Positions 1 through 64,000 of a DNA stretch of 64,000 nt are shown here, in pieces. The notes below the pieces were generated by a model. That model did not search any database. It was not told where the DNA came from and was given only the letters and a program-made list of their open reading frames with translations. How positions within the stretch are numbered: the stretch's first letter is position 1; each line of letters starts with the position of its first letter. A program made the position numbers and the translations under genes. This stretch comes from Leptolyngbya sp. SIO1E4 (GTDB taxonomy: Bacteria > Cyanobacteriota > Cyanobacteriia > Phormidesmidales > Phormidesmidaceae): NCBI GenBank assembly GCA_010672825.2, contig JAAHFU020000003.1, positions 558,001-622,000 of the forward strand. The letters run 5' to 3'.

Positions 1-210
1 TAAAAAAGTTTAGTGGCAAATTCCCATCCACGCAGTAAATTCACACTCCCATAAGGTTTGTCACAGGACTTTGCACATTCGAAACATCTTATGATGACTG
101 ACCCTTAAGGGTTCCATGTATTCACCCTTCTGCCTATTGCTACATAAACCGGGTAGAAGCTTAGAATTGCCTGATAAACGGCGTTTCAAAACCCCAAGGA
201 GGAATCACAC

Positions 211-351
211 TTACTTGTGGCTACGGGTTCCTGCACCTCTAGTTCGACGAGGTTTACCAGTGTTGGCAGGCTTAAACGGAGCTTTAGTTCGACGTCGATT
301 ACGACGAGCAGCTCGTTTAGATGTTTTGCAGTAGCTATATGTGCCTGACAT
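211..351 (-). CDS. small, highly basic 46-residue protein
   Basis: A short reading frame starts MSGTYSYCKTSKRAARRNRR and ends RTRGAGTRSHK. About a third of its residues are Arg or Lys and there is almost no acid. A good ribosome-binding site (TTGAGGA) lies 6-7 nt before the ATG. The size and charge resemble small ribosomal or other RNA-binding proteins, but I do not recognise a named family, so function is inferred only from composition. The opposite strand is also open here, but its product is a less plausible arginine/leucine-rich shadow. Confidence 0.55.
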   Translation of the reverse strand: MSGTYSYCKTSKRAARRNRRRTKAPFKPANTGKPRRTRGAGTRSHK

Positions 352-518
352 GGCAATTCCTCAACGCTAAACCGTTAGAAGAGAGTGTTTGCAGTTTCTT
401 CTAGGGGATAGATTCAGCCCCAAGACGGTGTTTCCGGAAAGACTGGAGAGGGAGATAAGGGGGAATGGGGAGGTTTAGGAGTCATCGTGATTGTCTCACC
501 CCGTCATTCCCCGAAATC

Positions 519-1049
519 TTAATTTAATCCAAGACCGAACTGGGCAGTAACCGCTGACAGTGACTGTTCCCACAGGGTTTCTGGTTGCCAGGTGTCTGGA
601 TCAAACTGAGCCTGTTGACCCCGTTGATAGGCCGCCTGCAGGCGCGATCGCACGTTTGAGCGCAGGATGCGGTGGGGTTGAAGCGAACGGTTGAGACTTC
701 GCAACAGCCCCGCCATGAGGATCAGGTGAATGGGATGAAACTTGGCCCCTAACAAAAAGGCTTGCACTTCCGCTTCACCAAGGGGATCGGTGCCGTATCC
801 AGTTAAGACATGAACGCCGTCGTGTAGCTGTTGGCGTCGGGAACCTCCCGTAAAGGGCTGCAGACCCTGGGTATCTAAGTGGTTAGCCCAGGCGCAACCA
901 AACGTCCCCACGGGCAGCGATCGCAAATAGGCAAGCTCTACAATCGGCGGAGCATTGAGCCCGAGGCGCGTAGTTGTCCAGTCGAGGGCTTTGAGAAATC
1001 GATTGACCTTGAGGGTTGAAGCGTGCGAAAAAGCTTTGGCAGAACTCAT
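519..1049 (-). CDS. Coq4-like protein (ubiquinone biosynthesis family)
   Basis: A soluble 176-residue protein with the Coq4 metal signature HDxxHx11E: HDGVH near residue 77, followed eleven residues later by Glu. In the Coq4 family these residues bind a divalent metal, and yeast and human Coq4 act in the late ring-modification steps of coenzyme Q synthesis. Cyanobacteria make plastoquinone rather than ubiquinone, so the substrate here is unknown. The length is somewhat shorter than mitochondrial Coq4, which carries a targeting peptide. It stands alone, divergent from the downstream sensor kinase. The family call rests on the motif and general layout. Confidence 0.7.
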   Translation of the reverse strand: MSSAKAFSHASTLKVNRFLKALDWTTTRLGLNAPPIVELAYLRSLPVGTFGCAWANHLDTQGLQPFTGGSRRQQLHDGVHVLTGYGTDPLGEAEVQAFLLGAKFHPIHLILMAGLLRSLNRSLQPHRILRSNVRSRLQAAYQRGQQAQFDPDTWQPETLWEQSLSAVTAQFGLGLN

Positions 1050-1182
1050 GGCGAACGTTGACGGATACTGACTCTGGTCTGATCACCCCGTTGTATAGGG
1101 ACGCCTAATTTGGTGTCCTCCAAACGTTTCCACTGTAGGCAGTCTGGCGGTTCTAAACCTGGGGAAAAAGTCATCATTGCAC

Positions 1183-1200
1183 CCATGACTTAGGTCATGG
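1183..1200. promoter_or_regulatory. inverted repeat upstream of the NarL-type two-component operon
   Basis: CCATGAC and GTCATGG form perfect 7-bp arms separated by TTAG, just before the sensor kinase gene. NarL/LuxR-family regulators commonly bind short inverted repeats near their own promoters, so this is a candidate autoregulatory site. No binding evidence exists. Confidence 0.4.
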
Positions 1201-1252
1201 TTCACAGGCTGTGGCGTGCGATTACATAAATGGAGAGCCCAGATTCTTGCCC

Positions 1253-2488
1253 ATGCCGACTTCCCAAGCCATTCGTCCTGACAACCATCCCTTTCCATTT
1301 TTGCTGTATCTGGAATGGGTACTGTTGGGGCTAGCCGTAATAGGCGAGATAACGCCAAAGCTACTTCCCAGGGTCAATGCAGATCCAGCCCTGACCATTG
1401 CGAGCATTCTGGGGTTCGGTGCCCTTGGGCTATGGCTGCCCACTGGGGCGATCGCGCTCCGGATTGTCCATGTAGTGGGGCAATTTAGCCTGATTTTGTT
1501 GGCCTCTAAAGCCGGATTAGTGGGGCTCAGGCTCTTTCCGCTGCTGTATATCTTCTTGGTGATTCGCAGTTGTTTGGTGTTTAGGATGCGCGGGCGACTG
1601 CTGGTCACAGGAACTGTCTTTATCCTGTTTGTGGGAATGGTATCTGTCCGGCTGCGGTCTCTGAGCAATCAGCTTCCGCTCAAAATGGGGCAGCGGCTGT
1701 CTCCCTATCTAATGGGCATCCGCCTCAATCTGGTGCTGTTGTATGCCATCCTGTTGGTCTTCGTGTTACTGCTGGTAAATGCTCTCTTGGCGGAGCGAGC
1801 GCGGCAGGAAGAACTGTATCGCGCTAACCAAAAATTGCGGGAATCGGCGGTTCAAATTGAAAAACTGGCGATGGCTCAAGAACGCAGTCGCATTGCCCGT
1901 GAAATTCATGATGCGCTGGGCCATTCCCTCACGGGATTAAACATCCAACTAGAAGGGGCGCTGAAGTTTTGGCAGGGAAATCCCGAAAAGGCCAGGCAGC
2001 TCTTGACTCAAGCTAAGGACATGGGATCCACCGCGCTGGGAGAGGTGCGGCAGGCTGTGGCCGCTCTCCGGGATACGCCGCTGCAAGGGCAGGATTTAGA
2101 GACTGCGATCGCGGGCTTGATCCAGCGCTTTCATCCCATAACAGGGATCACTCCCCAGGTCGTGTTCAAGTGTCCGCCGTTATCCCTGGCTCTTCAGGTA
2201 GCGACCTATCGCATTGTGCAGGAGGCGCTGACCAATACTTGCAAATATGCAAACGCGACTTCTGTGAAAATCATGATTCAGTCATCTTTTGAAGGTTCCC
2301 CTCACCTTCATATCCTGGTGCAAGACGACGGACAAGGGTTTCGTCCCGACGACAACACGACAGGTTTTGGCCTGAAAGGGATGCAAGAACGGGCAGAGGC
2401 AGAAGGCGGCCGGTTTGACCTGACCAGCGCCCCTGGTGCGGGCTGCACCATTCAGGTCTGGCTACCCTTAACCCTGGAGGCACCATGA
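1253..2488 (+). CDS. membrane sensor histidine kinase, NarX/DesK/LiaS type
   Basis: The N-terminal half has several hydrophobic membrane segments (about residues 15-180). A short coiled linker follows, then a HisKA_3 dimerisation domain with the phospho-acceptor motif REIHDALGHSLTG. The C-terminal HATPase domain shows DDGQGF and GFGLKGMQERA. This architecture belongs to kinases that pair with LuxR/NarL regulators, and the next gene encodes one, overlapping by 4 bp (ATGA), so the two form an operon. The signal is unknown; the many membrane helices and absence of a large external loop suggest sensing of membrane state, as in DesK/LiaS (inference). An in-frame GTG at 1211 would add 14 residues; neither start has a clear ribosome site. 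Confidence 0.85.
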   Translation: MPTSQAIRPDNHPFPFLLYLEWVLLGLAVIGEITPKLLPRVNADPALTIASILGFGALGLWLPTGAIALRIVHVVGQFSLILLASKAGLVGLRLFPLLYIFLVIRSCLVFRMRGRLLVTGTVFILFVGMVSVRLRSLSNQLPLKMGQRLSPYLMGIRLNLVLLYAILLVFVLLLVNALLAERARQEELYRANQKLRESAVQIEKLAMAQERSRIAREIHDALGHSLTGLNIQLEGALKFWQGNPEKARQLLTQAKDMGSTALGEVRQAVAALRDTPLQGQDLETAIAGLIQRFHPITGITPQVVFKCPPLSLALQVATYRIVQEALTNTCKYANATSVKIMIQSSFEGSPHLHILVQDDGQGFRPDDNTTGFGLKGMQERAEAEGGRFDLTSAPGAGCTIQVWLPLTLEAP

Positions 2489-3132
2489 TTCGCGTGTTGG
2501 TGGTGGATGATCAGGCCATTTTGCGTCAGGGTCTCCAAGCCCTCCTAAGTTTTGAACCTGACATTCAAATTGTGGGTGAAGCCAGTAACGGACGAGAGGC
2601 CCTCACCCTGATTCAACAAACGCTGACCACGCCTGAGGCGGTGGAGGTGGTGTTAATGGATATTCGCATGCCTGTGATGGATGGTTTGGCCGCTAGTCGT
2701 GAAATTCATCAGCGATTTCCAGCGATTAAGGTGCTGGTGCTGACCACCTTTGATGAGGATGAACTCGTGCAGCAGGCCGTGCAGGCAGGGGCTGTGGGTT
2801 ATCTTCTCAAAGACACTCCATCAGAAGAGCTGGCCCAGGCAATTCGTACGGTGCACCGGGGCCATACCCAGTTTGGGCCAGGCATTTTTCAGAAGATGTT
2901 GCCCACGGTGACGCCAGCGCCAGCGGTGCCTCCAGCGTTCTATGACTTAACCCCCCGGGAGCGAGAAGTCCTGGCGCTGATTGGTCAGGGGGCCAGTAAC
3001 CGAGAAATTGCCCAAGTGCTTTACCTGTCAGAAGGGACGATCAAAAACCATGTGACGAATATTCTGAGTCGCTTAAATTTGCGCGATCGCACCCAGGCTG
3101 CCCTCTTAGCCGCCTCGATCCCCTGGCCCTAG
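2485..3132 (+). CDS. NarL/LuxR-family response regulator
   Basis: A 215-residue regulator with a canonical receiver: the acidic pair VVDDQ near residue 8, phospho-acceptor Asp in VLMDIRMPVMDG, conserved Thr in VLTTF and Lys in GYLLKD. A LuxR-type helix-turn-helix follows (LTPREREVLALIGQGASNRE, then LSEGTIKNHVTNILSRL). It is translationally coupled to the preceding kinase through ATGA, with GGAGG before its start. Together they form a complete phosphorelay; targets are unknown, though the inverted repeat upstream of the kinase suggests autoregulation. Confidence 0.92.
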   Translation: MIRVLVVDDQAILRQGLQALLSFEPDIQIVGEASNGREALTLIQQTLTTPEAVEVVLMDIRMPVMDGLAASREIHQRFPAIKVLVLTTFDEDELVQQAVQAGAVGYLLKDTPSEELAQAIRTVHRGHTQFGPGIFQKMLPTVTPAPAVPPAFYDLTPREREVLALIGQGASNREIAQVLYLSEGTIKNHVTNILSRLNLRDRTQAALLAASIPWP

Positions 3133-3153
3133 TCTCCCTGGTGCACAGGGTTG

Positions 3154-3186
3154 AAAAAAGCCGATGCATAGAGAACACATCGGCTT
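3154..3186 (-). terminator. rho-independent terminator of prk
   Basis: A 9-bp stem (AAGCCGATG with CATCGGCTT) has an 11-nt loop. On the minus strand it is followed by a run of six T, so it ends prk transcripts. It also separates prk from the convergent response regulator gene. Confidence 0.8.
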
Positions 3187-3242
3187 CAAAACGAGTAATA
3201 TCTGCTATGTCGCAGCCACGTAAGCTCCGGCTTCAATGAGCT

Positions 3243-4247
3243 TTAGGCTTTAGCAACTGCCTTAGGTGCCGTTGCTGTTAACGTCTCATAGGTGGCTCGC
3301 ATCTTGAGCCCAACCAACACCTGGAACAAACCGCTCCCATTCTTAGAGCCTGGATATTCACGGTGCTTGAGGAGCAACTCAGTCATTTCACCGTAGTACT
3401 TGGTAGACGTGTTGCTGAGGTGGCTCTCAACGTAGATCAGCTCTTCAAGACGCTCAAACTGCCCATCAAGCTCCAGCACAGAAACCTCATTCCCGTAGTA
3501 GCTGTCTGGACCATAATGCATGCGAATGCCAGGATACGAACAGGTCAACTTGCGGCCGCAAGGAATCCAGTCGATGGTAGAGCCTTCGTCAAACAGGTAG
3601 ACCGGGTTGAAGTCCTTGATGCCTTCCTTCTGTAAGAGGCGCACCCGCAAAATCTTCTTCTCTTCATCATCAGGAATGAGCTTGGTCGGCAAAATCTGAA
3701 TAACGACGTCAGCGTACTGCTTTTGAACGTCAATATATGCTTCAAAGTCAGGGCGACGAGCGTTAATTGAAGCCAAAACGTCTTCATAGCGATGGCCCCG
3801 CTCAGCCATATCGCGCTGAATCTTCCAGGCAATTTTAACGTCGTCGTGGATATCCAGATAGACACTAAAGTCTAGGAGGTCGCGGACACGCTCATCATAG
3901 AGGGGGTGCAACCCTTCAATCACAATAATGCGATTCGGATCAACCCGCTCAGGCGGATCAAGTTCGCCAGTCTCATGGTTATAGATGGGCTTATCAATAG
4001 AGGTGCCTTCTTTCAAGGCCTTAACCTGCTCATACATCAGGTCAAAATTATTGGCTTTTGGATTGAGTGCAGTGACTCCGGCGGCTTTCCGCTGCTTACG
4101 ATCCAAACTGTGATAATCGTCTAAGCAGATGACGGTCATGAACTCCTCACCAAAGAGGTCGGCCAATCGTCTTAAAAATGTAGATTTGCCGCACCCAGAG
4201 TCGCCAGCAACCCCAATTAAAACCACGCGATCCGGCTTGTTCGTCAT
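3243..4247 (-). CDS. prk: phosphoribulokinase
   Basis: Makes ribulose 1,5-bisphosphate from ribulose 5-phosphate and ATP in the Calvin-Benson cycle. The 334-residue length is typical of the cyanobacterial/plant form. The P-loop GDSGCGKSTF contains Cys19, and Cys41 follows in VICLDDYH; this is the known thioredoxin-controlled pair. The C-terminal pair Cys230/Cys236 (IPCGRKLTC) used in CP12/GAPDH complex formation is also present. The enzyme should therefore be light/redox regulated by the family's usual mechanism. It is monocistronic, with its own terminator downstream. Confidence 0.98.
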   Translation of the reverse strand: MTNKPDRVVLIGVAGDSGCGKSTFLRRLADLFGEEFMTVICLDDYHSLDRKQRKAAGVTALNPKANNFDLMYEQVKALKEGTSIDKPIYNHETGELDPPERVDPNRIIVIEGLHPLYDERVRDLLDFSVYLDIHDDVKIAWKIQRDMAERGHRYEDVLASINARRPDFEAYIDVQKQYADVVIQILPTKLIPDDEEKKILRVRLLQKEGIKDFNPVYLFDEGSTIDWIPCGRKLTCSYPGIRMHYGPDSYYGNEVSVLELDGQFERLEELIYVESHLSNTSTKYYGEMTELLLKHREYPGSKNGSGLFQVLVGLKMRATYETLTATAPKAVAKA

Positions 4248-4352
4248 AGCTTTCCTCGAGCGAAAATAGATAACAACTGCAATAAATCAATAAGGTCGCA
4301 ATCAGTAATTAGAGGCTTGTGAGCCGACTGGCAACCCAGACCCCCGAATCGT

Positions 4353-4625
4353 TCATAGTTTCAACGAGCCTTGCTCAGGCTTCACCCTGCAAGGCAGAAG
4401 CTTGACTTTGAAAGTCACCTCGGTACTCGTCAACTCCTCTCCTTCACAACCTTCAATTCCGAGCGCGAAATTAACGTCGGTAGATGTGTCGGTATCGCGG
4501 TAAGTCGATGCTCTGGCCCAGAGGGTATCCCCGAGAAGTAGCGATCGCTCAAACTCTAGGTAATAAGACCCAAGAGTGAATTCTTCGACTATGGTGAATC
4601 CTACCAAATTGGTATCACCGCTCAC
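4353..4625 (-). CDS. hypothetical protein, possibly a remnant
   Basis: A 90-residue frame with GTG start, no ribosome-binding site and no recognised family. It is acidic and Thr-rich, with beta-like alternation (for example GSYYLEFERSLLLGD). It lies in the prk-petH intergenic region on the prk strand. It could be a small gene, a fragment of a secreted beta-sandwich protein, or a chance open frame. Confidence 0.3.
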   Translation of the reverse strand: MSGDTNLVGFTIVEEFTLGSYYLEFERSLLLGDTLWARASTYRDTDTSTDVNFALGIEGCEGEELTSTEVTFKVKLLPCRVKPEQGSLKL

Positions 4626-6192
<1,567 letters not shown>

Positions 6193-6235
6193 TTTTCTAG
6201 TCATTCTCTGATTTCAGACCGGTTAATCATGGTGG

Positions 6236-6264
6236 CCGGAGAGGCAATGCCTCTCCGGTTTTTT
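6236..6264 (+). terminator. rho-independent terminator of petH
   Basis: A perfect 10-bp stem (CCGGAGAGGC with GCCTCTCCGG) has a 3-nt loop and six T after it, 43 bp past the petH stop. Confidence 0.93.
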
Positions 6265-6319
6265 ATTGCCAGGGACCTCCCTGCAGTTAGGATGAAATGA
6301 CAGCAATGAGGGGCAAAAC

Positions 6320-7639
6320 GTGACGGTTAAAGTAGGTCTGTTAGGGTTAGGAACAGTGGGCACCGGGACAGCGAAGATCCTGCTTGACCCGACGGAGCGA
6401 CATCCCCTTATCCGTGAGATTGAGGTGTATCAGGTCGGGGTGCGATCGCTTGATAAGCCCCGAGATGTGACGCTTCCTGCCGACTGTCTGACCCAAGACT
6501 TAGAAGCGATTGTGACGGATCCCGCCGTTGATATCGTGGTGGAGTTGATCGGTGGGCTAGAACCGGCGCGATCGCTGATTTTGAAAGCCATTCACCACGG
6601 CAAGCATGTCGTTACAGCCAATAAGGCGGTCATTGCCCGGTACGGAGACGAGATTTTCAACGCGGCGAACGAGTCAGGGGTGTATGTGCTGTTAGAAGCT
6701 GCCGTTGGCGGGGGGATCCCAGTGATTCAACCGCTGAAGCAGGCCCTCGGGGTCAACCGTATCCAGGCGGTGACAGGGATTGTCAATGGCACAACCAACT
6801 ACATCCTGACGCGGATGCAAGAAGAAGGCGGTGATTTTGAGCCGATCTTAAAAGATGCTCAGCAGTTAGGGTATGCCGAGGCAGACCCCACCGCTGATGT
6901 CGATGGGCTAGATGCTGCCGATAAGATCGCAATTTTGGCGTCTCTAGCCTTTGGCGGACGCATTAAGCTGTCAGAGGTTTACTGTGAAGGCATTCGCCCT
7001 ATCAGCGCAGCAGATATTACCTATGCTGAGCGCTTAGGGTTTGTCGTCAAGCTGCTGGCGATCGCCCGTCGAGACACCTGTCCGGTTTCTAATGAAGTCT
7101 TAGATCAGCTCCAACTGCGGGTACATCCGACCCTGGTGCCCAAGCATCATCCCCTGGCTAGCGTGAATGATGTGAATAACGCCATTCTGGTAGAAGGAGA
7201 TCCCATTGGGCAGGTCATGTTTTTTGGGCCGGGGGCGGGCTCGGGGCCAACGGCGAGTGCAGTAGTCTCCGATGTCATGAATATTGCGGCCACCTTAGAA
7301 TCCCAAGGGCCAACGGCGAAGTCAGACCCCCAGAACCCACTATTGGCCTGTACTCACCAGCACTATTGCAAAGTCAGCCCAATGGCAGATATTGTCAGCC
7401 GCTTTTATGTGCGTCTGCTCGCCAAGGATCAGCCTGGGGTTATCGGCAAGCTAGGCCTCTGTTTTGGCCAGCATGATGTCAGTATCGAATCCGTTGTGCA
7501 AATCGATATGCGCGGCGATGTTGCAGAAATTGTGGTGGTGACCCACGAGGTTAAAGAGTCTAATTTCCAAACAGCCTTGGATGAGGTTCGCGAGTTTATG
7601 GAAACGCAGAGTGTGCCAAGTGTGTTGCGAGTCCTATAG
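6320..7639 (+). CDS. hom: homoserine dehydrogenase
   Basis: Reduces aspartate semialdehyde to homoserine for threonine, methionine and isoleucine synthesis. The N-terminal Rossmann motif GLGTVGTG is followed by the catalytic domain (VTANKAVIARYGDE; GGGIPVI; GIVNGTTNYILT). A C-terminal ACT domain from about residue 360 (KDQPGVIGKLG) is the usual site of threonine feedback. The 439-residue length fits the monofunctional type. The start is GTG with GAGGGG before it; no ATG fits better. A 17-bp tandem duplication begins on the last base of the stop codon. Confidence 0.96.
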   Translation: MTVKVGLLGLGTVGTGTAKILLDPTERHPLIREIEVYQVGVRSLDKPRDVTLPADCLTQDLEAIVTDPAVDIVVELIGGLEPARSLILKAIHHGKHVVTANKAVIARYGDEIFNAANESGVYVLLEAAVGGGIPVIQPLKQALGVNRIQAVTGIVNGTTNYILTRMQEEGGDFEPILKDAQQLGYAEADPTADVDGLDAADKIAILASLAFGGRIKLSEVYCEGIRPISAADITYAERLGFVVKLLAIARRDTCPVSNEVLDQLQLRVHPTLVPKHHPLASVNDVNNAILVEGDPIGQVMFFGPGAGSGPTASAVVSDVMNIAATLESQGPTAKSDPQNPLLACTHQHYCKVSPMADIVSRFYVRLLAKDQPGVIGKLGLCFGQHDVSIESVVQIDMRGDVAEIVVVTHEVKESNFQTALDEVREFMETQSVPSVLRVL

Positions 7640-7672
7640 TGGGACCAACGCAAAAGTGGGACCAACGCAAAA
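7639..7672. repeat. 17-bp perfect tandem duplication at the hom stop codon
   Basis: GTGGGACCAACGCAAAA occurs twice head-to-tail. The first copy begins with the final G of the hom TAG stop. Confidence 0.95.
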
Positions 7673-7711
7673 CGGTAGGAAAGCGGTCATGCAATAGGGA
7701 TCGACAGGGGC

Positions 7712-8617
7712 ATGGTTTCGTACACCATTTCAGGGTCGGCACTTTGGCAGTGGCGTCAGCGGGCGATGGAGCAGGCGCTGGCTGCCCAGATTGATGCCGC
7801 TGAGGTGGACTGGCTACTTCAAGGGATATGCCAAGTCGATAGCTTGCCCCTACGATTGGGGACACTGGCGGAACAGCCTCAGGTGGCTGCCCAATTTCCG
7901 CTGGCGCAGATGGACGCGTTGTGGCAAAGGCGGGTGGGCGATCGCGTCCCCATTCAACACCTGGTAGGGCAGACTCCCTGGCGTAATTTTATGCTTCGGG
8001 TCTCACCGTCAGTGCTGATCCCACGCCCGGAGACGGAGCTCATCATTGATTGGGTGATGGCAGCGGTGCATCAGAGCCTGGACGGGGAGCAACTGCGTCG
8101 AGGCACCTGGGTTGACCTGGGAACCGGCAGCGGCGCGATCGCCCTGGGGCTCGCGGATGCCTTACCTGAAGCTGAGATTCTGGCGGTGGATGTCAGTGCA
8201 ATGGCGCTCGCGATCGCTCAGCAGAATGCAGTCGAGAATGGGGTGGGCGATCGCATCCAGTTTTTGCAGGGATCCTGGTTTGAGCCGTTAGAGAACTCCC
8301 GGGGGCGGCTTGCCGGGGTAGTGTCGAATCCACCCTATATCCCCAGCGCGATCGTGCCGACGCTGCAGCCAGAGGTGGCTAACCATGAGCCCCATTTGGC
8401 CTTAGACGGCGGGCAAGATGGCCTGGCCTGTGTACACCACCTGATTGAAGCCGCCCCCCCATTTTTGCAAACGAATGGGGTTTGGTTGGTGGAACTGATG
8501 AGCGGGCAAGCGCCAGCGGTAATGGAGCAGCTGGCGAAAACTGGATGCTATGGCGCTATCCAAGCTTTTGAAGATCTGGCTGGGGTAGAGCGATTTGTGC
8601 TGGCACACAAGTTATAA
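7712..8617 (+). CDS. prmC: peptide chain release factor N5-glutamine methyltransferase
   Basis: Methylates the Gln of the GGQ motif in release factors RF1/RF2. The N-terminal helical domain (residues 1-90) is followed by a Rossmann SAM-binding fold with DLGTGSGAIALGLA, and by the catalytic VVSNPPYIPS tetrapeptide NPPY. PRPETELI before the SAM motif is a family signature. Length (301) is normal. It is probably transcribed with hom, 72 bp upstream. The intergenic repeats R1/R2 fill the space before the convergent next gene. Confidence 0.94.
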   Translation: MVSYTISGSALWQWRQRAMEQALAAQIDAAEVDWLLQGICQVDSLPLRLGTLAEQPQVAAQFPLAQMDALWQRRVGDRVPIQHLVGQTPWRNFMLRVSPSVLIPRPETELIIDWVMAAVHQSLDGEQLRRGTWVDLGTGSGAIALGLADALPEAEILAVDVSAMALAIAQQNAVENGVGDRIQFLQGSWFEPLENSRGRLAGVVSNPPYIPSAIVPTLQPEVANHEPHLALDGGQDGLACVHHLIEAAPPFLQTNGVWLVELMSGQAPAVMEQLAKTGCYGAIQAFEDLAGVERFVLAHKL

Positions 8618-8690
8618 CCCACATCCGATTTGAAAACTGGCGGCTTTCCTTTAGGCAAAAACCAGGGATCTGGATGTGACCAAGGTATAT

Positions 8691-8886
8691 ATTGCACCTG
8701 AAGTGCTAGTTAGGACAATCAGAGTTCCTGGAATCCTTATGCAGCAAGGGTTTAATTTTTGCCTTCTGCCTTCTGCTTTCTGCCTTCTGCCATAGCGGTA
8801 TGCAGGCTAATCAAGCACACCCTAGACCCGAAACCCTAGACCCTATCTTGCCCCAGATGTCCTGGACTCAACTGAACAAAGCTATA
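8691..8886 (+). repeat. composite R1+R2 dispersed repeat
   Basis: The R1 module starts ATTGCACCTGAAGTGCTAG and runs through GTTAGGACAATCAG and ATGCAGCAAGG into heptamer repeats of TTCTGCC. R2 follows from about 8792: it starts ATAGCGGTATGCA, includes AAGCACACCCTAGACC and ends GTCCTGGACTCAACTGAAC then AAAGCTATA. Its ends, TATAGC-like and GCTATA, are inverted. It fills the gap between convergent prmC and the MnmD-like gene. Other copies lie at 41188-41408 (composite) and elsewhere as single modules. Confidence 0.9.
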
Positions 8887-8892
8887 AGTCCC

Positions 8893-9756
8893 CTAGGAAA
8901 GCCATCGTTTGCGCCAGGCCCCGGTGGAATTGAGGGGCGAGGTGGCCTGTTCTTGGCTGCGGCGTTGCTGGATAACTGCAGCCGTGTCCTGCAGGGTAGG
9001 GTCGCGGTAGGGCACGGCGGCACGGGTAGCGAGATGTTCGCGTTCTTGGTCTGACAGGGGGGGCAGAGAGCGGTGAGCGTGGGTGGCGATCGTGCTGGGC
9101 CAGTGACGGCCGACGACGTGAATAGAGCCAATGTGCAAGCCAGCCAGTTGCAGAGCAGCGCGAACGGCAGCAGCACAAGAGTAAGTAGCCAGAATACCCT
9201 GGGGATGCAGGCACTGGGCCACAAGAGTCAGGAACTCAACGGTCCACAGTTGGGGGCAGCGGGGCGGAGAGAAGGGGTCGAGAAAGATGACATCAGCCTG
9301 AAAGCCAGACTGCACCAGGGACTGAATGTGGTAACGAGCATCGCCGATGTATAAGTCAGCATGAAGGGAACCCCGGATTTGACGGGTGGTGGCTAAGACT
9401 TTCAGCGCAGCCTGCACAGGCAGAGGCCAGTCTTTAAGCAAGCCCTGAGCGATCGCAGCTTTCGGAACCTGCTCATCCAACTCTAGGCCGACTAGCCGCA
9501 TCGGGATGTTTTCTTGGAGGGATCCAACTGCCTCTAGGGCAGCCGCGGTGTTGTACCCCAGGCCGTAGCAGATATCCAATACGGTAATGTGGCCTTGTTG
9601 GATGGCACGTTCAACCAGGCGAGTCGCCTGAATATAGGTGGTGCGGGCTTCTGCATAGGCCCCCCCGCGACTGTGGAACCATTCCCCGAAGGCTTCTGAG
9701 TAGAAGGTATGACTGCCATCAGCCGTCGGTTCCACTGGGAAATACTCTGGTTCCAT
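8893..9756 (-). CDS. MnmD-like SAM-dependent tRNA methyltransferase
   Basis: Resembles the methyltransferase half of MnmC (MnmD), which finishes the 5-methylaminomethyl-uridine modification at tRNA wobble position 34. Family signatures are visible: DGSHTFYSEAFGEWFHS near the N-terminus, the SAM loop VLDICYGLGYNTAAALEA, the acidic GLELDEQ, and DVIFLDPFSPPRCPQLWT in the catalytic region. The FAD-oxidase half of MnmC is absent, as in stand-alone MnmD. Length is 287. The C-terminal roughly 30 residues are Gln/Arg-rich and end beside a dispersed repeat, so that tail may be non-conserved. Confidence 0.8.
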   Translation of the reverse strand: MEPEYFPVEPTADGSHTFYSEAFGEWFHSRGGAYAEARTTYIQATRLVERAIQQGHITVLDICYGLGYNTAAALEAVGSLQENIPMRLVGLELDEQVPKAAIAQGLLKDWPLPVQAALKVLATTRQIRGSLHADLYIGDARYHIQSLVQSGFQADVIFLDPFSPPRCPQLWTVEFLTLVAQCLHPQGILATYSCAAAVRAALQLAGLHIGSIHVVGRHWPSTIATHAHRSLPPLSDQEREHLATRAAVPYRDPTLQDTAAVIQQRRSQEQATSPLNSTGAWRKRWLS

Positions 9757-9883
9757 AGAGGTCCCTTTAACAAACCGTGAAAGACTGATAAAAGATCCTA
9801 ACTGCTTTCTCCAGCTCCATAAGGCACAATGGAATAAGTTAAGAAACGTTACTGTTGCTAAAGTATTCGATAAGGAGGGCTCG

Positions 9884-11605
9884 ATGGTCGTAGCCGCACC
9901 CCAAGTTCAAAATCGCCTCACCATTCAGGTAGAAGCGGTTGCCGCAGACACCACGGTCATTCGCTCCCTCGACTGGGATCGCGATCGCTTCGACATTGAG
10001 TTTGGCCTGCAAAACGGGACTACCTATAACTCTTTCATCATTCGTGGCGAAAAAACGGCCCTGGTAGACACCTCCCACGGTAAGTTTCGGCAGCTCTACC
10101 TAGAAACGCTTAAGGGCCAGATTGACCCCACTGAAATTGACTACATCGTCATCAGCCACACAGAACCTGACCACAGTGGCCTGGTGCGAGATGTGCTGGA
10201 GCTCGCTCCCCAGGCAACGATCGTGGGTGCCAAGGTGGCGCTGGCATTCTTAGATGACTTGGTGCATCGTCCCTTTGAGCGCTTGCAGGTGAAAAACGGA
10301 GACACGCTGGACTTGGGCAACGGTCACGTCCTGGAATTTTTGAACGCTCCTAACCTGCACTGGCCTGACACCATTTTTACCTATGACCACCAGAGCCAAG
10401 TGCTGTTTACCTGTGATGCCTTTGGCCTACACTACTGCAGCGACGCAGTCTATGACGAAGACCTGGCCGCGATTTCTCCAGATTTCCGATTCTACTATGA
10501 GTGCTTGATGGCCCCCAATGCGCGCTCGGTGCTCTCCGCCATGAAGCGCATGGATGCGCTACCAGAGATCAAAACGGTGGCAACCGGGCACGGTCCCTTA
10601 TTGCGCCACAACGTTGTGGAACTGACGGGGCGCTATCGCCGTTGGAGCCAGGAAAAGAGCCAATCGGAGACGCTGGTGGCCGTTTTCTACATGTCTGACT
10701 ACGGCTACAGCGATCGCATTTCTCAAGCTATCGCCCATGGCATCACCAAAACGAATGTCACGGTAGAAATGATGGATTTGCGATCGGCCGATCCCCAAGA
10801 GGTGAATGAATTGGTGGGGCGGGCCAAGGGGCTCGTGATCGGTATGATTCCAGCCACAGGGGCCAAGGTAGCTCAAGCTGCATTAGGCACCATTCTGGCA
10901 GCGGTGAAAGATAAACAAACGGTGGGCCTGTTCGAGTCCTACGGCGGTGACGATGACCCCATTGACCCGCTCTTAACGCGCTTCCAAGACCTGGAGTTGC
11001 GGATTGCCTTTGACCCGATTCGCATTAAAGATACGCCCAACGAAGGAGTTTATCAGCTCTGTGAAGAAGCAGGCACCGACTTAGGGCAGCTTCTGGGCCA
11101 GGCGAAGAAGATGAAAAAGTTAAAGTCCTTAAATGCGGAGCTAGAAAAAGCGCTAGGCCGCATCAGCAGTGGACTTTACATCATCACCGCGAAAAAAGGG
11201 GAAGTCACTAGCGCCATGCTGGCGTCTTGGGTGTCTCAGGCCAGCTTCCAGCCCCTGGGGTTCACCGTGGCCGTGGCCAAAGACCGGGCCATTGAATCTC
11301 TGATGCAGGTGGGAGATTCATTTGTGCTCAACATTCTGGAAGAAGGGAATTACGCCGCCCTTATGAAGCACTTCTTAAAGCGCTTTCCCCCGGGGGGCGA
11401 TCGCTTTGCGGGTATCCGCACCCGCCCTGCCCAGAACGGCTCACCACTCCTGGCGGATGCCCTGGCCTATCTGGAATGTACGGTGACTAGCCGCATGGAA
11501 GTCAGCGACCACTGGATTGTGTACTGCACCGTTCAGGAAGGAAAGGTATCTAACCCGGATAGATTAACTGCGGTTCATCATCGCAAGGTGGGAACTTACT
11601 ACTAG
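9884..11605 (+). CDS. flv3: flavodiiron protein, Flv3 type
   Basis: Reduces O2 to water with NAD(P)H- or ferredoxin-derived electrons and protects photosystem I in fluctuating light. Three domains: metallo-beta-lactamase-like diiron (about 1-260), flavodoxin-like (about 265-405) and the cyanobacterial flavin reductase extension (about 430-573). The iron ligands are all canonical: His92-x-Glu94-x-Asp96-His97, His159, Asp178 and His236. That separates it from Flv1/Flv2, where ligands are substituted. The text closely matches Flv3 as I know it. Flv3 usually works with Flv1, which is not encoded here. AAGGAGG lies just before the ATG. Confidence 0.92.
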   Translation: MVVAAPQVQNRLTIQVEAVAADTTVIRSLDWDRDRFDIEFGLQNGTTYNSFIIRGEKTALVDTSHGKFRQLYLETLKGQIDPTEIDYIVISHTEPDHSGLVRDVLELAPQATIVGAKVALAFLDDLVHRPFERLQVKNGDTLDLGNGHVLEFLNAPNLHWPDTIFTYDHQSQVLFTCDAFGLHYCSDAVYDEDLAAISPDFRFYYECLMAPNARSVLSAMKRMDALPEIKTVATGHGPLLRHNVVELTGRYRRWSQEKSQSETLVAVFYMSDYGYSDRISQAIAHGITKTNVTVEMMDLRSADPQEVNELVGRAKGLVIGMIPATGAKVAQAALGTILAAVKDKQTVGLFESYGGDDDPIDPLLTRFQDLELRIAFDPIRIKDTPNEGVYQLCEEAGTDLGQLLGQAKKMKKLKSLNAELEKALGRISSGLYIITAKKGEVTSAMLASWVSQASFQPLGFTVAVAKDRAIESLMQVGDSFVLNILEEGNYAALMKHFLKRFPPGGDRFAGIRTRPAQNGSPLLADALAYLECTVTSRMEVSDHWIVYCTVQEGKVSNPDRLTAVHHRKVGTYY

Positions 11606-11666
11606 ATGCCGATGGGCAGTCTGATAAGGGACGCGTTAGTCTGATGTCATGGATTAGACATGGCCT

Positions 11667-12359
11667 ATGACATCAGACGATCCTGAGTTACAGAAGAAGT
11701 TGCAACGGTTGATGGCTGAGGTTGAGTCTGGATCACCTCCCGCTTCGGTCTCCCAGACTTCCCACTCATCACAACCCACCGTTTCTAGCTCAAGCAAGGG
11801 CTTTATGGAGCGCTTGCAACACCGTTTTCTGTTGCCTTTACAAATTCTGGCCATTCCCTGGGGTCAAGAGATTATCGATCAGGTTTTCTTCCAGGGACAG
11901 TGGAATCTGCCTGTGCATCCTCGCAGCATCGAAGGGATCCCAGGTATCTTTCTATCGGCTTTTTCCCATGGGGGGTTTGGCCATTTAATCGGGAACAGCA
12001 TTGCTTTTGCGATCTTTAGCTGGCTAATTCTGGCTAAGAGTAAGCGCGACTACTGGGTGACCTTCTGCATCGGGTGGATTGGAGGGGGGTTTGCCAACTG
12101 GCTGCTGGGGCCACAGAGCGCCCATGGATTGAGCGGGGTAGTCTATACCCTGTTTGGATACCTACTATTCATTGGCTGGCTAGAAAGGCGATTTGTCCCA
12201 CTGGCAATTTCGGTGTTTGTTCTCATCAATTACAGCGCCTTTATTTTTGGCGTCTTGCCTACTCAGCCCATGGTTGCCTGGTGGGGCCACCTGTTTGGTT
12301 TCTTGCTGGGCGTCTTGGCAGCCTATGGCGTTTATCGAGAACCTGCCCCCAAGCGGTGA
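11667..12359 (+). CDS. rhomboid-family intramembrane serine protease
   Basis: A 60-residue Ser/Thr-rich cytoplasmic tail precedes about six membrane helices. The rhomboid hallmarks are present: HGGFGHLIGN (His101/His106/Asn110), catalytic Ser156 in HGLSG and catalytic His208 in WWGHLFG. Such proteases cleave transmembrane helices of substrate proteins. It follows flv3 by 61 bp on the same strand, but nothing else links them. Substrate unknown. Confidence 0.87.
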   Translation: MTSDDPELQKKLQRLMAEVESGSPPASVSQTSHSSQPTVSSSSKGFMERLQHRFLLPLQILAIPWGQEIIDQVFFQGQWNLPVHPRSIEGIPGIFLSAFSHGGFGHLIGNSIAFAIFSWLILAKSKRDYWVTFCIGWIGGGFANWLLGPQSAHGLSGVVYTLFGYLLFIGWLERRFVPLAISVFVLINYSAFIFGVLPTQPMVAWWGHLFGFLLGVLAAYGVYREPAPKR

Positions 12360-12424
12360 TACAGCGCTTCTTACTTTAAGAAGTACAAACCTTCGTAATA
12401 TGTACAGCAGCATACATTTGTGTT

Positions 12425-12505
12425 GAAACAGTCCAGCTAACTCAACGGCTCTCTAATCAAGCGTTTCATTCATCCTTCTGCCCCCTATCTTTCTGCCTTT
12501 CGCTG
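12425..12505 (+). repeat. R3 dispersed repeat overlapping a gene end
   Basis: This copy reads ACAGTCCAGCTAACTCAAC, then GGCTCTCTAATCAAGCG and TCATCCTTCTGCC. Related copies are at 38530-38588 and 26886-26955. It runs into the last codons of the convergent ketoacyl synthase gene. Confidence 0.75.
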
Positions 12506-13620
12506 TAGGCACTGAAAGCCACGACCGCATTTTGCCCCCCAAACCCAAAACTGAAGCAGAGAGCACTCGACAGGCTGGCTGGCTGGGCTTGGCGCACCAG
12601 GTTCAACTCAAACGCGGGCGTTCGCAATCCAACACACGGCGGCAAGATTTGATGGTGTAAAGCCAAAAGACACACAGCCGCCCCCATCGCCCCCGAGGCG
12701 CCCAGCGTATGCCCCGTCGCACCTTTCGTAGAGGTGACCCACACTTGAGAAGGAAAAGTTTCCTGAATCAGGGCAGCTTCATAGGCATCGTTGAGGGCAG
12801 TGGCAGTGCCGTGGGCATGAATAAGACTAATGTTTTCAGGCACCAGGCCACTCCGTTTCAGACAGGTAGCCACCGCAGAAAGCCCTCCTCCTCCGCTGGC
12901 CAGATCAGGAGCAGTGACATGATTGGCATCAGCCGTCAAACCAGCCCCCAGCACTTGGCCATAAATGCGGGCCGATCGCGCCCTTGCCGTTTGTTCGGCC
13001 TCCAGCAATAGCAGCGCCGCTCCCTCTCCGAGCACTAACCCCTCTCGCTGCTCATCAAAGGGATAACACCCTGACTGAGCGAGTGCCCGCATCTGCAGAA
13101 ACCCAGCTAGCGTCAATGGCGTAATCGCTGCCTCCCCTGCCCCCACGAGAACTCGCTCACACTGCCCCGTGCGGATCAGGTCAGCCCCTTGGGCGATCGC
13201 CCATAGCCCAGTGGCACAGGCAGCCATCGGGGCTAAAACAGGGCCCTTGCTGCCAATCTTGCGCGCCACCGAGATCGCGCCCATATGGGGCAAACTATCG
13301 ACCCAGCCGTCTATTGGCTGATGAGTGAGAAACTGCTCCCATCGCCCTTGCTGGGCCCGACTGCTGCCAATCACCACCCCACACTCCGGTAAAGTTGCGA
13401 GCAAACCAGCATCTTGGACAACAGCGGCAGTCGCGCTTAACAGTAACGTAGTCAACACGCTGGGCTCCTTGCCTAGCATCGCGACTGGGCAAGGAGAGAT
13501 TTCAGAAAAAGGGTGACGCAGGGCGATGGCACTCTCACCCTGGAGTAGGCGCTGCCACATGGCATCAGTCGTCGGCCCCAGCGCCGACACTAAGCCTAGC
13601 CCTGTGACCACTACCGTCAT
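12466..13620 (-). CDS. beta-ketoacyl-ACP synthase (KAS I/II-like)
   Basis: Condenses acyl groups with malonyl-ACP. The thiolase fold carries a complete catalytic set: Cys135 in MAACATG, His270 in HAHGTATALND, Lys299 and His304 in STKGATGHTLGASG. At 384 residues it is slightly shorter than FabF (about 410), so it may be a paralogue for a specialised lipid rather than the housekeeping enzyme. It lies 9 bp downstream of the cyclophilin lipoprotein gene in one transcription unit. The final roughly 12 residues (SERQKDRGQKDE) are encoded inside dispersed repeat R3 and are probably a late addition. Confidence 0.85.
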   Translation of the reverse strand: MTVVVTGLGLVSALGPTTDAMWQRLLQGESAIALRHPFSEISPCPVAMLGKEPSVLTTLLLSATAAVVQDAGLLATLPECGVVIGSSRAQQGRWEQFLTHQPIDGWVDSLPHMGAISVARKIGSKGPVLAPMAACATGLWAIAQGADLIRTGQCERVLVGAGEAAITPLTLAGFLQMRALAQSGCYPFDEQREGLVLGEGAALLLLEAEQTARARSARIYGQVLGAGLTADANHVTAPDLASGGGGLSAVATCLKRSGLVPENISLIHAHGTATALNDAYEAALIQETFPSQVWVTSTKGATGHTLGASGAMGAAVCLLALHHQILPPCVGLRTPAFELNLVRQAQPASLSSALCFSFGFGGQNAVVAFSAYSERQKDRGQKDE

Positions 13621-13629
13621 TGAAAGGTT

Positions 13630-14412
13630 CTATTCAGGTTGCTGTAGATTTTCAATGCCAGAGGTGATAGTAACCGATTCAATCACATCTCCCTGTTCAA
13701 TGCCATCTACCACATCCATTCCCTCGGTCACATAGCCAAAAACGGCATAGTTGCCATCCAAGAAGGCTAAGTCGGCTAAGGCAATATAAAACTGAGATGA
13801 GGCAGAATCAGGCAGCTGCGATCGCGCCATCGCCAGCGCGCCACGGGTATGCGACATCGCGGGAGCTTCTGTTACGCCAGCCATTTCAAAAGTCTGACTG
13901 TAAAGCGGCTCGTCAGCGCCAGCAGGCTGGATTTCCAGCGGAATCAAACGCGGTTGCTGAGTTTCTGGATCAATAAAACTGCCAGTTCCCAATGCTTGAG
14001 GAGGCACAGAGGGATCCGCACTTTGAGGATCTCCTCCTTGAACCACAAAGGGCTCAGGAGACTTAACCACACGATGGAAAACTAAGCCATCGTAAACTCC
14101 TCGCTGAACTAAATCTGCAAAGTTACCCGCAGTCACCGGAGCCTGCTCCCCATTTAGTTCCATCACTACCCGTCCGCCATTGATCTGCATCTCGACGGTA
14201 GCTGTCCCTGTGAGTACAGGTAAGTTTTCACCCGAGCTATTCTCAACAGCCAGGTCAGGGGTCGAGTCCGCAGTTTCTTCTACAGGGGCTGCGCCCTCAG
14301 TTTCAGGATCCGAAGCTTCGCTGGTCGCATCTCCTCCTGTGCAGGCACTGATCATCACCACAGCCACCAATAGGCAGAGCATCCAGCTCCATCGACGAAG
14401 ATGCATCATCAT
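13630..14412 (-). CDS. cyclophilin-type peptidyl-prolyl isomerase, lipoprotein
   Basis: Catalyses proline cis-trans isomerisation outside the cytoplasm. The N-terminus is a lipoprotein signal: RR, a hydrophobic stretch, then lipobox ISAC with Cys near residue 24. An acidic Ser/Glu-rich linker (to about residue 65) leads into the cyclophilin fold, with GNFADLVQRGVYDGLVFHRV, VQGGDP and SSQFYIALADLAFLDGNYAVFG visible. The 260-residue length is typical for cyanobacterial secreted cyclophilins. It is first in a two-gene unit with the ketoacyl synthase. Confidence 0.9.
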   Translation of the reverse strand: MMMHLRRWSWMLCLLVAVVMISACTGGDATSEASDPETEGAAPVEETADSTPDLAVENSSGENLPVLTGTATVEMQINGGRVVMELNGEQAPVTAGNFADLVQRGVYDGLVFHRVVKSPEPFVVQGGDPQSADPSVPPQALGTGSFIDPETQQPRLIPLEIQPAGADEPLYSQTFEMAGVTEAPAMSHTRGALAMARSQLPDSASSQFYIALADLAFLDGNYAVFGYVTEGMDVVDGIEQGDVIESVTITSGIENLQQPE

Positions 14413-14618
14413 ACAATCTCTTGTTCACTGCATTGACTTAGGGGACTCTATTCTGCCATCTCCGTTCCCCTTTGCAAGTAGATAGGTGGGTAATAAAGAG
14501 ATGATGACCATTAACCATCGGCAACAGTGATTAGTCATAGGCAAGCAGTGCCTGACCTTCAGCCGCTAACCTGCTGAGGCTTTTTACTTCCCAAATTCCT
14601 TGCCATTGCTGGAATGCC

Positions 14619-15185
14619 CTAGAGCCCTTCTAAAGGAACCTGTAAAAATCGCGCCAGTTCTGCCCCTTGATTTTCCAATTCAGATAGCGGCAAAGGCTGC
14701 CCTACCCGTGTCAGAGGAATGTCAGAGCGTCCCTTAATCCGCAAATATAGCGCTCGCTTTGGATTCAGCCCTTCCCGAATATCAACCCGAACCGCCAAAA
14801 TTTTATCCAGCGGTTGCACAATCTCGATCTTACGATTCTTGCCCAAAAAGCCTGAGCGCAGAATTCGCATTTCGCCAGTTTCTCGATTGAACTCGTTGTA
14901 ACCGCCACCAACATCCAACCCAATAATGACCCAAAGGTAGCTTGCCAAAAGGATTCCAGCAACTCCGTAGAACCCCATCGCAATGCCTTGGGGAATAAAA
15001 ATGAGAGACATTGGATCTGCAAACGGTAACAAGTTGGTTTGCAAATAGCTTGATAGCCCAGCCAGCAGAAACCCAGTCGCCCCCAAGGAAATGACAGCGG
15101 CCCACCAATAATTGCTGAGACGTCTTGCCCCGAGGACAGAATACTTCAAAACCTTCTTGCTATCTGACTTTGTGGATGTTGTCAT
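14619..15185 (-). CDS. ycf4: photosystem I assembly protein Ycf4
   Basis: A 188-residue thylakoid protein that helps assemble photosystem I. Two membrane segments lie at about residues 25-45 and 65-90. The Ycf4 signatures GGGYNEFNRETGEMRILRSG and REGLNPKRALYLRIKGR are both present. It is divergent from psbD; about 240 bp between them should hold both promoters. Confidence 0.95.
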   Translation of the reverse strand: MTTSTKSDSKKVLKYSVLGARRLSNYWWAAVISLGATGFLLAGLSSYLQTNLLPFADPMSLIFIPQGIAMGFYGVAGILLASYLWVIIGLDVGGGYNEFNRETGEMRILRSGFLGKNRKIEIVQPLDKILAVRVDIREGLNPKRALYLRIKGRSDIPLTRVGQPLPLSELENQGAELARFLQVPLEGL

Positions 15186-15428
15186 TACCTGAGAATTTAA
15201 GTATCAGATTGTAAAAATTAAGATCTCTCCTTATCATAATTACAAACCTGCATTTCCTAGAACAGAGCTACATGAGCACTGTACAGGACGCAGCAATAAG
15301 GATTACCTCTAGTTAAGCAGAGGATTGTCTGAGTTTTGCTGTGATTGCGTCTTTGCAATAAAAATGCAAAGTTTCGCATGTTGGACATGCTGGATTCCTT
15401 GCTTAGCTTATAGATAAGAGGATTTGAC

Positions 15429-16487
15429 ATGACCATAGCAATGGGACGAGCGCAAGCTAGTCGAGGGTGGTTTGACGCCCTGGATGACTGGCTCAAGCGC
15501 GACCGATTCGTCTTCATCGGCTGGTCTGGTCTGCTGCTATTCCCCTGCGCCTATCTGGCGGTTGGGGGCTGGCTGACCGGCACCACCTTCGTAACATCCT
15601 GGTATACCCACGGTCTGGCTTCTTCCTACCTGGAAGGCTGTAACTTTCTGACCGTGGCCATCTCTACTCCAGCTGACAGCATGGGGCACTCCCTGCTGCT
15701 GCTGTGGGGCCCTGAAGCCCAAGGCGACTTCGTGCGCTGGTGCCAGATTGGCGGGCTGTGGAGCTTCGTTGCACTGCATGGTGCCTTTGGTCTGATTGGC
15801 TTCATGCTGCGTCAGTTCGAGGTGGCTCGTCTGGTGGGGCTGCGCCCCTACAACGCGATCGCCTTTTCGGCACCGATTGCGGTGTTTGTCTCGGTATTTT
15901 TGATGTACCCGTTGGGGCAATCCAGCTGGTTCTTCGCTCCGAGCTTTGGGGTGGCGGCTATCTTCCGCTTCCTGCTGTTCTTCCAGGGATTCCACAACTG
16001 GACCTTGAACCCCTTCCACATGATGGGAGTGGCGGGTGTCCTGGGGGGTGCCCTGCTGTGTGCCATTCATGGTGCCACAGTGGAGAACACGCTGTTCAAA
16101 GATGGCGAGAATGCCAACACCTTCCGAGCCTTTGAGCCGACCCAGGCAGAAGAGACCTACTCGATGGTGACGGCGAACCGTTTCTGGTCGCAGATATTCG
16201 GCATTGCGTTTTCGAACAAGCGCTGGCTGCACTTCTTCATGCTGTTTGTGCCGGTAACGGGCTTATGGATGAGTGCAGTGGGCGTGGTTGGCTTAGGGTT
16301 GAACCTGCGGGCCTACGACTTTGTGTCGCAGGAGATTCGGGCAGCGGAAGACCCCGAGTTTGAGACGTTCTACACGAAGAACATCCTGTTGAACGAAGGT
16401 ATCCGGGCTTGGATGGCACCGACCGACCAGCCCCACGAGAAGTTTGTATTCCCTGAAGAGGTACTGCCACGTGGTAACGCTCTCTAG
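15429..16487 (+). CDS. psbD: photosystem II D2 protein
   Basis: Reaction-centre subunit with 352 residues and five membrane helices. Key ligands sit at the standard numbers: Tyr160 (TyrD), His117, His189, His197 (P680 chlorophyll) and His214 (QA/iron), with the terminal [11 protein letters not shown] intact. AGAGGA precedes the ATG. One oddity is Ser112 in [12 protein letters not shown], where the cyanobacterial D2 proteins I recall have Pro. Nothing else marks it as a far-red paralogue, and no far-red regulator genes lie nearby. Its last 17 bp overlap psbC. Confidence 0.98.
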
Positions 16488-17853
16488 TAACTCCTACATC
16501 GGTGGGCGCGACCAGGAATCCACCGGCTTTGCCTGGTGGTCTGGTAACGCTCGCTTGATCAACTTGTCTGGCAAACTGCTGGGTGCACATGTTGCCCATG
16601 CTGGTTTGATTGTTTTCTGGGCAGGTGCAATGACTCTGTTTGAGGTTGCACACTTTGTCCCTGAGAAGCCCTTGTATGAGCAAGGCTTCATTCTTTTGCC
16701 GCACCTCGCAACCTTGGGTTGGGGGGTTGGCCCCGGTGGTGAAGTAATTGATACATTCCCCTATTTCGTAGTAGGTGTTCTACACCTGATTTCCTCCGCT
16801 GTGCTGGGCTTAGGCGGCATTTATCACGCCGTTCGTGGTCCTGAGACGCTGGAAGAATACTCCGCGTTCTTTGGCTACGACTGGAAAGACAAGAACAAGA
16901 TGACCACCATCATTGGTATTCACCTCATCCTTTTAGGGTGTGGCGCTTTCCTCCTGGTGATCAAGGCTTGCTTCTTGGGCGGTGTTTATGACACCTGGGC
17001 ACCCGGTGGTGGCGATGTTCGCCTCATCACTAACCCGACCTTGAGTCCAGTTAAGATTTTTGGCTACCTTGGAGGGTCTCCGTTTGGTGGCGATGGCTGG
17101 ATCATCGGCGTCAACAACATGGAAGACGTCATTGGCGGCCACATCTGGATTGGCCTGATCTGCATTGGTGGCGGTATCTGGCACATCTTAACCAAGCCTT
17201 TTGGCTGGGCTCGCCGTGCTTTCGTTTGGTCTGGTGAAGCTTATCTTTCCTACAGTCTGGGCGCCCTGTCTCTGATGGGTCTGATTGCTTCCTGTTATGT
17301 GTGGTTTAACAACACCGCTTACCCAAGCGAGTTCTATGGCCCCACTAATGCGGAATCTTCTCAGGCTCAGGCAATGACCTTCCTGGTTCGTGACTTGCGC
17401 TTGGGTGCCAACATCGGTGCTGCTCAGGGGCCAACAGGTCTAGGTAAGTACCTGATGCGCTCTCCAACGGGTGAGATCATCTTTGGCGGTGAGACCATGC
17501 GTTTCTGGGATTTCCAAGGTCCTTGGCTGGAGCCCCTGCGTGGCCCCAACGGTTTGGATCTTGACAAGCTCAAGAACGATATCCAAGACTGGCAGGTGCG
17601 TCGTGCGGCTGAGTATATGACTCACGCGCCCAACGCATCTATCAACTCTGTGGGCGGTATCATCACTGAGATCAACTCTGTGAACTTTGTAAACCCTCGC
17701 CAGTGGTTGGCAACTTCTCACTTTGTACTTGGGTTCTTCTTCTTGGTCGGTCACCTGTGGCACGCGGGTCGTGCTCGGGCTGCTGAAGCTGGCTTTGAGA
17801 AAGGTATCGATCGCGAGACCGAACCCGTATTGGCTATGGGCGATCTAGACTAA
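16471..17853 (+). CDS. psbC: photosystem II CP43 chlorophyll protein
   Basis: Inner antenna of photosystem II; its large lumenal loop contributes ligands to the oxygen-evolving cluster. I place the start at GTG 16471 because it yields [20 protein letters not shown], which matches the conserved CP43 N-terminus. A longer frame from 16444 would only translate the end of psbD. The start lies 17 bp inside psbD, the classic cyanobacterial/plastid overlap, so translation is probably coupled. GGETMRFWD (with the manganese-ligand Glu) and the AEYMTHAP region are intact. Length is 460 residues. Confidence 0.97.
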
Positions 17854-17891
17854 GCTCTCAAAGCTATTAGCCTAGGTTGTTAGCCTTCACG

Positions 17892-17925
17892 AAACGCTCC
17901 TGTGAGTAACTCACAGGAGCGTTTT
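17892..17925 (+). terminator. terminator of the psbD-psbC operon
   Basis: A perfect 15-bp stem (AAACGCTCCTGTGAG with its complement) has loop TAA and ends in TTTT, 38 bp past the psbC stop. Confidence 0.88.
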
Positions 17926-18031
17926 GCGTCTCAATGCATCAACCCAACAACTTTCCTGATGCGATCCAGCAGACGGGATGGCTTGGTTAATGCCAGACGC
18001 TGCCTTACAAGTTAAAAGATAGATACCCAAT

Positions 18032-18592
18032 ATGAACAGTTCAGAAAGCCCCTCTTTTCCCAACATTTCTTTAAGTCATTTTGAAATTTACGTCGATGAT
18101 GTCGCCATTGTGGAGAATTTCTATACTCGCCACCTTGGATTTGTCGTGACCGATAGAGGGGAAGGGGAAAATGGGATGGTATTTTTGAGCAGAAACCCCA
18201 GTGAGCATCATCAACTGGTTTTAAACCCTAGGCAAGGGTATAAAACAATCAAAAGCCCTGTTGATCACATATCCTTTCGTATCGATTCTATGGCTGACTT
18301 GAGGGTGTTCTACAAATCTTTGCTACGTAGCTCAACCGCATTGCAGACAGTATCTCATGGCACTACATGGTCGATATATTTTCGAGATCCGGAAGGTAAT
18401 CGGCTTGAACTCTTTACAGATACGCCCTGGCATGTAAACCAGCCTTGCAGATTTGAAATTAATTTTGAATTATCAAATAAGGAGCTTCTTGAGTTTACTG
18501 AACATAAAATAAAAGACTTACCAGGGTTCAGCAAAGTCGAGAAATGGAGGGATTCATATTTCAAAGCGGCTAATTCAAAAAGCGTTAAATAA
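18032..18592 (+). CDS. VOC-family (glyoxalase/dioxygenase fold) protein
   Basis: Residues about 10-135 form a VOC metal-binding fold with likely ligands His in SHFEIYV, His in VDHISFRI and Glu in NRLELFTDT. The phrase RDPEGNRLELF is typical of ring-cleaving dioxygenases and fosfomycin/glyoxalase relatives. The C-terminal 50 residues (from HVNQPCR) are helical and not part of the core fold. Substrate cannot be told. It opens the AT-richer accessory stretch and has no operon partner. Confidence 0.8.
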   Translation: MNSSESPSFPNISLSHFEIYVDDVAIVENFYTRHLGFVVTDRGEGENGMVFLSRNPSEHHQLVLNPRQGYKTIKSPVDHISFRIDSMADLRVFYKSLLRSSTALQTVSHGTTWSIYFRDPEGNRLELFTDTPWHVNQPCRFEINFELSNKELLEFTEHKIKDLPGFSKVEKWRDSYFKAANSKSVK

Positions 18593-19267
18593 ATCTTCTG
18601 ACAAGCGTACTCAGTTAGGCAACTTACTCGCGACGCTCGTAGGTTGTCACTGATATGGAACATTAAGCTATTGAATATTACAAAAACGCTTTATTAAGAG
18701 CGCTGAGCGATCGCATTTGTTGCAGTTGATAAAAGGTGGCGAAGTTGGGTTAGTCGTTGAGAATACGATGAAATCTGGCTTGAAGAGCTTTTCAACCGAT
18801 CTTCAAAATTACGGCTATCTTCACTACATATACACTGCGTCAATAGTACAATTGAACCATTAACTTAGAGAGAGCAGTCTATGTCTAAAAGCCTTGAAGC
18901 CTTTTCTGTGCAGAGAAGGTAAGAAGCTGCATCCAGGAATAAGAGTTTACAAAAGCCCCCACACCTTGATTTTGCTTGATAAGTGGATATGACAGAAGTC
19001 CTTTGAAGATACAGAAAGACACTTGATAAACTTTTTGCCAATTGTCAGCCTGCCGAAATTAGTTGGACTAGCGGATGGTTGATTCTGCCATGTTTGAGGG
19101 TGTCTGTTGCCGTTCAACTTTTTGCTGAAGCGATTTATAGCGTTAGCTACTCTTCTATCTTCTTCTAATCATCATTTATCTCCATGGATAATTATCGAAG
19201 AAAGAATAGATTAGGTTAAGAAAATCCATCCTGCTGTGCATATTCTCTAAAGCTATAAACCTTGAAA
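18593..19267. other. gene-free AT-rich stretch
   Basis: About 675 bp with no credible gene, tRNA or repeat. A 13-codon peptide (ATG at 18881, MSKSLEAFSVQRR) has a weak GAGAGAG site in front of it but nothing else to support it. The base composition differs from flanking photosystem genes, consistent with acquired or decayed DNA. Confidence 0.4.
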
Positions 19268-19645
19268 ATGAGACTATTTAGCCAAGAAGGCTCGAAGCTA
19301 AGAATCAAAATTTACTTATTCATATTGACGATTCTTGTTTCTATTGCTTCTCAAGAAGTTAGATGTTTGCTGGGATTAACTTGCACGTGTCCAACTGATT
19401 TACTTAAAGGTCGATTTACAGGTGAGGTTATCGTCACTTTTTGGTTATATAGTATTTCTTGGTTTTTTATTTTTGAGTTTCTTTGCAGTAATAGAAGCCC
19501 AAGTCATATGGAACTTCTGCTTGAAAAGTTATTGGGAAGTCCTCAAAGTGTTTCACAACGAGTCGTTGGTTTAGCAGGAATTCTAATAATCTTTATATGG
19601 ATAGCTATACCTTATTTTATTGTCTTGAACTTTAATTGTAATTAG
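19268..19645 (+). CDS. small hypothetical membrane protein
   Basis: A 125-residue protein with three hydrophobic segments (about residues 12-30, 53-72 and 97-122) and Cys pairs near CLLGLTCTC. I start at the ATG; an in-frame TTG two codons earlier is possible. Strongly AT-biased codons set it apart from neighbours. No family recognised; composition suggests transfer or a young gene. Confidence 0.4.
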   Translation: MRLFSQEGSKLRIKIYLFILTILVSIASQEVRCLLGLTCTCPTDLLKGRFTGEVIVTFWLYSISWFFIFEFLCSNRSPSHMELLLEKLLGSPQSVSQRVVGLAGILIIFIWIAIPYFIVLNFNCN

Positions 19646-20022
19646 GTGACTTTGATTCTAATAGATCTGGCTCTGCTGCTTTATTATGCTGCCTAGTCAT
19701 TTAGCATAGGATCTTTCTACTCATCTGATACAGCATTTTCTTTAGACACCGGAAGTATTGCTTGGCAGGTTTAAACCTGAGTAGTAATGTGCCGCAAGGC
19801 TACTGTTCAAACAAGTCTCCACTCACTCAGTATCAAAGGAGACATGATAGATCTGGCACTAGACAGACCCAGTGTAAATACTCATAGATACTCATAAAAT
19901 ACTCAAAATGTCTCCTTACTCTAGAGGCAAAGTAGAGGCATCTTTTGCTAAGCCCAGATTTTTGCCGGGCAATCTAGCAGAACTTGCTCCCCACACTTCG
20001 TCGTCGAGTTGAGGAAGTAGGG
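19646..20022. other. gene-free stretch
   Basis: About 375 bp without a credible gene. It contains short echoes of ATACTCATA near 19880-19905 and otherwise nothing I can name. Confidence 0.4.
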
Positions 20023-20262
20023 ATGAATAGGATCGCATTAGGAGCATTGACCGCGATCGCAATCATATGCCCACAAGCAGCCAACGCGTATGAAACGGTT
20101 GACCTCAGTTGTATATCAATCAATAGCAAAATTCCCTAGAGTGAACTGCTCACCACTGGGGTCGGTGCTGGAACATGTTGGCAGATGCAGACAGCATTGG
20201 CTAACAGGGCATTCGAGGTGGCACCTGGACAGGCAGCTAGTCAATCAGCGAAGGGAGTCTAA
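20023..20262 (+). pseudogene. small secreted protein interrupted by an in-frame TAG
   Basis: From ATG 20023 the frame reads a credible signal peptide (MNRIALGALTAIAIICPQAA, then NAYETVDL) with GAGGAAG before it. It stops at TAG (20137). The same frame then stays open with plausible protein text (GAGTCWQMQTALANRAFEVA and onward) to TAA at 20260. Read through, it would be a 78-residue exported protein. A nonsense mutation in a small secreted protein is the simplest reading; a chance open stretch downstream cannot be excluded. No family recognised. Confidence 0.4.
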
Positions 20263-20359
20263 AGGTTATCTGTAAGCATTCACAACCCAGTTATCAGTCT
20301 TGTAGTATTTTGTAGTATACCTACTAACGCTTACAGAGCTAACTGGAGTTCATAAGGGA

Positions 20360-20839
20360 ATGCACATTCAACCCTACGATCCCTGCCACCTTGAGGCTGT
20401 TATTCATCTTTCACTGCGGGCATGGACTCCCGTCTTTGATTCAATTCAGAACACCATGAACGCTGATGTGTACCAGGCTTTCTATCCTGGTCATTGGCGC
20501 GTGAGCCAGCAAAAGGCTGTCGAGGATGTCTGCGCAGCGGAAGATACCCATGTATGGGTTGCCATTGATGCCGGTTCCACGGTGGGCTTTGTCGCCGTAA
20601 AACTACATTCAGAGAACAGTATGGGCGAAGTTTACATGGTCGCCGTCGATCCAGATTTTCAAGGTCACGGCATTGGCCGTGCTCTGATGGAATTCGCTCT
20701 CAGTTGGATGAAAGAGGCTGGCATGTCTATTGCAATGGTTGACACTGGAGGCGATCCTGGTCATGCCCCAGCGCGCTACACCTATGAAAAGGTAGGCTTC
20801 GAGCTGTGGCCAGTCGCCAGATACTTCAAGAAGCTCTAA
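20360..20839 (+). CDS. GNAT-family N-acetyltransferase
   Basis: A 159-residue protein with the GNAT fold: substrate-side helices at the N-terminus, then VYMVAVDPDFQGHGIGRALM, which is the acetyl-CoA pyrophosphate loop (Q/RxxGxG/A). The C-terminal RYTYEKVGFELWPVARYF is the usual last strand. Aromatic early residues (RAWTPVFDS) hint at small-molecule or antibiotic-type acetyltransferases, but the substrate is unknown. It stops 23 bp before the next gene on the same strand. Confidence 0.86.
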   Translation: MHIQPYDPCHLEAVIHLSLRAWTPVFDSIQNTMNADVYQAFYPGHWRVSQQKAVEDVCAAEDTHVWVAIDAGSTVGFVAVKLHSENSMGEVYMVAVDPDFQGHGIGRALMEFALSWMKEAGMSIAMVDTGGDPGHAPARYTYEKVGFELWPVARYFKKL

Positions 20840-20862
20840 AGTATCAAACCAACCGTTTTAGT

Positions 20863-21723
20863 ATGAACCTGTTCAAACCTTGGAAATCACACTTTTATGT
20901 TTTATTACTCCACCCTGCTGACGCTAAAGTCTTACGCCAAACCAACTATGACCAATATGGTTTGCCTGTTGTTGAGGTAAATCAACACGTCCAGTTATTT
21001 AATGTTGAAGTTATCAAAGCGACGGTTGAACAAACGCTCGGCTTTGCTTTCAATGTTTTGCATTATGCCCGTTACCAAATTAACAAAAAGCAGCGTCAAG
21101 TTCAGGGCATCTATGTATTAGAGCTCTTAGAGCCACATCCAGCCACCCAAAACGTACAAGTTGGCACCTGGTGCGATCGCCCAACCCTAGAAGGTTTATC
21201 GTTTACCAATCCTAGCCATCAATCAATTGTTGAAAACTATCTAATTGAACTGGAAAACGAGAGTACGCCCCCATATCGCCCTGCTTGGGCACGTCTGGGT
21301 TGGTTTCGTGAGGTCTCAGCCTGGATTGAGGCACAGTTAGAGATATTTGGATATCAACAAATTTCTCCAATTCAATATGTTACAAGCCGATCAATCTCTT
21401 GTATTTTAAAGGTTGAAACCACAGGAGGAACTCTTTTCTTTAAGGAGATTCCTACCTGCTTGCCTCTTTTTTGTAATGAGCCCAGAGTCACTCAAGCGCT
21501 AGCACGTTTATTCCCCCAGCATCTGCCAACGATACTCAGTATCGATAGTCAGCATCATCGGATGCTAACAGCAGATTTCGGTAAGCCGCTTGGTAATCAA
21601 GCCTCTTCTAAGATGCGGCAGGAAATTCATCGTCTATTTGCTCAAGTTCAAATTCAATCGATCAAACACTGCGATCGCTTATTAAACGAATACAGTTCCT
21701 TATTTTTTGCGATATCTCATTAA
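20863..21723 (+). CDS. C-terminally truncated protein with aminoglycoside-kinase-like domain
   Basis: I start at ATG 20863, giving 286 residues. The first 125 or so (HFYVLLLHPADAKVLRQTNY onward) look like a NUDIX-like accessory domain without a NUDIX box. From about residue 165 the text resembles the N-lobe of APH/choline-kinase folds: GTLFFKEIP with the ATP-binding Lys, then EPRVTQALA and LPTILSIDSQHHRMLTADFG. The protein ends before the catalytic HxDxxxxN loop, so the C-lobe is missing. The stop sits on the first copy of a 16-bp tandem duplication, followed by an R2 repeat, which suggests rearrangement. Probably inactive. Confidence 0.55.
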   Translation: MNLFKPWKSHFYVLLLHPADAKVLRQTNYDQYGLPVVEVNQHVQLFNVEVIKATVEQTLGFAFNVLHYARYQINKKQRQVQGIYVLELLEPHPATQNVQVGTWCDRPTLEGLSFTNPSHQSIVENYLIELENESTPPYRPAWARLGWFREVSAWIEAQLEIFGYQQISPIQYVTSRSISCILKVETTGGTLFFKEIPTCLPLFCNEPRVTQALARLFPQHLPTILSIDSQHHRMLTADFGKPLGNQASSKMRQEIHRLFAQVQIQSIKHCDRLLNEYSSLFFAISH

Positions 21724-21752
21724 CTATCACTGGCATTAACTATCACTGGCAT
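21721..21752. repeat. 16-bp perfect tandem duplication at a stop codon
   Basis: TAACTATCACTGGCAT occurs twice head-to-tail. The first three bases are the stop codon of the truncated gene upstream, so the stop is itself duplicated. Confidence 0.95.
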
Positions 21753-21808
21753 TTTTGAAACTACCCATCCTCGATTCAACATGGTATTGGCACAGACAGG
21801 ACTAAATT

Positions 21809-21906
21809 TATAGCAGGTTGCATGTGGATACAGTACATCCCAGACTCCAGACCCTAGACCTGGTCTTGATCGAGATGTCCTGGACTCAACTGAAAAAAGC
21901 CATATT
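21809..21906 (+). repeat. R2 dispersed repeat, variant 5' half
   Basis: Starts TTATAGCAGGTTGCATGTGG, includes CAGACCCTAGACC and ends GAGATGTCCTGGACTCAACTG, then AAAAAAGCCATA. The 5' half matches the copy at 55435-55532 rather than that at 8792-8886. Confidence 0.85.
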
Positions 21907-21948
21907 CACCCCCATGCATTCGCGAAGTTACCCATCCTGAAAGGAATC

Positions 21949-23262
21949 TCACTGATACAAAAATAACCGCTTAGCCGCACGGGTAAAAGCCACGTAACAA
22001 AGCTGGTTACGCTCTACCACGTTGGAATTCACCCTCATTGATGGCACGTCTACAAAGACATCTTGAAAAGTTGAGCCCTGGCTTTTGTGAATCGTGAGAC
22101 TGTATGCGTAGTCCACATTGTGGAAATACTGCTGCAAATCCCAAAATTCCATCCAGCGTTTTTCACGGGCAAGCGAATCTAGCTTCAGTTTTATTTCGCT
22201 TTCTCCTGATTCATGCAGAACCCGCAAAGTCTTGAAATCCCCCACTTCAGTTTCAACAAATAAAAACCAGACAGGCCATTCCCCCTGTCGCCCCCGATAC
22301 GCCTCAATCACCTCACATTCTGCAGACGTAGGCAAAATGATGTTTTCCTCTTCCAGACAGGGATTGATAGCAATGAGCCGTTCACCCGGCACAAACCGGA
22401 GGGCGGTTGCGCCATAGATGGCTCGGCGAATTTTCTGATTTAGCTGGGCAACTCGGCGGTTGGTGTAGGCTAAAGCTCGCACCTGATCGGGATTAGCCAA
22501 GTAAGCCTCACTTTTAAATGCCCGCAGCAGCAGAGTTTCCCAGACAGGGCGGGGCAGAACAAAGCACCCTTCAGTGCGATCAGCATTGGCGTCGTTGTGA
22601 AAGCGAGGGAGGCGATCGCGCTCCAAATTCTGTCGCAGATCTTCGGCAATGACGCCAATCGCCCCGCCGTAGCGTACAACTTCTGTGAGTTCAGATTTGA
22701 GGAATATTTGCCGAAAACAGGCCGATTCTGGCTCGTTGACCGGGGGCAGTTGTGCCGGATCTCCCACAAACAAAATCTGAGCGCTGCGGTACAGATTAGA
22801 GATCGCATTGACAAGTAGCTGCCACAACTCTTCGTTGACCATGGAGCACTCGTCCACAATCACCAACTGGTAGCGATCGATCTGGCTACGCTCTTTGCGA
22901 TCAGGTTGAAACACCTGATTGCCATCGTCTTCATTAATCACCGGACGCAGCCCCAGCAACTTGCAGCAGGTCATCGCGTCAATGTCTAATCGCCAGCGAT
23001 CGGCCATGGCTGCCAGTACTTTGGTGGCTTTGTTGCTAAACGCCGTCAGCACTATCTTGCGGGTGTCTCCCTGCTCTCGTAAACCGTGGATAAATATCTG
23101 CAGGAGCGTGGTTTTGCCGGTGCCTGCATAGCCCGTGAGCAAATACAGTTTTTCCTCGCCTTCCACAAAAGCGTTCAGAGCCTCTAATGCTGACCTTTGT
23201 TCAGCGGTGAGTGCAAAGCCCCCATCACCAGGGTCAATTGGGCTGGATTGGAGCTGTTTCAT
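21949..23262 (-). CDS. superfamily 1 DNA helicase, RecD2/Dda-like
   Basis: ATP-dependent 5'-3' type helicase core: Walker A GYAGTGKTTLLQ, Walker B VDECSM, motif III VGDPAQLPPV, and the C-terminal UvrD-like motifs LTIHKSQGSTFQDVFVD and YVAFTRA. About 437 residues from the chosen start at MKQLQ; upstream in-frame codons to 23481 look unlike protein from this family. There is no good ribosome site. It lacks RecD's long N-terminal domain, so resembles compact phage T4 Dda-type helicases. R2 lies just downstream and R1 upstream, between it and the next helicase. Confidence 0.85.
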   Translation of the reverse strand: MKQLQSSPIDPGDGGFALTAEQRSALEALNAFVEGEEKLYLLTGYAGTGKTTLLQIFIHGLREQGDTRKIVLTAFSNKATKVLAAMADRWRLDIDAMTCCKLLGLRPVINEDDGNQVFQPDRKERSQIDRYQLVIVDECSMVNEELWQLLVNAISNLYRSAQILFVGDPAQLPPVNEPESACFRQIFLKSELTEVVRYGGAIGVIAEDLRQNLERDRLPRFHNDANADRTEGCFVLPRPVWETLLLRAFKSEAYLANPDQVRALAYTNRRVAQLNQKIRRAIYGATALRFVPGERLIAINPCLEEENIILPTSAECEVIEAYRGRQGEWPVWFLFVETEVGDFKTLRVLHESGESEIKLKLDSLAREKRWMEFWDLQQYFHNVDYAYSLTIHKSQGSTFQDVFVDVPSMRVNSNVVERNQLCYVAFTRAAKRLFLYQ

Positions 23263-23608
23263 TAGGCTTAAACAACGAATGTGTCGAAGCTGGCAGGATT
23301 CTGGAAACTCTCTCCTGATTAATGTGTGGGGAGTTTCACGTCTGTGGGCTGCATAACTTTCAATAGAATAAGGGTATCGACTGAAGGATGACTCTGAGCC
23401 ATGGTTGAGGTAGCAATTGTCACAGCGGGCATGCCTTGTATTTCTGTAGCCACTTGTGAAGAGATAGTCTGCAACAAACAATAGAGCAACTCAACCAGCA
23501 AGAGCATTAGGTGTTCGTCATAACGGTGACAAATCTCCAATATCATCTACCCGTTTCTATAGTCATGAGTCGCAGCTCTCCGTTGACCCATTCATAGCAG
23601 AGATCACT

Positions 23609-23711
23609 ATTGCACCTGAGATTCTAGTTAGGACAATCAGATTCCCTGGAAGCATTATGCAGCAAGGTTTTGAGTTCTGCCTTCTGCCTTCTGCTTTTGC
23701 CTTTTACTATA
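23609..23711 (+). repeat. R1 dispersed repeat
   Basis: ATTGCACCTGAGATTCTAG, then TTAGGACAATCAG, ATTATGCAGCAAGG and a TTCTGCC heptamer run. No R2 half follows. It separates the two helicase genes. Confidence 0.88.
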
Positions 23712-23781
23712 CCGCCGTCGTAAGCCGGATGTTTGCCCTACGGTCTCCCCTAAAAACTCTGGGAGCTGGAACCAACGCAAC

Positions 23782-26208
23782 CTATTGCTTACCCCACTGC
23801 TGTTTCAGCCGTTCAATGCGCTCCAGCAAACTCTCATTAGACATCATCTTCGTTCCCAGGCGCTCAACTAAGAGAGGAAACGCCATCGGGGAAGGGTGTT
23901 TAGTTTCCTTCCACACGACCGATAACTCCCCCAAGCGCTCCAGGGTTTTGGTTAAACGATGCGTTTCTAGCTGTTCCTGAAGTACTTCCCGTTCGGCTTG
24001 TTTCAGTAACAAATTATCCGGTTCATACTTGCTAAATACCTCATACAACAATGATGAACTGACCTGTAGCTGCGAGGAAGTTTTGCGCGATCCTGGATAC
24101 CCCTTAAACACTAACCCTGCCACCTGAGCAACACCACGAAACTTGCGCTGGGTCAATTCAGAAATATTCAAGCTGGCTTTGACATCCGCTTCTAAATTCT
24201 CAAGACTGAAGAACGCCTCAGAGAACAAATCTTTAAATGGGTATCCCTTCGGAGCCAAAATCTCAAACCCGTAATCATTGACCGAAATGGTAAAGGTGGT
24301 CTGTTGTTGATTGGCAAAGCGATAGCCCCAGAGGAAACCCAACCCCTCATGGACAAAGCGCCCTTCGAAAGGAAAGACATATAGATGCTGTCCTTCGCGA
24401 GTCTTACAGCATTCCACCAATAATTCATCTGCTGTGGGGATGTATGACAATCGCGCTTGGGTTTCCAAAATTGGCGCGATGCGGTGAACTTCACGGTTCC
24501 AGTCTCCTGGCTGTCGAACTAACTCTACTTCCTGCCGTAGGTGGGTACTCAACGTATCAGAAATGGCCAATTGCCCTCCCCCCCAGGTCGGTGTCACCGT
24601 AGACTGGCGACGTGTATTTTTCACATACACCACCATGTCCTTCATCTGAAAAAACTCTAACTGGCGTCCGGCAAAGAAAAAGACATCCCCTGGCTTGAGT
24701 CGAGAAACAAAGTTCTCTTCGACGGTGCCAATTTCTCGACGATTTGTGTACACAATTCGCACCGCCTGATTGCCAGTAATAGTACCAATACCCATGCGGT
24801 GCATGCGGGCAATTTGGGTTTCTGTCACTCGATAAACTTCGTGGTCGATCGCGACTTTTTTGTAGCGCGGATACGCCCCCAGACACTTTCCGCCCTTTTC
24901 GATAAATTCCAACACCCAGCCAAATTCCTCGGCGGTGAGGAGCTGGTAAGCGATCGTTTGCTGGATGGCCGCCAAGGTTACTGTAGGGTCAAAACCGTCA
25001 CCGCAGGCTAAGGTAACCAGGTGCTGCACCAAAACGTCATAGGGTTTGTCTCGGGGATGACGAGTTTCGATCGCCCCTGCCATCAAGCCCCGTCGAAACG
25101 CTGAAATTTCCAGCAGCTCCAGAGCATTTGTCGGCAAAAAGAAGACTTCAGAGGTCCCTTCTGGAACATGGGCCGAGCGCCCGGCCCGCTGCAGCAGCCG
25201 GGCCAGGTTCTTAGCACTGCCGATCTGCACCACTCGCTCTACGGGCTGAAAATCTACCCCTAAATCCAGCGACGAAGTACAGACGACCCACTTAATGTCT
25301 CCTGCTTTAACCCCAGCCTCAATGGCCTCTCGTTCCTTCACATCAATGGAACCGTGGTGCAGTGCAATTTGATCCTCATGATCGGGCATGGCAAAATGCA
25401 GCGCCTGAAACCAGCGCTCCGCCTGGTTGCGGGTATTGGTAAAAATCAGGGTCGATTTAGTGATGTCTAACGCTGTCACCAACGCCTCAAACATCCGCAA
25501 TCCTAAATGTCCAGCCCAGGGAAAGCTATCTACCGACTCCGGCAAAATGCTCTGGATAACAGTCTCTCGGGTCAGATCAGATTGAATAATAATCGGGTCT
25601 GTCCCCAGGCCTACAGCAGTTTGAGCGGCTTCTTGTAAATTCCCCAACGTGGCTGAGACGGCCCAAGTCCGCAATGCTGGTGCCAGCAGTCGCAGATGGG
25701 ATAGACACAACTCTGCCTGGGTACCCCGCTTGGAACTCATTAACTCATGCCACTCATCCAGCACCACACAGCGCAGGGACTTGAAGCGCTTAGCGCCATC
25801 CTTGTAGGACAGCATGACAGACAGCGATTCCGGTGTGGTGATCAGCACATCCGGCATGTTTTTCAACTGTCGCGTTTTGCGAGAAGAACTCGTATCCCCT
25901 GTACGGGTCTCTACTCGTACATTCCAGCCCATCTCTGCAATTGGGCGACAGATAGACTGCTCAATATCACGAGACAAAGCCCGTAATGGCGTGATGTAGA
26001 GGAGCTGCAAGCCAATACCTGGGGTTGTCAATATTTCTGCCAAAGGCCCCATGACAGCTGCATAGGTCTTGCCAGATCCTGTCGGCACTTGAATCAACCC
26101 ACTGTGTCCAGACAGGTAAGCATCCCAGGTTTGCTGTTGAAAGCTCAGTGGTTTCCAACCCTGACGTGCAAACCAATCAACAATGGCGGGCAAACAAGAT
26201 TTGGTCAC
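23782..26208 (-). CDS. large DEXH-box helicase, Lhr/ligase-associated type
   Basis: An 808-residue superfamily 2 helicase: PTGSGKTY (motif I), DEWHEL (II), SATLGN (III), FTNTRNQAERW (IV) and QRAGRSAH (VI). The length and the long C-terminal part with VFPFEGRFVHEGLGFLWGYR match the ligase-associated DEXH helicases related to Lhr. Those usually sit with an ATP-dependent DNA ligase, an exonuclease and a phosphoesterase; none is present here, so it is an orphan in this window. The start is GTG. Role in DNA repair is inferred from family. Confidence 0.85.
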   Translation of the reverse strand: MTKSCLPAIVDWFARQGWKPLSFQQQTWDAYLSGHSGLIQVPTGSGKTYAAVMGPLAEILTTPGIGLQLLYITPLRALSRDIEQSICRPIAEMGWNVRVETRTGDTSSSRKTRQLKNMPDVLITTPESLSVMLSYKDGAKRFKSLRCVVLDEWHELMSSKRGTQAELCLSHLRLLAPALRTWAVSATLGNLQEAAQTAVGLGTDPIIIQSDLTRETVIQSILPESVDSFPWAGHLGLRMFEALVTALDITKSTLIFTNTRNQAERWFQALHFAMPDHEDQIALHHGSIDVKEREAIEAGVKAGDIKWVVCTSSLDLGVDFQPVERVVQIGSAKNLARLLQRAGRSAHVPEGTSEVFFLPTNALELLEISAFRRGLMAGAIETRHPRDKPYDVLVQHLVTLACGDGFDPTVTLAAIQQTIAYQLLTAEEFGWVLEFIEKGGKCLGAYPRYKKVAIDHEVYRVTETQIARMHRMGIGTITGNQAVRIVYTNRREIGTVEENFVSRLKPGDVFFFAGRQLEFFQMKDMVVYVKNTRRQSTVTPTWGGGQLAISDTLSTHLRQEVELVRQPGDWNREVHRIAPILETQARLSYIPTADELLVECCKTREGQHLYVFPFEGRFVHEGLGFLWGYRFANQQQTTFTISVNDYGFEILAPKGYPFKDLFSEAFFSLENLEADVKASLNISELTQRKFRGVAQVAGLVFKGYPGSRKTSSQLQVSSSLLYEVFSKYEPDNLLLKQAEREVLQEQLETHRLTKTLERLGELSVVWKETKHPSPMAFPLLVERLGTKMMSNESLLERIERLKQQWGKQ

Positions 26209-26308
26209 ATCAACCGTAGAGGTTCAAAACTCGTCAAAAATCATCCCCTTTAACCATAAAGAAATGAGTGGCTAGCCACCATAAATTTGGCCTAAGAGGA
26301 CGAGTCCC

Positions 26309-26647
26309 TTATTCTAGCCAACACCCTATGGATGATTTTTGCCCGTCCATCATAATGGCTCCGCAAAGGTTTGTGTTTTTCATGGAAACCCCTTCCAGAT
26401 AGGCATGTCGAAGATCGGCGCCGCGTAAGTCTGCCCCGGCGAGATTGACATGAACAAATCTTGTCCCTCTTAAATTGGTGTCTCGCAAGTCAGCCCCGCT
26501 CAAGTCCACATGGGAAAACTTCACCCAGCTAAGGAGACAATTAGAACACCGTTTTGTGAGTAATAACGTAATCTTCTCTATTGTGGTTACATCTGGAAAG
26601 AGTGCTAGTGCAATGGCGGTTGTGATAAAGATATTTCGAATTTTCAT
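26309..26647 (-). CDS. exported pentapeptide-repeat protein
   Basis: I start at ATG 26647, which has AGGGA in front and gives a 112-residue protein with a signal-like N-terminus (MKIRNIFITTAIALALF). A CSNC pair leads into about eleven pentapeptide repeats of the A(D/N)Lxx type (SGADLRDTNLRGTRF, AGADLRGADLRHAYL), forming a right-handed beta helix. It ends with a Cys-containing cap (DGQKSSIGCWLE). Small exported pentapeptide proteins with this CxxC start and GC end are common in cyanobacteria; their role is unknown. Confidence 0.8.
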   Translation of the reverse strand: MKIRNIFITTAIALALFPDVTTIEKITLLLTKRCSNCLLSWVKFSHVDLSGADLRDTNLRGTRFVHVNLAGADLRGADLRHAYLEGVSMKNTNLCGAIMMDGQKSSIGCWLE

Positions 26648-27202
26648 ATTTTTCCCTAAACAAAATATTTTTAAAAATAAAATTACTGATGCTGTATTGT
26701 CATAAAAGATATCACTTAAACTAAAAATATTTGGTGAATATTTAAGGGCAGCAATCAAATGGCTAGCGTGAGCCGATCACATCATAAAAGTTCTTAATCT
26801 TCAGCAAAATCAAGAAATACTCAAAATCAAGAAATGCTCTAGAGCACCTCACAGCATTTTCAACTCTGGTGAAATATCTGGGCATTAAGACAATCCAGAT
26901 AACTAAACTGCCCCCCAGTCAATCCTTTTATTCATCCCGCTGTCTTTTGCTATGTCCCTTTTGATACTTACCCTATTTAACCGGACTATGTTGTATAAGA
27001 ATTGGCGTTGAGTAAAGCGCTCTCCTAGAATCTCTTCAGCTCGCGGGGCAGATAGCCGGAAAATACCCTTTAGATCGAGCGGTTGAAGGCTGACCAGCGG
27101 TGAGGACTAAGACAAGACTCATTCATCATTGATTTTCTCTCGTAACGATGAAACGGATCCGAGAGGGGTAGGATACGAACAGTGCGCGGGAGTGGTACAA
27201 CG
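26648..27202. other. gene-free stretch with an R3 repeat
   Basis: About 550 bp of AT-rich DNA between divergent pentapeptide and NUDIX genes. It holds AATACTCAAAATCAAGAAA-type short direct repeats near 26815-26835 and an R3 copy. No gene seen. Confidence 0.45.
26886..26955 (+). repeat. R3 dispersed repeat, diverged copy
   Basis: AAGACAATCCAGATAACTAA, then GTCAATCCTTTTATTCATCC and TGTCTTTTGCTAT. It matches 12425 and 38530 in order of blocks, with more changes. Confidence 0.6.
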
Positions 27203-27679
27203 ATGGCGGCAACGCAGAAGGTAGAGGTGGCGATCGCCCTTCTGATCCAAGACAATCAGTTTTTGCTACAGCTCCGAGACAACATTCCAACCATCATCTA
27301 TCCAGGTCACTGGGCCTTTTTTGGGGGCCACCTCGAACCTGGAGAAACGGCTGAAGCCGGTGTTTGGCGAGAACTGAAGGAGGAAATCGGCTACACCCCA
27401 CCCTGGCTCAAACTGTTTAAACAGTGGGAAGACGAGACCGTCATTCGCAACGTGTTTTACGGCCCACTAACGGTCACCGTTGACCAGCTAGTACTCAGTG
27501 AAGGCTGGGATTTGGGGCTGTGGTCAGTAGACGATATCCACCGAGGAGAACGATATTCTGTCAGGGCTAACCAGATTCGCCCCCTGGGCACTCCCCATCA
27601 AAAGATCTTATTGAGTTTTATCGCTAAATACGGAACCTCATTGTCCGGGGAGGAACCCCTTAGTCAGCGTTCTCACTGA
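27203..27679 (+). CDS. NUDIX hydrolase
   Basis: Hydrolyses a nucleoside diphosphate linked to another moiety. The complete NUDIX box GX5EX7REUXEEXGU is present (GGHLEPGETAEAG, then RELKEEIGY). I start at ATG 27203 with GGGAGTGG before it, giving 158 residues; a GTG at 27182 would add seven. PGHWAFFGGH is typical of 8-oxo-dGTP/pyrophosphohydrolase-like members, but the substrate cannot be assigned. Confidence 0.88.
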   Translation: MAATQKVEVAIALLIQDNQFLLQLRDNIPTIIYPGHWAFFGGHLEPGETAEAGVWRELKEEIGYTPPWLKLFKQWEDETVIRNVFYGPLTVTVDQLVLSEGWDLGLWSVDDIHRGERYSVRANQIRPLGTPHQKILLSFIAKYGTSLSGEEPLSQRSH

Positions 27680-27727
27680 TCTACCCACCTCCAAGACGAT
27701 AGGGATCTTTTTCCCTTCCCCCATCAC

Positions 27728-27997
27728 TTAGAAGACTTGATTCCAGCCATAGACTTCATAGTCTGTCCAGATGCCATTTTCCCAATAGGGGTCGGCTTCC
27801 ACCAGCTGCCGCACTTTGGCTTCATCCTCAGCATCATAGATGCCAAAGACCTTGGTGTTATCAACGGTGGGGCCGAGGGCAACCAAGATACCGCTATCCT
27901 TTTGCGACTGCAATCCTTCTAGATGGGCGGCCCGATAGGGAGTTCGCTTTTCTAAGGCATTTTCGCAATAGCTTCCCCACATCACAAACTTTGCCAT
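27728..27997 (-). CDS. YciI-like (YCII domain) protein
   Basis: A small 89-residue ferredoxin-like fold of the YciI family, with the expected RAAHLEGLQSQKDSG, GPTVDN and VEADPYWENGIW blocks. YCII proteins are related to dimeric alpha-beta barrel enzymes, and most have no known reaction. It lies 17 bp downstream of the AllA-like gene and is probably cotranscribed with it. Confidence 0.88.
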   Translation of the reverse strand: MAKFVMWGSYCENALEKRTPYRAAHLEGLQSQKDSGILVALGPTVDNTKVFGIYDAEDEAKVRQLVEADPYWENGIWTDYEVYGWNQVF

Positions 27998-28014
27998 TCA
28001 CGTTCCTCAAAGCA

Positions 28015-28509
28015 CTACACGATTTCAAATTCTAGTTGGTAGCGCGATCGCAAATTACAGGTGTGATGGTCGGTAATATTCGTGTCGCTTAGTTCAAGAT
28101 TGTAAAAATCCACCACAGGCGCATCGAACAAGGGGCCTGCATGCCACGTGCCCACATGCAGCTTAATAAAGCAATTGCCAGGAATCCGAAAAGCTCGAAT
28201 CGCTTCCGGATCAGGATCCCTAGCCTCGTTAGGCGGGGCGACCCCCATCCACCATTCCGCCCCTGCCAGCGACCCCAAACACTGGGTACATTTCTGGTGC
28301 CGGGTAATGGCACGAAACTGCCGCCCCCGGCCGGCTAACTGCATGATGTAAAAGCGAGGAATCCCTTCATCCAGTTTGAGCTGAGCATCCATGGGGCCGT
28401 AATGGTCGCCATCGGTGGTGGGGAAAATCACCTGTCCGAAGGGAGCAAACGCATCGGGAGTAATCAGCGCAGCTTTGAGAGATTTGAGGGTCACGGAGGT
28501 GGGATTCAT
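28015..28509 (-). CDS. ureidoglycolate lyase family protein (AllA-like)
   Basis: A 164-residue cupin-like protein of the ureidoglycolate lyase family, which releases urea from ureidoglycolate in allantoin breakdown. Signatures include FAPFGQVI near residue 24, TRHQKCTQCLGSL, and KLHVGTWHAGP, with histidines placed as in AllA. No other allantoin-pathway gene is adjacent, so the actual substrate is inferred. A GuaD-like purine deaminase at 60 kb is the only other purine-catabolic candidate in the window. Confidence 0.82.
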   Translation of the reverse strand: MNPTSVTLKSLKAALITPDAFAPFGQVIFPTTDGDHYGPMDAQLKLDEGIPRFYIMQLAGRGRQFRAITRHQKCTQCLGSLAGAEWWMGVAPPNEARDPDPEAIRAFRIPGNCFIKLHVGTWHAGPLFDAPVVDFYNLELSDTNITDHHTCNLRSRYQLEFEIV

Positions 28510-28542
28510 GGGGCGATCACAGTCAGGTCTTCTTCACTTTAG

Positions 28543-30072
28543 CTATTGAAGCCGATCAACTGTCCGATACTGAATCGCCTCAGCTACATATTGCGCTTGC
28601 AACATTTCAGAACCATCAAGATCTGCAATCGTACGAGCGACTTTCAAAACGCGATCAGTCGCGCGGGCTGACAGCCCTAATTTACGAACAGCGCTCTCCA
28701 ACAGTGCTTGGGTGCTGTCGTCTAACGGGCACCAGTGGCGCAGGTGACGGCTTTGCATATCAGCATTGCACTGCAGAGAAGCATCTGACTGGAAACGTTT
28801 GTGGGCGCGATCGCGGGCAGTCTCAACGCGATCGCGCACCGTGGCAGACGGTTCACCCTCGGCAATGCGCGTCATTTCCTCTGGCTTTAACCGTCCCACG
28901 ATTACCTGTAAATCAATGCGATCCATCAGCGGCCCCGACAACCGCGACCAATATTGCTCTCGACTGCGAGGGCTGCAGGTACAGGGCTGCACCGGATCGC
29001 CGTAGTAACCACAGGGGCATGGGTTAGTGCTAGCAACCAGGGTAAACTGTGCCGGAAACTCGACTGATTGTCGGGTGCGTGTAATGGTTACGAATCCGTC
29101 TTCTAGGGGTTGGCGTAAAAACTCCAGCACATCCCGCTTGAATTCTGTGAGTTCGTCAAGAAACAGCACCCCTCGGTGGGCCAAAGAGATTTCCCCCGGT
29201 TTTGGAAAGCTCCCGCCCCCAACAAGGGATGGCCCAGATGCAGAATGGTGAGGACTGCGAAACGGACGATGGGTGATCAGGCTGCCTTTATCTTTCAAAA
29301 GCCCAGCTACCGAATAAATCTGGGTGACAGCCAACGCTTCTGGAAACGACAGAGACGGCAAAATACTGGGGAGGCGGCGGGCAAGCATGGTTTTACCACT
29401 CCCCGGTGGCCCCACAAAAATCAGATTGTGACCCCCAGCGGCAGCAATTTCCAGTGCCCGGCGAGCCTGGGCTTGGCCTTTGACATCTCGCAAATCTAAG
29501 GCGCTTGCAGGCGCTTTAGCCAACTCAGCCTGGCCATCTAGCTGAAACGGCAAGTGCCGGGTAGGGTTGTTCAAAAAATCAGCCACCTCTGACAAATGCT
29601 TAAAGCCATAAACGTGAAGCCCTGGAACCACTGCTGCTTCACAGGCATTATCAACCGGTACGACCACCCCCTTAAAGCCTAAGGTTTGAGCCGCTGCGGC
29701 GATCGCCAATACCCCCGCCACTGGCAATAAAGAACCATCCAGTGAGACTTCCCCCATAAATAGCAGTTCGTCGAGCACCGCGGTTTTGACCTGGCCAGAG
29801 GCCGCCAAAATACCGGCACTAATGGGGAGATCAAAACTCGGCCCTTCTTTGCGTAAATCTGCTGGGGTCAGGTTGATCACGATTTTTCGCATCGGAAAGG
29901 GAAACCCTGCGTTTTTTAAGGCAGCTTTGGTGCGTTCCCTTGATTCTTGAACAGCCGTATCTGGCAAGCCCACAACGACCGTGCCCGGTAAGCCCCCCGA
30001 AAGATCGACCTCAACTCCAACCTTGATGGCGTTGATCCCAACAATCGTGGCACTCCATATTCTCGCTAGCAT
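28543..30072 (-). CDS. comM: YifB/ComM-family AAA+ ATPase (Mg-chelatase-like)
   Basis: A 509-residue protein with the ComM layout: N-terminal Lon-protease-like fold (about 1-175), AAA+ ATPase (GPPGSGKTMLARRLPSILP as Walker A, LFLDELTEF as Walker B), and a C-terminal Mg-chelatase-like domain. The CPCGYYGD and CTC cysteines in the middle are typical. In competent bacteria ComM drives branch migration during integration of transforming DNA. Its presence agrees with natural competence, which many cyanobacteria have, but does not prove it. Confidence 0.93.
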   Translation of the reverse strand: MLARIWSATIVGINAIKVGVEVDLSGGLPGTVVVGLPDTAVQESRERTKAALKNAGFPFPMRKIVINLTPADLRKEGPSFDLPISAGILAASGQVKTAVLDELLFMGEVSLDGSLLPVAGVLAIAAAAQTLGFKGVVVPVDNACEAAVVPGLHVYGFKHLSEVADFLNNPTRHLPFQLDGQAELAKAPASALDLRDVKGQAQARRALEIAAAGGHNLIFVGPPGSGKTMLARRLPSILPSLSFPEALAVTQIYSVAGLLKDKGSLITHRPFRSPHHSASGPSLVGGGSFPKPGEISLAHRGVLFLDELTEFKRDVLEFLRQPLEDGFVTITRTRQSVEFPAQFTLVASTNPCPCGYYGDPVQPCTCSPRSREQYWSRLSGPLMDRIDLQVIVGRLKPEEMTRIAEGEPSATVRDRVETARDRAHKRFQSDASLQCNADMQSRHLRHWCPLDDSTQALLESAVRKLGLSARATDRVLKVARTIADLDGSEMLQAQYVAEAIQYRTVDRLQ

Positions 30073-30340
30073 GGCACCCTGCTATTTACCAATGTCTCCC
30101 CAAGAGTGCCCAGGCATTCACCCTCCAAAGTCATCGTTCACCCTAGGGAAATACCTGATGACATCCAGGGAAAGCCTCTACAAAATAGGTCAATATCTAT
30201 GATTGCCATCGGTTTTCCTGACACTTGGCTGGGCACACATGCCGAGACTGTTAGCCCTTTTCTCAGGTTTTATGCAGCAATAAGCATAGGATTGGCGATC
30301 GCCTCGGCCTCAACGCAGTTTCTTATTTTTCCTTAGAGCT

Positions 30341-32344
30341 ATGTCTGCATCTTCTGCACGTTCCCTAGAGGAGGCCATTGACCGTCAGCCCCCCATTGCG
30401 ACCCCAGAGACCCCCATCAAAACGGCCCTGCTTCAAATGCAAACTGCTGCCAGCAGCTACATTTTGGTAGCCAAAGCTGCCAACAGGTTCGTCAGTCTGG
30501 TTACCGAGCAAAATTTGTTGCGGACGCTTATCACCCATCGCCACGCCTCGGATGTTCCCTTGGCGGCGGTTATTTCTCCTCAGGTTGCAGCGGCTCACAT
30601 CAATCAAATCTCTGATCTCCTGGCGGCCAGAGACTGGCTGCAGCAGCACAAGATCCACCATTTGCCTCTGATTGACGACCACCACAGTATTATCGGCACC
30701 CTCACCCATGAGACCCTCGTCCGTTTTCTCAACCCGGTCGATTTACTCCGGCTACAGCGAGTAGAGGACGTCATGACCTCCCAGGTGATTTGCGCATCCC
30801 CCAAGACGGCGGCCTTGGATCTCAGTAAGCTGCTCATTCGCCATCAGGTCAGCTGCATCGTGATTGGCGAGACAACAGCCCCAGAGTGTTTTCGCCCCCT
30901 GGGTGTCGTTACCGAGCAAGATATCATTCACTTGTGGTGCCATGAAAAGACCCTTGAGCGCTGTGCTCAAGACATCATGACTCAGCCTCCACAGTGCATC
31001 TTGCCCACAGCACCGCTTTGGCAGGCCCACCAGCAAATGACCACCCATCACAGGCGACACCTGGTGGTTATCAATTCAGCAGGCATCTTAATGGGGATCG
31101 TGACCCAAACCCATCTGTTACAGAAGGTAGACCCCGCTGAAGCCGAGCTGACTTTAGACGTTTTAGACCACATCATTCACAAGCGCACTACCACCCTCAA
31201 TCAAGCCAACCAAAAACTACAGCGCAAAATTCAAGAGCGAAAGCGGGCCAAGGAAGCCTTACAGCACCAAATTGCTCGAGAACGCTTGGTGAGCCGCATC
31301 ACGCAACACATTCGTCAATCCTTTGATTTAGAGACTATTTTGGCCACCACCGTGGCTGAAGTCAGTGAGTTCGTAAAGGCCGACAGAACGCTGATCTACC
31401 GAGTTCCCCATGGCATCCATACAGCAGGAAACGTCATGGCTGAAGAGGTCGCGAATGGCTGCGATCGCATTCAGGGAAACGCTGGGCTAGAAGCCATCCT
31501 ATCCCAGCTTGATACCCGCTTTTATGCCAGCGGTCGGGTGCATTCAGTCCCGGATCTGCAAGCTGTGGATCGATCGTCTCGGAAAGCCCGATTTCTGCGC
31601 TATCTAGGAATTCAGGCTACGTTATTTGCCCCTATTCTTGTGAAGGATACGCTTTGGGGCCTGCTGATATTAAACCAACATGCTGCCCCCCGTCGCTGGG
31701 AAAAGTTAGAGATCAATCTGCTAGAGCAACTCGCCTCCCAGGTTGGGCTAGCCATTCAGCAAGCGACTCTCTATGCCCAGTTAGCGTTTGCTAATCAACA
31801 ACTACAAGAACAGGCCAACGTTGACGGGCTGACCCAGATAGCCAATCGGCGTCGTTTTGATGACTGCTTACAGCAAGAATGGCGACGCTTGGCGCGCGAG
31901 CAGCAGCCCTTATCGCTCATTTTGTGCGATGTCGATTATTTCAAACGCTACAACGACACGTACGGTCATCAGGCCGGAGACGGGTGTCTTAAAGCGGTGG
32001 CCCAAGCCTTAGGGCAAGCCATCCGGCGACCTGCAGATGTAGTCGCCCGATACGGGGGAGAAGAGTTCGCCATCATCCTTCCCAACACGCCCTTGGCAGG
32101 AGTCTGCCATGTGGCAGAACAGGCCCGTCTCAAAGTTGAGGCTTTACAGATGCCTCACAGCAATTCTCAAGTCAGTGATTGGGTGACCCTAAGTCTCGGG
32201 GTTGCCAGCTATGTCCCACACTGCCAAGATTCACCCGAAAGCCTGATCAAAGCTGCAGATAGCGCCCTTTACCAGGCTAAAGCTAGCGGGCGTAATTGCT
32301 GGTCTTCTAGTTCAGCAACCGCTGACTCTGCCGTCAATGTATAA
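30341..32344 (+). CDS. diguanylate cyclase with four CBS domains and a GAF domain
   Basis: Makes cyclic di-GMP. Order: four CBS domains in two pairs (about 14-65, 73-130, 143-200, 211-265), a coiled linker (280-310), a GAF domain (about 320-478) and a GGDEF domain with the active signature GGEEF at 572-576. An inhibitory I-site RPAD lies five residues upstream, so product feedback is likely. The GAF lacks a Cys-His bilin site. CBS pairs usually bind adenine nucleotides, suggesting an energy-state input (inference). It is followed immediately by tRNA-Gln on the other strand. Confidence 0.92.
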
Positions 32345-32347
32345 AAA

Positions 32348-32419
32348 CTGGGGTGCTAGGATTCGAACCTAGGAATGGCGAGACCAAAACCCGCTGCCTT
32401 ACCGCTTGGCGACACCCCA
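32348..32419 (-). tRNA. trnQ: tRNA-Gln (UUG)
   Basis: The minus strand folds as a 72-nt tRNA. The acceptor TGGGGTG pairs with CACCCCA, the T-loop is GGTTCGAATCC, and the anticodon arm GCGGG-TTTTGGT-CTCGC gives anticodon TTG for Gln CAA. No CCA is encoded, as usual for cyanobacteria. Confidence 0.96.
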
Positions 32420-32495
32420 TTAAATTAACCTTATTCATCCTAGCAGTTCATGGCCTGACCGTGTCAATAATCTTTTGAGAAAACCGCGATCGCCA

Positions 32496-33428
32496 TCAGC
32501 CGTCGCCTTCTTGAGACAATGCAAATTGGGGAAACGGTTGGCTAGACAGCGTCCCCGACCCGAGAATTGCTTGGATAGTTTGAGCCAGCGCGATCGGTTG
32601 TTCCAACATAGCCATATGACCGCACTCCGGCAGCACTGCAACGTTGCTGTCAGGCTCTTCAAACAATGTATGGAAGCTTGCTAGATGCCGCACATACTTC
32701 TCTTCCATCACGGTATCTCTTGCACCCGCAATGAAATAGGCAGGCTGCTGCAGGCTGGCCACCACTTGAGGCAACCGATGCACTTCTGCCTCTGTCGTTG
32801 ATTCTAAAAGGGAGCCCATTGCAGCGTCTTCATGGGCGGCTAACCAATCAGCTACTCGCTGCTCTCCCCACTTCAGCGCCACAGGCTTAAACACCATGAG
32901 ACGGGCAAAAGCATAGGCCAGCAATGGCATTGCGGCCAACCAAGCCGGGCGCCAGCGCACGATTTGCTGACCCGCTTGCCGAAACCGCTTAAATTCCTTA
33001 GGCAGGTAAACACCCCCCCCAGCATTCACACAAATGACGCCTTCTATGCGGTGGGGAAACAGCTTGGCAGCCCACAGAGCCACGCTTCCGCCCAAGGAAT
33101 GCCCGATAAGCCATACCTCCTTCAGGTCTAAAGACTCCAGCAGCACCCCCAGGTCTTGAGCATAGGCAGCCAAACTGTAGGCTGTCTCTGTCTGCAAGCC
33201 ATCGGTCGTGCCGCAATCGCGCTGGGTAAGATGAGCATTCGAGCCACCAAAGCCTCTGAGGTCGTAACTCACACATTGAAAGTCATCTTTCAAGTGCTGA
33301 ATAACTGGCTGCCAGTAGCACTGGCTCAAAAGCCAACCATGAATAAAAACAATCGTTTTTTGGGCGCTGGTGGTACCTGCCGTAAGCGTATAAAGGTGAG
33401 GAACCCTGAAAATATTGATGTAAGGCAT
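32496..33428 (-). CDS. alpha/beta-fold hydrolase
   Basis: A 310-residue hydrolase with oxyanion motif FIHGWLLSQ, nucleophile elbow GHSLGGS (Ser catalytic), acid in GARDTVMEE and catalytic His in PECGHMAMLEQP. The lid region (about 160-220) is helical. Such proteins are esterases, lipases or C-C hydrolases; the substrate is not predictable from sequence. It is single and convergent with the GGDEF gene across the tRNA. Confidence 0.88.
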   Translation of the reverse strand: MPYINIFRVPHLYTLTAGTTSAQKTIVFIHGWLLSQCYWQPVIQHLKDDFQCVSYDLRGFGGSNAHLTQRDCGTTDGLQTETAYSLAAYAQDLGVLLESLDLKEVWLIGHSLGGSVALWAAKLFPHRIEGVICVNAGGGVYLPKEFKRFRQAGQQIVRWRPAWLAAMPLLAYAFARLMVFKPVALKWGEQRVADWLAAHEDAAMGSLLESTTEAEVHRLPQVVASLQQPAYFIAGARDTVMEEKYVRHLASFHTLFEEPDSNVAVLPECGHMAMLEQPIALAQTIQAILGSGTLSSQPFPQFALSQEGDG

Positions 33429-33482
33429 AGCCTCATCATATCCTGACAGAGAGACCCCCTCAAGAAACCCGTAGCCTCATCG

Positions 33483-34208
33483 TTAGTGGGGCTTGCTCAG
33501 CAAACGATAACGCACCCCTTCAGCAATTTTCTGTCCTAGATATTCTGGGATCAGGCTCTCATTGGGGCCAAGCAAGTAGAGAATCAAGCGGGTACGACCA
33601 CGCCACACAAGTAAATTAGCGTTGACGACTAACAGGTCTTCCTGCCAGATGGCATACATGACCTTGTAAAACAGCCCGGGCTGGTTATCTGCCTCAATCA
33701 GCAGGGCTGGAAGATGAAAAACTGGATCCACGTAGAACTCTGTTTCAACCTGCTCTAGACCGGCATCTAGGTTGAACTCTACCGTCAGCATTTCTTCCAC
33801 TTCAAAGTGACCGGCCAGGGCCTCTCGAATAGCCCGACAGACATTGTCAGCAGTTTTGGTCGGTAGGGCCTTGCCCCCACGGGACACCACCAACTTGATG
33901 AAGACCAGCATGGGGGGATAAATCTGACCGTAGAGACTGAGATTGTGAATGGTCAGACCGTAGGCAGCCAAAACGCCAAAAATATCGCTCAGTAAAAAGG
34001 ACTGATTGCGATAGGCAAAATGGAGCGCACTGCGGTTTCCCTCCGGCTTCAACTCAATGACCGCTTTGCGCGTTTTGTAGAGCTGATAGGCAAGCCGCAA
34101 GTTTTGAAGCTGAATTTCGCTGCTGACGAACTGCTCATAAAACTGTGGGAAAGCACGATTGAACCGTTTGAGCAGTTCTACGGTAGACGGTTTTAAACCA
34201 GCGGGCAT
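33483..34208 (-). CDS. ACT-like domain protein
   Basis: A 241-residue protein whose centre and C-terminus look like two ACT-type regulatory modules: LLSDIFGVLAAYGLTIHNLS (about 75-95) and ADNQPGLFYKVMYAIWQEDL (about 173-195). ACT domains bind small ligands such as amino acids and control enzymes such as GlnD or dehydrogenases; no catalytic domain is attached here. It may be a free-standing regulator. Confidence in the fold is moderate and function is unknown. Confidence 0.6.
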   Translation of the reverse strand: MPAGLKPSTVELLKRFNRAFPQFYEQFVSSEIQLQNLRLAYQLYKTRKAVIELKPEGNRSALHFAYRNQSFLLSDIFGVLAAYGLTIHNLSLYGQIYPPMLVFIKLVVSRGGKALPTKTADNVCRAIREALAGHFEVEEMLTVEFNLDAGLEQVETEFYVDPVFHLPALLIEADNQPGLFYKVMYAIWQEDLLVVNANLLVWRGRTRLILYLLGPNESLIPEYLGQKIAEGVRYRLLSKPH

Positions 34209-34414
34209 AACCAGAGGAAGATAATTACATCATCAAGAATGCTCCGGGACAGTAACAGCGCCATAAGGAAATCAGCGATCGCCTTGTCCATGATGCTGTA
34301 TTAACGCTAGGGTTGCCATGTTCAGGTTGCTCTAGCGCACGTCCGATGCTGCAGTCAAGGCAAACAAATTCTGTGTTGTCGTTTCCGTGGAAGACAGGGT
34401 TGAGCAGATATATT

Positions 34415-34453
34415 AGTCTAATAGACTGTCAGTAAGTCTAATAGACTGTCAGT
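34415..34453. promoter_or_regulatory. two direct copies of a palindromic 13-mer, likely operator
   Basis: AGTCTAATAGACT (perfect 6-bp arms, one-base centre) followed by GTCAGT occurs twice with a 20-bp period, ending 29 bp before the GNAT start codon. Spacing close to two helical turns suits cooperative binding of a dimeric repressor or activator. Confidence 0.55.
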
Positions 34454-34482
34454 GTTACTTCATCTATATCATCCAAACCTGT

Positions 34483-35007
34483 ATGGGTTTCTGGAAAAGT
34501 CTATTCACAGGCGCTGAGACCGACTTGTCCCCACAGGATAAGAGGCCATCGGCAAGCTATCTGGCTGAGGTCTCCAATCAAGACCGTAGCACCCGGATCA
34601 TTTTCAGCATCGAACGAGACATTGACCTGTACGAGCTAGAAGAGCTTTGCGACGCCGTCGGCTGGGCCCGGCGACCGATTCGCAAGGTTCGTAAGGCTAT
34701 TCAGCACAGTTTCCTGGTGGTGTCCATGTGGGAACAGAAGGGAAGCAGCCGTCGGTTAATTGGGTTCTCGCGAGCGACCTCTGACCATGCCTTCAACGCC
34801 ACCATCTGGGATGTGGTTGTGCATCCAGACTATCAGGGCAAAGGGTTAGGCAAGACACTCATGAAACAGCTGATTAAAAAGTTGCGAAGTGAGGACATTA
34901 GCAACGTGACGCTGTTTGCCGATCCTCACGTGGTGGATTTTTATCGAAACTTAGGATTTGTACCCGACCCTGAGGGGATCAAGGGCATGTTCTGGTATCC
35001 CGACTAA
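34483..35007 (+). CDS. GNAT acetyltransferase, Ycf52/plastid-GNAT type
   Basis: A 174-residue protein similar to Ycf52 of red algal plastids and the plant nuclear-encoded plastid GNATs. The acetyl-CoA loop is [16 protein letters not shown], and the C-terminal [19 protein letters not shown] is typical of the group. Plant relatives acetylate plastid protein lysines and N-termini and the serotonin-pathway amine; which applies here is unknown. A tandem palindrome just upstream suggests specific regulation. Confidence 0.85.
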
Positions 35008-35229
35008 ATCTGCGATCGTCTATCCTGGCAGGGGTTGAACCCATTGTTCAGTAAAAGTCGCTTGAGGATTTAGCGACGGAGGTCGGTGCTGCCTAGAATT
35101 AGCGACATCCCAACCCCGTCGAATATCAAAAAAAAAGGTTAAGTCATCTCGATCTCTTGGGAAATCTCTTGAAAGATTAAGACCAACATGACCGTTGGTC
35201 ACTTAGCCAGTTTTAAAGGAGATCGTCTT

Positions 35230-36108
35230 ATGCCAAAAGCAATTGCCGAAGGAAGCACTTATCTAAAAGCCAAGATTCTAGGCGCCCAGGACTTAAAGAC
35301 ATCTGAAAAGATTTATGTACCCAAGGGACATGTATTTTATGTGAATCGCTACGCGCCGGCTCAGAATCAGCACACATTTTTAGAGCTGGCATCTCCTTTA
35401 AACAGCATGGATAGTAAGACCCGACTGCAAGAAGTGTATGGCTATGGCCCCCACATCAAAATTGAAGGGGAGCCAGATAAGCCCACAGGCGGTGGCACCG
35501 GAAGACTGGACACCACTAAGCTGATCAAACTGAATGTGCCTTACTACATGCAGCTCGATAATGACCCTAGTGTATTTGGCCCAGGTTGGCGACAGTGCAA
35601 TACCACCAGTAACACCATGCTGGCTGACTATCTATTGCAGGGTAAAGTTACCCAGGCGGCCAAGGCTAAAGGGTATCCTGAGCCAGAATCCTTGTACATG
35701 CGGATTGTCTCTAAGTATGGAGACACTATTGATCACACGGCTCAGACGAAAGCGCTCAAGGAGTTGGGCATCGAGTCTTACTTCAGTCACTCCCTGTCAC
35801 CCAAAGACTTAATGCTTTCCCTCAGCTACGGGATTCCTGTCGTGGTTGGGTTTGCTTATAAGGGGAGCGGTCATATCTGCTGTATTGTGGGGCATGATCC
35901 CATCAAAAAGACTTACCTCGTGCATGATCCCTATGGGGTTCGCCATGGCACTAGCAATTCCTACGATGTCGGGGTGCGGGCAGCCTTTGATCCCTATTCC
36001 TATGACGCGATGCAGGGAATTTATTGGGACATGGGTGGCGAAGCAGGCTGGGGCCGCATCGTGACCAGTGTGGGAGGGCAAGCAACCGGACTCCCCAAGG
36101 GACTTTAA
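35230..36108 (+). CDS. C39-like cysteine peptidase domain protein, no leader
   Basis: I start at ATG 35230, which has AAAGGAGA in front, giving 292 residues. Residues 10-80 form a small beta domain (YLKAKILGAQDLK onward). From about 100 a C39-like papain fold begins: VPYYMQLDN, catalytic Cys123 in WRQCNTTSNTM, His215 in SGHICCIVGHD and Asp233 in VHDPYG. No signal peptide or ABC transporter is present, so it is not a bacteriocin exporter. Similar free-standing proteins occur in cyanobacteria and phages; the target is unknown. Confidence 0.75.
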   Translation: MPKAIAEGSTYLKAKILGAQDLKTSEKIYVPKGHVFYVNRYAPAQNQHTFLELASPLNSMDSKTRLQEVYGYGPHIKIEGEPDKPTGGGTGRLDTTKLIKLNVPYYMQLDNDPSVFGPGWRQCNTTSNTMLADYLLQGKVTQAAKAKGYPEPESLYMRIVSKYGDTIDHTAQTKALKELGIESYFSHSLSPKDLMLSLSYGIPVVVGFAYKGSGHICCIVGHDPIKKTYLVHDPYGVRHGTSNSYDVGVRAAFDPYSYDAMQGIYWDMGGEAGWGRIVTSVGGQATGLPKGL

Positions 36109-37839
<1,731 letters not shown>

Positions 37840-37903
37840 GCGGTATGGCAACTCTAAGGCCGGCAGATTAAGCTGGAAGAAGCCCTGTCTATCGGTTGAG
37901 GAA

Positions 37904-38407
37904 ATGTCCGTGAACGCAACCAAATCGTGGAGATGGCAGGTGCGATCGCACCTGCTGCCCGCCTTTGCTGTGGGTACCACACTATTCACTTCCGGGGCTA
38001 CTCTACCACCTAAAACACCGACGCCTGAGGCTGCCCAACAGCTGGCTGATATTACCATTCAGGTACCGGTGGTCATCCCTCACTACCCTGTCATTGTGGT
38101 TCCCCGTCGAGAGCGGGAGTCAAGGCGTGAAGTCACCCTACAGTTTGTAGCCCAGGGGGACGATTGGGCCACGATATACCTGAACAACCGCCTCCTTTTC
38201 AGAGCCTCTAATACGCGCCGCAACTATGCCGTTACCCTAGATCCAGGCGCTTACTATCTAGAAATTACGGGGGTTTCTCGCTTTGAGGTTTGGGGATCAG
38301 GCTACTTAGATATCGGGCGTGACGATTCCAATATCGTAGTGATTCGTTACAGCAAAAACAGTGGCATTCAGGTCGCTGGGGATCCCTACGCCTGGATTCC
38401 TGACTAG
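37904..38407 (+). CDS. hypothetical secreted protein
   Basis: A 167-residue protein. A basic start (NATKSWRWQVRSH) and hydrophobic core (LLPAFAVGTTLFTSGATL) look like a signal sequence or anchor. A Pro-rich linker then leads to a beta-rich domain from about 70 (EVTLQFVAQGDDWATIYLNN to YLDIGRDDSNIVVIRYSKN). Start is ambiguous: ATG 37904 sits very close to GAGG, while GTG 37910 has ideal spacing. It follows eno by 64 bp. No family recognised. Confidence 0.65.
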   Translation: MSVNATKSWRWQVRSHLLPAFAVGTTLFTSGATLPPKTPTPEAAQQLADITIQVPVVIPHYPVIVVPRRERESRREVTLQFVAQGDDWATIYLNNRLLFRASNTRRNYAVTLDPGAYYLEITGVSRFEVWGSGYLDIGRDDSNIVVIRYSKNSGIQVAGDPYAWIPD

Positions 38408-38529
38408 GGGTAAGTTCCCAAGTCCAAGCAGCTCCCAAGGCTGCCAGAAAAGGGATCGAGGCGAAGGGTGCTGATTACCTCCTGATAAATTAGCAAAAGC
38501 CTTGATATGGCAAAGTAAGCAGTTGTATG

Positions 38530-38588
38530 AGGACAGTCCAGATAACTCAACCGCTCTCTCATCCAGCGTTTCGAGTCATCCTTCTGCC
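38530..38588 (+). repeat. R3 dispersed repeat
   Basis: GGACAGTCCAGATAACTCAA, then CCGCTCTCTCATCCAGCG and TCATCCTTCTGCC. It is closest to the copy at 12425-12505. Confidence 0.78.
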
Positions 38589-38632
38589 GACTGTTGCACA
38601 GAAGCAAGCGATATCCTCATTGCCTTTTGAGG

Positions 38633-38730
38633 TATAGCGGTGTGCATTCGGATCAAGCACACCCTAGACCCCAAACCCTAGACCCTGCCTTCACCAAAAC
38701 GTACTGGATTGACCTGAATAGGGCTATATT
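38633..38730 (+). repeat. R2 dispersed repeat
   Basis: GTATAGCGGTGTGCATTCGG, then ATCAAGCACACCCTAGACC, AACCCTAGACCCT and GACCTGAATAGGGCTATAT. Both ends show the inverted TATAGC/GCTATA terminus. Confidence 0.87.
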
Positions 38731-38891
38731 TCCTAGGGTGGGCAGCCCAATAACCTTACACCAGTGCCATACGGCTATAGGTGAAAGGGGTGAAGGGGCG
38801 CTCAGTGCTAGCAGGGTAAGATTTGGGGCATCATGCTCTATTCTTGATACTTACCCACTTGCCTAGCGGGTCGACGCCCATCCCTAAATCC

Positions 38892-39509
38892 ATGATTCTC
38901 TATATATTCGATATGCTGGGCGTCGCTGTCTTTGCCGTGAGCGGTGCCCTGGCAGCCGGACGTAAGCATTTAGACCTGTTGGGGGTTTTGGTCATTGCTG
39001 TCGTTACGGCCCTGGGCGGCGGAACCTTTCGAGATGTATTGCTGGCTCGCTCGCCCGTCTTCTGGGTGCAGCAGCCTGATTACCTGATCGTGACGTTAAT
39101 GGCCGCATTGTTAACCGTTTTATATACGCGTTTTCTGAAACCTCCTCGACGGGCTTTACTCATTGCTGATGCCTTTGGGCTGGCATTGTTCAGCATTAGT
39201 GGGGCACAAATTGCAGAGACGGCTCGCTTGCACGGCCTCATCGTCGTCCTCATGGGAACTTGCACGGGCGTTGTTGGCGGGGTCATTCGTGATGTGCTGC
39301 TGGTCGAAATCCCGATCATTCTAAAGCGTGGCAATATTTACGCTACAGCGGCGATCGCAGGCATCACGCTGTACCTGGCTTTGCAACGGTTAGGAGTTGA
39401 CCCTGCAATTTCAACCTTAATCGGGATGGTCACGATCGTCACCTTACGCCTAGCCGCCATCATTTGGAGGCTCACGCTCCCGGTTTACCGCCTCACAGAT
39501 CAGGAATAG
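38892..39509 (+). CDS. TRIC-family (YadS/UPF0126) cation channel protein
   Basis: A 205-residue membrane protein made of two homologous three-helix halves plus a seventh helix. The [10 protein letters not shown] and GGVIRDVLL pair are the duplicated TRIC signature forming the pore. Prokaryotic TRIC proteins conduct monovalent cations. I start at ATG 38892; upstream in-frame codons do not look like membrane protein. bioF begins 2 bp after the stop, so the two are cotranscribed. Confidence 0.88.
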
Positions 39510-39511
39510 AC

Positions 39512-40699
39512 ATGGGGTCTCACGCATACCAGTGGATTGATAAAGCCTTAAACACGATTCATCGGGCTCATTGGCATCGAGCAGTGCAGCCCTTGGAAGG
39601 CAAAGCTGGGCCGCTGATGACACTCAACGGGCAGCCCGTGGTGAACTTTGCGAGCAATGATTACCTGGGGTTAGCGGGGGATCCACGCCTAGCGGAGGCT
39701 GCGATCGCAGCCATCCAAACCTATGGCACCGGCAGTACCGGATCGCGCCTGCTGAGTGGTCACCGACCTTTGCACGACGAACTAGAGCAGGCCATCGCCA
39801 CCTGGAAAGGAACAGAAGCTGCGATCGTCTTCAGCTCTGGCTATTTGGCCAACATTGGCACCCTGAGCGCCTTAGTCGGTTCCCGCGATCTCGTCCTTTC
39901 TGACCAATATAACCACTCCAGCTTGATGAATGGGGCCAAGCTGAGTGGGGCTACGGTGCAACCCTATCCTCACAGCAACGGGCAAGCCTTACAGCAGCAG
40001 CTGGTCCAAATGAGATCGCACTATCGTCGCTGTTTAATCACCACAGACAGCGTTTTCAGTATGGATGGGGATATTTGCCCCCTCTCCGATATTCTCAAGG
40101 TGGCAGACACGTTTGACTGTATGGTTTTGGTAGACGAAGCCCATGGCACTGGGGTGCTGGGGGCAACAGGGGCAGGCGCAGTCGAGCATCTAGGCTGCCG
40201 GGGGCAGCCCCTGGTGCAGATGGGCACTCTCAGCAAAGCCCTGGGCAGCTTAGGCGGCTACGTCGCTGGTTCAGCAGCGATGATTGACTTTTTGCGGAAC
40301 CGTGCCCCTAGCTGGATTTACACAACGGGTTTACCCCCTGCTGAAACAGCTGCGGCCTTAGCTGCGATCGCAATCGTGCAGGCAGAACCCGAACGACGCG
40401 ATCGTCTCTGGCAAAACGTCCGTATGCTTCAAGCCGGGCTCGAGACAGTATTGTCCCATCAGACTCAACCGGCTGTGCTAGAACGGTTGCTGCCCTCTGA
40501 CTCACCGATCCTCTGTGTGCAGGTCAGCGATGCTGCCACCGTGACCCGGTTGGGTCAACAACTCAAAACCCAAGGATGCTTTGTCTCTGCGGTGCGGCCA
40601 CCCACAGTTCCTACAAGTCGACTGCGTATGACGGTCATGGCAACCCACGCCCCCGCACACATCACCCAGTTGCTTCAAACGTTGGGGCAGGTGTTTTAA
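39512..40699 (+). CDS. bioF: 8-amino-7-oxononanoate synthase
   Basis: PLP enzyme that joins pimeloyl-ACP/CoA and alanine in biotin synthesis. I start at ATG 39512 with AGGAA before it (395 residues). Signatures: [51 protein letters not shown] and the PLP Lys in [13 protein letters not shown]. No other biotin gene is nearby, the usual scattered arrangement in cyanobacteria. Confidence 0.92.
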
Positions 40700-40725
40700 G
40701 GAAAGCAAGTCAGAGAAGGATATCC

Positions 40726-40932
40726 CTAGTCTTCAGGCAATACCCACTTCGGCGGTTGTGACGCCCGCTCCATAATTTTCTTGCGGACGGCTTCTTCAGC
40801 AATCTCCAGCATCTTATCGAGGGAGGTCTCCTCAATGAATTTAGAGGCCTGCTGGGTGTATTCCAAATTAGGACACTTATCGCCCAGTACACAGCCATTT
40901 TTACAGGCTTCAGCACAGTTAATCGTTTCCAT
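40726..40932 (-). CDS. small conserved Cys-rich cyanobacterial protein
   Basis: I start at METINCAEACKNGCVLGDKC (AAGGGCG upstream), giving 68 residues. Four cysteines in C-x3-C-x3-C-x5-C pattern suggest a metal or Fe-S site. A helical tail (IEETSLDKMLEIAEEAVRKK) and a PPKWVLPED end follow. I recall similar small proteins across cyanobacteria but no function. Confidence 0.7.
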   Translation of the reverse strand: METINCAEACKNGCVLGDKCPNLEYTQQASKFIEETSLDKMLEIAEEAVRKKIMERASQPPKWVLPED

Positions 40933-41187
40933 CGCGATCGCCCTTGCTTCACTATTCTGCTCGGAGGAGAGCAGACCATCTCTGACAAACAGACTAGGCG
41001 CCCTCCCAGTAGAAGATTTTAAGGGATCTCTTTCGTCGGTGCCGATGACGACCCGCGTAGCCAAACCGGTAGGCAAAGGTAGACACCTTGACCCTGGGCC
41101 GTTTCCCAGTTCATTAGACCTCTTGTATCAATCCTAAACGCCCCCTAAATCCCCCAATGCTGGGGGACTTTCGACCCTTGATTGAGC

Positions 41188-41408
41188 ATATATTGCACCT
41201 GAAGTGCTGGTTAGAACAGTCGGATTTCCTGGAATCCTTATGCAGCAAGGCTTTAATTTCTGCGTTCTGCCTTCTGCGTTCTGCCTTTTGCTACATTACC
41301 GCCTCCCAGATCTTGAACCCTGTTAGGCTGTAGCGGTTTGCCTTCGGACAATGCACCCCCAGCCCTCGTCCTGGCTCAGATGTACCGGACTTAGCTGAAC
41401 AAGACGAT
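41188..41408 (+). repeat. composite R1+R2 dispersed repeat
   Basis: R1 (TATTGCACCTGAAGTGCTGG, TTATGCAGCAAGG, TTCTGCC-like heptamers) is followed by a short unique spacer. A diverged R2 starts CTGTAGCGGTTTGCCTTCGG and ends CGGACTTAGCTGAACAAG. The gap from 40933 to 41411 holds nothing else. Confidence 0.85.
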
Positions 41409-41411
41409 AGC

Positions 41412-44400
41412 TTAGGCCAGAGAATCCACGTTTGGGTGAGTAGGAACCTCAAGAATGAAGGTTGTCCCCTGGGTTGGAGTCGAGAGGCATTTGAGGTGAC
41501 CGTGATGCTTTTCAGTCACAATTTGATAGCTAATAGATAATCCTAATCCCGTACCTTTTCCAGGTTCTTTCGTGGTGAAGAAGGGATCAAACAGCTTACT
41601 TTTGATGGCCTCAGGAATCCCAGGGCCGTTGTCGACAATGTAGATTCGAACCCAATTCTGGCCGACGGTTTCAGTGCGAATTTGAATGCAAGGGGTACGC
41701 GGGTTAACGAAATCGCTTGCCTGCGGTTGAAGGGCATCGATCGCATTACTCAAAATGTTCATAAACACCTGATTGAGCTGAGCCGGGTAACATTCAATCA
41801 GCGGTAAATCACCATACTGCTTGACCAGTTCAATGGCTGGGCCATCATCACGCCCCTTGAATCGATGCTGCAAAATCAAGATGGTGCTATCGATGCCTTC
41901 ATGGATATCGACCGCTTTCATCTCCGCCTGATCAAGGCGAGAGAAGTTTCGTAAAGACAGCACTATCTGACGGATACGCTTAGTTCCTAAGGTCATAGAG
42001 GCCAAGGTTCTAGGCAGATCATCCATGAGAAAATCTAGATCAATCTCTTCGATATAGTCTGCGATCGCTGGGCTCGGATGGGGCGATGCTGCCTGATACT
42101 GCTGTAGCAGGTTGAGTAAATCCTCCGCATAGCGCTGGACATGGTTTAAGTTGCCTGCAATAAAGTTGATCGGATTATTGATTTCATGGGCAACCCCAGC
42201 GACAAGTTGCCCCAGCCCCACCATCTTCTCACTTTGGATCAAATGCGCCTGAGACTGCCGAATCTTCTTCAACGCCCGAGTGAGTTCCATCTTTTGGGAC
42301 TGGGTTTTCTCTAGCAATTCTGCCTGTTGCAGAGCTACCCCCAACTGTGCGCCGATCTGAGCCAGCAGGTTAATGTCTTCCTCGGGCCAAATGCGCTGAA
42401 TACCTTGATAAGCCATCAGCAGCCCCCATAGCTCTTCTCCCTGCAAAATCGGCACAAATACTTCGTGGCGGGGATGCTGACCAGGCTTCATAATCGGCGA
42501 GGTCAGGTTTACGGTTGGGGAATCTATGGATGGGGGAAAGGGTTGACAGCCATCCACGCTAGAGTCGGCGACAAATTCTCCTGTCCAATCTGAATGGAAT
42601 CGATAGATGGCAACCCGCTCAACTCCCAAGAGTTGTCTGACTTCCTGGGTGGTGGTCTGAAAGATGGTTTGAATGTCTAGCGAGCGACGGATTTTGTCTA
42701 TTGTGTTGGCCAGCGATCGCTGCCGTTCACTGGCTTTAGTTAACTGTGCTGACTGCTGCTCCAGGCAATTCAGGTATTCCGCCTGCTGCAGGGCAACCCC
42801 TAGCTGAGCCGCAATCTGGGCCAGCATATAGGATTCATCGGTACGCCACTGACGAGGACCATCGTTTTGATAGGTCGCGAGTAACCCCCAAAGCGCTTCC
42901 TTCTGGAAGATTGGAGCAATCAAAAAAGCTCGAGCCTGCATGGCTTCCAGCATCTCTATATGGCAGCCAGCATAGCCTGCGTCATAAATATCAGAAACCG
43001 CACAGGGAGCCAGGCTGTGCTGATAGCGATATCCCTGGGTTTCCAGGCAGGTATCTGTTAGCTGGATTTGGCTAGCCATTAAGGATATCCAGTTGGCCGC
43101 GACGGTTTCTGCAACGAAGTCACCACTCCAGTCTGGGTTGAAGCGATAGATGACGGTGCGATGGCTGCCGAACAGCGTGTTGACCTCATCGGTTGCCGTC
43201 TGAAAGATGGTAGTAACCTCCAAGGTCTGGCGAATTTTGTCCACCGTCTCAGTCAACGCTTTGTGGTGCTCTGCCGAGCGCTGCTGTTCTAAGGCTTCTG
43301 TTAGCTGAGCTGAGTGCTGCTGCACCTGCTGAATGTAATCATCTTGCTGGAGAGCGATGCTCAACTGCTCACCAATCTGGCGGACAAACCCAATCTCAGA
43401 AGCTTGCCAAGTTCGCGGGGCGCTGCATTGATGGATACATAGCAGCCCCCAGAGAGCGTCCCCCTTGAGCAGCGGAACGACCAAGTTGGCTCGAACTTGG
43501 AGCGATCGCATCAGTGCCAAATAACAAGGGGGGTAGTCCCCTGCTTCACAATCAGCTACAGCGGTTACATGACCGGCTCTGTACCGTTCACCGTAGCGTT
43601 CATGAAAACACTGCTCTTCAATCGGTTTGCCTAATGCCGAGGCCACCCCCTGGGTCACATCTTCCGCAACCCATTCCCCCATACCCAATTCGTCCGGGGA
43701 AAACTGAAAAATCCCGACTCGATCTGCCTGCAGCAGCTGGCGCAGTTCCATCGCGGTCGTCTGAAACGTTGTGTCCAGATCGAGGGACGTTCGGATACGG
43801 GAAATGACAGCTGTCAGAGTTCGTTGCTGGTCTGCTTGGGTACGCGCTTGAGCCAGCAGGTCGGCATGGTGCAGGGCAACACTCAAGTGCTCGGCAATTT
43901 GTCTGACAAATTCAATATCGGCGGGTTTCCAATGACGCGGTTGGTGACACTGATGAATGCACAGCAACCCCCACAGGTCTTGCCCTTTCAGCAGCGGAGC
44001 CACAATATTGGCCCGAACCTGCAGCGATGCCATCAAATCTACATGGCAAGGATAGAAATCGTCACTCTGGAAGTCAGAAACAGCGTTGATGTGCCCAGTT
44101 TTGTAGAGCACCGCAAAGCGATCGCCAAAGCACGGATCTTCAATCCGTCGCCCAAGGGCAGGCATGACCCCAGCAACAACATCTTCTGCCACCAATTCCC
44201 CTGCCCAACGCTGATCAGGGAAGAAGCGAAAGACCCCAACCCGATCAGCCTTGAGCAGTTGCCGCACCTCTGTAGCCGTTGTCTGAAAAATAGTCTCTAG
44301 ATCCAGAGAGGCTCGAATGTGAGCAATCACCTGAGACAAGGCAGCTTGCTGGGAAGCGGTATCTGAGACGGCACCCCGAGCCGACGTCAGCAAAGGCGAA

Positions 44401-44435
44401 TCGTTGACTGTAAGCTGCTTGGGACGATAAACCAT
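41412..44435 (-). CDS. four-GAF sensor histidine kinase, candidate cyanobacteriochrome
   Basis: A soluble 1007-residue kinase. Four GAF domains (about 40-195, 212-368, 400-556, 582-708) precede a HisKA domain (His750 in VAGVAHEINNPINF) and HATPase motifs (NQVFMNILSNAIDAL, VDNGPGIP, GKGTGLGLSISYQ). GAF1 has Cys130-His131 in YPCHVDL and GAF3 has Cys491-His492 in AGCHIEML. Both are followed by the Q(V/A)RA(N/F) and WGLL blocks typical of bilin-binding cyanobacteriochrome GAFs. GAF2 has Cys304-Tyr305 and GAF4 lacks the site. It may sense light with two chromophores; this is inference from motifs. No regulator is adjacent. Confidence 0.85.
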   Translation of the reverse strand: MVYRPKQLTVNDSPLLTSARGAVSDTASQQAALSQVIAHIRASLDLETIFQTTATEVRQLLKADRVGVFRFFPDQRWAGELVAEDVVAGVMPALGRRIEDPCFGDRFAVLYKTGHINAVSDFQSDDFYPCHVDLMASLQVRANIVAPLLKGQDLWGLLCIHQCHQPRHWKPADIEFVRQIAEHLSVALHHADLLAQARTQADQQRTLTAVISRIRTSLDLDTTFQTTAMELRQLLQADRVGIFQFSPDELGMGEWVAEDVTQGVASALGKPIEEQCFHERYGERYRAGHVTAVADCEAGDYPPCYLALMRSLQVRANLVVPLLKGDALWGLLCIHQCSAPRTWQASEIGFVRQIGEQLSIALQQDDYIQQVQQHSAQLTEALEQQRSAEHHKALTETVDKIRQTLEVTTIFQTATDEVNTLFGSHRTVIYRFNPDWSGDFVAETVAANWISLMASQIQLTDTCLETQGYRYQHSLAPCAVSDIYDAGYAGCHIEMLEAMQARAFLIAPIFQKEALWGLLATYQNDGPRQWRTDESYMLAQIAAQLGVALQQAEYLNCLEQQSAQLTKASERQRSLANTIDKIRRSLDIQTIFQTTTQEVRQLLGVERVAIYRFHSDWTGEFVADSSVDGCQPFPPSIDSPTVNLTSPIMKPGQHPRHEVFVPILQGEELWGLLMAYQGIQRIWPEEDINLLAQIGAQLGVALQQAELLEKTQSQKMELTRALKKIRQSQAHLIQSEKMVGLGQLVAGVAHEINNPINFIAGNLNHVQRYAEDLLNLLQQYQAASPHPSPAIADYIEEIDLDFLMDDLPRTLASMTLGTKRIRQIVLSLRNFSRLDQAEMKAVDIHEGIDSTILILQHRFKGRDDGPAIELVKQYGDLPLIECYPAQLNQVFMNILSNAIDALQPQASDFVNPRTPCIQIRTETVGQNWVRIYIVDNGPGIPEAIKSKLFDPFFTTKEPGKGTGLGLSISYQIVTEKHHGHLKCLSTPTQGTTFILEVPTHPNVDSLA

Positions 44436-45061
44436 CTGGATGACTTAGATATTCGAAGCGATCGCCTGTAATCAGGCTGGAAATGGTGTTGCCAGCACTT
44501 GATGATGTTGCCAGCGTTTGATGCAGTCCCCTATCTACTAGCTTGCCGCCAACCTCATAATTCATTGACAGAATTTTTACGTAAATTTTACAAAATTTTC
44601 TTTAGTAAATAGACACCTCAACTTTACAGAAATAGAGATTTAAAGGGTGCTAACGCCACTGAGCGGGGCTCAAAGTTTAGGGAAGTATTGACTGCGGCAG
44701 TCAACGTTAGATTCTTTCTATCGTTAACTTTCCACAGCAAAATTTTTGAGGTCAAACAAATCAAGTTTTATTGCTTGAAAACAGTGTCTACAGAAAAAGA
44801 AATTTACATCGAACGCACTCTCTTTTTTCTTAGCCAGGTAGATCTAGAAAGCGACAGAAGTCTAGCTTTCTCAGGGCTGAAAACGAATCTAGGAGCACCT
44901 TAGCCATTCTGGGCAGTGAGTTGGCATAACAATAGCTTTGAAAGCACAATTACTCAGACAGAAATAAGAAAAAACCTGGTGTAAATCGCTTGAAACCTGG
45001 CAAAGGACGCTAATTGTAGAAGTGATACGAAAGGATATTTCCTAAGCAAGAGGATGGCGAT
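44436..45061. other. gene-free AT-rich stretch
   Basis: About 625 bp between the divergent kinase and Usp genes. It contains AT-rich hairpin-prone runs near 44575-44620 but no credible gene; a weak 71-codon frame from 44688 lacks a ribosome site and family resemblance. Confidence 0.45.
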
Positions 45062-45574
45062 ATGTATCAAAGGATTTTGGTTGCTCTGGGTGAAGAAGCC
45101 GCCATCAATCAGAAAGTTTTATCAGAGGCCACTGCAATTGCCCAAGCAACTCAAGCAACCCTCAATTTGCTGCATGTGCTTTTTCCTCCCAATGCCGGGT
45201 TTCCTGATCCAGTCTATTTGACAGCAGACGGGATGCATTCCACAGTTACGACAGAGTCTTTTCAGCTCTACATGAGTGAGTGGCAAACCTTACAACACAC
45301 GAATCAGCAAGCGCTGGATGCTCAAGCCAATCAATTATCGACCCAGGGGATAGCGGCTGAGTGGACGCAGGCAGTGGGTGATCCAGGACGGCAGATTTGC
45401 AAAATTTCGAAAGACTGGAACGCTGATTTAATTATCTTGGGTCGCCGTGGCCGGATCGGGTTAGGAGAATTCTTTTTGGGGAGCGTGAGCAACTACGTCA
45501 TGCACCATTCTCCTTGCTCAGTGATTGCGGTTCAAGGGTTAAAGGATGCGGCCACGCAAACGCTAACCCCTTGA
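45062..45574 (+). CDS. universal stress protein (UspA family)
   Basis: A 170-residue Usp fold. The ATP-binding signature G2xG9G(S/T) appears as GRRGRIGLGEFFLGSVS, preceded by ADLIILG, so it likely binds ATP. The start MYQRILVALGE is standard. The role is inferred from family. The stop overlaps the convergent HAD gene by 12 bp. Confidence 0.9.
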   Translation: MYQRILVALGEEAAINQKVLSEATAIAQATQATLNLLHVLFPPNAGFPDPVYLTADGMHSTVTTESFQLYMSEWQTLQHTNQQALDAQANQLSTQGIAAEWTQAVGDPGRQICKISKDWNADLIILGRRGRIGLGEFFLGSVSNYVMHHSPCSVIAVQGLKDAATQTLTP

Positions 45575-46213
45575 ATGGAGGGTCCGGAGAATATTGGGAA
45601 GATCTCCAGGCGTCTGACACAGTAAAGTTGCGCCTGCCTCTTGCAGCTCCATTGCAGAGCCAAACCCCCACATCACCCCGATCGCCGGAATTCCGTTTTT
45701 TTGAGCCCCTAATATATCGTGGTAGCGATCGCCCACCATAACGACCTCGGCAGGCTCAATCCCCTCCCTGTGTAAGACATAGGCTAATAAGTCGGCTTTG
45801 TTTGCACGGGTGCCATCAAGTTCGCTGCCGTAGACCTTCGCAAAGAACGGGGCTAACTGAAAATGCTGAACAATCTTTTCGGCAAAGATCTGGGGCTTTG
45901 AGGTGGTCACCCACAGCCTATCTGCCACTGTCGATACCCCTGACAGCATTTCAACAATGCCGTCGTAGACCTGGTTTTCAAACAGGCCAATGGTGGCAAA
46001 GCGATCGCGATAAAGAGTGACGGCTTGGGCCGCGCGATCAGGACATTGCAGCACCGCTAAAAAGGACTCCTGCAGGGGCGGCCCGATCCACTGGTTGAGG
46101 TCAGCATCGGCAGGAATGGGGGCTGCTAATGCAGTCAGAGCATGGCGAATGCAGGCGGCGATTCCTTCTTTAGGATTGGTAAGGGTACCGTCGAGGTCAA
46201 AAAACACATGCAT
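45563..46213 (-). CDS. HAD-superfamily phosphatase (Gph-like)
   Basis: A 216-residue HAD hydrolase with nucleophile motif FFDLDGTLTNP, Ser/Thr motif VTTSKP, Lys of motif III near ANKADLL and acidic motif VMVGDRYHDILGA. The cap domain and GIMAxGVxWG-like end resemble phosphoglycolate phosphatase and 5'-nucleotidase relatives. In a photosynthetic cell a photorespiratory role is possible but not provable. Its end overlaps the Usp gene convergently by 12 bp. Confidence 0.85.
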   Translation of the reverse strand: MHVFFDLDGTLTNPKEGIAACIRHALTALAAPIPADADLNQWIGPPLQESFLAVLQCPDRAAQAVTLYRDRFATIGLFENQVYDGIVEMLSGVSTVADRLWVTTSKPQIFAEKIVQHFQLAPFFAKVYGSELDGTRANKADLLAYVLHREGIEPAEVVMVGDRYHDILGAQKNGIPAIGVMWGFGSAMELQEAGATLLCQTPGDLPNILRTLHSRG

Positions 46214-46290
46214 GGGTGAGCGATGCCATGGTAGAGAGCTTCTGGCAGTTTAATAATTGTTGGGGAACTGTGGAGGGGGCCAGCGCCTTT

Positions 46291-46346
46291 ATCGCTTTGT
46301 TCAGTTGAGTCCAGCACATCTCGGGCAAAACCGGATCTAGGGTATG
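46291..46346 (-). repeat. R2 dispersed repeat, truncated, reverse orientation
   Basis: On the plus strand it reads CTTTGTTCAGTTGAGTCCAG, then CACATCTCGGGCAAAACC and GATCTAGGG: the complement of the R2 3' half. The 5' half is missing. Confidence 0.75.
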
Positions 46347-46373
46347 GAGAATAGTCTGTCAGCCACCCCAACG

Positions 46374-47684
46374 CTACCGAACTCTCGATTTACGCAGCGG
46401 CAGCTGAATTTGAAACTGGGTGCCTTTGCCGACTGCACTCTTGGCCGTAATCTGACCATCGTGGGCGTGTACAATTTGCTGAGCAATGGATAGCCCTAAC
46501 CCAAACCCACCTTTACGGGGCGATCTCGCCACATCTACACGATAAAATCGCTCAAAAATATGGGGCAAATCAGTCTCTGGAATACCCATACCGTTGTCTT
46601 CAATTTGAATCAGCGCACAGTGAGATTGCGTAAAAAACCGGAGCCAAACCGTTCCACTCTCCGAGGTGTATTTGAAGGCATTCTCCAAAAGGTTGGTAAT
46701 AGCCCGCTGCAAAAGCTGTGGATCAGCTTTGAGCATAACCGGTTGTGAGGGCACCTCACTGATAAACGTTCGGTTTCGTTGGGAGGCCTGAGTCCGATAA
46801 TACTCAACCAGGGGATTCAGAAGCTCTTGTGCGTTCACCCGATGATTGAGCGCAGCCCCAGCCAGAGGTCCCTCATGTCGTGCCAGAAATAAGAGATTGT
46901 CAATCAGCTCCCCCATGGACTTAGCTGCTTTCTCAATTTCTTCGACACAGTCCTGCTGGGCAGCACTTTCTCGGATGCTGGGAATGAGGGCCACCTGAGC
47001 ATTGCTCAAAATCGCTGCCAGGGGGGTTCGTAATTCATGGGAAGCATCTGCTGTGAACCGTTGTAACCGCTCGTAAGACTGCCGGATGGGTTGCATTGCC
47101 ATGCCCCCTAGCACCCATCCGGTCAGGCCAATGACGCCCAATGTCAGAGGCACGCAAAGGGTCAATACCACCAGTGCCTGATCGAGATCGGTCTGCAATG
47201 GCACTAGGAGCGTTGCCGATTGCAGATACCCAACTAGCTGATCGTTGTGCTTCACAGGCAGAGTCAACTGGCGGAGCGATCGCTGAACTGCACTGCCCTC
47301 CTCAGTCATGTCCATAATTTGAACAGTTTGAAACCCAGTGATTTGAGTTGAAATCTGCTGATGGGTGGGCGTGAGCCCGGCAAACTGAATCAACTTGCCA
47401 TCAACGTCGTACCACCGGACGTAAACCAATTCATTCTGGGGTTCTGGGGCATTTTCTCCCACGAGTGGCGTGCCGTTTTCGAGGGCTAGCTGCCAACGCC
47501 CTTGCATTAGCTGATAGTAGACCTGGTTGTCAACTTTCTTAGTTTTTGAGTAGAGGGCATCATCAAAAGCTTGGAGCTGGTCTTCAGCTTCAAGGTAATA
47601 AACCGCCCCGGTAAAGGCAATTAAAATACTGCCCATTGAAAGGGCAAACCAATAGGCGAGATTCAGGCGGCTGCGGCTAAACAT
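46374..47684 (-). CDS. rppB: sensor histidine kinase RppB (NrsS-like)
   Basis: A 436-residue membrane kinase: membrane helix (8-30), periplasmic domain (about 30-180), second helix (about 185-208), HisKA (SHELRTPLAAILSNAQV) and HATPase (NLLENAFKYT, IEDNGMGIP, GGFGLGLSIAQQIV). It matches the RppB/NrsS kinases of cyanobacteria. In Synechocystis that pair responds to nickel (NrsS) and to photosynthetic redox state (RppB). It lies 18 bp after its regulator gene in one operon. A metal input here is inference. Confidence 0.85.
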   Translation of the reverse strand: MFSRSRLNLAYWFALSMGSILIAFTGAVYYLEAEDQLQAFDDALYSKTKKVDNQVYYQLMQGRWQLALENGTPLVGENAPEPQNELVYVRWYDVDGKLIQFAGLTPTHQQISTQITGFQTVQIMDMTEEGSAVQRSLRQLTLPVKHNDQLVGYLQSATLLVPLQTDLDQALVVLTLCVPLTLGVIGLTGWVLGGMAMQPIRQSYERLQRFTADASHELRTPLAAILSNAQVALIPSIRESAAQQDCVEEIEKAAKSMGELIDNLLFLARHEGPLAGAALNHRVNAQELLNPLVEYYRTQASQRNRTFISEVPSQPVMLKADPQLLQRAITNLLENAFKYTSESGTVWLRFFTQSHCALIQIEDNGMGIPETDLPHIFERFYRVDVARSPRKGGFGLGLSIAQQIVHAHDGQITAKSAVGKGTQFQIQLPLRKSRVR

Positions 47685-47702
47685 CGCTAAACATACGAGT
47701 CG

Positions 47703-48386
47703 CTAGGGTAATGAGTCCGGAACTTTGAGACGATATCCCATGCCATAAACCGTCTCCAACCAGTTTTTAGCACCCAGTTCATCTAATCGCTGCCGTATAC
47801 GCCAAATTAGAGTGGTCACAGCATTACTTTCTGGTTCAGTGCCCCACTCCCAAAGGGTCTGCTCAATGCGATCGCGCCGAATAATCTGCCCCGATCGCCG
47901 CATAAAATACTCCATCAGATGAAATTCTCGGCTGGAGAGGCGAACTTGAACCTGGTGTCGCTCTAGGGTGAGGGTTGAAACGCATAGATACAGGTCTCCT
48001 AGGTTAATACGATCACCATGCCACTGGGGCGATCTCCGACCCAAAGCTCGAATGCGCGCCAGCAGTTCCGGAATATCAACCGGCTTGACCAGGTAGTCAT
48101 CTGCCCCAGAATCTAAGCCCAATACTTTATCGGCTGTAGTATCTTTGGCCGTCAACATTAGCACAGGCGCGATTTTGCCTAAGGTGCGATAGTGCTGACA
48201 CAAAGACACCCCACTTGTTTTTGGCAACATCCAATCTAGAATCAGCAAATCATAGTCTTTACTGCCCATCAACCATTGGGCTTCTTCTGCGTCTTCAATT
48301 CCATCAACCAAATGACCCGATTCAGACAGGGCAATCCGCAACGGCTTTAGCTGTGCAGGGTCATCTTCAACCAGCAGGATGATCAT
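47703..48386 (-). CDS. rppA: OmpR-family response regulator RppA (NrsR-like)
   Basis: A 227-residue regulator with a canonical receiver (LLVEDD, Asp in LILDWMLPKTSG, Thr in MLTAKD, Lys in DDYLVKPVD). A winged-helix DNA-binding domain follows (LSSREFHLMEYFMRRSGQII, then ETVYGMGYRLKVP). I start at ATG 48386; a TTG two codons upstream is less likely. EWGTEPESNAVT is a hallmark of the RppA/NrsR group. It is first in the operon with rppB. Targets could include the nearby efflux genes, but no site has been identified. Confidence 0.87.
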   Translation of the reverse strand: MIILLVEDDPAQLKPLRIALSESGHLVDGIEDAEEAQWLMGSKDYDLLILDWMLPKTSGVSLCQHYRTLGKIAPVLMLTAKDTTADKVLGLDSGADDYLVKPVDIPELLARIRALGRRSPQWHGDRINLGDLYLCVSTLTLERHQVQVRLSSREFHLMEYFMRRSGQIIRRDRIEQTLWEWGTEPESNAVTTLIWRIRQRLDELGAKNWLETVYGMGYRLKVPDSLP

Positions 48387-48527
48387 CGGCAATCCACCAG
48401 GTCACATCAATGAAGGCCATTCATCGTTAGTTTGACGGGTAAATATCACAGAAATATGATGCGTCAAAATATTGAGTATGCTCAGGTAAAACACTTGCCC
48501 TGTGGCAAACTTGGGGTCTTTTAAAAA

Positions 48528-48941
48528 ATGGGGATATGGCAGCCTACAGCACGGTCTTTCCGAAAATTGCGGTCTGGGTTTCTCGCTTTGAGCCGTCTGC
48601 GACTCTGGCTATCCTTGCTGGCGCTAGGATTTGGCTTTTGGACGGTGGGACAGCTAGTGACGCTGCGAATTTTGCATCGTTCTTACCAGACTTCACGCCA
48701 TTTCATTGCCGATATCCAACCGGAAAGCACCCCCAGCAGGCGGATATCAGCTATCAAAGTCAAAATTTATCAGGAATCGGGGATCTCAATTGCCGAAATC
48801 ACTTCAGAGGATCCGACGCTCCTAGAGCGCGAGTTTCAATTTACCGTTGTGACTCCCAAAGACATCGAACAGGCGATCTCCGAGGAGTTACAGATACCTG
48901 TGAAAGAAGTTAGAAGCTTGATTTATTACAGGGTGCTATAG
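48528..48941 (+). CDS. hypothetical membrane-anchored protein
   Basis: A 137-residue protein divergent from rppA. A basic N-terminus and one hydrophobic helix (about 24-46, LWLSLLALGFGFWTVGQLVT) are followed by a soluble alpha/beta part (SAIKVKIYQESGISIAEITS). The C-terminal codons GTG-CTA-TAG lie inside repeat R2, so the stop is repeat-derived. No family recognised. Confidence 0.5.
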   Translation: MGIWQPTARSFRKLRSGFLALSRLRLWLSLLALGFGFWTVGQLVTLRILHRSYQTSRHFIADIQPESTPSRRISAIKVKIYQESGISIAEITSEDPTLLEREFQFTVVTPKDIEQAISEELQIPVKEVRSLIYYRVL

Positions 48942-49032
48942 CCTTGTTCAGTTGAGTCCAGTACATCTGGGTCAAGACAGGGTCTAGGGTTTGGGTCTAG
49001 GGTGTGCTTGATTAGCCTGCATACCGCTGTAA
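48936..49032 (-). repeat. R2 dispersed repeat, reverse orientation
   Basis: On the plus strand: CTATAGCCTTGTTCAGTTG, then GAGTCCAGTACATCTGGG, GGTCTAGGGTTTGGGTCTAG and GATTAGCCTGCATACCGCTG. It is the complement of the full R2 at 8792-8886. The TATAGC end overlaps the upstream stop codon. Confidence 0.9.
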
Positions 49033-49073
49033 CCCGCTAAATCGAGCCAGTTGCCAGCACCGTAATCCATCCT

Positions 49074-49101
49074 CATGCAACCTGCCTCATGCAACCTGCC
49101 T
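49074..49101. repeat. 14-bp perfect tandem duplication after a stop codon
   Basis: CATGCAACCTGCCT occurs twice head-to-tail, ending 4 bp from the stop codon of the minus-strand regulator. A complementary GGCAGGTTGC lies inside the gene end (49118-49127), so the transcript could also fold into a hairpin. Confidence 0.9.
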
Positions 49102-49105
49102 ATCG

Positions 49106-49807
49106 TTATCGAACCAGGGCAGGTTGCTTTGTGAAGGTTTCTCGCAACACATAACCCACCCCTCGAATCGTATGAATTAAGCGACTTTCACGGTTGGCTT
49201 CTAGCTTTACTCGTAGATAGCGAATATAGACATGGAGGACATTAGATTCTCCGATAAAATCATAGCCCCAAACATTTTCTATCAGGAGATCGCGAGATAA
49301 TACCTGACGCGGATGAGAGATGAGATACACCAGCAACTCAAATTCTTTAGGCGTGAGTTCGATAAGCCGATTCCCGCGATAAACCTCCCGCGTCTGTAAA
49401 TCAAGTTTCAAATCTCTGAAAACGAGCGCTTCTGGGTTATCTCGATGCCAGCGACGGAGGTGTAATCGCACGCGGGCTACCAACTCTTCCACACTGATAG
49501 GACGAGTTACATAATCATCTGCGCCCGAATCCAAGGCGATCGCGCAGTGGCTACCCTGGATATGATCTAGCAAAATAATCGGGATTTCCTGTTGGGTAGA
49601 GCGCAATCGTCGACAGATTTCAAGACCTGACAACATCGGTAAAGAAAAGTCCAAAATAACCAAATCAGGCTGCAATTCACGAATCGCAATTAGTCCTGAG
49701 GCACCATCCTTTTTCACAGTAAATTGATATCCCTCATAGCGCAGTTCAGTTTCAATCAGCGGCACTAAGGCGGCATCATTTGAGACGAGCAAAATGTGAA
49801 TTGACAT
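49106..49807 (-). CDS. OmpR-family response regulator with atypical receiver
   Basis: A 233-residue protein with receiver plus winged helix (LIELTPKEFELLVYLISHPR, then TIRGVGYVLRE). The phospho-acceptor Asp is present (LVILDFSLPMLSG), but the acidic pocket reads SNDAA, the conserved switch Thr is replaced (ILLDHIQG) and the catalytic Lys is Arg (DDYVTRPIS). Phosphorylation control is therefore doubtful, as reported for the atypical cyanobacterial regulator NblR. AAGGA precedes the ATG. It is last after the adaptor, RND pump and DoxX genes on the same strand and may regulate them. Confidence 0.85.
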   Translation of the reverse strand: MSIHILLVSNDAALVPLIETELRYEGYQFTVKKDGASGLIAIRELQPDLVILDFSLPMLSGLEICRRLRSTQQEIPIILLDHIQGSHCAIALDSGADDYVTRPISVEELVARVRLHLRRWHRDNPEALVFRDLKLDLQTREVYRGNRLIELTPKEFELLVYLISHPRQVLSRDLLIENVWGYDFIGESNVLHVYIRYLRVKLEANRESRLIHTIRGVGYVLRETFTKQPALVR

Positions 49808-49852
49808 GGATCTATTGTCCTTAAAGAACCTTGTTATAGAAGGGCATAGAAC

Positions 49853-50410
49853 CTATCCCTTTAATCTGGAAGGTGAAATCCCATACTTGCCCTGGCGACT
49901 AGGTCGACACCAACGGAAGCGCCCAAAGCGCATGACGCCCTGGCGATCTTCGGAAGAGCTAGATGTCTGAGTGCGATCGCCCTGGAAAAGAACGTTGTCC
50001 AGCGCAAAGCGGTTGTAGCCCACCCCTGCCAGCAGAATAAACAGCACAATGTTATAAATCAGCTGGCTGGAAGCAGCATCCCAGTTCTGCACAATCGTGA
50101 CGCCGTACATGAGAATCGCCATCAGCACAAAGGTGACGATTAAAGAAATTCGCGTGAACAGACCCAAAATTAGAAAAAGTCCAGCAATTAACTCTACTGG
50201 AGAAACCAAAAAGGCCGTTATTCTCACCAAAGGTTCTGGCATCCAAGCCCCCTCCATGGCCCCCACCATCGCATCCATAAAACCAGGAATGTTGTCTAGG
50301 CGAGTAAAACCGTGGTTGAAAAAGTTGATGCCGACGATGATACGCAGCAGTCCGTAGGCTAGGGATATATCAGCTGCGTTGAGCCCCAGGGATGGGCGAA
50401 CCTTTTTCAT
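49853..50410 (-). CDS. DoxX-family membrane protein
   Basis: A 185-residue protein with four membrane helices and the DoxX signature GINFFNHGFTRL, PVELIAGLFLILGLFTR. DoxX-like proteins act in thiosulfate oxidation, redox protection or as electron-transfer partners in different species. GGGAGG precedes the ATG. The last 40 residues after DNVLFQGDR are basic, polar and unlike the family, possibly a repurposed tail. It sits between the RND pump gene and the regulator. Confidence 0.82.
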   Translation of the reverse strand: MKKVRPSLGLNAADISLAYGLLRIIVGINFFNHGFTRLDNIPGFMDAMVGAMEGAWMPEPLVRITAFLVSPVELIAGLFLILGLFTRISLIVTFVLMAILMYGVTIVQNWDAASSQLIYNIVLFILLAGVGYNRFALDNVLFQGDRTQTSSSSEDRQGVMRFGRFRWCRPSRQGKYGISPSRLKG

Positions 50411-50495
50411 CAGAAAACCTCCCGTGTCGATGCTTGGTCAAATTCGAGCGTCTAGACAAGAACAGCGACACGAAATTTTGTATCGCAGCCTCAAT

Positions 50496-53400
50496 CTATT
50501 TTCGATCGCTGGCGTGATAATTGCCCCCAGCAACACCTGTCAAAACTTTTTCTGGCTCGGTTGCAACTAAATGACCTTGGGGTTTGGCCCTGGAAGTAGA
50601 GGATTGGCCTCGAGAGAAATCGCTCAACAAGCGCATAACTGCAGGCACCACCGTTGGTGTCAGCAGCGTTGAAAGGGCGAGGCCACCAGTTAAAGCAATG
50701 CCTAACCCCTGATACAGTTCAGCTCCTTTGCCAGGAAAAACAGCCAAAGGCAACATCCCTAACACGCTGGTTCCCGCTGACATGAAGATGGGTCGCAGGC
50801 GATCGCGCACCGCATGGTAAAGCGCGTCATCCAGCCTGGGGTATTCCTTGTCCTGGAGTTGCAGCGTGCGATCCACTAAGAGAATCGCGTTGTTAACGAC
50901 GACCCCTGTGAGAATCACGAACCCCAAGCCGGTAATCATGTCGAGGGGAACCACCACACCTGGAAGCAGATTGGCAATAACCAAACTCAAGACCGCGCCT
51001 GTCATCCCCATCGGAACGGTCACCATAATTACAACGGGATAGATTAACGACCGATACAGCGCCACCAGCAATAAGTAGGTGATAACTAAGGAGAGGAGAA
51101 ACGCTTGTCCCAGCTGTAGTAGGGTTTCTGTCAGCACATCCGCAGACCCCGCAAGTTCCGCTCGGTAGCCCGCTGGCATGGAGGCCCGTAACGGTTCGAG
51201 AATTTCCTGTTCGGTTTGCTGCAGCAGGGCACCCAAGGGAGCTTCCCGCGCCACACTGACGGTTAGCGTCACGGAGCGCTCCAGATCGACGTGATTGATG
51301 ACATCGGGGCCTGTCGTTTCAACCACATCGGCTACGTCATCTAACTGCAGTTGAAACCCGCTGTCGCTGAAAATCGCTAACTGCCGTAGCTGCTCCGGTG
51401 ATTCCACAAACGTATCTTGTAGCTCCACCGTCACATCGAGTTCGCGACGTCCATCCACAAATTCCGAGGCGCGCACTCCACCTAGGGCCGCTTCTACCAG
51501 CGTGCCTATCTCCAGTTCCGACAATCCAGCTTCGGCTAGCCGTGATCGATTGGGGATAACCTGTAGTTCTGGTGCACCCGTGACAAAATCTGAACGAACA
51601 TTTTCCACGCCATTGAGCGATCGCAGCTGGTTGCTAACGTCCTGCTGCAGTTGGTTAAGTTGGTCTAGATCGGCCCCGATTATCTGGACTTCAAATTCCT
51701 TGCCTGGATCTCGAAAGATGGGCACCCGCCTCGGCACCAGGAAACGATAGCCTGGATAGTTGCCACTGGCTGCCCGCATCTGATTGACCATGCTGTCTAG
51801 GTTTTGCCCGGTGGCTTCATCTGGATCAAGGAAAGCCGCGATCGCCTGTAATCCGGGGCGATGCACGTAGAGCGTGCGAATCACACCAGGCTGTTCACTC
51901 ACAAATTGGCGCGGCCCAACGGATAGGTCAACAGCTTCTGGGATACTCGTTCCGGGGAAAGGGGCGGCTAGCCACAGCACCAAGTTGCGGTTACCTTCCG
52001 GCAAATAATCTGCTGCTGGCAGCAGTCGCGTTGTGACGACGAGCAAACCAATCGGAATCGCCAGAACCACCAAACGCCTGCCTTGGCGACCCGTTCCCAG
52101 TGACCAACCGACTGTTTTCAACAACCCCCGTTCCAGGCGACCCTGCAACAGTCGAAACACCCCAGACGTGCGGGCCACTGTTCGCTCAAACCAGTTGCCC
52201 TGTCGATAAACCTGATCCAGCAGCATTTGCTGGGCTTCGGCCTGATTGAGAAAGAGCCCCGATAGCATCGGTACCAGCGTCAGGGCCGCAAAGAGTGAGA
52301 ACAAAACAGACGCCGACAACGCCATCCCGATGTCAAAGAAAAGCTGACCTGCTTCTCCCGTGACCAACACGATAGGAGCAAACACCGCGATCGTTGTTAG
52401 GGTTGAGGCCAGCATGGCCCCGCCAACCTCTTGAGTGCCCTCAATTGCCGCTTGCACAGGCGATTTTTGCCGCTGCATGTGAGTGAATACACTCTCCAGC
52501 ACCACAATGGCGTTGTCCACCACCATCCCTACGGCGAAGGCTAATCCTGCCAGGCTGATCACGTTGAGCGATCGCCCCAGGGCCACAAACACCATAAACA
52601 CTGCAATTAAGGTGGTGGGAATGGTAATGGCAATCACTGCAACGGTGCGCAATGACCCCAAAAATAGCAGCAGCATCAGGGATGCCAGGATGGCCCCAAT
52701 GATCAAGTTGCCTTGAACAAAGGAGATCGAGTCGTTGATGTAGTCGTTTTCGTCGTAAGGGATATCAAAGGCGATGCCTTCACCTTCGCGATCAAAGCGG
52801 GCTTCGAGCTCAACCAGAACCGTGCGAATATCTTCAGAAATTTCAGGAACATTCCCCCCTACCTGACGGATGATGCCCACAGCAACCGTGGGTTCCCCAT
52901 CTCGAATCAGCGCTCGGTCTTGAATCCGGCGTCCGAGTTGGGCGTGGGCAACATCTCCCAAATAGACCGTTCCAGAGGGATCTCGCCGCAGGACGAAGGT
53001 TTCCAACTGCTCAACATCGTTCGAACGACTGACCGTGCGCACACGATATTCCCGCCGTCCCACCACCAGGGGGCCACTCCGAATATCGCGATTGTTTTCT
53101 TGTAGGGTCTCTACCACGTCTGCAATCGTGAGATTGCGATCAGCCAGGGCACGCGGATCAACCACAACCTCGACTTCGCGCTCTCGTCCACCCGAAATCT
53201 GAAATTGTCCCACCCCCTCCACCTGGCGAAACCGGGGCAGCACGACGTCATCCACTAAATCGCGGTAGCGGTAATCATCCGCCGTAAAGCCCGCCTTAGG
53301 TGTCAGGATGACCCACATCATAGGGCTACTGCTGCTGCTCACCACTTCAACATCCGATTCATCTGCTTCCAGGGGCAATGAACCAACCTGCTGGAGCTTG

Positions 53401-53729
53401 CTCAGCACGTCCACAAACCGCTCATCCACATCCACATCCCAGTCAAACTCAAGATTGATGGTGCTGAGCCCCAATCGGTTGGTGCTGGTAATTTCTTGAA
53501 CCCCTTCCACTTCCTCCATACGCTCTTCAATCGGGCGCGTGACTAAGTCTTCCACCTCAGTTGGACTGGCCCCTGGATAGGGTGTTGTGATGGTAATTTC
53601 AGGGCGATCGCCACCTGGCTGCAGCTCTGAAGGCAAGCTAAACAGCGCAATCACACCAAACAAGGCAATCAGGCAAAACAGAACAGCTGTCCCATGTCGC
53701 CAACGGACGGCAGTTTTAATTGGATTCAT
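50496..53729 (-). CDS. RND-family efflux permease (HAE type)
   Basis: A 1077-residue inner-membrane proton-driven pump with the RND layout: two sets of six helices around two large periplasmic loops. ITTPYPGASPTEVEDLVTRP near the N-terminus is diagnostic. The TM4 region reads VGMVVDNAIVVLES, which places it in the hydrophobe/drug (HAE) branch rather than the heavy-metal (CzcA) branch. The second half has GVVVNNAILLVDR. It follows the adaptor gene by about 190 bp; the outer-membrane partner is not encoded here. Confidence 0.93.
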   Translation of the reverse strand: MNPIKTAVRWRHGTAVLFCLIALFGVIALFSLPSELQPGGDRPEITITTPYPGASPTEVEDLVTRPIEERMEEVEGVQEITSTNRLGLSTINLEFDWDVDVDERFVDVLSKLQQVGSLPLEADESDVEVVSSSSSPMMWVILTPKAGFTADDYRYRDLVDDVVLPRFRQVEGVGQFQISGGREREVEVVVDPRALADRNLTIADVVETLQENNRDIRSGPLVVGRREYRVRTVSRSNDVEQLETFVLRRDPSGTVYLGDVAHAQLGRRIQDRALIRDGEPTVAVGIIRQVGGNVPEISEDIRTVLVELEARFDREGEGIAFDIPYDENDYINDSISFVQGNLIIGAILASLMLLLFLGSLRTVAVIAITIPTTLIAVFMVFVALGRSLNVISLAGLAFAVGMVVDNAIVVLESVFTHMQRQKSPVQAAIEGTQEVGGAMLASTLTTIAVFAPIVLVTGEAGQLFFDIGMALSASVLFSLFAALTLVPMLSGLFLNQAEAQQMLLDQVYRQGNWFERTVARTSGVFRLLQGRLERGLLKTVGWSLGTGRQGRRLVVLAIPIGLLVVTTRLLPAADYLPEGNRNLVLWLAAPFPGTSIPEAVDLSVGPRQFVSEQPGVIRTLYVHRPGLQAIAAFLDPDEATGQNLDSMVNQMRAASGNYPGYRFLVPRRVPIFRDPGKEFEVQIIGADLDQLNQLQQDVSNQLRSLNGVENVRSDFVTGAPELQVIPNRSRLAEAGLSELEIGTLVEAALGGVRASEFVDGRRELDVTVELQDTFVESPEQLRQLAIFSDSGFQLQLDDVADVVETTGPDVINHVDLERSVTLTVSVAREAPLGALLQQTEQEILEPLRASMPAGYRAELAGSADVLTETLLQLGQAFLLSLVITYLLLVALYRSLIYPVVIMVTVPMGMTGAVLSLVIANLLPGVVVPLDMITGLGFVILTGVVVNNAILLVDRTLQLQDKEYPRLDDALYHAVRDRLRPIFMSAGTSVLGMLPLAVFPGKGAELYQGLGIALTGGLALSTLLTPTVVPAVMRLLSDFSRGQSSTSRAKPQGHLVATEPEKVLTGVAGGNYHASDRK

Positions 53730-53814
53730 GGTGGAGTATCTACTTAAACTAAAAAGGTTTGTCTAAGAAGAAGGCAGAATTCAGTATGGGGAGGAAGAAC
53801 AAAGAGAGAAGAGA

Positions 53815-53910
53815 GTCTTGAATTTCGAATTTTAAGTTTTGAGTTCTTAGCTTTGAGTTCTTAGTTCAATTCAAAACTCTCAACTCATAACTCATAACTC
53901 TTTAACTCCC
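53815..53910. repeat. low-complexity inverted repeat between adaptor and pump genes
   Basis: TTTGAGTTCTTAG occurs twice, then its near complement appears as CAAAACTCTCAACTCATAAC and TCATAACTC. The two sides can pair to a long AT-rich hairpin. Such TTTGAGTT/AACTCAT runs are familiar filler in cyanobacterial intergenic DNA. Confidence 0.7.
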
Positions 53911-53917
53911 CACGTCC

Positions 53918-55288
53918 CTAATTACGGCTAATCGACGCCTGCCCGCCGATTACATTGACCGCCACACCATCCTGTAACCCTTCAGCACCCCTCACAGCGA
54001 TAGATTGTCCGTCTTGCAACTGATCTGAGAAAACCGCAACCTCTTCGCCCATATCAGCCACAAGCTCTACCTGAATTGCTTGGGCCTGCTCATTGGCAAC
54101 GGCAAAAATCACCCACTCCCCAGCTCGCTGCACCAAGGCATCGCGAGAAACAGTAAAGCCAGGGGTATTACTGGCAAGCTCTAGCGTGCCTTGAATGGAC
54201 ATTCCTGGCAGCAAGCCAGCTGGTGGGTTATCTAACTGCAGTCGTACTCGTTTGCGACGAGAGGCTTCATCAGCCGTGGGAATGGTGCCCGAAATAGAGG
54301 CCTGCCCCTGCCAGTCTGGTAAAGCTCGCGCGGTGAGATTCACGGGGAGTCCTGGCGTAACTTGCCCTGTGAGTTCCTCCGGAATTTCTAAGAAGATATC
54401 GAGTTCCCCCTGATTGACCAAGGCCAGAACAGGACTCCCCACCTCCAAATAGTCACCAACATTGGCAATTCGAGACTCCACTACCCCATTGGTCGTCGTT
54501 TGAATGCGAGTGCGCTCTAGCCCTAGCTGAGTCTGATCGACAGCAGCCTGATTCGCCACTACGATCGCCCGCTGAGCTTCAATTTCTTCAGCAGTGGGGC
54601 CTGCGGTTGCTTCTGCCAAGGTAGCAGCGGCCTCTAATCTGGTAGCCCGGGCATCATCTACGGTCGTTCTGGCTTCAATGAGCGATCGCTCTGAGAGGGC
54701 TCCCTCCACCACCAGTTCCTGAGTTCGCTGAAGATTGTCTGTGGCTTCTTGCTCCCTTGCCTGGGCAGATTGCAACGCTGCCCTGCGCTGCTCAATGATT
54801 TCAGGGCGCGTGCCGACCTCCAACTCAGCCAAGTTGCTGCGCTCCGAGGCGAGGTTAGCCTGGGCTTGTGAAAATGCCAGCCGTTGATCCGCATCGTCCA
54901 AGATCGCAACGGTCATCCCAGCGCTGACGGCATCTCCTGGCTCAACCAGAACTTGCTGCACCACACCTGACGTTTGAGATCGTAAGGTAGCACTTGTTCG
55001 AGCCTCAACCTGACCAATAAGTTCAATCGATCTCACCCCTTCTCCAGAGGCTAATCTGGTCACCTCGACAGAACGAGGCGGCGGTGCTTGAGGTGCAGAC
55101 TCTGCAGAAATAACCTCGTTCCCTGAGTAAATGAAATGCCAAGCAAATCCACCCCCAATGAGGGTTCCTATCACCAGCCAGGGTAACCACCGATAGTTCG
55201 AATCACGGGATTGTTGATGTTTTATCGGAAGTTGATTATGGTCTATCGGACTACTTAATTCGGCTGAATTCGAGTCTGAAGCATTCAT
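53918..55288 (-). CDS. RND efflux periplasmic adaptor (membrane fusion protein)
   Basis: Couples the RND pump to an outer-membrane channel. I start at ATG 55288, which has AGAGGGG in front (456 residues). A basic/polar N-terminus leads to a membrane anchor (WLPWLVIGTLIGGGFAWHF), a lipoyl half-domain (RSQTSGVVQQVLVEPGDAVSAG), a long coiled-coil hairpin (about 130-235), the second lipoyl half (TTTNGVVESRIANVGDYLEVG) and beta-barrel parts. First in the efflux unit with the pump, DoxX and the regulator. Confidence 0.9.
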   Translation of the reverse strand: MNASDSNSAELSSPIDHNQLPIKHQQSRDSNYRWLPWLVIGTLIGGGFAWHFIYSGNEVISAESAPQAPPPRSVEVTRLASGEGVRSIELIGQVEARTSATLRSQTSGVVQQVLVEPGDAVSAGMTVAILDDADQRLAFSQAQANLASERSNLAELEVGTRPEIIEQRRAALQSAQAREQEATDNLQRTQELVVEGALSERSLIEARTTVDDARATRLEAAATLAEATAGPTAEEIEAQRAIVVANQAAVDQTQLGLERTRIQTTTNGVVESRIANVGDYLEVGSPVLALVNQGELDIFLEIPEELTGQVTPGLPVNLTARALPDWQGQASISGTIPTADEASRRKRVRLQLDNPPAGLLPGMSIQGTLELASNTPGFTVSRDALVQRAGEWVIFAVANEQAQAIQVELVADMGEEVAVFSDQLQDGQSIAVRGAEGLQDGVAVNVIGGQASISRN

Positions 55289-55434
55289 CGGATACCCCTC
55301 TAAATCATTGCGCAGAATCATGCAGCTGGGATTCTCTCAAACCCTTGCAGACAGTGTTACAGAGGAATATCACAGAAATGTTATAGCCACCCTTTTATGG
55401 AACAAGCAAACAGGCTTTGCCCCCCTTGCCTTAA

Positions 55435-55532
55435 CGCGGTTTGCATGTGGATACAGTACACTCTAGACGCCAGACCCCAGACGCTAGATTCAGTCTTAAC
55501 CGAGATGTCCTGGACTCAACTAAACAAAGCCC
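55435..55532 (+). repeat. R2 dispersed repeat, variant 5' half
   Basis: GCGGTTTGCATGTGGATACA, then CAGACCCCAGACGCTAG and GAGATGTCCTGGACTCAACTA plus AACAAAGCC. Same variant as at 21809-21906. Confidence 0.88.
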
Positions 55533-55587
55533 CAATCGGAACCCAGAGAGGATAAATACTCACGATAAGGAGGCTAGCTACAAGACC

Positions 55588-57084
55588 TTAAAAGACCGTC
55601 GTCTTAGCATGGTGTACCTGCCAATGGCACAGCGCCTGGTTATGCACCTCACGCCAGGGAAGGGCATGTTGCTGAGCCAGCGCTACACAGTCCTCATATT
55701 CAGGATGAGCCTTCAAGAGAGCCCCTGAAATCGGATCAAATGCTACTTTCATACGCACAGTTCCTAAAGGCATCTCCATCAATACAATTTCGCGGCGGAG
55801 TCGCTGCCGGGTTTGCTGCATCCGTCGCACCCCTAAGGTCGTTGTTTCTCGCAGAAGAATTTGTTCACAGGTAAGGGCTTGCTCCGGATACGTGATCACG
55901 GTAACCAGGTGGCCTGGGCGAGATTTCTTCATGGTGATGCCCTGGGTAAATACATCCAAAGCTTCCGCTTTTAGCAAACAGTCATAGAGATAACCGATTG
56001 CTTGTGGCGACAAATCATCCACTTGAGTTTCCAGAACTATGACTGATTCAATGCCCTGGCGCTGTTCAACCTCAGCGCTTGTCTTCTTCTCCTGGGGGGA
56101 AGCCGCACTTAAGTCTCCCAACTGTGGGGAATGTGAGGGATCGTTGAAGAGATCTGAAGGCGCATTCTCTTCTGTAGACTCTGAAACACCTGAATCAGAC
56201 GCTGGATGATTGTGGGGCACAGAGGTGGGGGGTGCATGGGTATAAGGTGCATGGGTATGGGGCGCATGGGTATGATGGGGCGCATGTTTCTCAGGGTGGG
56301 GGGCATGGGCATGGGATGTTTGCTGAGGAGATACCCCGTGCTCACGCCCAATCCACAAGCGCAGAATATTGGGAATCGGGAAATCCTTATTGCCTGCCCC
56401 CAGCCCCACTTTGTGCAAAGTCATTGCTGGCGGATCGCCAAACTGGCTGGCCAGCTCCGTAGCGATCGCGGCCCCAGTCGGTGTCACTAGTTCCCCCTTT
56501 AACCCTGGGTTATAAACAGGCACCTGCGCCATCTCCATCAGCTTGAGGACTGCTGGGGCAGGTACCGGTAATCGCCCGTGGGCAGCCCGCACCGTCCCAC
56601 GCCCAGTGGGCAAAGGCGCACAGTATAGTTCATCGATGCCCAACCAGGTCAGCCCCAGGCAGGTACCGACAATATCGGCGATCGCATCTGTGGCTCCCAC
56701 TTCGTGGAAATGCACCTGCTGTGGATCCACACCATGAATGGTTCCTTCCGCTATTGCCAGCCGCTGGAAAATTGCTAAACTCCAGGCGATCGCCCGTTCA
56801 GGGAACGGGGCTGCCGTAATAATTTGCTCAATATCGTGCAAATGCCGTACCGGCGGCTGAATTGCCTCCCCTGCATCCTCATGGGGCAGCACCACCGCCA
56901 CCTGCGTCGCGGCAATGCCGTTTTTCCGCACAAGCTGTTCTTGAAGTTCAATCCGTTCAGGCAAATCAAGGTGTACCAACTGTTCTTGCAGATAGGTCAG
57001 TGGCACCCCTGCGCTCACCACCGCCCCCAGGCACATATCCCCAGAAATCCCTGTGGGACAATCAAGAAAGGCTAAAGTTCTCAT
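55588..57084 (-). CDS. larC: LarC-like nickel insertion protein with His-rich insert
   Basis: LarC inserts nickel into the pincer cofactor of lactate racemase-type enzymes using CTP. The N-terminal LarC1 region starts FLDCPTGISGDMCLGA and includes ATDAIADIVG; the C-terminal LarC2 part begins near VIVLETQVDDLSPQ and contains MKKSRPGHLVTVI. Between them is a 70-residue insert rich in His and Pro (repeats of THAPH/THAPY) and then acidic, likely binding metal. In Lactobacillus the two parts need a programmed frameshift; here the frame is continuous (498 residues). LarA, LarB and LarE are not in the window. Confidence 0.88.
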   Translation of the reverse strand: MRTLAFLDCPTGISGDMCLGAVVSAGVPLTYLQEQLVHLDLPERIELQEQLVRKNGIAATQVAVVLPHEDAGEAIQPPVRHLHDIEQIITAAPFPERAIAWSLAIFQRLAIAEGTIHGVDPQQVHFHEVGATDAIADIVGTCLGLTWLGIDELYCAPLPTGRGTVRAAHGRLPVPAPAVLKLMEMAQVPVYNPGLKGELVTPTGAAIATELASQFGDPPAMTLHKVGLGAGNKDFPIPNILRLWIGREHGVSPQQTSHAHAPHPEKHAPHHTHAPHTHAPYTHAPPTSVPHNHPASDSGVSESTEENAPSDLFNDPSHSPQLGDLSAASPQEKKTSAEVEQRQGIESVIVLETQVDDLSPQAIGYLYDCLLKAEALDVFTQGITMKKSRPGHLVTVITYPEQALTCEQILLRETTTLGVRRMQQTRQRLRREIVLMEMPLGTVRMKVAFDPISGALLKAHPEYEDCVALAQQHALPWREVHNQALCHWQVHHAKTTVF

Positions 57085-57173
57085 ACAAAGTTCCTGTCTC
57101 CCTTATGTCCATCTTCCATAATGGAGACACTTTGACCAAAAGCCTCTGAATAAAGGGAATAGGAGGCCACACC

Positions 57174-57848
57174 ATGGCAACTCTCCATAAAATTCATCCC
57201 CAAAATCCTCAGTCCCGTAAAGTTGAAGTCATTCGGGATGCCCTCAAGCAGGGGGCTATCATGCTTTATCCAACGGATACGGTTTATGCCATTGGGTGTG
57301 ATCTGACTGTCAAATCAGCGGTGCAGCGAGTTCGGCAACTCAAACAGATGGCGAACGACAAACCCCTCACATTTATGTGTTCGTCCCTTTCAAACATTGC
57401 CCAATATGCCTGGGTGAGTGATCCGGCCTATCGCACCATCCGCCGGCTGATTCCAGGAACCTACACGTTTCTCTTACCCGCAACTAAACTGGTGCCCCGA
57501 CTGGTCATGAGCCCTAAACGGCGCACGACTGGCATCCGGGTGCCCGATCATCCCATTTGCCTTGCCCTCATTGAGTCGTTAGGTAACCCAATTGTTTCAA
57601 CCTCAGCGTTATCGATCATGGGTGACGCCACATCTCCTGCCCCTTCAAAAGCAGAGCTGTTTGACGCAGTTGGGCCGCGGGTAGATCTGATTATCGATAG
57701 CAATATCGATATGGGCTATGGTCTTTCCACCATTGTGGATTTAACCGATCCAGAGTATCCCGCTATTGAACGTCAAGGACTGGGTTGGGAAAATGTGACA
57801 GCCCTTGGGATCGAACCCGCAGCAACCGATGCCTTGCCCACCCCTTAA
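57174..57848 (+). CDS. Sua5/YciO/YrdC-family protein
   Basis: A 224-residue YrdC fold. TsaC/Sua5 makes threonylcarbamoyl-AMP for the t6A37 tRNA modification. GAIMLYPTDTVYAIGCD, KPLTFMCSSL, PGTYTFLLPAT and TGIRVPDHPIC are seen. The KxR-S-N set of TsaC is only partly kept, and the text is closer to YciO relatives, whose function is less certain. AGGAGG lies before the ATG. Confidence 0.85.
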   Translation: MATLHKIHPQNPQSRKVEVIRDALKQGAIMLYPTDTVYAIGCDLTVKSAVQRVRQLKQMANDKPLTFMCSSLSNIAQYAWVSDPAYRTIRRLIPGTYTFLLPATKLVPRLVMSPKRRTTGIRVPDHPICLALIESLGNPIVSTSALSIMGDATSPAPSKAELFDAVGPRVDLIIDSNIDMGYGLSTIVDLTDPEYPAIERQGLGWENVTALGIEPAATDALPTP

Positions 57849-58219
57849 TCCGCCTGAAAGCAGGAGGGTGCGGATAGAAAGCAAGATCCACGGGTATCTC
57901 CGGTGATTCCGCATGAAAAGAACCACTCTTTCAATCGTCTATGCAAATGAATTTCGAGGCTGTGAGTCGTTACCGCAGCTTCATGGGCACTCTAAGACAA
58001 GATCCTTCTTCTAATGGGGTATTGAAGCTATTTCTCTATGGAGTCCTGAAATCCACTTATTACTAACTTCACAGTACAACTGGCATAGCCTGACAGAGTG
58101 CCACATCCCCCGTCCTTAAAGCATCCTCTCTCGATAGAGTATGGATACGTTCAAGGAGTTCCATAACCGCTAACGCCTACAGGCGATTGCTGGATGGCCC
58201 TCTGTCCTGTGCATCACCA
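57849..58219. other. gene-free upstream region of the HetZ-like gene
   Basis: About 370 bp with no credible gene or repeat. It probably holds the promoter of the HetZ-like gene. Confidence 0.4.
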
Positions 58220-59551
58220 ATGCTTATGAATCGCTCAATATTACCTGCTACCGTAACGACCACCTCCTGCGCTCAGGAGCCGGTTAATTCTCCCCCCACT
58301 CAGGCAACCGTTGGAGAAACTGCCCCCATGGGTCATGCAGACCTCTCCACGCAGCCTGCAAGCTCTGCTTCTGTTTATCCAGACAGACCGGATGAATCCG
58401 CTAAGCCACCCAAGGCTTTAGTTGATTGGTTGGTGAATGAGTTTCAAAAAGAACTCCCTACAAAAGTCAGTAGTTTAGACGCTGTGGCAACTCGGTTCGC
58501 AAGTGAGGTAGATCGCATCTGCCGCATGAGCAACCGGATCCAAACCTCAGGCGATGTAGAACAATGGCAGCACTCCCTTGCTCATCATCGTCTTAATAAA
58601 TGTCTCCATTACTTTAAGTTAGGGTCTCGGCAAGGACGCGTTGAACTGCACAGCACGTTAAGCGCGATCGCCTACCGATATATTGCTCCGCGCCAGGCTC
58701 AGCTTGGCTTTGAAGGGCGCTACACCTTGCTAGAAGACTTTTTGCAAGGATTTTACATTGAGGTGTTAAAAGCCTTTCGCCGCGAGAACCCTGTTTCGGA
58801 GAACTACTCTCCTAAAACCCGCCTAGAACTGGCTGAGTACATGACCTTTACGGAACAGTATGCGAAACGACGCATCACGATTCCGGGGGCCGTTAATCAG
58901 CAAATTATTGTTTTGCGAGCCCAAACCTTTGCCCGTCGTCAACCCGCAGAAACTTGCGTAGACTTAGAGCTGGCAATGGAATCTCCCAAAACTGAAGAAG
59001 TTGAAGGGCAAGCTCGCTCAGCAGCCCTCCAGCAAGTGCGGGAACAAATGGTTACAGAAGCGGTTGATCCGGCTGATCGGGTCTTACGCGATCGCATCAT
59101 TCAGGAGCTGATGGACTATCTAGAGTCCCAAGAACAGCAAGACTGTATTGATTACTTCGTGTTGCGGCTACAAGATCTGCCGGCATCTGAAATCGATGAG
59201 ATTTTGAATCTCACCCCCCGTCAACGGGACTATCTGCAACAGCGCTTTAAGTACCATGTGGAGAAATTTGCCCAAGTCCATAACTGGCAGCTAGTGCACC
59301 AGTGGCTCGGCATTGACCTAGAACACAATCTAGGGCTTTCTTCTGAGGAGTGGGAGCAGTTTGTAGGCACCCTCTCTCCGCTGCAGCAAAAACTGCTGCG
59401 CTTGAGGCAGCGCCAAGTTAAAGCGGGCATCGTTGAGATGAACGCTGATGAACTATCAGAACTCCTAGGGTGTACCCCTAAGCGAGTGCAGCGCACCTGG
59501 GGACAAATTCTCAGTCAGGCTTGGAAATATCGTAATCAGAGAAATGGGTGA
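58220..59551 (+). CDS. HetZ-like regulatory protein
   Basis: A protein of about 443 residues. The N-terminal 70 are Ser/Thr/Pro-rich and poorly ordered. The core matches HetZ as I recall it: RFASEVDRICRMSNRIQ, RVELHSTLSAIAYRYI, YTLLEDFLQGFYIEVLKAFR, ELAEYMTFTEQYAKRRI, and LNLTPRQRDYLQQRFKYHV with a sigma-factor-like C-terminus (ELLGCTPKRVQRTWGQIL). HetZ controls early heterocyst differentiation in Anabaena; relatives occur in other filamentous cyanobacteria. The start is uncertain (ATG 58220 or 58226, no clear ribosome site; a TTG at 58187 is less likely). No other heterocyst gene is present. Confidence 0.75.
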   Translation: MLMNRSILPATVTTTSCAQEPVNSPPTQATVGETAPMGHADLSTQPASSASVYPDRPDESAKPPKALVDWLVNEFQKELPTKVSSLDAVATRFASEVDRICRMSNRIQTSGDVEQWQHSLAHHRLNKCLHYFKLGSRQGRVELHSTLSAIAYRYIAPRQAQLGFEGRYTLLEDFLQGFYIEVLKAFRRENPVSENYSPKTRLELAEYMTFTEQYAKRRITIPGAVNQQIIVLRAQTFARRQPAETCVDLELAMESPKTEEVEGQARSAALQQVREQMVTEAVDPADRVLRDRIIQELMDYLESQEQQDCIDYFVLRLQDLPASEIDEILNLTPRQRDYLQQRFKYHVEKFAQVHNWQLVHQWLGIDLEHNLGLSSEEWEQFVGTLSPLQQKLLRLRQRQVKAGIVEMNADELSELLGCTPKRVQRTWGQILSQAWKYRNQRNG

Positions 59552-59994
59552 GGCCATGGGTGCAGAAACCGTGTGATGTGATTTTTCTCCTTTGTCAAAC
59601 TCCGTTACCATCAGGTTGCTTTAGCCTCACCCATTCACATTACCCAAACCATCATCCTGTAAATCTCACTCCGGTTCCGAAGCTCCTTCACGTAGGATTT
59701 AACGGCATCAGAACTCAGGGCACCTCTACACAACTAAACCTCAGGATGCCTCTGCAAAATTTAGTTCCCTCTCGAAATCTACTCATGATTTTTGGGGGCC
59801 AAGTCTTTCCTTGCCACGATCGCGCTCCCGCTTCAAGGGTGACCTTTACCCCTCGATAGACCTTGAGCCCAGGCAGCTAGAAACAGCTGTCCGGTGTCAG
59901 GTCACCCTGGCCTGAGCATGCTCAAGCGTTAGCCAACAGTACAATGCTGAAGTTGTACCGTTTGGCACAATTGAGGCCGTGAGGAGAAGACGTG
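59552..59994. other. gene-free stretch before guaD, with inverted repeat
   Basis: About 440 bp with no credible gene. A 12-bp inverted repeat (AATGGGTGAGGC at 59543-59554, complement at 59624-59635) spans the HetZ-like stop codon. A degenerate duplication of CAGGxxxCCTCTxCA-like text lies near 59718-59760. Confidence 0.5.
59932..59966 (+). promoter_or_regulatory. leader hairpin upstream of guaD
   Basis: GTACAA-N8-TTGTAC is extended outward by GCCAAC pairing with GTTTGGC (one bulge). It ends 28 nt before the guaD ATG, between promoter and ribosome site, and could affect translation or mRNA stability. Confidence 0.35.
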
Positions 59995-60471
59995 ATGAAA
60001 GATCAGCAACAGTATTTTATGGAAGAGGCGATCGCCCTCTCGTTTGAGGCGATGCGATCGGGTAAAGGAGGCCCCTACGGGGCAGTGGTGGTGAAAGATG
60101 GGGAAATCATCGGTCGGGGCATGAATGAAGTGACCTCTGTGAATGACCCCACAGCCCATGCTGAAATGACTGCGATTCGCCAAGCGTGTGCTCAGCTTGA
60201 GAGTTGGCACCTAGAGGGCTGCGAACTATACACCAGTTGCGAGCCTTGCCCTATGTGTATGGGAGCAATTTACTGGGCTCGGTTAAATAGAATTTACTAC
60301 GGCAACACAAAAGGGGTCGCTGCCCGCTTTGGGTTCAATAGTCAAATTTTCTACGATGAATTGGCCTTGCCCTGTGAACAGCGGCAAATTCAGATGATTC
60401 CGCTGATGGCAGAGGAGGCGATCGTCGCCTTTGAAGAATGGGAAACCACAACTGACAAAGAAGACTATTAA
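59995..60471 (+). CDS. guaD: guanine/nucleoside deaminase (GuaD-like)
   Basis: A 158-residue cytidine-deaminase-fold enzyme. Zinc site His and catalytic Glu are in PTAHAEMTAIRQA, and the Cys pair in TSCEPCPMCMGAIYWAR. The overall text (GGPYGAVVVKDGEIIGRG, and an EEWE/KEDY-type C-terminus) follows Bacillus GuaD, which turns guanine into xanthine. A cytosine or tRNA adenosine deaminase is less likely from the C-terminus. GAGGAG precedes ATG 59995. It may work with the AllA-like protein in purine breakdown (inference). Confidence 0.87.
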   Translation: MKDQQQYFMEEAIALSFEAMRSGKGGPYGAVVVKDGEIIGRGMNEVTSVNDPTAHAEMTAIRQACAQLESWHLEGCELYTSCEPCPMCMGAIYWARLNRIYYGNTKGVAARFGFNSQIFYDELALPCEQRQIQMIPLMAEEAIVAFEEWETTTDKEDY

Positions 60472-60519
60472 GCCAGGCCTTTTCCATCATGGAAAGGCAC
60501 ATCAGTGCCGTCGTCCCAT

Positions 60520-60565
60520 AGCACTTCAATAGAGACGCGAAGTTTCGCGTCTCTATTGAAGTGCT
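60520..60565. repeat. perfect 46-nt palindrome fused to R1
   Basis: Two 22-bp arms (AGCACTTCAATAGAGACGCG plus AA, and the exact complement) flank a 2-nt centre GT, 48 bp after the guaD stop. The right arm ends in GAAGTGCT, which is the start of repeat module R1. Confidence 0.95.
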
Positions 60566-60639
60566 GGTTAGGACAGTCGGATTTCCTGAAATCCTTATGC
60601 AGCGAGGTTTTGCCTTCTGCCTTCTGCCTTTTGCTATAT
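60555..60639 (+). repeat. R1 dispersed repeat
   Basis: TTGAAGTGCTGGTTAGGACA, then GTCGGATTTCC, TTATGCAGCGAGG, TTCTGCC heptamers and TTTTGCTATA. It lacks the ATTGCACC start of other copies, which is replaced by the palindrome arm. Confidence 0.88.
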
Positions 60640-60771
60640 GCAATCATCTATGGCGTGAGCCATTTTAATGAAGAAGCCGCATGTTGCTCTGATGCCTAGC
60701 GCAGGAGCAACATGGCTGGCTAGCTTATCCTCATCTAACTGGGGACTGCTACAGTTGTCTCTGCCGGTAGC

Positions 60772-62217
60772 CTAAACGACCAAGTGCGTTTGCACCGCTA
60801 GGGCAATGTGATTTGTCCAGTGGTCAACCAGAGACTGCTGCTCTGCCTCAACCATGACCCGAATCAGGGGTTCTGTCCCAGATGGGCGCACCAATACTCG
60901 GCCTAAATCACCCATTGCGGCTTCTGCGTCCCTAATGGCCCGTTGTACAGGTGCACAGTCTTGCCAGTGCTTACGGCGATCGCGATCTTCCACACGAACG
61001 TTTTTCAAGCGCTGGGGGAAGGTCTGGAAGCTTTCATCCACCAGGGCTGCCAATGAACCTCCGACCTGCTGCACTAGGCTAGCCAGGTGTAGCGCTGTCA
61101 GAATACCGTCTCCGGTCAGGCTGTAGTGGTGGCACAAAATATGCCCAGACTGTTCACCTCCCAGTTTGGCCCCCCGCTGTACCATCTCCGCATGGACGTG
61201 CTGATCACCAACCTTGGTTCGCAGCAAGGTACCCCCCAGGGCATTCCAAGCCCGCTCAAACCCTAAGTTCGCCATCACGGTCGAAACAATCAGGCTTTCC
61301 GGCAGGCGGTTAGACTCTTTCAGGGTTTTACCCCAGAAATAGAGAATGTAGTCGCCGTCAATAACCCGCCCTTGGGTATCAACTGCCATCACCCGATCGG
61401 CATCTCCATCAAAGGCAAACCCAATATCGGCATTGTGAGCACGAACCACTGCTTTCAAGGGCTCTAAATTGGTAGAGCCACAATTCACATTGATGCGATC
61501 GCCATCTGGTAGACCATGCAGACCAATAACCTCAGCTTGGGTATCGGCAAACGCCCGATCAGCAATCCCTGCAGCGGCTCCCCAAGCCATGTCTAACACG
61601 ATGCGTAAGCCGCTCAGGTTCAGCATCGGGAGGGGCTCATGGAGAAAATTGAGATATTGTTCGGTCAGCTCAGGGCGAGCATAACACTGCCCCCAGGCAG
61701 GTGCTTGAGATGCCGCAGTGGGGGTCTTTTGTCCGCGCAGGGCCTGTTCAATTTGCTGTTGAATAGACGTCGACAGCTTCGTGCCCTCAGGGCCAAAGAA
61801 CTTGATACCGTTGTCTTCAGGGGGGTTATGGCTGGCTGAAATCATGACTCCGCCGATCGCACCCACCATGCGCGTTAGGTTCGCGATCGCCGCTGTTGGG
61901 CACAGGCCCAAATTCCAAACCTCCAGCCCCGCTGAGGTGAGCCCTGCTGATAGGGCAGACGCCAGCATATGTCCTGAATTCCGAGAGTCTTGCCCCAGGA
62001 GAACAGGGCCACCCGTTGTAAAGTGCTGCTTCAGCACCTGCCCCGCCCAATAGCCGATTTGCATGGCTAGGGGCCCATTCAACAATTCACCAGCTCGACC
62101 CCGAATACCATCTGTTCCAAACAGGGGGGTCGGAGACAACTTAAGCGTATTCCAGCCTAGGCCTGCTGGACCCGACAAATGCTTGTGGCTCACCGCCCGA
62201 ATGGGGGAACTTACCAT
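60772..62217 (-). CDS. glmM: phosphoglucosamine mutase
   Basis: Converts glucosamine 6-phosphate to glucosamine 1-phosphate for UDP-GlcNAc, hence peptidoglycan. [12 protein letters not shown], the phospho-Ser loop [15 protein letters not shown], metal loop [10 protein letters not shown], sugar loop GGEQSGHI and phosphate loop [13 protein letters not shown] are all intact. The 481-residue length includes a roughly 25-residue N-terminal extension before [11 protein letters not shown]. It is monocistronic on this strand. Confidence 0.95.
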
Positions 62218-62323
62218 AGTAACTGCAACTCCTCACTCACACTCTCCAGTGGAGAATACCACCTCAAATCAATAATCCTGTAGATTTCTAGACCAGTTGC
62301 CAGATAGCCCACTCTCAATACCA

Positions 62324-62788
62324 ATGGTTAAAAAGGTTGAAAATACCCCAACTGCCCCCCTTTGGCAGGGAATTGAACAATTCAATTGCGGCCAGTTCTA
62401 TGCTTGCCACGACACTCTAGAAGCCATCTGGATGGAGGCTTCTATCCCTGAAAAACCATTCTTTCAAGGAATTTTGCAGCTTGCTGTGGCTCTCTATCAC
62501 CTCGGCAATCAAAACTGGCAGGGGGCCGCTATTTTGCTAGGCGAAGGGATAAGACGACTAGAACCGTTTGAGCCCAATTACCAAGACGTCAATGTCTCTG
62601 ACCTATTAGATCGAGCCAGCCTCTGGCTGGAAACGCTGCAACAGTTAGGCCCAGATCAAGTCTCGCTCATGGCAGATGCACTCATCCGCACGAGCCAGGG
62701 AGAACTCGGCTTAGGGGAAACACGCACACTCCCAAAGTGGAAAATTTATCGAGTAGACTCTAGTCCTCTAGCAGAGGGAATGCCCTAA
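62324..62788 (+). CDS. DUF309 protein
   Basis: I start at ATG 62324 (154 residues). The family motif is clear: FNCGQFYACHDTLEAIWMEA then FFQGILQLAVALYHL, a helical metal-binding-like core with His and Glu. DUF309 proteins are common in cyanobacteria and plastid-bearing organisms and have no established function. Near the lptA-like gene but separated by 230 bp. Confidence 0.82.
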   Translation: MVKKVENTPTAPLWQGIEQFNCGQFYACHDTLEAIWMEASIPEKPFFQGILQLAVALYHLGNQNWQGAAILLGEGIRRLEPFEPNYQDVNVSDLLDRASLWLETLQQLGPDQVSLMADALIRTSQGELGLGETRTLPKWKIYRVDSSPLAEGMP

Positions 62789-63017
62789 GTGTGGATAGAA
62801 ACGATGAAATGGATGATTTTTAGTACAAAATTTAATAAGGCGCGTTCTATGCTGGATATTGCTGATGCTCAAGTCTCAAAGTCTTAGGGATGAATTCTTA
62901 GGGATTTAGAGGGTGGAGGCAGTATATAACTGTACGAGTGTAAGGGTTTTGTTTGATAGCTATCTGGAACTGACGAAAATGCCCAGGCGTCTACAGAGAT
63001 ATGAGAAGGTGTAAACC

Positions 63018-63629
63018 ATGACTAAGGGTTCTGCAAAGTCAACATGGCCAGTGTGGCAACAGTCCCAGTGGATACCAAGACTCAGGCCGCGTTCTCTGCG
63101 CTTAGTCACCCTGGGAAGTGCTGTAGGGCTGGTGCTCGCGATCGCCAGTTGGATGACATCAGGTGTTCGCGCCCAAACTACGGACGGTGGCACTATTACG
63201 CTGCGGGCAGACATCCAGGAGGCCAATGCGCTCACGGGGGTGATTACAGCCCGGGGCAATGTGCAGGTAGATTATCCAACGCGGCAAATCTACGCCACCT
63301 CCGCCCAAGCCCAATATTTCAGTGAAGAACGCCGCATGATTCTGAGCGGAGACGTCATTGTTCTACAAGAGGGGAATCGCCTAGAGGCAGAAACGGTTAC
63401 TTACCTGATTGATGAAGGTCGGTTTGTGGCTCTGCCGCAACCGAGCCAGCAAGTTCGCACGACCTATATCCTGCCCACATCCGAAGACCCGGCAGCTTCC
63501 CCAGCATCGGAAGAGGAAGCAGAGTCGGCACCGCCCAGCGATGAAGATGGCAGCAGTCCTCCCGAATCGTTTGCACCCGATACAACCCTACAAATATCTC
63601 CCATTGAATCTGCTGGGACAGCAGACTAA
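63018..63629 (+). CDS. LptA/OstA-like periplasmic protein
   Basis: A 203-residue exported protein: signal region (LVTLGSAVGLVLAIASWMTS then VRAQ cleavage-like site), an OstA/LptA beta-jellyroll domain (about 55-150, ITLRADIQEANALTGVITAR, GNVQVDYPTRQIYATSAQAQ) and an acidic Ser/Pro/Glu-rich tail. LptA bridges lipopolysaccharide across the periplasm. The next gene is lptB, which supports a transport role. The tail is unusual for LptA. A 20-bp tandem duplication begins at its stop codon. Confidence 0.82.
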   Translation: MTKGSAKSTWPVWQQSQWIPRLRPRSLRLVTLGSAVGLVLAIASWMTSGVRAQTTDGGTITLRADIQEANALTGVITARGNVQVDYPTRQIYATSAQAQYFSEERRMILSGDVIVLQEGNRLEAETVTYLIDEGRFVALPQPSQQVRTTYILPTSEDPAASPASEEEAESAPPSDEDGSSPPESFAPDTTLQISPIESAGTAD

Positions 63630-63663
63630 ACAGGGAAACCTCTGACTAAACAGGGAAACCTCT
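63624..63663. repeat. 20-bp perfect tandem duplication at a stop codon
   Basis: GACTAAACAGGGAAACCTCT occurs twice head-to-tail. The TAA within the first copy is the stop codon of the lptA-like gene. Confidence 0.95.
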
Positions 63664-63825
63664 CTTGAAACAGATTGGTTAAGCTGTAGTCGGACACATG
63701 TAGAGGCTGGCAGTGAGTTGGGTCTATAGGGTTTGGCAGAGTTTGTCTATAGGCTTTGGTAAAATTTGAACCGAGTCGTTCGGTCGCTTTTTCCAGGCAC
63801 TCAGTTCTCCCAAGTACTAAATTCC

Positions 63826-64000
63826 TTGAAGATTGTCTTAGAAAACATTCAGAAGATTTACGGCAAACGCCAGGTCGTCCATCAAGTCAGCCTGTCTGTT
63901 GGACAGGGCGAGGTAGTTGGACTTTTGGGGCCCAATGGGGCCGGAAAGACCACTACTTTTTACATCGCCACGGGGCTTGAAAAACCCGATGGAGGGCGTG
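63826..64000 (+). CDS. lptB: LPS export ABC ATPase, 5' part only
   Basis: Runs off the window. From a TTG at 63826 the frame reads [20 protein letters not shown], then the Walker A loop [16 protein letters not shown]. This is the LptB start pattern; no better ATG or GTG fits in frame. LptB powers extraction of lipopolysaccharide from the inner membrane. It lies 196 bp after the lptA-like gene. Confidence 0.87.

What the first reader, a model, noticed from the sequence alone, without database searches (positions are those of the whole stretch)
41412..44435. Candidate multi-chromophore cyanobacteriochrome kinase
Two of four tandem GAF domains keep the Cys-His bilin attachment motif (Cys130-His131, Cys491-His492) with the Q-x-RA and WGLL context of cyanobacteriochromes. 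A third has Cys-Tyr and the fourth has lost the site. The alternating intact/degenerate set suggests duplicated domains with divided roles. The PCB-binding idea is inferred from motifs only.
Basis: partly seen in the sequence, partly recalled or inferred. Interest (0 to 1): 0.6.

Follow-up and report, generated by a model that had tools for sequence, protein, structure and literature searches.

The report
Three-site dual-cysteine cyanobacteriochrome kinase
This cyanobacterial gene encodes a light-sensing kinase that probably carries up to three bilin pigments, each in a pocket with two cysteines that should tune it to blue-side light; it is a further member of a known photoreceptor family, with one unusual pigment pocket.

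Summary
The ORF is real (41412-44435, minus strand, 1007 aa: four GAF domains plus HisKA/HATPase_c). The cyanobacteriochrome (CBCR) reading holds, but the 'alternating intact/degenerate' picture does not. So three of four GAFs keep both cysteines of dual-Cys CBCRs. GAF1's IEDPCF is identical to TePixJ. Cys-Tyr is a recurrent state, not decay: 58 of 143 dual-Cys relatives have it. GAF1 and GAF2 are sister duplicates of DXCF type. GAF3 belongs with the red/green (XRG) lineage yet carries the DXC cysteine, as only two orthologues among 101 XRG-side GAFs do. GAF4 has not merely lost a site: its chromophore lobe is deleted throughout the family and the rest is strongly conserved. PcyA, the enzyme making phycocyanobilin, is in the genome. 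Best explanation: a soluble multi-chromophore CBCR histidine kinase with blue-side dark states, a bilin-free GAF4 coupling to the kinase, and an unlinked response regulator. Chromophore binding and colours remain inferred. New member of a known kind.

The parts
41412..44435 (-). whole gene: 1007-aa GAF-GAF-GAF-GAF-HisKA-HATPase_c kinase, no receiver domain found
43821..44357 (-). GAF1 (aa 27-205), DXCF-type dual-Cys CBCR domain; Cys102 (DPCF), Cys130-His131
43296..43835 (-). GAF2 (aa 201-380), DXCF-lineage; Glu274-Gln-Cys276-Phe and Cys304-Tyr305; Asp-to-Glu at the pyrrole-binding position is unique among 145 dual-Cys GAFs compared
42738..43274 (-). GAF3 (aa 388-566), XRG-lineage CBCR domain with a cysteine at the DXC position; Asp461-Thr-Cys463-Leu, Cys491-His492
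42276..42731 (-). GAF4 (aa 569-720), XRG-like GAF without the chromophore lobe, conserved (PRHEVFVPI, LWGLLMAYQ), presumed bilin-free
44127..44138 (-). GAF1 second-Cys motif DPCF (aa 100-103)
   Evidence: same as TePixJ IEDPCF
44037..44051 (-). GAF1 canonical attachment site, starts PCH (aa 129-133)
43605..43616 (-). GAF2 second-Cys motif EQCF (aa 274-277)
43515..43529 (-). GAF2 canonical attachment site, starts PCY (aa 303-307)
43044..43055 (-). GAF3 second-Cys motif DTCL (aa 461-464)
42954..42968 (-). GAF3 canonical attachment site, starts GCH (aa 490-494)
42171..42188 (-). H-box HEINNP with the presumed phospho-acceptor His750
41439..41786 (-). HATPase_c (aa 884-999) with DNGPGIP and GTGLGLS boxes

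Best explanation
A soluble cyanobacteriochrome histidine kinase with three bilin-binding GAF domains in series. GAF1, GAF2 and GAF3 each take phycocyanobilin (made by PcyA) on the canonical Cys (130, 304, 491). The second Cys (102, 276, 463) can add to C10 of the bilin and/or promote isomerisation to phycoviolobilin, which gives blue-side dark states. Light flips the C15=C16 bond and breaks the second bond, and the change passes along the helices that join the GAFs into the lobe-less GAF4. GAF4 is taken to act as a bilin-free coupler that sets autophosphorylation at His750. The phosphate then goes to an unlinked response regulator. Shown here: architecture, motifs, lineage of each GAF, conservation of the cysteine pairs, presence of PcyA. 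Inferred from characterised relatives: bilin attachment, colours, light control of the kinase and the role of GAF4. GAF2 is the least certain site because of its unique Asp-to-Glu and its Tyr after the Cys.
For: PDB matches to bilin-bound CBCRs: PPHK GAF2 (6oap), AnPixJg2, NpR6012g4, TePixJ. AlphaFold2 models resemble the same structures: 6ob8 (TMt 0.60, rmsd 1.5) for GAF1-2 and 3w2z (TMt 0.81) for GAF3. Both cysteines sit 28 residues apart in all three GAFs, as in TePixJ. In DXCF-type relatives both cysteines are kept (143) or both lost (27) far more often than one alone (14). GAF3 groups with four XRG references (FastTree 0.995; SH-aLRT 99 with the Cys column removed). Cys463 is kept in both nearest orthologues, whose GAF3-4 is 62-65% identical. 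PcyA passes its curated cut-off. H-box and ATPase boxes are intact.
Against: No spectroscopy. GAF2 has Glu where 140 of 145 dual-Cys GAFs have Asp, and GAF1 and GAF2 both have His where most have Arg or Lys. Lab variants of insert-Cys CBCRs without the insert and with Tyr-to-Cys at the place of Cys463 bound PCB but photoconverted poorly (PMC5240096). Related kinases in one genus of the family have lost nearly all the cysteines, so the architecture can persist without bilin sites. The model of GAF3-4 is only moderate (pLDDT 75.5). HisKA falls below Pfam's cut-off.
Confidence: 0.8

Rival explanations
1. Only GAF1 and GAF3 bind bilin; GAF2 is decaying and GAF4 is dead.
For: GAF2 has a unique Glu at the conserved Asp, His for Arg, and Tyr after the Cys; its path to its nearest orthologue is longer than that of GAF1.
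Against: GAF2 keeps both cysteines at the right spacing. Cys-Tyr occurs in 58 of 143 dual-Cys relatives, with at least 12 His/Tyr changes on the tree. Asp-to-Glu variants of two CBCRs still bound PCB and were less impaired than Ala variants (PMC5240096). A Tyr at this place stacks on the bilin in miRFP670nano (PMC6336887).
Confidence: 0.25
2. The protein is on its way to a light-independent GAF kinase (redox or small-ligand sensing), as its Cys-less relatives may be.
For: Relatives in Leptolyngbya PCC 7375 and Adonisia keep the ORF and architecture but lack nearly all bilin cysteines.
Against: Those relatives fall outside the clade of the query and its two nearest orthologues (support 1.0). 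In the query and those orthologues all six cysteines are kept.
Confidence: 0.07
3. GAF3 binds PCB only through Cys491 and works as a single-Cys (red/green-like) sensor; Cys463 is incidental. This concerns GAF3 only and can hold together with the best explanation for GAF1 and GAF2.
For: XRG placement; the equivalent engineered Cys made for inefficient photoconversion (PMC5240096).
Against: Cys463 is conserved in both nearest orthologues. XRG GAFs that re-gained a DXCF Cys are reported to isomerise PCB and ligate C10 (cited in PMC11284453). The Trp typical of red/green CBCRs is absent, as in nearly all its relatives.
Confidence: 0.3

Closest known systems
TePixJ GAF (DXCF CBCR, PDB 3vv4)
   Same: IEDPCF motif and Cys-His 28 residues later, as in GAF1
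   Different: from a chemotaxis-type protein, not a kinase; a distant place in the tree
PPHK dual-sensor histidine kinase GAF2 (PDB 6oap/6ob8)
   Same: best match of GAF1 and GAF2 by sequence; close fold match; a sensor histidine kinase
   Different: DQYF, no second Cys
AnPixJg2 and NpR6012g4 (XRG red/green CBCRs)
   Same: closest characterised references to GAF3, and best matches to what is left of GAF4
   Different: GAF3 has LTDTCL for WEDTYL/WEDTHL, i.e. a second Cys and no Trp
Insert-Cys CBCRs (Mbr3854g4, Mbl3738g2, NpR1597g2)
   Same: the corresponding GAF in many relatives of this kinase has a Cys-bearing insert before DTYL
   Different: the query has no insert; its second Cys is at the DXC position, like the lab variant lacking the insert with Y741C (PMC5240096)
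Multi-GAF CBCR-type kinases of Nostoc, Calothrix, Okeania, Tychonema and others
   Same: serial DXCF-type and XRG-type GAFs, a lobe-less GAF and a homologous kinase
   Different: different number and order of GAFs; mostly DTYL/DTHL in the XRG-type GAF

Membership tests
Cyanobacteriochrome (general) | GAF domains homologous to bilin-bound CBCR GAFs | tested here: met
Cyanobacteriochrome (general) | canonical Cys in the chromophore lobe | tested here: met
   GAF1, GAF2, GAF3 yes; GAF4 no
Cyanobacteriochrome (general) | covalent bilin and photoconversion by the isolated GAF | not testable with these tools
   needs expression and spectroscopy
DXCF CBCR subfamily (GAF1) | Asp-Xaa-Cys-Phe motif with second Cys | tested here: met
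   DPCF
DXCF CBCR subfamily (GAF2) | Asp-Xaa-Cys-Phe motif with second Cys | tested here: inconclusive
   EQCF: Cys and Phe kept, Asp replaced by Glu
DXCF CBCR subfamily (GAF1, GAF2) | falls with DXCF-type GAFs rather than XRG | tested here: met
   outside the XRG split (0.995; 99)
DXCF CBCR subfamily (GAF1, GAF2) | reversible C10 ligation, PCB-to-PVB isomerisation | not testable with these tools
   needs spectroscopy
XRG CBCR subfamily (GAF3) | groups with XRG references | tested here: met
   whether nested or sister to the rest is open
XRG CBCR subfamily, red/green type (GAF3) | WXDXXL motif with conserved Trp and no second Cys | tested here: not met
   LTDTCL; Trp absent, Cys463 present. 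GAF3 is therefore filed as an atypical XRG-lineage GAF, not as a red/green CBCR
Insert-Cys CBCR (GAF3) | Cys in a loop insert before the DXXL motif | tested here: not met
   no insert in the query
Histidine kinase | H-box and HATPase_c boxes | tested here: met
   HisKA itself below Pfam's cut-off
Two-component pair | cognate response regulator encoded next to the kinase in relatives | tested here: not met
   no conserved neighbour in 81 loci

The most novel reading that the evidence does not exclude
GAF3 is an early-branching XRG-lineage GAF that kept the DXC cysteine, a living intermediate between DXCF and red/green cyanobacteriochromes, inside a kinase that reads three blue-side channels. 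The data do not reject GAF3 as sister to all other XRG GAFs (p-AU 0.51).
Probability: 0.2. Interest if true: 0.5.

Novelty: new member of a known kind. Interest (0 to 1): 0.33.

Why it matters
It shows that the 'Cys-His' rule of thumb undercounts bilin sites and that a GAF called degenerate can be a conserved part. GAF3 resembles a lab construct (no insert loop, Cys at the DXC position), so it offers a direct test of whether evolution tuned that arrangement into an efficient photocycle. Tandem dual-Cys GAFs in one kinase also let one ask how several light channels are combined.

Tried and rejected
Conserved gene neighbours as a clue to the partner: none; the only cluster shared by all 81 loci was the kinase itself. 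Switch from insert-Cys to DXC-Cys in GAF3: FastTree placed GAF3 near insert-Cys GAFs, but with support 0.38 for the 16-member clade and 0.82 for 18, and IQ-TREE did not resolve it, so not claimed. Re-gain versus retention of Cys463: the AU test cannot tell. Loss of the WXDXXL Trp as special to GAF3: rejected, since Trp is missing from nearly all family members; 5 of 103 matched GAFs have it, three of them references. Using miRFP670nano as proof of natural Cys-Tyr CBCRs: rejected, because H87Y is an engineered change; it shows only that Tyr there does not prevent attachment. Literature searches for Cys-Tyr and H322Y gave nothing useful.

Full report
Observation. The frame at 41412-44435 lies on the minus strand and encodes 1007 aa. 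Pfam gives four GAF stretches, HATPase_c and a sub-threshold HisKA. Each of GAF1, GAF2 and GAF3 also has a second cysteine exactly 28 residues upstream: Cys102 in DPCF, Cys276 in EQCF, Cys463 in DTCL. GAF1's IEDPCF is identical to that of TePixJ, whose Cys-His follows at the same distance.

Lineage of each GAF. Against the PDB, GAF1 and GAF2 match PPHK GAF2 (6oap) best (E 3e-39 and 1e-40), and GAF3 matches AnPixJg2 (E 4e-48) far better than TePixJ (E 2e-17). In a tree of 299 GAFs with seven solved references, GAF3 lies with the four XRG references in a split of 101 GAFs (0.995) and GAF1 and GAF2 lie outside it. With the second-Cys column removed and a mixture model, the XRG side including GAF3 is again one side of a branch (SH-aLRT 99). 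Of the 101, only GAF3 and its two nearest orthologues have Cys at the DXC position. Whether they kept or re-gained it is open: GAF3 as sister to all other XRG GAFs is not rejected (p-AU 0.51). GAF1 and GAF2 are sister duplicates that probably arose before the split from the nearest genus (clade of six, 0.994).

Cysteine pairs are conserved as pairs. Among complete GAFs with Phe after the second-Cys position, both cysteines are present in 143, both absent in 27, and only one in 14. The canonical Cys is followed by Tyr instead of His in 58 of the 143, with at least 12 changes between His and Tyr on the tree (one search counts 145 such GAFs because the references and a slightly different set were used). 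So GAF2's Cys-Tyr is a common state of apparently intact sites. These sequences are related, so the counts are not independent. An engineered His-to-Tyr at this place in miRFP670nano stacks on a covalently bound bilin (PMC6336887). GAF2 does have one unusual change: Glu274 replaces an Asp kept in 140 of 145 dual-Cys GAFs. In two insert-Cys CBCRs, Asp-to-Glu variants still bound PCB and lost less photoconversion than Ala variants (PMC5240096).

GAF4. About 26 residues that hold the chromophore lobe in other GAFs are missing. A like gap is found in nearly all relatives, from Nostoc, Calothrix, Okeania, Tychonema, Symploca and Leptolyngbya, while the flanking PR-x-E-x-FVPI and LWGLL-x-AYQ stretches are nearly invariant. 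In the model the lobe is replaced by a low-confidence loop (pLDDT under 50 at model residues 244-270). GAF4 is therefore a conserved part without a bilin pocket, probably a coupler to the kinase (inference).

Structure. The GAF1-2 model (pLDDT 87.5) and the GAF3-4 model (75.5) resemble CBCR and phytochrome structures; best local matches are 6ob8 and 3w2z. These models hold no ligand, so they support the fold, not binding.

Chromophore supply and context. The genome encodes PcyA over its curated cut-off, and the search for the bilin reductase family found no other member. No neighbour is conserved across 81 loci, so the partner response regulator is probably unlinked. The nearest named relative is a cyanobacterial MAG, Co-bin13 (64% identity).

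Mechanism. Dual-Cys CBCRs of DXCF type use the second Cys to isomerise PCB to PVB and to add reversibly to C10 (PMC11284453). XRG GAFs that have a DXCF Cys are reported to do the same (same paper, citing Rockwell 2017). By analogy GAF1 should be a blue-absorbing dark state with a green-side photoproduct; the beta-2 and helix Phe residues linked to further blue tuning are Leu in GAF1 (their role is from PMC5240096, and general knowledge of the field). GAF3 lacks the insert loop and has DTCL, close to a lab variant of Mbr3854g4 (insert deleted, Y741C); that variant bound PCB and disturbed conjugation but photoconverted poorly. GAF3 may have evolved around this limit, which is testable.

Related kinases without sites. 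In one genus of the same family (Leptolyngbya PCC 7375, Adonisia, LEGE 11479), related kinases have lost nearly all bilin cysteines, while another genome of that genus keeps most of them. They form a separate clade from the query. This shows the architecture can outlive its pigments and is the main caution against reading function from architecture alone.

Verdict. An authentic multi-site CBCR-type histidine kinase by sequence, a new member of a known kind, with an atypical GAF3.

Noticed in passing
L024-L028 (Leptolyngbya PCC 7375 / Adonisia group) against L032, L052: Within one genus, related multi-GAF kinases range from most bilin cysteines intact (L032, L052) to nearly all lost (L024-L028), with open reading frames kept: a natural series of site loss.
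   Followed up: partly
L053 and L055 (uncultured Pseudanabaenaceae): Relatives of the kinase that have also lost most bilin cysteines, possibly independently.
   Followed up: no
L036, L040, L042, L043, L048, L059, L065, L076, L093, L102, L106, L114: The XRG-type GAF before the lobe-less GAF carries a Cys-bearing insert (e.g. NVSECS...DTYL), mostly together with Cys-Tyr: uncharacterised insert-Cys type CBCRs.
   Followed up: partly
window 30341-32344 (+): A second GAF protein, with CBS-like repeats and a GGDEF-like C-terminus (judged by eye); its GAF matches this kinase weakly and lacks a bilin Cys at the usual place.
   Followed up: no
window 46374-48392 (-): A histidine kinase and OmpR-type response regulator pair close to the kinase, on the same strand, with a further OmpR-type regulator at 49106-49807 (judged by eye); not conserved next to relatives of the kinase.
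   Followed up: partly
own genome, loci L011, L012, L017, L018: Further multi-GAF proteins, some with DXCF or Cys-His motifs (e.g. DNCF with ECH in L018, DVCF with DCH in L017): this genome has several CBCR-like sensors.
   Followed up: partly
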